A DNA stretch of 22,123 bases from a virus. Location of the stretch: the IMG/VR virus record IMGVR_UViG_3300025887_000163, positions 1-22,123 of that record. One strand, given 5' to 3'. This document shows, one piece after another, positions 1 through 22,123 of this stretch (the stretch's first letter is position 1; every line of letters begins with the position of its first letter). The notes under the pieces are model-generated. The model was given only the letters and a program-made list of their open reading frames with translations. It did no database searches and was not told where the DNA came from. A program made the translations under genes and the position numbers.

Positions 1-603
1 GTCTACCTGTGAAGTGGCCCAACTGGCTACAGCACTAAATCCTGCAGTAAGTGTACCCCAGAACTTACGAGACTTAACCTTTGGCTTAGGACGTTGTGCT
101 TCAACCAAAGTAGGCTGAATATCACCATCACCACCAGCTGTATCATTCGCAGAGAACAAAGCAGCTTCTGCAGCCCGACGACGTGTAAGACCACGAAGAG
201 GAACAAGTTTACCCTTAACACGGGCTTTGTTCCATCGTACAAACTGTTCCGGTACATCAGCGTACTGGCCAGCGTTCAATCGTTTGAGGAGAGTAGACTT
301 AGCGAATGCAGTCTCGCCCAGATTATACACAAATGATACCAAGGCGTCAAACTGATTTTGGGTCAGATTTACCTTAACAAGGCGATTAACTGCATCCTCG
401 TACTTCTTTAGGTCTTCCAAGAACAAGGCATCCGCCTGTGCAGACGTGATAATCATTCCCGGACGGACGCCTTTGGTTGTTCCCCAGCCGATTGTCCATA
501 CACCTGCAGGGCAGAGGTAAGCCTCAATACGACCGTCTGGAAGACGTTTATGACACCCCTCAAAGCTCTTAATGAGAGTGTGTCCTGTTTTTGATGTACG
601 CAT
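1..603 (-). CDS. Endolysin, GH24 lysozyme family (C-terminus beyond window)
   Basis: Open from ATG at 603 to the window edge (201 codons, no stop), so the listed end is partial. The first ~150 residues match the GH24 (T4/P21-type) muramidase fold: FEG around residue 15, AYLCPAGVWTIGWGTT at 28-43, a central NQFDALVSFVYNLG segment and a GLTRRRAAEAALF end. Such enzymes cut the MurNAc-GlcNAc bond of peptidoglycan for host lysis. The catalytic trio would be Glu15, Cys31 and Thr37, with Cys where T4 lysozyme has Asp20 and a longer Glu-to-Cys gap. After residue 165 a linker rich in Lys and Pro leads to a hydrophobic stretch (FWGTLTAGFSAVASWA), perhaps a C-terminal membrane segment. It lies 21 bases after the DUF4214 gene; an AAGAG motif stands 7 bases before the ATG. 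Family call firm; tail function unknown. Confidence 0.93.
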   Translation of the reverse strand, partial: MRTSKTGHTLIKSFEGCHKRLPDGRIEAYLCPAGVWTIGWGTTKGVRPGMIITSAQADALFLEDLKKYEDAVNRLVKVNLTQNQFDALVSFVYNLGETAFAKSTLLKRLNAGQYADVPEQFVRWNKARVKGKLVPLRGLTRRRAAEAALFSANDTAGGDGDIQPTLVEAQRPKPKVKSRKFWGTLTAGFSAVASWATSQVD

Positions 604-624
604 AATACTACTCTTTACTTGGGA

Positions 625-1968
625 TTAGCCCCGGAGAGCCTGTGAAGCCAGCTGGAACATCTGAGGTACGGAGATCTGGTTCTGGCCCAGCACATTACCT
701 GCGCCGTCCTGACCACGGATTGTAAGAACACCGGAACGATCCATTACACGGGTAACGACGTTACCAACATTGTCCGAAGTAGACGGGATCAGATTACCCT
801 GCTGGTCAAACGAACCAACCATGGCGACCATGTTCTTCTGCATCGCTGGGTTAATACGTTCCAACAGTGCGGGGAGGTTCTGGCGGATTGTGGACACACC
901 AGCTGATACAGATCCCTCTACAGGGTTAGCGCCTTGAGGCTGTGTCTGCGCCATGCCGGGTACAGACGCAAATCCAGCGCCATTTGAGGCCTGTCCTGCA
1001 CCTGAGGTAGGGGTACCCCTAGCAAGACCCATGTTAGCCCCTCCTACGGCCTCCATTAAGCTGGCCTGACCCTGCTGTTGAGCAATCGCATTAGTGGACA
1101 TGTCGTCACGAACTTCATCAAAGCCACCTGTGAGCATGTCTTGGGTCTGTGTACGGGCTGTGGTTGCTGCAGTTACATCTGTGTCGTACTGATTACGGAA
1201 GTTACCGAAGTCAGAAGCGAAGGCACCTACATCACTACCAATGCCTTGCTGACCTTGCATAAGATCTGCATAGTATTGAGCGAGGACGTTACCTTGTTGA
1301 GCCATCTGACCCTGCATGGCCTGCTGATTAGTACGGATACTACCTGTTGCTGCGTTTAGGGTGTCGTTAAGGGCGGACTGACCACCGAGAACAGTAGTGG
1401 TATTGGCATTAGCTTGGTCAGCCAAAGCTTGGCCTGTTTGGTTCAAACCATTAGACAGATTAGCAAATCCAGTATCTACTGCACCACCTACACCCGCTAC
1501 CGCGCTACCCACACCAGAAATCTGATTTCCAACATCGTTGAAACCATTATTCATGTTCTGGTTTGTGGTAGCGAAACCTGTGTTAATGTTTTGGTTGGTA
1601 GCAGTGAAGCCGCTGTTCATGTTGTTGTTAAGAGCGGATACATCTGCGCTAGAACCAGCCATCGCCTGATTAACCGCGTCGGTGACTACAGTAGGATCAA
1701 AGACAGGAAGATCTTGGCCACTGCCTGTTGTACCATCTGCAAAGCCTCCGCCCGTATTCGTTTGGGGTTGGTATACTTCCATAAGTCCTGAGGTGGGGGC
1801 GGCTTGCTGACCATTGGCCTCTGCGGAGTTTCGCATGTTGGCAGCAATAATATCAGTAGACACACCATTGGCAATCTGATTAGAGAACCACTGGTAACCT
1901 TCTGCGTCGGGATTACGATTCAAGTTCTGTTGGTAGAGCTTTAGAATTGGGTCATTTGGGTTAAGCAT
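625..1968 (-). CDS. DUF4214-containing virion/tail-associated protein with hendecad Asn repeats
   Basis: 447 aa. Residues ~8-48 (LYQQNLNRNPDAEGYQWF...) fit the short helical DUF4214 domain, also seen in S-layer-like and phage structural proteins. Residues ~113-145 carry three consecutive 11-residue units of the form (L/T)N-x-N-x-N-x-GF-x-x, as expected of a hendecad coiled coil or trimeric stalk. The middle is rich in Gln, Asn, Gly and Ala, and a conserved-looking C-terminal ~90 residues (from IRQNLPALLERI) looks globular. The start has a strong AAGGAG seven bases upstream. It sits between tail genes and the endolysin, the place where podoviruses encode internal-core or accessory tail proteins. 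No enzyme motif seen; the precise role is inferred only from position and composition. Confidence 0.8.
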   Translation of the reverse strand: MLNPNDPILKLYQQNLNRNPDAEGYQWFSNQIANGVSTDIIAANMRNSAEANGQQAAPTSGLMEVYQPQTNTGGGFADGTTGSGQDLPVFDPTVVTDAVNQAMAGSSADVSALNNNMNSGFTATNQNINTGFATTNQNMNNGFNDVGNQISGVGSAVAGVGGAVDTGFANLSNGLNQTGQALADQANANTTTVLGGQSALNDTLNAATGSIRTNQQAMQGQMAQQGNVLAQYYADLMQGQQGIGSDVGAFASDFGNFRNQYDTDVTAATTARTQTQDMLTGGFDEVRDDMSTNAIAQQQGQASLMEAVGGANMGLARGTPTSGAGQASNGAGFASVPGMAQTQPQGANPVEGSVSAGVSTIRQNLPALLERINPAMQKNMVAMVGSFDQQGNLIPSTSDNVGNVVTRVMDRSGVLTIRGQDGAGNVLGQNQISVPQMFQLASQALRG

Positions 1969-1985
1969 TTCTATGCTCCTTCACG

Positions 1986-2249
1986 TTAAACTTTAGGGGT
2001 TTTATTGGCACGTCGTAGGGTGCGTTGCGCTTCTTCTACTTCCCGTTCCCATGCCCATCGAATGTGATTATCTTGCCAGAAGAACAGGGCGTTAATAATC
2101 TCTCCGGTACGGGGAAGTGGTTCAATATACGCACGAGCCGAAAGAGTTTGGTGGGTAGAGCCGTTGAAGATCGTGGCGTTTAGAAAGCGACTGATCAAAG
2201 AGATCAACATTTCCACAACACGATACAGAATATAGATCGGGCGGGACAT
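1986..2249 (-). CDS. Small conserved-looking phage protein, unknown function
   Basis: 87 aa from the second of two in-frame ATGs. The chosen ATG at 2249 has AAGGA eight bases upstream, formed across the TAA stop of the preceding gene; the ATG at 2258 sits directly on that motif and has no room for a ribosome. The protein starts with an amphipathic/hydrophobic stretch (ILYRVVEMLISLISRFLNATIF), then a polar region with SARAYIEPLP and INALFFWQDNHIRWAWEREV, and ends basic. I recall similar small proteins with a FFWQD..C/R.W core in phage tail regions but cannot name a function. The N-terminal helix could be membrane-interfacial. It lies 17 bases from the next gene and belongs to the same operon. 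Confidence 0.75.
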   Translation of the reverse strand: MSRPIYILYRVVEMLISLISRFLNATIFNGSTHQTLSARAYIEPLPRTGEIINALFFWQDNHIRWAWEREVEEAQRTLRRANKTPKV

Positions 2250-2260
2250 GGTAAACATCC

Positions 2261-2896
2261 TTATGGTGTACCGATTTCAACAGCCCGTTCAGCCGTGATG
2301 ATGCCCACGGACGTAAGGAATGCGAGGCCGTCTGTGACCGTTTGATCTGTCAGATCCATCTCCAGAAGCCGTGGGTCGTCTAGGTCTTCAAAGAAGATAT
2401 CCAGAGCCAGAGCCAGTTGGAGTTCTTGTGGGTCTGTGCTGGTCCGCTTTGAACGGGCGAGGGCGATGGTTGTGCGTTCTGTGAGGGTGAAGCGGCGCTT
2501 GAATGCTGTGGGGCTGATAGGCAGCATGGGTGGATTTTCAAACTCTCTCGTAGCCCTGTCGTAGGTGGCCCCGACTTTAATTTCTTCGAACACCCCACAC
2601 CACTCTGGTATCGTTGGGTTCTGAGGATCAACAAAATCCAGATGCTGAGTTTCAGGAGACCCCGTAACCACCTCCACAACAATACCATCCACAACTTTGA
2701 TGTAGAAGGGGGCGTAGGAAACAGGTTCGGTTTGTACCGGATCGGTGAAGTCGGTGCCGTCGTAAGTGGCCCCAATCAGGATGATGGGGTCATCGGGACA
2801 CTCTACCCACGTCTCGTCTGCGTAGGTCTCACGGGTGGAAGGGTCATCAAATACAGAGAGAACCACTGTGCCGTCTATAATCTGTGCGTACTGCAT
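2261..2896 (-). CDS. Putative tail-associated / fibre accessory protein
   Basis: 211 aa. The N-terminal half holds two related beta-rich units: each begins with a (I/V)DG(T/I)VV strand (residues ~7 and ~69) and ends in a GATYD motif (~43 and ~108) followed by a short F-x-x-P segment. This suggests an internal duplication. The C-terminal ~75 residues are helical and acidic, starting at RRFTLTERTTIALARS and ending ERAVEIGTP; comparable C-terminal helices occur in proteins encoded beside phage tail fibres. A GGAG motif precedes the ATG. Gene order (fibre, 432-aa protein, this, small protein) suggests a fibre accessory, chaperone or distal tail component. No catalytic motif is visible, so the function is an inference from context. 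Confidence 0.7.
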   Translation of the reverse strand: MQYAQIIDGTVVLSVFDDPSTRETYADETWVECPDDPIILIGATYDGTDFTDPVQTEPVSYAPFYIKVVDGIVVEVVTGSPETQHLDFVDPQNPTIPEWCGVFEEIKVGATYDRATREFENPPMLPISPTAFKRRFTLTERTTIALARSKRTSTDPQELQLALALDIFFEDLDDPRLLEMDLTDQTVTDGLAFLTSVGIITAERAVEIGTP

Positions 2897-2910
2897 TTAA
2901 CTCTCTCCAG

Positions 2911-4209
2911 TTAAGCGGTGGATTTGATGCCTGTGATGCGAATGTTGACACTCTTATGTGTTGTCGCATTAACATAGGTACGGCCCGCGATTGTACCTGC
3001 GTCAGGTACAGTGGTCCGTATAGTAGGAACAGGACGATAAGTGGACGTGTCGGCCCAGACCGCTGTTTGGTCGTGGTTTACTTGAGAAGTCAGAGAACTA
3101 GAGAACCTCCACAAGTGTTCACCTCCTGTCGATATACCGTAGATCTTCCCATTGGCATAGACAGGGTAATCACTGCTGTTACCAATGGTACTTGCTGTAG
3201 ACACACCATTGGGTTCTACGCTAGAGGTTGGCATATTTCCAATCTTAATACTGGTAGCGGCACCTGATTGGTAGAGGATTTTCCATATACCTTGGCCGAC
3301 ATCGTAGAACGGCTCAACATACGCACCCGCTGTCCAATTAGCCCAAAAACCTGTGCCTGCTGTTCCTATGGTTTTTGTCCCGTAACCACTGCCGGGAGTA
3401 TCCCCTTGATTGTACTGCCGCAAATACACAGATGTTCCAGTTGCGTTGCAAAAGATAAAGGATCTCTTACCGTCTGGAGAGGGTTGGGAGTTGGTGGCAA
3501 AAAGAGGATAGGTAGACATTGTGCCACCTGTTGCATGATAGATGTAATACTCGTCTTGGTCAGAGGTGTCTTCCACAGACATGCGGCTAATATAGGTATT
3601 TAATCCAGCGTTTCTGTAATAAAAGTATCCGTCTCCACCATATCTGGGCATACCTGTGTATCCATTCAGGCTGATATTTCTGTGAATAGCCCCGGTGTCG
3701 GATTGCATTTTGTATAGATAGGAAGCGAAGTTTCCATCCCAACTACCTAGAGTGTAATACGCACCGTCAGAGGACAGGACGCCACACACGTTTTCTGTAG
3801 CAAAACCACCATCTACGTTTGTCCCAGATGTTGAGGACTTAATCTCCGACTCATATAGTGACCCGGATAGTAGGCTCCGCTGTTGCGACGTCCATGTATT
3901 GATTTTGTTCGATGCTCCAACAAACATCAAGTCAAGGTCACTGTACTCGTTGGAAGAGGGCGGGGAGAGGTTGAGAGTGACGTTCACGTTTGCTTGGACA
4001 ATCTCTGACGTGGCGGTGCCAGCAGAGTAGTCAACTACTTCATACCCATCCACCGTCAGCGTTATATCAAATGTGCCGTTTGGATAATTGAGGTATATGT
4101 TTTTGATCACATAGCTTTCACCCACGGCTCCCGTGATCGCCAAGATACCATCAGCAAGTTCGGTGATCTCGTGATTACCCTTATAGATTTCTACCAGTTC
4201 GTCGGCCAT
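2911..4209 (-). CDS. Putative virion protein, beta-propeller-like, next to tail fibre
   Basis: 432 aa, Ser/Thr/Gly/Tyr-rich and almost free of predicted helix. The first ~95 residues (KGNHEITELADGILAITGAVG..., DITLTVDGYEVV) read as a small beta domain like those that attach to virions. Residues ~140-390 contain repeated Gly/Tyr/Asp strands (DGAYYTLGSWDG, GGDGYFYYRNAG, SPDGKRSFIF, YANGKIYGISTGG) reminiscent of propeller blades. It directly follows the fibre gene (10 bases) and has AAGGA seven bases before the ATG. A role as a distal tail, receptor-contacting or fibre-tip protein is plausible. I recognise no named family; the propeller reading rests on eye-detected blade-like repeats and needs structure prediction. 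Confidence 0.65.
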   Translation of the reverse strand: MADELVEIYKGNHEITELADGILAITGAVGESYVIKNIYLNYPNGTFDITLTVDGYEVVDYSAGTATSEIVQANVNVTLNLSPPSSNEYSDLDLMFVGASNKINTWTSQQRSLLSGSLYESEIKSSTSGTNVDGGFATENVCGVLSSDGAYYTLGSWDGNFASYLYKMQSDTGAIHRNISLNGYTGMPRYGGDGYFYYRNAGLNTYISRMSVEDTSDQDEYYIYHATGGTMSTYPLFATNSQPSPDGKRSFIFCNATGTSVYLRQYNQGDTPGSGYGTKTIGTAGTGFWANWTAGAYVEPFYDVGQGIWKILYQSGAATSIKIGNMPTSSVEPNGVSTASTIGNSSDYPVYANGKIYGISTGGEHLWRFSSSLTSQVNHDQTAVWADTSTYRPVPTIRTTVPDAGTIAGRTYVNATTHKSVNIRITGIKSTA

Positions 4210-4219
4210 GATGGGTTCC

Positions 4220-6073
4220 TTACGAATATTTCATGATGGAGGCGATGGTCACACCACCGTAGGCTTGTGCCGCGATAGCTTGGGCGGTGCGGAGGGGCGT
4301 CATCGGAGCGGTGTTATTTGTGCCATCTTCTGCTTGGGATGATGAGGCGAAGTCCGTGGGCTGGAGGGCCGTGTCTGCTGTGATGCCTTGTGCTGCCGTG
4401 GCGTAGTCCGTGGCGGCTGTGGTGGCTGCGGTGCCGAGGCCAAGGTTGGTGCGGGCAGTAGCGGGGCTATCAACATCTGAGAGATTGTTTGAACCAGCTA
4501 GAAACCCAGCTGCATCCAGAGTACCCGTGAACCATGGAGTGGTACCGTCGTACACACGGATCTTACCTGTGACCGTATTCAGGTACCATGCGCCTACTTG
4601 AAGAGCGAGGCCGTCATTATCTACAAGAGGATCTTCGGACTTAGCCCCCAGATATACAGCGTTGATTGCTGTCTCTGTATTAGTAGCCCCGGTGGCAGCA
4701 GTCTGGGCATCATTCCTAAATGTCTCAGCTGCGTTCCTGTAAGCCAGAGCCTCTGCAGCAGACGTAGCCGACGCGGTGGCTGAACCCAAAATAGAGTCAA
4801 CATAAGCCTTGCGGGTAAGATCCGATACACCAACAGGATCAGCTGTAGATGTGATCTTGTTGGTACCAAGGGTAATATCCCCAGTCATGGTACCACCAGC
4901 TTTATCCAGCTTTAGGGCATCAGCAGCGTCTACATAGGTCTTAGGGGTCGCATCACCGGGGTTTGTAGGTGTCCCTACGTTGGTGATCTTATTAGACGCC
5001 ATATCAATAGCGCCAGACATGGTCCCACCAGCCAGAGACAGCTTTGTACCGACGAGGTTTGTGATCGTGGTAGCGAAAGCAGGATCGTCATTCAGGGCTG
5101 CAGCAAGCTCATTCAGGGTGTTGAGAGCCGTCGGAGCGATATCTACGAGAGCAGCTAGACCATCATCCACATACTGCTTTGTGGCAGCGTCCGTGGGGTT
5201 TACCGGGGCAGACAGACCTGTAACTGTGGCAGAGGTACCTGAACTCATGTCCAAGCTGCCAGAGATAGTCACGTTGTTGAAGGTGGAAGATCCTGTGGAG
5301 CTTATATCACCCGTGACGTTACCCGTCAAGTTTCCTGTTACATTACCAGTAACATTACCTGTTACGTTTCCGGTCAGGTTGCCAGCTACATCGCCAGTGA
5401 GATTGCCCACAAACCCGGTCAGGGCGGTGATAACAGTACCACGGACTGTAGAGGCGACAGAGATACCGATTGGGGTGTTGTCGATGTTACCGCCATTGAT
5501 ATCAGCATTACTGGACGAGAACACACCCAGAGTAGTAGTGCCTGTTACATTCAGTGTACCAGCAAGAGTGGCCGCACCGTTGACGAGGAAGTCGTTTCCG
5601 ACCTGACCATTACGAGAGATATAGAAGTCACGGAAACGAAGAGCATCTGAACCCAGATCAACAGAGGCAGTGACCTGCGGAAGGAAATGTCCGGTTGTGC
5701 TTTTGTAGAATACCTGAACCCAGACAGCTGAGTTAACAGAACCATCCAAACACATGTAGATACGAGACCCGGTAGTGTTCACCCACAGAGAGCCGGGGCC
5801 GTAGCCAATAGCACTATCATCAAGGGTATTGGGGTCTACGACAGCTGTAGGGTTGTTCTTCGTCCCTGTACCGCCGTTAACAGCAGGCAGGTAACCAGAG
5901 ATAGACGTAGCCAGATTGATCTTAGGGGCTGACCCTGCGGTGCCATCATGTGAGTGTCCGGTAGACGCATCAAAAGCATCTTCCAAACTATTAAATTCCG
6001 CGTTGATTGGAGGCGCAACAACAGGCTGCCCATTAAGGATCTGCCCTGCCGATTGTCTAGTGTAGCCTGCCAT
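4220..6073 (-). CDS. Tail fibre protein with TGN(L/V) repeats
   Basis: 617 aa. The N-terminus (GQPVVAPPINAEFNSLEDAFD, then GHSHDGT at ~39-45) is a typical fibre attachment region. Residues ~223-256 are a run of four-residue units GN(L/V)T / GD(V)(A/T), a beta-helical stalk repeat. Three longer phage-tail repeats follow, each ending in a TYVD/AYVD/QYVD motif (~302, ~382, ~425), two of them starting GGTM(S/T)G. A coiled-coil-like Ala-rich part (~430-470) and an ARTNLGLGTAA repeat lead to the C-terminus. The protein should trimerise and bind the host surface. Its start overlaps the upstream stop by one base (TAATG), with GGGAG nine bases upstream. The repeat-rich gene is prone to slippage and recombination. 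Fibre identity confident; receptor unknown. Confidence 0.92.
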   Translation of the reverse strand: MAGYTRQSAGQILNGQPVVAPPINAEFNSLEDAFDASTGHSHDGTAGSAPKINLATSISGYLPAVNGGTGTKNNPTAVVDPNTLDDSAIGYGPGSLWVNTTGSRIYMCLDGSVNSAVWVQVFYKSTTGHFLPQVTASVDLGSDALRFRDFYISRNGQVGNDFLVNGAATLAGTLNVTGTTTLGVFSSSNADINGGNIDNTPIGISVASTVRGTVITALTGFVGNLTGDVAGNLTGNVTGNVTGNVTGNLTGNVTGDISSTGSSTFNNVTISGSLDMSSGTSATVTGLSAPVNPTDAATKQYVDDGLAALVDIAPTALNTLNELAAALNDDPAFATTITNLVGTKLSLAGGTMSGAIDMASNKITNVGTPTNPGDATPKTYVDAADALKLDKAGGTMTGDITLGTNKITSTADPVGVSDLTRKAYVDSILGSATASATSAAEALAYRNAAETFRNDAQTAATGATNTETAINAVYLGAKSEDPLVDNDGLALQVGAWYLNTVTGKIRVYDGTTPWFTGTLDAAGFLAGSNNLSDVDSPATARTNLGLGTAATTAATDYATAAQGITADTALQPTDFASSSQAEDGTNNTAPMTPLRTAQAIAAQAYGGVTIASIMKYS

Positions 6074-7707
6074 TATTCACGTCTCCCTGCACCTGAGAAT
6101 TCCCACACGAAGCCTTGAATTGAGAAAGGTTCACAATCTTCGGTGCTGATAAATGTCGCTTGAACAGACCGACCAGAGCCTTGAATGTTCTGTTCGTAAA
6201 TTGGAGAAGATCCACCGTAGATGATATTCTCTCCGTCAAAGGTAACACCACGACCGCCATAGACAGTAGGGGAACCTGAGATAGATCCGCTATAGCCCAC
6301 AGGAACAGAAACAGTACCTTCACCCCAGTTATACCGGACGTTGAGGAACACGTTAAATGGACCTTCTGCCCGGACAAATGTGTTTAGCTTGCGGTATGTC
6401 TTTCGGATTTCTGTATCACCAAAGTCTAGGAACGACGTGGCATACACAGCGAAGATAGGGGTACCATTGAAATTGGTGCCTTGTTCCTGTTGGTAGAGGT
6501 TACCGTCGAAGTCTCCATGCAGAACCACTTCTTCTGTGCCAATGTACTGAGACGAAGCACAGGAAGCCCGCATCCCTTTGATTTCACCGTATTCCCACGC
6601 CAAAGCGCCGTCACGGAAAGTAAGGCCCCCAATGATACCATAAGATGCGTCTACTGTGTCTGTATCTGCACCATAGAACATGCGGTATTGGGACTTCGAA
6701 CGAACAGCAACTGATACAAGATCATCAAGCTCTTGGTTCTTAACGATATCCAGAAGAAGGCCCTGAATAGGCTTGGAAATGGTCTCAAGCTCAACGTCAC
6801 CAATTCTAGATGTACCAGCAACCGGACGAAGACCATCAGATGATAGGAATACCAGATCACCACCGATTTCCTGTACTGTGTCTCGTGCGATACACCCTAC
6901 GTTGGACGTAACCTGCTTGAGAAGGAAGTCACCCGTGGAACCAACCTCAATACGTTTAATAGCAGAGGTACCAAATACGAACAGATCTTCACGGAATGGA
7001 TACAGCTGGTTAACGGAAAAGCCAGCAGGGATCTGACCACCACCAGCAGCTGCCGTGAACGTATAAGGATCACGAGGAGCAGAATGGCAGACAAGAGAAG
7101 CTTCAATACCGCTAGAGAAGAAGAGGTGATCTTCAAATACCTGAACAAGGGCAGGGGCGTTGATAAGCTGGTCACCACCGGGTGAGCCTGTACCACCTGT
7201 ACCAGCGATTGTTAGGGTGTATACGGTTGTGCCATTGAAGACGTAAGGTTGGTTCACCCCATCTACAAAAGCAATACACGGTCCATTACCGAAGTCGAAT
7301 TCTTCTGCCCGAATACGGGTAACATTACGGCCTGCAGCTGACATAGCCAAACCTGTAGCACCGGTGATCTTAGACCAACCTACAAGTGGCGTATGTTTCC
7401 AGAGAGAATATGTAGCGGCCCCAACATCTTTTCGTGCAGCAATAACATATGGATTACCAATGCCACGGTTGCTGAAATAGATAACACCCAACACCTTACC
7501 TTCTGCAGTACCATCCCCTACTGCTGGGTAATCCGCATCGAAGTATTGGTATCCCTCCATACGACGATAGCCGCCATAGATTGACGGCTCGAAATTCACG
7601 AGAAGGGTGGCAGCACCGGGAGAACGGTCTGACATATCTAGGTGGTGTTCGTTAGAGAGAAGACCCCCCTCACAAAGCACCTTAAATCCGTCGATGCGAT
7701 CAGGCAC
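6073..7707 (-). CDS. Tail nozzle-like / packaged-DNA stabilisation protein (P22 gp10 / T7 gp12 role)
   Basis: 544 aa with GTG start at 7707; GGATAA lies just upstream, inside the end of the adaptor gene. The protein is beta-rich with repeats of hydrophobic strands closed by Gly/Asp turns (for example GGDLVFLSSDGLRPVAG, VLHGDFDGNLYQQEQG). The opening segment contains NFEPSIYGGYRRMEGY, a motif I associate with podovirus portal-distal tail proteins. The product lies immediately after the adaptor and before the fibre, exactly where short-tailed phages encode the six-fold nozzle or DNA-stabilisation protein that closes the tail tube. Role assigned from order, size and beta-propeller-like texture; sequence homology could not be tested. 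Confidence 0.72.
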   Translation of the reverse strand: MPDRIDGFKVLCEGGLLSNEHHLDMSDRSPGAATLLVNFEPSIYGGYRRMEGYQYFDADYPAVGDGTAEGKVLGVIYFSNRGIGNPYVIAARKDVGAATYSLWKHTPLVGWSKITGATGLAMSAAGRNVTRIRAEEFDFGNGPCIAFVDGVNQPYVFNGTTVYTLTIAGTGGTGSPGGDQLINAPALVQVFEDHLFFSSGIEASLVCHSAPRDPYTFTAAAGGGQIPAGFSVNQLYPFREDLFVFGTSAIKRIEVGSTGDFLLKQVTSNVGCIARDTVQEIGGDLVFLSSDGLRPVAGTSRIGDVELETISKPIQGLLLDIVKNQELDDLVSVAVRSKSQYRMFYGADTDTVDASYGIIGGLTFRDGALAWEYGEIKGMRASCASSQYIGTEEVVLHGDFDGNLYQQEQGTNFNGTPIFAVYATSFLDFGDTEIRKTYRKLNTFVRAEGPFNVFLNVRYNWGEGTVSVPVGYSGSISGSPTVYGGRGVTFDGENIIYGGSSPIYEQNIQGSGRSVQATFISTEDCEPFSIQGFVWEFSGAGRRE

Positions 7708-7709
7708 AG

Positions 7710-8405
7710 TTATCCAATCTTGCGGTTGGTGAATACGTTATTGAAGGTGTTGATGTACAAGGTCTGCATAGACTTGAGACCCTGATTGAATACTTCGCGG
7801 GTGAATGCAGCCTGCTCTGTGTTATCCTTGAACATGTACATGTGGTACAAAGCACCGGACACGATCACATGTCGGAATTCAAAAGGAACACGAGGAACAT
7901 CACCGGGCAGGACAAGTTCCTGACGTTTTTCGTAGGCCTCAAAGCGGAGGTTGTAGGCCTTGTCTGGGGAGCAGGTAACACCGAAGCCATGGTCCGACCA
8001 ACGGAAGACATGAGTAGGTTTTCCACGACCATTAGCACCAGCACGGTAGTCTTCTACCCGACCATTGCTGTACCATTCTTCCCGGCTCATGAGACGCAGA
8101 CGACCGATAGAAGGACCGGATACGTCACCAGCAGGATCGATCAGAAGGAAGCTATCCCACTCAGGTACTTTGATATTCGTGGCGAAGTCGTAATCAACCT
8201 TACCGGGGGTAAGCACTTGCGTCTGAACAATGTGGTTCCACGGCCATTCAAACTCTTGGTGGTTGATTTGATCCAGAGTGTCCTGAACCGCATCTTTAGC
8301 GAGGGATTGGATACCCCTGACATTAGAAAACTCTGCAGATGCGATCTCAACCTCATTAATGCGGCGAAGAACATCATTACAGAGTGATAGATAGGTTAAA
8401 GACAT
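7710..8405 (-). CDS. Head-tail adaptor / tail tubular protein A-like
   Basis: 231 aa from ATG at 8405, chosen because GGAGG lies five bases upstream; a longer reading would begin at a TTG (8417) inside that motif. The product is helical at the start (YLSLCNDVLRRINEVEI, then AVQDTLDQINHQEFEWPWN), has a beta middle (RLRLMSREEWY, FEAYEKRQELVLPGD) and a helical end (RHVIVSGALYHMYMFKDN...). This matches the pattern of the T7 gp11 / P22 gp4-type adaptor that forms a ring of twelve below the portal. It lies between coat and nozzle-like genes as expected, although an HNH gene now separates it from the coat gene. Assignment by pattern and synteny, fairly secure. Confidence 0.83.
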   Translation of the reverse strand: MSLTYLSLCNDVLRRINEVEIASAEFSNVRGIQSLAKDAVQDTLDQINHQEFEWPWNHIVQTQVLTPGKVDYDFATNIKVPEWDSFLLIDPAGDVSGPSIGRLRLMSREEWYSNGRVEDYRAGANGRGKPTHVFRWSDHGFGVTCSPDKAYNLRFEAYEKRQELVLPGDVPRVPFEFRHVIVSGALYHMYMFKDNTEQAAFTREVFNQGLKSMQTLYINTFNNVFTNRKIG

Positions 8406-8425
8406 ACCAGCCTCCAAAAGACGGA

Positions 8426-8454
8426 AAGGGTCGCCTGTAGCTGAGACGACCCTT
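8426..8454 (-). terminator. Hairpin after HNH gene (weak terminator or processing site)
   Basis: An 8-bp perfect inverted repeat (AAGGGTCG / CGACCCTT, 8426-8433 and 8447-8454) with a 13-base loop stands between the HNH stop and the adaptor ribosome binding site. On the transcribed strand it is followed by only scattered T residues, so strong termination is unlikely. It may attenuate transcription, stabilise the coat mRNA 3' end or be an RNase III site. Confidence 0.5.
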
Positions 8455-8460
8455 AAAAAA

Positions 8461-8877
8461 TTAAGTAGAGAGGTAGGTGACTACGCGGGCTAAATAGTCA
8501 GGACACTTTTCTATACGACTTAAATACAGATTGCATGTCCTGCACAAAAGAGACCTAACTTTCCCGGTGGTATGGTCATGGTCTACAACCAGTTTTCCAA
8601 ATACATCAGAAGGCTCTTCGTTGCAGAGATAGCACTTATTGTCTTGGTCCAGCACCATTTGTTCGTAGTCTTCAAGAGTCATGTTGTATTTAGACATAAG
8701 GTGCTGACGAAGCTTACGATCAGAGTCACACACCTTACAGGAATTTAGGGCCTGATATCCTCCGTAGCACATAGCGTGCTTATATACGGAAAACTCCGAA
8801 GCTTGTTTGAACTCCCCACAGGACTTACAAACCCTGTCCTTATGTCCGGGGTGATCTGAGGGGAGTTCAATCTTCAT
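8461..8877 (-). CDS. HNH endonuclease, recombination endonuclease VII-like
   Basis: 138 aa. The C-terminal half holds a zinc-bound HNH core: C82-x2-C85, catalytic LVVDHDHTTG (D99-H100-D101-H102), then LLCRTCN with C112, C115 and N116. This spacing is that of the T4 endonuclease VII (Endonuclease_7) family. The N-terminal half has a second CxxC pair set (C17/C20 and C47/C50), probably another zinc ribbon for DNA binding. The start has only a weak GAG motif, unlike neighbouring virion genes. Free-standing HNH genes of this type are often homing endonucleases that invade late operons. Its place between coat and adaptor, weak translation signal and more AT-rich look fit a mobile insertion, though junction resolution during packaging remains possible. 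Confidence 0.92.
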   Translation of the reverse strand: MKIELPSDHPGHKDRVCKSCGEFKQASEFSVYKHAMCYGGYQALNSCKVCDSDRKLRQHLMSKYNMTLEDYEQMVLDQDNKCYLCNEEPSDVFGKLVVDHDHTTGKVRSLLCRTCNLYLSRIEKCPDYLARVVTYLST

Positions 8878-8896
8878 GACTAGCTCGACGCTACGA

Positions 8897-9946
8897 TCAA
8901 GCGAGGTTCCAGTAAGCTGTAATCAAGCCCTCAGGACGGAGGATCTTACGTGCGTAGAGGTGCATGCCGCGAACAACTTCTGCGAAGTAGGTTTCGGACT
9001 CGTAGCGGCTTGTCTTGGACAGCTGCTCGGCAGTAGCTACCGAAGAGTCATGACCTGCGACGATCACGTTGTAGTTTGTGATCGAACCAGCAGAAGCTGC
9101 AGTATCAGCACCATCACCAATGTAAGGCAGGTTGTTGGACTGATACACGCGGAAACCACGGATCTTGCTAGGCAGACGACCGTTACGGACTTCACCTTCA
9201 CCACCCCAATCAGCGTTGATCAGTTTGGAGTCTTCGTCGCCCAGAACTTCCATGGCGATTGGGTCCAGAACAATCCAACGACCTTCTGTTGGGATGTTGG
9301 CCATGTCCATCTTACGCTTCATGCGGTTGATGACTGACAACAGAGACGTGATAGCACCTGCACCGCCACCGGGGGCGACAGGGATAGACGTCTTAGTAGC
9401 AGTAATCTCAGCACCACCGAAGTCGGTGATATCCAGCTTATTAGCAGCCAACAGTTCGTCGTTGTCAGCAGCTGCATTAGCCTTCGTACCGCTTGCGGCT
9501 GTACGTACTTGGAAACCACCAGCACCATCATCTTCAAAGCCAGCCATGTGGGCCAGAACTTCGCGGTCAAATGAGTCGGTCATTTCGTAGCCAGCTTTGT
9601 CAGTGGCCAGTTCCATGAAGTTGACGTGGCTGTGGGCCTTTTCAATGTCGTCCAGAGCGAACGCAAAGTAGTTGGCCTGATCCACGATCATCGTGAAGTC
9701 TGCATCATCCAGAGACTGAATAGCAACAGGAGTACCACGCAGAAGCGGGTTCACTGTGATGTTAGGCTCTTTGATAATACGGACGGAGTCACCGTAGGAG
9801 GCGATTTCGCCTGTGTAATCGGTGTTTGTGATATCCTGAACCACAGAAGTCTTACGGAAAGCTTTCTGAGCTTTGCGAGAGAAGATCGTTGGGGACCAGT
9901 TACCATTTGGCAGGTTGGTATACCCGCCTTGTGCTGAAAATGCCAT
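8897..9946 (-). CDS. Major capsid protein (HK97-fold coat)
   Basis: 349 aa. The protein opens with an N-terminal arm (GGYTNLPNGNWSPTIFS), then FRKTSVVQDITNTDYTGEI, GDSVRIIKEPNITV and a long helix with QANYFAFALDDIEKAHSHVN, ending with RWIVLDPIAMEVLGD, KIRGFRVYQSNNLP and a C-terminal FAEVVRGMHLYARKILRPEGL. This order of beta strands, spine helix and A-domain is what coat proteins of marine and T7-like podoviruses show. GAGG lies eight bases before the ATG. The gene follows scaffold, promoter and two tRNA genes, so its mRNA may be raised by the promoter near 10550. No maturation protease gene is visible next to it. Identity strong by context and texture. Confidence 0.93.
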   Translation of the reverse strand: MAFSAQGGYTNLPNGNWSPTIFSRKAQKAFRKTSVVQDITNTDYTGEIASYGDSVRIIKEPNITVNPLLRGTPVAIQSLDDADFTMIVDQANYFAFALDDIEKAHSHVNFMELATDKAGYEMTDSFDREVLAHMAGFEDDGAGGFQVRTAASGTKANAAADNDELLAANKLDITDFGGAEITATKTSIPVAPGGGAGAITSLLSVINRMKRKMDMANIPTEGRWIVLDPIAMEVLGDEDSKLINADWGGEGEVRNGRLPSKIRGFRVYQSNNLPYIGDGADTAASAGSITNYNVIVAGHDSSVATAEQLSKTSRYESETYFAEVVRGMHLYARKILRPEGLITAYWNLA

Positions 9947-9956
9947 TGGACATATC

Positions 9957-10214
9957 CTCTAAATGTGAGTTGGGAAAGACCGCTAAGGGTCATTCATCAG
10001 GTCACAGAAGAGAGCGTTCAGAGTGGCAGTAACTGTTCCGGGTGCGATCTTAAGACCGGGCCGGGGTCACTGGTGGACCTGCCGTCTATTTCTTCTTGTG
10101 GGGGGTTGGGGGAGGGGGCGACGAGGTAGGCTCGTTAGAGGCGGCTCGTCTTGGTGGGGATTGAATATTTCTATTCAAGAAAGTCTCTGCTGTGGGACTT
10201 ACTAAAACAGAAGA
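9957..10214. other. Non-coding spacer with G/C tract and small palindromes upstream of coat gene
   Basis: About 260 bases lie between the tRNA-Trp 3' end and the coat ribosome binding site. Visible elements are three G runs (GGGGGG, GGGGG, GGGGG; 10099-10117 on plus, C-rich in the transcript), a perfect inverted repeat TTGAATA-TTTC-TATTCAA (10161-10178), and an imperfect AAGTCTC/GGGACTT repeat (10181-10200). No frame gives a start plus ribosome site with a believable product, so I treat it as the coat mRNA leader or tRNA-processing region. Confidence 0.6.
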
Positions 10215-10289
10215 TGGCATTGGTGGAGGGATTCGAACCCCCGACAAACGGTTTTGGAGACCGCTGCTCTGACCACTGAGCTACACCCA
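10215..10289 (-). tRNA. tRNA-Trp (anticodon CCA)
   Basis: The minus strand folds as a cloverleaf: acceptor GTGGGTG/CACCAAT (one G-A mismatch at pair 3), D arm GCTC...GAGC, anticodon stem GCGGT/ACCGT with loop CTCCAAA giving anticodon CCA, and T arm GGGGG-TTCGAAT-CCCTC. The discriminator is G, the tryptophan identity base, and the 3' CCA is encoded. It sits nine bases from tRNA-Tyr, so both are probably cut from one precursor. Confidence 0.95.
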
Positions 10290-10298
10290 CGCATTTGT

Positions 10299-10381
10299 TG
10301 GTGGGGCGGGCTGGATTCGAACCAACACAGTTTACCGAGATATTTACAGCATCCGACCTTCGCCAATAGGAGAGCCGCCCC
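10299..10381 (-). tRNA. tRNA-Tyr (anticodon GTA), class II with long variable arm
   Basis: 83 bases on the minus strand with a perfect seven-pair acceptor (GGGGCGG/CCGCCCC), discriminator A and encoded CCA. The anticodon stem GGATG/TATCT (two G-U pairs) frames loop CTGTAAA, anticodon GTA. An 11-base variable arm (CGG-TAAA-CTG core) is the class II form bacteria use for tyrosine. T arm GTTGG-TTCGAAT-CCAGC is regular. The D stem is short and weak (two clear pairs). Confidence 0.95.
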
Positions 10382-10461
10382 AAAAATTTAGAGGAAGCGC
10401 CAATACGAAAAGGTGAAGATGTGAGACATAAGTACCTGTGGTAGGGTGGTAGAGGTGGAAA

Positions 10462-10497
10462 CCCCCAGCAGGGAAAGGAGGGAAAACCTGCTGGGGG
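10462..10497 (-). terminator. Strong hairpin between scaffold and tRNA genes
   Basis: Perfect 11-bp inverted repeat CCCCCAGCAGG / CCTGCTGGGGG with a 14-base loop (10462-10472, 10487-10497). On the transcribed strand only TTT follows, so it could be a partial terminator that lowers readthrough from the portal/scaffold transcript, or a processing hairpin for the tRNA precursor. It lies downstream of the promoter near 10550. Confidence 0.6.
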
Positions 10498-10539
10498 CTG
10501 ATGTTAAGAGGAAGAAATCGAAACTCTCTTAATGTAGTA

Positions 10540-10569
10540 GTTATAACACCAAGAGAGGTAGCAATGCAA
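10540..10569 (-). promoter_or_regulatory. Sigma70-type promoter for tRNA and coat genes
   Basis: TTGCAT (10564-10569), 18-base spacer, TATAAC (10540-10545) on the minus strand. Nine consecutive A residues (10572-10580), part of and directly after the scaffold stop codon, stand just upstream of the -35 like an UP element. The position allows extra transcription of the tRNAs and coat gene. The -35 match is modest. Confidence 0.5.
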
Positions 10570-10578
10570 GCTTTTTTT

Positions 10579-11355
10579 TTACTTCTGATCGTAAGTATAA
10601 TTACCGCTACGCATCGCTTCCATGATTTCCTCTTCGTATTTATCGTAATCACGGTCAGACAGGGCTGCTACACGGCTATCGGACCACTTTGGCCTACTGG
10701 TCGATTTAGGTGTGGAAGACCCGCCACCAGCGACATCACGGGCAGCATCTTTGTTGGGGTCAGATGCCCGCTTACCCTTCTTTGTATCGACTTTGTACAG
10801 ATCGATGGCGCGAGAGGCCGCACGGACGTCTGTAGCGTTCTTGTACAGAGCGTCGTAGATGTAGGAGGGCTGTTCTGCCACCCACTCACTAAACGCTGGA
10901 TCTGACTTGATATCATCGAAGTCTGGGTGGATCGACAGCAGCTGTTCGTAGGCAGATTTACGCTCTGAGGCGACTTCTTTCTCACGAAGCTTGCTCAACC
11001 GCTTTTCTGTCTCTTCTGCAACTTCCCCCGCCCGCTTACGAGCAATGGTGTCCACAATGGCAGCGACTTCTGGATACTTCTCTGACCATGCTTTGATCTC
11101 TTCCTCTGTCTTGGGGAATTTGATCTGTTGTTTGGTCGCGCTGTCCAGCTGGGTCTCCATCGCTTCAAGACGACGGTTTAGCTCTTCCTGCTTCTGCTGG
11201 GAATGACGGCGAAGATCGCTGTATCGTTTTTCCCAATCTGTCTGGGGTGCTGCAGGGGTGTCAGACGCATCTTCCTGCTCTGTATTTTCTTCTGTCGTTA
11301 CCTCTTCATCAGGTTTGTCGAGTTCATCAAAGAAAGCATTTTTGTATTTAGGCAT
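10579..11355 (-). CDS. Scaffolding protein
   Basis: 258 aa, highly charged and mostly helical. An acidic N-terminus (DELDKPDEEVTTEENTEQED) is followed by a coiled-coil region (~44-75, RYSDLRRHSQQKQEELNRR), more Lys/Glu helices to ~145, a DFDDIKSDPAFSEWV segment, a Lys/Arg/Asp-rich linker and a C-terminal helix ending SGNYTYDQK. Composition, length and place between portal and coat gene fit an internal scaffold that copolymerises with the coat and is expelled from the prohead. GGAG lies seven bases before the ATG. Directly after the stop comes an A-run and promoter. No protease motif is seen. Assignment rests on composition and synteny. Confidence 0.87.
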   Translation of the reverse strand: MPKYKNAFFDELDKPDEEVTTEENTEQEDASDTPAAPQTDWEKRYSDLRRHSQQKQEELNRRLEAMETQLDSATKQQIKFPKTEEEIKAWSEKYPEVAAIVDTIARKRAGEVAEETEKRLSKLREKEVASERKSAYEQLLSIHPDFDDIKSDPAFSEWVAEQPSYIYDALYKNATDVRAASRAIDLYKVDTKKGKRASDPNKDAARDVAGGGSSTPKSTSRPKWSDSRVAALSDRDYDKYEEEIMEAMRSGNYTYDQK

Positions 11356-11411
11356 GGTATTACTCCAAGGGGGCCGGGACGTGCCGGGTGGCCCATATTA
11401 CGTGGCACTGG

Positions 11412-11639
11412 TTAACTTTTGTCTTTGGCCTCTTGTACCTGTTCTTTCAGATACAGAAGTTCACTCGCCTCTTTGTAACGTCCCTGTAGTAGGGTAATCT
11501 CCCGTGGGTCTGAGGCTGACGTTAGGGAATTCTTGATCTGTTCCATACGGTATTTGGCGTATGCGTTGATCGCTTCTCTGAAATCCGCATTGTTAATGGG
11601 ATAATTCAGGGCCTTAGCGATATCCTTTGGGATACTCAT
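11412..11639 (-). CDS. Small helical protein between portal and scaffold, unknown
   Basis: 75 aa, nearly all predicted helix: IPKDIAKALNYPINN, DFREAINAYAKYRMEQIKNSL, and a second long helix EITLLQGRYKEASELLYLKEQVQEAKDKS with heptad-like Leu spacing. The helical pair suggests a small oligomeric coiled coil. AAGGA precedes the ATG at good distance, and the gene follows the portal stop by nine bases, so it is certainly translated with the morphogenesis operon. Small proteins at this site may be capsid assembly or minor head factors, but I recognise no family. Between it and scaffold, a GGGCC/GGCCC repeat (11371-11394) sits just before the scaffold ribosome site. Confidence 0.8.
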   Translation of the reverse strand: MSIPKDIAKALNYPINNADFREAINAYAKYRMEQIKNSLTSASDPREITLLQGRYKEASELLYLKEQVQEAKDKS

Positions 11640-11648
11640 TAGGCGTCC

Positions 11649-13835
11649 TTACTGCTGTGGAGGAGCTTGTGTTGGGGCAGGGGCAGGTTGACCCCCATTG
11701 GCACCACCACCACCACCTGAGAAGCCCTCTTCACCGGGTGTAGGAGCCTGACCGGGGGCGATGTTTCCATTACCATTACCTGTAGGATCATTTGGGTTAG
11801 GGCCTGCACCACCTTCTGGACCAGCTGGGCCGGGTTGTGGCTGTGGCATGTACTTCTGTACTTCGGCCATCATCTTAGCTTGGATGATTGCATCCTCTTT
11901 CGAGTTGAGGATCTTATCCGCATCCAAGTCCATCGAAATAGCCATTTCACGGAGAATGTAGTCGTACCGCACGAAGGGCTGCATCAGAGGGTTAGCAGTC
12001 ATCTGCATAAACTGCAGGAGACGTTGGCTACGGACCTCATTCCGCATCAGGCTCTCTGTACCACGGGCTTTGACTTCGATAGCGCCTTGGGTGAAGTCCT
12101 TGTCGAAGTTGAACTGCATGTTGAAGGCGAAGAAGGCCTTACCCAGCGGTGTCAGCAGGTAGTCATCGAAGTTACGGACGACGCCTTTGATGTTCTGTGC
12201 GGCGGCACCCATTAGCATGCTCATACCAGACGCAGTACGACCGACGCCTGTAACGCCCCCGATACCATGTGAGTAGGAGGGAATGCCCGTGGCTTCGTCT
12301 GCCAGCTGGCGGGCCTTGTCGAACATCATCATGACTTCGTTAGAGACGTTGGGGAACTTTGTCCCGAAGATCGCCTGACCGGGAGCGCCAGCCTGACGTC
12401 TAAAGACCTTGCCCGCATAGACGTCCATAGTTTGTCCGGGGACTAGGGCAGACTCGTCCACTTCGATCAGGATGTTACCGCTCAGGATAGCGTTGTCTAC
12501 TGCCAGACGAGCGAAGCCGTTCATAAGCTTCTGAGTATCTTCCATGTTCTCGCCAACACCAATACCCCAGATGGAGTAGGGATCGACTTCGTAGGGAATG
12601 AAGTTGAAGGGGATACGGGCTGGTGTGAAGGGGTTCAGCATCAGACGCAGGATCTGGCCATTACAGACCCAAATGTTAACCTGTACTTCTGGTTCGTCTT
12701 CCAGCGCCTCAGGGATATCAATACCCTGTTCTGCGAGAATATCTGTGTCGATCATACCCCAGAATTCAAGAACCTCATAACGGTCGTTACCGGAGTGGAT
12801 ATCCTTGTCTTCGTCGATGGTAGATTCCCAATGCTCAGGGGTGTAATTTGGCCCCAGATCAACAGCCTCTTCAATATTGGCCTTACGGAAACCCGCACGG
12901 TTACGCAGAGTACGCAGCTGGTGAGAGTTGTACCTGTGGCGATCCACAACATACAGAGCCTCTTCCTTGGTACGCGCATGAGGGTCAGGATAGATGTTCC
13001 AGATAGACCGGGCCTCGATCTTTGGAATGTCACGGAATTCAGGGACGTATTCACCGTCTTCATTCCACTTAGGATATTCCTTGGACGTCAGGAACGGACC
13101 CTTAATCACACCTGTACCAAACAGACATGTTTCGAAGGTCGCCATACGAAGGTGCTTAACAGCGTCGGTCTCTTCCAACTGATCGTGGACCTTCTTCTCC
13201 ATCGCACGAGCGGCACGTTTAGCAGGTTCCCACATCACGGCGGTAGGGGAGTCTGGCGTACCAATTTTCAGGTCGTCTGCCAGAGGGGCCAGCTTGTTCG
13301 ACAGGATGCCCAGATCTTTGTCCATGTTAGGACGACGTGGGCGGGTGGGCATTTCAAAGCCCTTCTTACCCAACTCTGAAAGCTGCTCAGATGAAGGTAC
13401 GGCAGGATCAAGAGTGACCGCATCTGCGGCACCCATAGGATCAGAGGGTGTATCAAAACCAATTGGGAATTTGTTACCCGCCAACAGGACGTCGATAACC
13501 ATGTTGTGGGCTGCGTTCACTTTAGTCTTCGTGATCTTGATGAACACACGAGACTTCTCAGAGTCAGAGAACGGAGTATCTGGGCCGTACACACCGATAT
13601 GGTTCCGGTACATGGACAGCCATTTCTCTTCACGAGATTGGCGGGCGTTTCGTGCCTTACTGAACCGCTCTTCGACGTAGGCGACAACAGCGTTTAGCTC
13701 GACTGCTTCGGCTTGTACGTCATCCTCGTCTTCTAGGACGTAGCCGCCGTCATCAATATCAGTCTGGGTAACATCTTGAAACGCCTTCTGACTGTTGAAT
13801 ACAGTGGGGGGAGTGTTGTTTTCCATAAAGGACAT
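11649..13835 (-). CDS. Portal protein
   Basis: 728 aa. Recognisable portal features include a helical N-terminal wing (VVAYVEERFSKARNARQSREEKWLS), KSRVFIKITKTKVNAAHNM, the beta-rich clip region with FRDIPKIEARSIWNIYPDP, PFNFIPYEVDPYSIWGIGVGEN followed by a long crown/stem helix, and ATGIPSYSHGIGGVTGVGRTASGMSM. This is the P22/T7-like podovirus portal pattern; twelve copies form the DNA channel and terminase docking ring. The last ~75 residues are a Gly/Pro/Asn/Gln low-complexity tail. GAGG lies six bases before the first ATG, favouring it over the ATG three codons later. It follows the terminase gene by 12 bases. Confidence 0.93.
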   Translation of the reverse strand: MSFMENNTPPTVFNSQKAFQDVTQTDIDDGGYVLEDEDDVQAEAVELNAVVAYVEERFSKARNARQSREEKWLSMYRNHIGVYGPDTPFSDSEKSRVFIKITKTKVNAAHNMVIDVLLAGNKFPIGFDTPSDPMGAADAVTLDPAVPSSEQLSELGKKGFEMPTRPRRPNMDKDLGILSNKLAPLADDLKIGTPDSPTAVMWEPAKRAARAMEKKVHDQLEETDAVKHLRMATFETCLFGTGVIKGPFLTSKEYPKWNEDGEYVPEFRDIPKIEARSIWNIYPDPHARTKEEALYVVDRHRYNSHQLRTLRNRAGFRKANIEEAVDLGPNYTPEHWESTIDEDKDIHSGNDRYEVLEFWGMIDTDILAEQGIDIPEALEDEPEVQVNIWVCNGQILRLMLNPFTPARIPFNFIPYEVDPYSIWGIGVGENMEDTQKLMNGFARLAVDNAILSGNILIEVDESALVPGQTMDVYAGKVFRRQAGAPGQAIFGTKFPNVSNEVMMMFDKARQLADEATGIPSYSHGIGGVTGVGRTASGMSMLMGAAAQNIKGVVRNFDDYLLTPLGKAFFAFNMQFNFDKDFTQGAIEVKARGTESLMRNEVRSQRLLQFMQMTANPLMQPFVRYDYILREMAISMDLDADKILNSKEDAIIQAKMMAEVQKYMPQPQPGPAGPEGGAGPNPNDPTGNGNGNIAPGQAPTPGEEGFSGGGGGANGGQPAPAPTQAPPQQ

Positions 13836-13847
13836 AAGTTACCTCGT

Positions 13848-16820
13848 CTAATACCCAAAATCCGCGTCTATTGGTTGGGGGGCGTTGTTGTGCTTTGATC
13901 CCCACGCGAAAGGATCATGCGATTGTGGCCGGGACATTACGCCATAACGGACAGAGTCGTATGCGTGGTCGTCTGTGAACCTGCCATCAATATCCTCACC
14001 ACCTTTTGGGTCTGTCGGAAGGATAGGAAGGGTAGCTACGATCTTCCTGCAGGTATTGAAGAAGATGATACCGGGGCGTTCTGTGTTGGGATCTACCCGC
14101 AAACGCTTATGGAGCTGGTTTTTACCCGCTACTCTGGCCCCATGAGAGCGATCTGACGGTCTCCAGCGGCCTCCGAGGTTATTCATCTCTTCAGCAATAC
14201 TGGGGCCTTTTTGACCCCTATTGTGCCATGTGGAGCTATCTAGGACGCCATAATCGACGTTTTCACCTCGTTCTGCCTCTGCTACTGCTATCTGCAGGGC
14301 GTCACCTTCGTGCTTTGATACGTATAACTCACGGTAAACAATGAGCATTTCATAAGCAGGGTCGATGGCGAACCAGTGAACAGCTGAAAACGAGCTATAT
14401 CCGTAGTCACAGGACCGGAACCGACGCCAGCTGGCAGGGATCTCGAACGGATCAACCACATGTACGCTGGTACGGAATTCAGGAAATGCAGCACCTTCCG
14501 TTACAGACCAATCACCCTCAAGAAGCTGGCGTCTTTGGTGTTCTGGAAGAGACAACAGACTGTTCTGGTAGCTGTCGTCCTGAATGAGATACGGGTTGTC
14601 ATACAGAGAGGCCGGGATGAACCGACGCTTGAATAGAGGCTCACCAGCTTTATCATTGGGCTGACCAGCACGAGGGTGTCCGTTGGGGTAGACGTCCGGG
14701 TGGGCCATCATCTTACCTGTATCGATATCCGTAGCCCAGAACGCCTTATTGGCTGGGGCAGGGTCGATGAACATCTGCTTAACCCACGTGTTTCCAGAAA
14801 CCCACACACTTCCGTCCTGACGGGCGATAAATGTATGTGTGTTTGGAATACCTACACAATACACATAACCAGAGTAGGGGACTAATCTCACGCTAGACTT
14901 ACGCTTGGAGTGCGTGTTCACCTCGTATTTATGGTTCCCAGTAAGAAGCTCAGTGCCACCCGACTTAGTGGCCTTGGTACTTACCTGATAGGTAACGCCC
15001 TCCCGGTTGGGACGCTGCCGTTGAGAGACGTACACAATACGACCAATCTTAATGGCCACTTCACTGAAGTCATCTGCCAATTGGTGAGACGTAGTGTAGT
15101 AGTACGAACCGGACCCGTCCCCCATCATCGCAGTACGGAAGAATTCTTTGAGAGCCTGCGTTGGAAGGCGTTTAAATTCAGCTGTTAGCCTCTTGTTTCT
15201 GCAACCGTCCCCATACATGGACATGTGTTCGTATAGAGAAGGGCAGTAGATATAGAAGTCTGTCTCAGAGAAACTATACTTATACCCCATTCTATCCAGA
15301 AGAGATGCGATATCTTCTCTACCCGCATCTTTACATTGGGAAATTACAACAGCCTTATCCCGAACACACCGAGACCCCTCAGATACATACCAGCCAACTA
15401 GCGCAGCATAATCTTCGACGCGATGTTCGTGCGGCTGCTGAAGTTTTCTCTTCCTACCCCCAGAGTGTTCAATAGAGATGTGAGATGTGTCGTCTCCAGC
15501 ATAAGATACAGACCGCAGGATGGTAGCCTGACCCGGAAGATCAGAAAAAGGAACTAGGGAGTACGAAGACTTAGGGTTATCTCTTGTACCTCCAACTTTT
15601 GCTACTTTATGGTCCTGAGTAATGGACATATTAAGCCCGCGAACCGATACTTGGACGACATCTTCATCAACCCACTGCTTGTATGTGTGGTCCACATATG
15701 TCTCAAACATGTTTCCAGAAGCATCCACAGAGTAAATAGCATCACCTGCCACCATCTCTTTAATGTCTACCCAGCCGCGATCAGGAGTAAGTACCTCACC
15801 ATGCGTAAGACAGTGTCCGGGACCGCCGGGGTTTGTTGTAGCACGTTGGTACGTAGGCAGATCAGGCGCTGTGGTACGGAGACGTGACCGCATGTAGTTC
15901 CACGCGAACGGCGTGGCATGTTGTGTAAGTTCGTCGAAGGCGATGTACGAGAAAGCCTGACCCTGATAACGCAGAACGTCTTCTGGCCGCTCAAGGTAAG
16001 TCATCCACATGTGACCACCACTAGGGAACGTCCAGCTACTCTTACGTTCAGACCACTTGGCGGCTTTGAATGCTTGTGGATACAGCTGCTGGGATTTCCA
16101 GACCAGTTCCCGAAGTTCGTCGTTTGTACGTCGTAGGATCAGGCCATTGAATTCAGGGTGATCAAAGTAACGTACGGGATCGGCCAGAAGGCCATAGGAT
16201 TTTCCGCCGCCAGCTGAACCACCATAAAGAACTTCCTGTTCACTAGCTGCCAGAAACTGGGTTTGGGGTCCGGGGTTTGGTGTGAAGATAGCATTAACGT
16301 CGTCCGATACTTGGGCAAAATCAACGTGATCATCTACGTCTGTTTCGCGGTTGATGGCCGGGGCAGCAAGTTCCGTATTCGGCTCTTGTTCCGGCTCTTT
16401 GGTGTGATCAACCCAGTTATCTAGCTTCTTCTTCTGCATCACTGCGACACGCTTGGCGTCTGCCAGTTTACGCTTCACTTTGGCCTTAGCTTTATCTGGG
16501 CCTGTCTTTGGGGCCTTAGCCCGTCGAGCTTTCTTCTGCTCTTTCTCACGTACGTTCTTGGGATCTGTCCCACGACGCTCTTTCCAGATCCGATTGATAC
16601 CTTGGTGGCTGATCTTCTTCCCGGTGGCGTTGGTCAGCCATGCGGCGACCTCACGGAGAGACATACGATTATCAATCGCATCCAGCGCCTCCTTAATGGG
16701 TCCAACCATTTCCGGGTCTGGGATCAGGACCAGCGGATCTTCCTCAGAGATCATGTAGCCGTATGCTACAGGTACGCCGGGGTGGATACGTGTCTTTGGA
16801 GGGAAGTCCCTATCGTGCAT
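13848..16820 (-). CDS. terL: Terminase large subunit precursor with N-terminal HTH extension and intein
   Basis: 990-aa precursor; 649 aa after removal of a 341-aa intein (residues 337-677). Residues ~10-80 look like a helix-turn-helix of the recombinase type (DAIDNRMSLREVAAWL ... KISHQGINRIWKERRG), then a Lys/Arg-rich linker (~85-140). The packaging ATPase has Walker A GGSAGGGKS (200-208), Walker B YIAFDE (292-297) and coupling motif ATTNP (~327-331). The headful nuclease domain has acidic residues D805 (CDYG), D861 (VLDSS) and D950/D951/D955 (TDDHAYDS). It cuts and pumps DNA through the portal. Its ATG directly abuts the terS TAA (TAAATG) with no clear ribosome site, so translation is probably coupled. 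Confidence 0.96.
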   Translation of the reverse strand: MHDRDFPPKTRIHPGVPVAYGYMISEEDPLVLIPDPEMVGPIKEALDAIDNRMSLREVAAWLTNATGKKISHQGINRIWKERRGTDPKNVREKEQKKARRAKAPKTGPDKAKAKVKRKLADAKRVAVMQKKKLDNWVDHTKEPEQEPNTELAAPAINRETDVDDHVDFAQVSDDVNAIFTPNPGPQTQFLAASEQEVLYGGSAGGGKSYGLLADPVRYFDHPEFNGLILRRTNDELRELVWKSQQLYPQAFKAAKWSERKSSWTFPSGGHMWMTYLERPEDVLRYQGQAFSYIAFDELTQHATPFAWNYMRSRLRTTAPDLPTYQRATTNPGGPGHCLTHGEVLTPDRGWVDIKEMVAGDAIYSVDASGNMFETYVDHTYKQWVDEDVVQVSVRGLNMSITQDHKVAKVGGTRDNPKSSYSLVPFSDLPGQATILRSVSYAGDDTSHISIEHSGGRKRKLQQPHEHRVEDYAALVGWYVSEGSRCVRDKAVVISQCKDAGREDIASLLDRMGYKYSFSETDFYIYCPSLYEHMSMYGDGCRNKRLTAEFKRLPTQALKEFFRTAMMGDGSGSYYYTTSHQLADDFSEVAIKIGRIVYVSQRQRPNREGVTYQVSTKATKSGGTELLTGNHKYEVNTHSKRKSSVRLVPYSGYVYCVGIPNTHTFIARQDGSVWVSGNTWVKQMFIDPAPANKAFWATDIDTGKMMAHPDVYPNGHPRAGQPNDKAGEPLFKRRFIPASLYDNPYLIQDDSYQNSLLSLPEHQRRQLLEGDWSVTEGAAFPEFRTSVHVVDPFEIPASWRRFRSCDYGYSSFSAVHWFAIDPAYEMLIVYRELYVSKHEGDALQIAVAEAERGENVDYGVLDSSTWHNRGQKGPSIAEEMNNLGGRWRPSDRSHGARVAGKNQLHKRLRVDPNTERPGIIFFNTCRKIVATLPILPTDPKGGEDIDGRFTDDHAYDSVRYGVMSRPQSHDPFAWGSKHNNAPQPIDADFGY
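14790..15812 (-). mobile_element. Intein with LAGLIDADG homing endonuclease inside terL
   Basis: In frame and translated with terL. It begins at Cys337 (CLTHGEVLTPDRGW, splicing block A), has block B TQDH (T401-x-x-H404), endonuclease helices ALVGWYVSEG (~473-482, acidic E481) and FFRTAMMGDGSG (~560-571, acidic D568), then block F YVYCVGIPNTHTFIA and terminal VSGN with Asn677, followed by Thr678 of the C-extein. The penultimate residue is Gly rather than the common His. All essential splicing residues (Cys1, block B His, terminal Asn, Thr+1) are present, so splicing is likely. Both LAGLIDADG acids are present, so homing activity is possible. Insertion is in TTNPGGPGH/T, a highly conserved ATPase motif. 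Confidence 0.95.
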
Positions 16821-17195
16821 TTATGACTGGTCTTTTGGGGGAAGAATAAATACACCGGGCTGGGTAGTTTCGATCTGCAGACGTTCTGTCTTAGCCAGAC
16901 CAACACGGTCCAGTACACGCTCTGCAGCGGCGATGGTGTTACGGTTACCAAGAGCCTCAGGAGTGTCCAGAACACCAACCAGTTTAGCCACAGCCTTAGG
17001 GGCATTCATGGCCAGCTGCATTGATGCGGCTTCGATGATGTGATCTTTGATGGGGGCGATTGCGTCACGGAAACTGGTATTACTGGAATACCCTGCTTCA
17101 TTCATCGCGGCACGGATATCACCTTGGCACGACCCCATGAGACAATCGATGAATGTCTGCTGCCGCTCAGTCAGCGGTGATTTCTTCTCGACCAT
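16821..17195 (-). CDS. terS: Terminase small subunit
   Basis: 124 aa. The N-terminus LTERQQTFIDCLMGSCQGDIRAAMNEAGYS is the usual DNA-binding helix-turn-helix of small terminases, followed by an oligomerisation helix pair (IIEAASMQLAMNAPKAVAKLV, then NRNTIAAAERVLDRVGLAKTERLQI) and a short C-terminal tail that would contact TerL. It selects the packaging site and loads DNA on the motor. AGGA sits seven bases before the ATG. The first 29 bases overlap the end of the upstream gene and its stop abuts the terL start. Length and helix order fit the family well. Confidence 0.9.
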   Translation of the reverse strand: MVEKKSPLTERQQTFIDCLMGSCQGDIRAAMNEAGYSSNTSFRDAIAPIKDHIIEAASMQLAMNAPKAVAKLVGVLDTPEALGNRNTIAAAERVLDRVGLAKTERLQIETTQPGVFILPPKDQS

Positions 17196-17646
17196 TGTAT
17201 AGTCCTATGTCTGATGAATAAAAGGTGCTGACGGTGAGCCACGGCCATCCGCAGTCGTGTTTGACTGTGGCGAAACTGTTGCTCTTAATTCGCTCTTCTG
17301 AGAGACCTACGATAATGGCTTCCCAAGACAACACGCCGGGGCGGTTAATAGAGGGCTGGTCTTCAAAGTAGGAAGTCACACCGACATGACGATCTGGGGT
17401 ACCAAAGTACCACTCCAGACTATCGTTCACGTAGCCACAATCCCGTACCTTTGGGGCGAAACCTGATAGACGTATGGTTCCATCCAGACGCTCTTCATAT
17501 GCGGTGATGGTTAGGGAAGGATTTACCACGGGGTAAATTTCACCTTCAAGTCGGCCTATTGGACCTTCGAGGAATTGGAACATCGAAGTACCTAAAAGGA
17601 ATACAACTACGATGGTCAGAAAATACGTATGGAGAGACTTAATCAT
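17167..17646 (-). CDS. Membrane-anchored periplasmic-type protein, unknown
   Basis: 159 aa from ATG at 17646, chosen because it overlaps the upstream stop as ATGA; a GTG five codons upstream has no proper ribosome site. Residues ~8-26 (YFLTIVVVFLLGTSMFQF) are one membrane segment or uncleaved signal anchor. The remaining ~130 residues are polar and beta-rich, with two DCG motifs (C70 and C122) that could form a disulfide in the periplasm. Its 3' end overlaps terS by 29 bases. It pairs with the 77-aa membrane protein upstream. Candidate roles are lysis support, superinfection exclusion or envelope modification; I see no holin or spanin lipobox pattern and no named family. Confidence 0.8.
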   Translation of the reverse strand: MIKSLHTYFLTIVVVFLLGTSMFQFLEGPIGRLEGEIYPVVNPSLTITAYEERLDGTIRLSGFAPKVRDCGYVNDSLEWYFGTPDRHVGVTSYFEDQPSINRPGVLSWEAIIVGLSEERIKSNSFATVKHDCGWPWLTVSTFYSSDIGLYNGREEITAD

Positions 17647-17876
17647 TTTGTGTTCACCCACCCCTGAATAAGGTCAATCAGGGAATCTCTCATAAGGATG
17701 AATGCAGCAGCGAATGTCAGGAGAAGTGTGGCCGCACCCTTAAGCCACCACAATTTACCCCAGAGGTACTGCCAAAAGATCCGGTCGTCTGCCATTTCAA
17801 GGATAGCAACACGGGTATCGTGCGGGATATCATCCCACCTCTCATACTCCTCTGTGTCGGGTTTCTTCTTAATCAT
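17643..17876 (-). CDS. Small single-pass membrane protein, unknown (holin-like size)
   Basis: 77 aa. A polar N-terminus (KKKPDTEEYERWDDIPHD) leads to a helix with RVAILEMADDRIFW, an aromatic belt (YLWGKLWWLKG), one transmembrane helix (~45-62, AATLLLTFAAAFILM) and a short C-terminal amphipathic end. Size and a charged cytosolic head resemble small phage membrane proteins, including class III holins, but nothing proves pore formation. AGGGG lies nine bases upstream of the ATG and the stop overlaps the next start (ATGA), so the two products are made together. Confidence 0.82.
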   Translation of the reverse strand: MIKKKPDTEEYERWDDIPHDTRVAILEMADDRIFWQYLWGKLWWLKGAATLLLTFAAAFILMRDSLIDLIQGWVNTK

Positions 17877-17900
17877 ACCGGGTATCCCCTAAAGTAGAAT

Positions 17901-17930
17901 AGACGCCCACAGTGAAAACCACAGGCGTCT
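17901..17930 (-). terminator. Hairpin in front of small membrane gene
   Basis: AGACGCC (17901-17907) and GGCGTCT (17924-17930) form a 7-bp stem with a 16-base loop between the 32-codon ORF and the 77-aa gene. On the transcribed strand it is followed by ATTCTACTTT, not a clean T run. It is more likely an attenuating or stabilising hairpin than a full terminator. Confidence 0.45.
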
Positions 17931-17945
17931 GTTTAGTAGGGGCGA

Positions 17946-18044
17946 TTACTTACCTTTGCAGGAAGCAACATTCTTCTGAGTACCAGCTGTATTGGACGCA
18001 CCAGCTTTGATGGTCGTCGGCTTTTTGGGGGTCATCTTTTTCAT
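17946..18044 (-). CDS. Very small basic peptide, 32 aa
   Basis: ATG at 18044 to TAA at 17946. The product starts MKKMTPKKPTTIKAG and ends NVASCKGK; it is Lys/Thr/Ala-rich with one Cys. A weak AGG stands nine bases upstream, and the ORF fits the operon spacing, starting 14 bases after the previous stop and ending before the hairpin at 17901. Codon choice resembles its neighbours. Short length makes chance possible. No family recognised. Confidence 0.5.
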   Translation of the reverse strand: MKKMTPKKPTTIKAGASNTAGTQKNVASCKGK

Positions 18045-18058
18045 GTCTGTACCTATGT

Positions 18059-18307
18059 CTAGAGGGGGAGGCCCTCGTTTGGATCAAGGGACTGTTGAGT
18101 TGTGTCGGCTGCGTCAAAATCAAACAAAGCCCCATAATCTACGCCCATGTAGCAATCGTTGTGAAACTGCTTACGGGTGATCATCCCCTCTTCAAGGAGA
18201 TAGCGCCGGGTATCCTCAAGAGATATACGGAGACCTGTGGCGGCTTCGATAGCCGCTCTTATGTAGATGATGTTGATCATGTGGGGGGGATGTCCGAGAT
18301 TGCTCAT
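18059..18307 (-). CDS. First gene of structural operon, small protein, unknown
   Basis: 82 aa from ATG at 18307, or 73 aa from an in-frame ATG at 18280. The core (IYIRAAIEAATGLRISLEDTRRYLLEEGMITRKQF) reads as two or three helices, possibly a small DNA-binding or winged fold, followed by an acidic C-terminus (YGALFDFDAADTT). The promoter -10 ends at 18322, so transcripts should begin near 18315, only about eight bases before the first ATG. Neither ATG has a clear Shine-Dalgarno, suggesting a near-leaderless message or use of the second ATG. A run of seven C lies between the two ATGs. No family recognised. Confidence 0.72.
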   Translation of the reverse strand: MSNLGHPPHMINIIYIRAAIEAATGLRISLEDTRRYLLEEGMITRKQFHNDCYMGVDYGALFDFDAADTTQQSLDPNEGLPL

Positions 18308-18321
18308 CAGACGATAGATGA

Positions 18322-18350
18322 GTTATCGCATATTACCTTAACAATGTCAA
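18322..18350 (-). promoter_or_regulatory. Strong sigma70 promoter for the leftward structural operon
   Basis: Perfect -35 TTGACA (18345-18350), 17-base spacer, -10 GATAAC (18322-18327) with a TG one base before the -10 (extended -10). No terminator with a good T run separates it from terS, terL and portal. The spacer contains TTGTTAAGGTAATAT, nearly the same as at the promoter near 20550. It points away from the rightward promoter at 18359-18387, with the -35 boxes eight bases apart. Confidence 0.75.
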
Positions 18351-18358
18351 TAAAAAGC

Positions 18359-18387
18359 TTGACCAGAGGTAAGAAGTATGATATTTT
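18359..18387 (+). promoter_or_regulatory. Divergent rightward promoter for a small RNA
   Basis: TTGACC (18359-18364), 17-base spacer, TATTTT (18382-18387) preceded by TGA (extended -10). It is the only convincing plus-strand promoter seen. The expected start is near 18394 and a terminator follows at 18442-18468. Confidence 0.6.
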
Positions 18388-18393
18388 TAATCT

Positions 18394-18468
18394 ATGCTTT
18401 GGGATTGGTAATATATAATATACCTAATCCAAATCTTGTAAGGGCAGTCTTCGGGCTGCTCTTTTTTT
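18394..18468 (+). ncRNA. Candidate small RNA, about 75 nt, on plus strand
   Basis: Bounded by the rightward promoter and an intrinsic terminator. The predicted RNA has an AU-rich 5' hairpin, GGATT-GGTA (18402-18410) pairing with TACC-TAATCC (18421-18430) with one bulged T, then a short linker and the terminator stem. No start codon with a ribosome site occurs in it. It would be divergent from the structural operon and converge on the end of the 70-aa gene at 18473. Possible roles are regulation of phage or host messages or a sponge for a protein; none is proved. The 5' end is inferred from the promoter only. Confidence 0.5.
18442..18468 (+). terminator. Intrinsic terminator with UUCG loop, rightward
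   Basis: GGGCAGTC-TTCG-GGCTGCTC followed by seven T (18462-18468). The eight-pair stem includes two G-U pairs on the plus strand and the loop is the extra-stable UUCG. Read on the minus strand, no T run follows, so it acts on plus-strand transcripts only. Confidence 0.85.
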
Positions 18469-18472
18469 ATGT

Positions 18473-18685
18473 CTAGGCTATCCAGCCCATGACTGCACCA
18501 ATAGGTACAAGCACGACACCGACGATGCGTAGGACAGCTTCAACACCCACAGGATCACCTAGACCGTGTTCTACAAGATGGAGAATATTAACAACCCACC
18601 CGTAGAAAATACCGATAACACAGGTGATCCATATAGCAATCATAACGAAGGAGGCTGCGACGACGGCAGTTTCTGATTTACGCAT
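18473..18685 (-). CDS. Small two-helix membrane protein, unknown
   Basis: 70 aa with two hydrophobic helices (~8-28, AVVAASFVMIAIWITCVIGIF, and ~50-69) joined by a short loop with HLVEHGLGDPVG. Both ends are expected on the same side. Size and topology are compatible with a holin or antiholin of the two-helix class or with a superinfection-exclusion protein, but no diagnostic motif is seen. AGGA lies nine bases upstream. Its start overlaps the previous gene by eight bases, and it ends just four bases past the T run of the plus-strand terminator. Confidence 0.8.
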   Translation of the reverse strand: MRKSETAVVAASFVMIAIWITCVIGIFYGWVVNILHLVEHGLGDPVGVEAVLRIVGVVLVPIGAVMGWIA

Positions 18686-18983
18686 TTGATTTATTCCTGT
18701 TGAGTGAAGGTCTTATACGAGTGAGCATAAACTCTGTAGGTGGGGTAGGGCCGATAACTCTGTCGAATGTCTGCCCACCTATAGAACGATCCCCCTGCAT
18801 ATCAGTAATGATGAAGAACACAGTACCGCCACCAATCAGGGTTATTCTATTCTCGTGCTGGAGGTTCCATTCCTGCTCTGGCCACCAACCTGCCATATTC
18901 CGAATAGCACGCTCTCTACTCATTTGGTCAGGTACGGGGTACAGAAGGTTCTTTCCGTCTATTAGATCTTGAACAATACTCAT
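18678..18983 (-). CDS. Hypothetical protein, 101 aa
   Basis: A soluble protein with a helical N-terminus (MSIVQDLIDGKNLLY, then QMSRERAIRNMAGWWPEQEW) and a beta-rich part NRITLIGGGTVFFIITDMQGD followed by DRVIGPTPPTEFML. The GGGTVFFI strand plus IGP loop recalls pieces of P-loop proteins, but there is no GKS/T, so ATP binding cannot be claimed. It starts two bases after the stop of the signal-peptide gene and overlaps the next start, so it belongs to the same tight operon. The ribosome site is weak (GGGTAG). Unknown function. Confidence 0.75.
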   Translation of the reverse strand: MSIVQDLIDGKNLLYPVPDQMSRERAIRNMAGWWPEQEWNLQHENRITLIGGGTVFFIITDMQGDRSIGGQTFDRVIGPTPPTEFMLTRIRPSLNRNKSNA

Positions 18984-18985
18984 AC

Positions 18986-19381
18986 TCAGCTACCCATGTA
19001 TCTGTAGATGTGGATCTGACCGATATGATATTCCGGTACGAGGATCTCTTCGGGTACAGCGATGTATCCTTCTGGGGCTACCACTCGAATACGCTCTTCT
19101 GTCCGGGCCTGATAATTGTAATCGAAGTACACCTGTACAGTGATATCCCCGTAGGTGAGGGGGAACGTAGCATCCTCATGGTGTACAAGGTCATTCTGGA
19201 AGGTAACCGTGGCCACAGCTGAAGGAACAGAGGGCTGATCAATTACGATGTATGATCCGGTGTTCTCTCCAACCCGCTCTGTCCATCTGTACTCATTTCC
19301 ACCAGCTAGTGCCTGTGAGACGTGGAATATGAACAGGAACAGAGCAACCACGATCAGCAACCATGTGGTACGAATATCCAT
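18986..19381 (-). CDS. Exported (signal peptide) protein, unknown
   Basis: 131 aa from ATG at 19381, overlapping the previous stop as TGATG with GGAGG seven bases upstream. Residues 7-21 are a hydrophobic core and VSQALA-GG gives a good signal peptidase I site after Ala26. The mature ~105 residues are beta-rich (YRWTERVGENTGSYIVID, ITVQVYFDYNYQART, IRVVAPEGYIAVPEEILV) and lack Cys, so a periplasmic or surface-exposed beta domain is likely. It is made from the accessory block, not the structural operon. Superinfection exclusion or envelope interaction are possible; no family recognised. Confidence 0.8.
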   Translation of the reverse strand: MDIRTTWLLIVVALFLFIFHVSQALAGGNEYRWTERVGENTGSYIVIDQPSVPSAVATVTFQNDLVHHEDATFPLTYGDITVQVYFDYNYQARTEERIRVVAPEGYIAVPEEILVPEYHIGQIHIYRYMGS

Positions 19382-19572
19382 CACAGATCCTCCAGATTAC
19401 CGAGGTCTGAAAGCTCTTCCTTAATATCACCAACCCACAAAACAGCAGCATCATACAAAGCAAGCACAACACCAACGGTCAGCAATCCCACAATACTGTG
19501 AACATAGATAACCCACTTGGGGAGCTTCTGCAGGTAAGGGCGAAGTGCTGATCTGGGGACTTTGTATTCCAT
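19381..19572 (-). CDS. Small single-pass membrane protein, unknown
   Basis: 63 aa from ATG at 19572; GAGG lies nine bases upstream, and a longer reading would need a TTG. A basic N-terminus (YKVPRSALRPYLQKLPKW) precedes one membrane helix (~22-44, IYVHSIVGLLTVGVVLALYDAAVLW) and an acidic tail (DIKEELSDLGNLEDL). By the positive-inside rule the N-terminus should stay in the cytoplasm. It starts one base after the nuclease-like gene and its stop overlaps the exported protein start, suggesting coordinated production of the two envelope proteins. Confidence 0.78.
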   Translation of the reverse strand: MEYKVPRSALRPYLQKLPKWVIYVHSIVGLLTVGVVLALYDAAVLWVGDIKEELSDLGNLEDL

Positions 19573-19573
19573 G

Positions 19574-19993
19574 TTAGTAATCCTCAAACTCTGGGAGGAT
19601 CAGACCGAGTGACTTCTGGGTGTTCCGCAGAGAGAACTCAGTTTGGTAAAATCGGACTGTGTTATACGAGGGCAGATCCTCAGGACGCTTGAACAGAACC
19701 CGTTCTTTATCCAGAGCCACAAAAGCGAAGATATCAGCTGAACGATCACCCAAAGTGAAAGCATAGCTGGGGAAGGTGTGGGTCTTACTCTGTTTGGTGG
19801 CGATAGTGGCAGTCTTAACCTCTACCGTCTTCACCGTCTTATCAGGGTACCGACACCACAAGTCAGGGCCATATACGTCCACAGGAACGACCTGTAGGCC
19901 AGCACGAATGAGAATGTAGGAGGTGAGATATTCACCAGCCTGCCCAGCCATCACAGTTGATCGTAGCGGGGCGAAGTCTGCAATATCAATCAT
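19574..19993 (-). CDS. PD-(D/E)XK nuclease-like protein
   Basis: 139 aa. The fold signature is GQAGEYLTSYILIRAGLQVV (Glu21 in helix 1), VYGPDLWCR (Asp44) and TVEVKTA (Glu58-x-Lys60), the E...D...ExK arrangement of small PD-(D/E)XK proteins such as the group I intron endonuclease/archaeal resolvase-like families. Later strands DIFAFVALDKERVLFK complete the core. All metal-binding residues are present, so it is probably active. Role could be DNA repair, recombination, host DNA breakdown or defence against competing DNA. It overlaps the 59-aa gene as ATGA. Superfamily call fairly firm, biology open. Confidence 0.85.
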   Translation of the reverse strand: MIDIADFAPLRSTVMAGQAGEYLTSYILIRAGLQVVPVDVYGPDLWCRYPDKTVKTVEVKTATIATKQSKTHTFPSYAFTLGDRSADIFAFVALDKERVLFKRPEDLPSYNTVRFYQTEFSLRNTQKSLGLILPEFEDY

Positions 19994-20169
19994 TCTGAAA
20001 TCCCCAGCATAGTACGAACATCTCTCTGGGCATTCTTGTACCCGTGGTCATAGGCCTCAATCAGGGCCTCCAGAACATGTGCCTCAGTAGAAGCGGTCAC
20101 TTCCAACGTCTTACTACGAACACGGATAGCTCTCTTTCCGCTGTTCAAGACAATGGTACGGTAATTCAT
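19990..20169 (-). CDS. Small protein, 59 aa, unknown
   Basis: ATG at 20169 overlaps the previous stop as TGATG, with GGAGGG ten bases upstream, and its TGA overlaps the next ATG as ATGA. The product has a beta start (NYRTIVLNSGKRAIRVRSKTLEV), then a helix STEAHVLEALIEAYDHGYKNAQRDVRTML. The double coupling and strong ribosome site show it is a true gene despite its size. The beta-beta-helix layout could fit a small nucleic-acid-binding or partner protein of the adjacent nuclease-like protein, but that is a guess. Confidence 0.85.
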   Translation of the reverse strand: MNYRTIVLNSGKRAIRVRSKTLEVTASTEAHVLEALIEAYDHGYKNAQRDVRTMLGISE

Positions 20170-20510
20170 CAGAAGTTCCCTCCAATCAGAGTCATGGGAT
20201 CTAGGTCGAACTTCATGGCGATTTGGGAGTCACTGTTTTCCATCTGCAGCGCCTTGGCATACAGCTGATTGGAAACCCGACTAAACTCATGAGCCAGACA
20301 ATACATGTTGGTGTAGTTACCTGTGTCGATCAGATCGATCATGATCTCTTCAACGAGATCTTCTAAGCTGATTGGCTCCAAGAGAGATGGCTCAGGATCT
20401 CCGTCTACCTCAATCGAAGGAACCACATGGATTAGCATGTCCGTATCAAAGCCCAAGTTAAGGCACACTGATAGGTCTGTTTCGATTGAGGCCAGACGAA
20501 GGATACTCAT
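20169..20510 (-). CDS. Acidic hypothetical protein, first gene of accessory block
   Basis: 113 aa with many Asp/Glu. Residues 1-40 mix strands and short helices (RLASIETDLSVCLNLGFDTD), followed by a Pro/Glu-rich stretch (EVDGDPEPSLLEPISLED), a helix LVEEIMIDLIDT, and a C-terminal helix with SRVSNQLYAKALQMENSDSQIAM. It is preceded by a promoter whose start point is about 30 bases upstream; the ribosome site is weak (GTGAG). Strong negative charge could suggest DNA mimicry, but no family matches are recognised. Confidence 0.8.
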   Translation of the reverse strand: MSILRLASIETDLSVCLNLGFDTDMLIHVVPSIEVDGDPEPSLLEPISLEDLVEEIMIDLIDTGNYTNMYCLAHEFSRVSNQLYAKALQMENSDSQIAMKFDLDPMTLIGGNF

Positions 20511-20547
20511 TACTCACTACCAAACTTAGGAACAGGTTAATACGGCG

Positions 20548-20576
20548 ATATTACCCTAACAAATACCTTAAGTCAA
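20548..20576 (-). promoter_or_regulatory. Sigma70 promoter for the accessory block
   Basis: TTGACT (20571-20576), 17-base spacer, TAATAT (20548-20553) on the minus strand. The motif TTGTTAGGGTAATAT overlaps the -10 and differs by one base from the one in the structural-operon promoter. A start near 20541 leaves a leader of about 30 bases. Confidence 0.6.
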
Positions 20577-20943
20577 GGAGATATCAGATTACATCAATCC
20601 CGACATACGGATTTCGTCCGATAAAAGATGTGACAATTCTCAGGACTACGTAATTACGGGGAGACTGTTTACAGTGCCATTTTCAGATTTTATGCAGGGG
20701 TTGTATACGGTAACGCCCCACCCCCCCGGTGGCACCTGCCTCCCCCCTTCGATCACCTGCTACATGAATTAACTAAGCCCTTGGAACGTTTAGGAATTGT
20801 GGGGGTTTAGAATATCCACGGAACAAGGCTAACACTATGTAAAGACAAGGGAAAAACTAGGCTGTCTTATAACCAATAGTTATGCGCAGTGATCAATAGA
20901 GCGTGTGTGCAGTCTAACTACCTGAAATAAAGGGAATATATTG

Positions 20944-21012
20944 TATTGGTGCAGTGCCAGATCGGTGACGGATACATGGGGCATGGCTGCACGACGTCGC
21001 CATGCACCAATA
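20944..21012. repeat. Long inverted repeat with alternative stems
   Basis: TATTGGTGCA (20944-20953) and TGCACCAATA (21003-21012) are perfect 10-bp arms. Inside, GCATGGC (20981-20987) pairs with GCCATGC (20999-21005), and GTGCAG (20949-20954) can pair with CTGCAC (20987-20992). The stems share bases, so at least two folds compete. It directly precedes the iterons. Confidence 0.75.
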
Positions 21013-21040
21013 AACACCTAGCTAGACCTAAGCCTAAGCC

Positions 21041-21177
21041 TATCCCGTATGATAGTCGGACATATCCCGTACAAGATCCGTACGCTATCCCGTATGATAT
21101 CCAAGCCTATCCCGTACAAGGTTCCTTAAATGGTCCGGTCCCTATAAGGCCTGAGCCTAACCCTATCCCGTACGATA
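21041..21177. repeat. Iteron-like array, five copies of TATCCCGTA
   Basis: Copies begin at 21041, 21063, 21086, 21108 and 21164. The first four are spaced 22-23 bp, two helical turns, so a protein would bind on one face. Two tails alternate: TATCCCGTATGATA and TATCCCGTACAAG; the fifth is TATCCCGTACGATA. Several are preceded by AAGCC or CCTAA. Such arrays bind replication initiators, terminases or repressors. Confidence 0.75.
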
Positions 21178-21322
21178 TCCCCCACAATGGCCATAGACCC
21201 TAAATAACAGCCGATTAGAACGCCATCTATACCTTGTCAGCACCCACCCTAGCCTAAAGCATGTTACCACGTCTGAATGGGGCTTATATTGAGTCCAGTC
21301 AGGGTGGCCAAGATCAAGACAT

Positions 21323-21349
21323 AAAAAAACCCCGCCGGTTAAGGCAGGG
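21323..21349 (-). terminator. Intrinsic terminator ending the right-hand unit
   Basis: On the minus strand CCCTGCC-TTAACC-GGCGGGG is followed by seven T (21323-21329). The seven-pair stem includes one T-G pair. It ends transcription coming from the two small right-hand genes and overlaps the third leader repeat by three bases. Confidence 0.85.
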
Positions 21350-21365
21350 TTCCTTGTGTTGGTCT
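21347..21365 (-). repeat. Leader repeat copy 1, orphan (no gene follows)
   Basis: Carries the 18-base AGACCAACACAAGGAACC with the AAGGA ribosome motif, identical to copies 2 and 3. Where the others have ATG nine bases after AAGGA, this copy has TAA and the terminator stem. Confidence 0.85.
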
Positions 21366-21377
21366 ATGGCGTGGGGT

Positions 21378-21641
21378 TTAGTATACGCCGCCATTAGCAG
21401 ATACGTGATAAGTTATACCCGTCAGGCTGTCTTCAATAACTACTTGGCCCTTTGTTTCGTCGCGGTCTATCGCTTCAAACCGCCCCGACATGGTCAGGTC
21501 ATTAACCATGTATTTAGTTACTTCACAAATCGAGCTTCCTTTCCAGCTGCAGCGTAGAAAGCCTGCAGCGCGGGAAATGATAGCGGTATCCAATTGGGCG
21601 GGGGTTTCGTAGGCGTCGGCTTGGTGCGTGGCGTAGATCAT
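21378..21641 (-). CDS. Small hypothetical protein, 87 aa
   Basis: Start taken at ATG 21641, nine bases after the AAGGA of leader copy 2; a longer reading would translate through the leader. The product is MIYATHQADAYETPAQLD..., a helix, two Cys (CSWKGSSIC), then VTKYMVNDLTMSGRFEAIDRD and a beta C-terminus (GQVVIEDSLTGITYHVSANGG). It looks like a compact alpha/beta protein. It is the last gene before the terminator at 21323. No family recognised; expression likely early or middle given its separate unit. Confidence 0.75.
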   Translation of the reverse strand: MIYATHQADAYETPAQLDTAIISRAAGFLRCSWKGSSICEVTKYMVNDLTMSGRFEAIDRDETKGQVVIEDSLTGITYHVSANGGVY

Positions 21642-21646
21642 TAGCG

Positions 21647-21665
21647 GGGTTCCTTGTGTTGGTCT
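21647..21665 (-). repeat. Leader repeat copy 2 with ribosome binding site
   Basis: AGACCAACACAAGGAACC plus one more shared C, exactly 300 bases from copy 1. The AAGGA core is the ribosome binding site of the 87-aa gene. Copies 2 and 3 also share CCTA(G/A)C immediately before the repeat. Confidence 0.85.
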
Positions 21666-21677
21666 GCTAGGTGGACA

Positions 21678-21700
21678 CCCTGCCCCACAATGGGGCAAGG
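21678..21700 (-). terminator. Hairpin between the two small right-hand genes
   Basis: CCTTGCCCCA-TTG-TGGGGCAGGG on the minus strand, ten pairs including one T-G, without a T run. It probably protects or processes mRNA rather than terminating fully. Confidence 0.5.
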
Positions 21701-21710
21701 CTTGTGGGGG

Positions 21711-21923
21711 TTATGCAGAGGCGCGGGCGTGATCGACGATTGTAAGTATGTCTGCGCGATCCAACAAAAATACGCCTATCTGTTCTTGGGCTTCGATCAG
21801 GGCGTCGCCCCAGATTACGATGCCAGAATTACGGCCCTCTTTTCTTGCTTCGTGAAATGCGTCGTAGGCTATGGCCAAGCGACGTGCTGCAAAGCGGGCT
21901 TTATTGGTCATTTGGATTGGCAT
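21711..21923 (-). CDS. Small helical protein, 70 aa
   Basis: Starts at ATG 21923, nine bases after the AAGGA of leader copy 3. The protein is mostly helical: NKARFAARRLAIAYDAFHEARKEGRN, then IVIWGDALIEAQEQIGVFLLDRADILTIVDHARASA. The basic N-terminal helix and hydrophobic second helix suggest a small regulator or nucleic-acid-associated protein, but no motif proves it. A hairpin follows its stop. It forms one unit with the 87-aa gene. No family recognised. Confidence 0.75.
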   Translation of the reverse strand: MPIQMTNKARFAARRLAIAYDAFHEARKEGRNSGIVIWGDALIEAQEQIGVFLLDRADILTIVDHARASA

Positions 21924-21929
21924 GGTCTA

Positions 21930-21947
21930 GGTTCCTTGTGTTGGTCT
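21930..21947 (-). repeat. Leader repeat copy 3 with ribosome binding site
   Basis: AGACCAACACAAGGAACC, identical over 18 bases to copies 1 and 2, followed by TAGACC and the ATG of the 70-aa gene. Confidence 0.85.
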
Positions 21948-21976
21948 GTTAGGGCCGGATCAGGTCCGACAAATAA

Positions 21977-22006
21977 GTCTTACCCCGAAAACATCGCCCC
22001 AGTCAA
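21977..22006 (-). promoter_or_regulatory. Weak promoter candidate for right-hand small genes
   Basis: TTGACT (22001-22006), 18-base spacer, TAAGAC (21977-21982). It sits between the terminator at 22017 and leader copy 3, where a promoter is expected, but the -10 matches only half the consensus. Confidence 0.35.
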
Positions 22007-22016
22007 TACACGAATT

Positions 22017-22049
22017 AAAACCCCGCGTAGGGTGTTAAGCCTAGCGGGG
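22017..22049 (-). terminator. Intrinsic terminator at right edge
   Basis: Minus-strand CCCCGCTAGG ... CCTA-C-GCGGGG followed by TTTTAATT. The stem has ten pairs with one bulged C. It ends the gene whose last codons are at 22073-22123. Confidence 0.75.
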
Positions 22050-22072
22050 TCAGGGTCTGGTCTATCGTGGGG

Positions 22073-22123
22073 TCAGCTAGCAAAAGCCTTTATCATACTG
22101 CGCAGCGCTTTTATTTCTTTTTG
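22073..22123 (-). CDS. C-terminal end of an unidentified gene
   Basis: Sixteen codons enter from the window edge and stop with TGA at 22073: QKEIKALRSMIKAFAS. The helical, charged ending and the terminator 23 bases downstream support a true gene, but the product cannot be named. Its 5' part lies outside the window. Confidence 0.5.
   Translation of the reverse strand, partial: QKEIKALRSMIKAFAS

Follow-up and report, generated by a model that had tools for sequence, protein, structure and literature searches.

An insert in the terminase large subunit gene (terL) of a virus, here described, is very probably a mobile class 1 intein that would excise itself from TerL and whose homing endonuclease is expected to cut empty terL alleles. 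The element, which carries a LAGLIDADG endonuclease, is 341 aa long and occupies residues 337-677 of the TerL ORF (positions 14790-15812, minus strand), as delimited from predicted structure and from intein-free relatives. Positions are those of the window, the whole stretch of DNA analysed (22,123 bases), which corresponds to the complete IMG/VR virus record. The source is a marine-type bacterial virus.

The minus strand of the window carries a podovirus-like head-and-tail module including a TerS candidate and genes for TerL, portal, a scaffold-like protein, the major head protein, tail proteins, tail fibre and endolysin. The TerL precursor, called as an ORF of 990 aa with the intein in frame (13848-16820, minus strand), matches the PHROG terminase large subunit families phrog_979 (E 3e-57) and phrog_2 (E 5e-27) and Pfam Terminase_6N. 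Its closest database relatives are the TerL proteins of Roseobacter phages CRP-3, CRP-235, CRP-212 and CRP-738 (about 61% over the aligned parts), followed by those of Rhizobium, HMO-2011-type and Pelagibacter phages. By alignment to CRP-3 TerL, the N-extein (336 aa, 15813-16820, minus strand) comprises a helix-turn-helix-like N-terminal extension and the ATPase core; the C-extein (313 aa plus stop, 13848-14789, minus strand) holds the remaining ATPase and the nuclease domain. Walker A (GGSAGGGKS, 16197-16223, minus strand) and Walker B (AFDEL, 15927-15941, minus strand) are uninterrupted, and the coupling-motif loop TTNPGG (residues 328-333, 15822-15839, minus strand) is broken downstream, after GH. 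The first 90 or so residues of TerL (16551-16820, minus strand) weakly resemble the helix-turn-helix regions of HTH_32 and IS630 transposase, a feature common to CRP-3, CRP-235 and CRP-738 that may provide added DNA recognition. Elsewhere in the module, a free-standing endonuclease VII-type HNH gene (8461-8877, minus strand; Pfam Endonuclease_7, E 3e-22), possibly another mobile element, is placed between the major head gene and a tail gene, and genes for tRNA-Trp (CCA) and tRNA-Tyr (GTA) lie at 10215-10381 (minus strand) between the scaffold-like and major head genes.

The anatomy of the insert is that of a class 1 intein. The N-terminal splice nucleophile Cys1 (C337, 15810-15812, minus strand) is present in 49 of the 51 aligned members of the family described below. 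Block B reads TQDH (15609-15620, minus strand), with Thr B:7 kept in 50/51 and His B:10 in 51/51 members. Blocks F and G, YVYCVGIPNTHTFIARQDGSVWVSGN (14790-14867, minus strand), contain Cys F:4 (50/51), a His equivalent to F:13 and a Gly-Asn end (residues 676-677). The class 1 arrangement of a C-terminal Asn followed by Cys, Ser or Thr is seen in N677 and T678, the latter being Thr+1, the first C-extein residue (14787-14789, minus strand); the penultimate His, usual in class 1 inteins without being obligatory, is replaced by Gly676. The coordinates, both ends, the TxxH of block B and the two LAGLIDADG acids (E481 and D568) given in a preliminary description made from the sequence alone thus proved exact. 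Its statement that the insert lies directly after the coupling motif is right for the end of the NPGGPGH loop, but TTN itself precedes the splice site by 6 residues. Class 3 inteins lack Cys or Ser at position 1 and are marked by Trp B:12, Cys F:4 and Thr G:5; membership of this class was ruled out by the presence of Cys1, Val at B:12 and Ser at G:5, only Cys F:4 being shared. Since F:4 is most often Asp and next most often Cys (PMC4031507), the Cys at this position is ordinary.

An AF2 model of the intein, built from the 51-row alignment of relatives, has a mean pLDDT of 94.9. Along its full length it matches the TliVMA inteins (Z 26.5; 18% identity in 304 aligned residues); it also matches the HINT folds of the NpuDnaE and Mtu RecA inteins, and its endonuclease region matches I-DmoI (Z about 14-14.5). 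The whole-length TliVMA match together with that to I-DmoI settles the intein fold. The HINT match that the preliminary description had asked for was found in the predicted structure, whereas profile libraries recognise the insert only faintly: Pfam Intein_splicing gives E 0.0069 and a score of 16.6 bits, the cut-off being 35.8, and TIGR01443 scores 16.0 against 15.6 on the insert alone. TerL is a common marker for classifying tailed phages, and because the window intein falls below the Pfam cut-off, terminases of its group are readily assigned a wrong size or misread when viromes are annotated. The alignment of the 649-aa extein with intein-free TerL proteins, also proposed earlier, gives a clean join at GH/x-W (a slash marks the splice junction): the spliced protein shows no gap close to the junction when aligned with the TerL of CRP-3 (64%), CRP-235 (66%), CRP-738 (64%) and HMO-2011 (58%), and the motif T[TS]NPGGxGH-x-W stands at the intein site in 82 intein-free relatives. 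The fold match along the full insert, the splice residues and the gapless junction together bear out its identity as an intein.

From this anatomy and from homologs, it may be proposed that the intein is translated within TerL and folds as a HINT splicing domain bearing a two-motif LAGLIDADG endonuclease. Excision would involve Cys1, the Thr and His of block B, Asn341 and Thr+1, and would restore the coupling loop in a terminase of 649 aa. Judged from its sequence, the window intein should splice, and a putative dependence of DNA packaging on this splicing is a reasonable proposition. During co-infection by two phages, the endonuclease would be expected to cut intein-free terL at NPGGPGH/W, and the gap would then be repaired from the intein-bearing copy. 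The insertion loop is presumably needed by the motor and conserved among very different terminases, and would thus offer a widely shared target while making imprecise loss costly. Published mycobacteriophage TerL inteins provide precedents: their representatives spliced, and cleavage of intein-free alleles was shown for two (PMC5050341).

Relatives of the window intein occupy the TerL coupling loop in about 65 viral or prophage contigs, a number that includes near-identical copies from different samples. They were collected by scans of viral and genome contigs followed by a profile search of the loci retrieved, and the counts of loci are lower bounds because the scans require exact peptide patterns. 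Two insertion positions are used: GH/[ST]W, in 45 loci and in L008, a contig truncated within the intein, and NPxG/SGHxW, located 3 residues upstream, in 19 loci. The two positions cluster in the intein tree, suggesting few site shifts, the trees being short (130-350 columns). Carriers include L178, which is a prophage-like stretch of Dokdonella fugitiva, and L179, a metagenome contig of Blastopirellula; no isolate phage with the family in its coupling loop appeared among the matches listed in a tblastn search of a phage collection with four queries.

Family members also occur elsewhere in TerL, at the P-loop (L016), near Walker B at a GH/SW sequence (L139) and, as a diverged form, near Walker B in L164 and L165. 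The site of the L139 intein (L139:1960-2955), YHGH/SWPW, resembles the coupling-loop sequence GPGH/SWVK, and the coupling loop of the same protein is empty (TTNPYGPGHNVVK); this intein may have jumped off target within its own gene. The L164 terminase (L164:757-2874) contains two diverged representatives of the broad family, the first of which, near Walker B, apparently ends in Gln rather than Asn (SVSGQ/SAEF). Several inteins may also accumulate in a single terminase: apparently three in L129 and four each in the ORFs L116:1276-6552 (1759 aa) and L174:1397-5773 (1459 aa), at the P-loop, near Walker B, in the coupling loop (window-intein family) and in the nuclease domain. The coupling-loop insert of L174 is a mini-intein. 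Pfam scores are near the cut-off for both nuclease-domain inserts and for the Walker B insert of L174 and weaker for that of L116; both P-loop inserts have HN/T ends and no Pfam intein match.

The LAGLIDADG domain spans intein residues 128-285 (14958-15431, minus strand), as delimited by the I-DmoI match at model residues 129-286. Its first motif, AALVGWYVSEG (15375-15407, minus strand), contains the catalytic Glu E145 (ORF E481), and its second, FFRTAMMGDG (15114-15143, minus strand), the catalytic Asp D232 (ORF D568). Among 46 full-length family members, the Glu is kept in 44 and the Asp column in 45. Between window-type copies, dN of the endonuclease domain is 0.24-0.34, with a dS that is saturated or at least 2, which argues that the domain is under purifying selection. 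Such selection fits a working endonuclease, though folding constraints could also produce it. It is conceivable that the intein still splices while its endonuclease is no longer active, and that it persists merely because precise loss is rare. The family does contain endonuclease-less mini-inteins of 150-155 aa (six loci: L132, L133, L174-L177) and members with altered catalytic motifs (L172 and L173, in which the second motif is broken), and no recent transfer is visible. This alternative is nevertheless unlikely for the window copy, which combines both acids, a full-length domain and a confident fold with low dN against saturated or nearly saturated dS. The earlier wording, "apparently intact", is upheld by the two acids, the I-DmoI fold and the dN values. 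Endonuclease-bearing, broken-endonuclease, mini-intein and empty-site states, together with a 3-residue shift, coexist in one conserved gene; with transfer between lineages added, the family offers a single-site system for testing homing models.

A family member in L115 (L115:3646-4680) has Pro at position 1, Cys at F:4 and an SGN/S end, and is either dead or equipped with an alternative nucleophile. A phage origin has been proposed for class 3 inteins, and the absence of Cys1 with retention of Cys F:4 in L115 raises the idea that the coupling-loop family could lie close to their source. The full reading, in which the window intein is part of an extensive and sparsely annotated phage family specialised in the coupling loop, with Cys1 and Cys F:4, Gly-Asn as standard and a full homing cycle, and situated near the class 3 source, is on the whole improbable.

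The preliminary description took the Gly that replaces the penultimate His as a feature that might slow splicing or make it conditional. In a rival reading the intein is a conditional switch, whose non-canonical Gly-Asn end would hold splicing back and restrict the onset of packaging to certain conditions. Its placement in an essential motor loop, the treatment of an unusual penultimate residue as modulatory by Kelley et al. (PMC5050341) and the stress responses of other inteins are compatible with such a role. However, Gly is the norm of the family (50/51 aligned members, mini-inteins included); it is thus no defect, marks no special state of the window copy and gives no evidence of a brake on splicing, and no regulatory sequence feature was seen at the window intein. 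Inteins lacking the penultimate His are known to splice (references in PMC4031507). Moreover, the Bethlehem RDF intein, which like that of the window is a class 1 phage intein with penultimate Gly but which resides in a host protein other than TerL, splices well in its Gly form and much more slowly once His is restored, the His mutant accumulating precursor (PMC5050341); this is the single published test on a phage intein of that kind. The suggestion of slowed splicing is not supported by these comparisons, and a conditional switch is very unlikely. As highly conserved natural Gly-Asn inteins, the members of this family provide a good test of Asn cyclisation without a penultimate His.

Within the family, a window-type subgroup starting with CLTHGEVLTP is found on five contigs: the window, L007, L008, L010 and the fragment L111. 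Full or partial copies of the same intein subtype, 73-75% identical, occupy the same site in L007, L008 and L010, and L111 shows the final 30 intein residues followed by the same junction. Recurrence of the intein and its junction on four further contigs excludes chance or a single misassembly. With these independent copies, an intact extein frame, every splice residue kept and a confident fold, a degenerate remnant in a dead terminase or an assembly chimera, as the weak Pfam and NCBIfam scores might suggest, can be virtually dismissed. A scan with the L010 intein as query revealed no new window-type contig. Another intein, unlike the first, is represented by its tail in the P-loop of L010 (L010:2-619; VVTHN/SYAMLADPMRY).

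The inference of a mobile intein receives further support from the history of this subgroup. The L008 N-extein is 76-78% identical to those of L012, L123 and L126 and 60% identical to that of the window. For the L008 intein the order is reversed, with 73% identity to the window intein and 36-37% to the inteins of L012, L123 and L126. Accordingly, the four window-type inteins group together in the intein tree (100/100 support), and in the N-extein tree L008 groups with L012, L123, L126 and L130 (96/92). A tree in which the L008 N-extein was constrained to join the other window-type carriers was rejected (p-AU 2.4e-5), and grouping with the window and L007 alone gave p 0.006 (AU test). This conflict shows that the subtype crossed terminase lineages at least once, though not recently: among the four window-type copies, no recent transfer or homing was seen, synonymous and third positions being saturated or nearly so. 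The window and L007 are more alike in their exteins than in their inteins, as expected of vertical descent since their split. The intein-free kin of each window-type carrier are only distant, and the collections contained no near-identical pair with and without the intein.

The residue following the intein is Thr in 4/4 window-type carriers with a visible junction (codons ACG, ACA, ACT and ACT). At the 82 empty sites, the +1 residue is Ser (30), Gly (26), Gln (19), Met (3), Ala (3) or His (1) and never Thr, the rows being related, so that this is a pattern and not a test. Where +1 is Gly, Gln, Met, Ala or His, the allele offers no splice nucleophile, so that successful homing would need to overwrite at least that codon.

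Inteins in TerL, inteins in the TerL coupling motif and inteins with penultimate Gly have all been published. The insertion-site family of the window intein is apparently undescribed: no published description of the exact site or of the family, and no paper on inteins in HMO-2011-type phages, was found in a literature search that covered few subscription journals. Other systems share parts of the arrangement. The TliVMA, PhoVMA and PI-PfuI inteins have the same HINT and LAGLIDADG architecture (Z 26.5, 23.8 and 20.7), but these and I-DmoI, which is intron-encoded, show 13-19% sequence identity to the window intein and come from archaeal hosts and other host genes. The Mic1 cyanophage TerL contains two inteins, one with a homing endonuclease domain; like the window TerL it has an intein in the ATPase domain, and unlike it an additional one in the nuclease domain (PMC7156551). 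Neither appeared as a family relative among the matches listed in the tblastn search of the phage collection. The best match in a phage record is the TerL intein of Gordonia phage GMA6 (L005; 27% identity over 341 aa), which likewise has an SGN end (SGN/S) but is distant in the tree and adjoins Walker B (YKFQ/...SGN/SAEYQFIGFDEL). The mycobacteriophage TerL inteins a-g of Kelley et al. (2016) lie, like that of the window, at functional motifs of the ATPase domain, and TerL6-f is inserted in the coupling motif (PMC5050341). In the mycobacteriophage terminase Phlyer gp6, taken here as a TerL6-type example (the named TerL6-f representative being Chandler), the insert lies immediately before the Thr of the motif and has a His-Asn end (LIQ/C...SHN/TRW), whereas the window intein is inserted at a different point and ends in Gly-Asn (TTNPGGPGH/C...SGN/TW).
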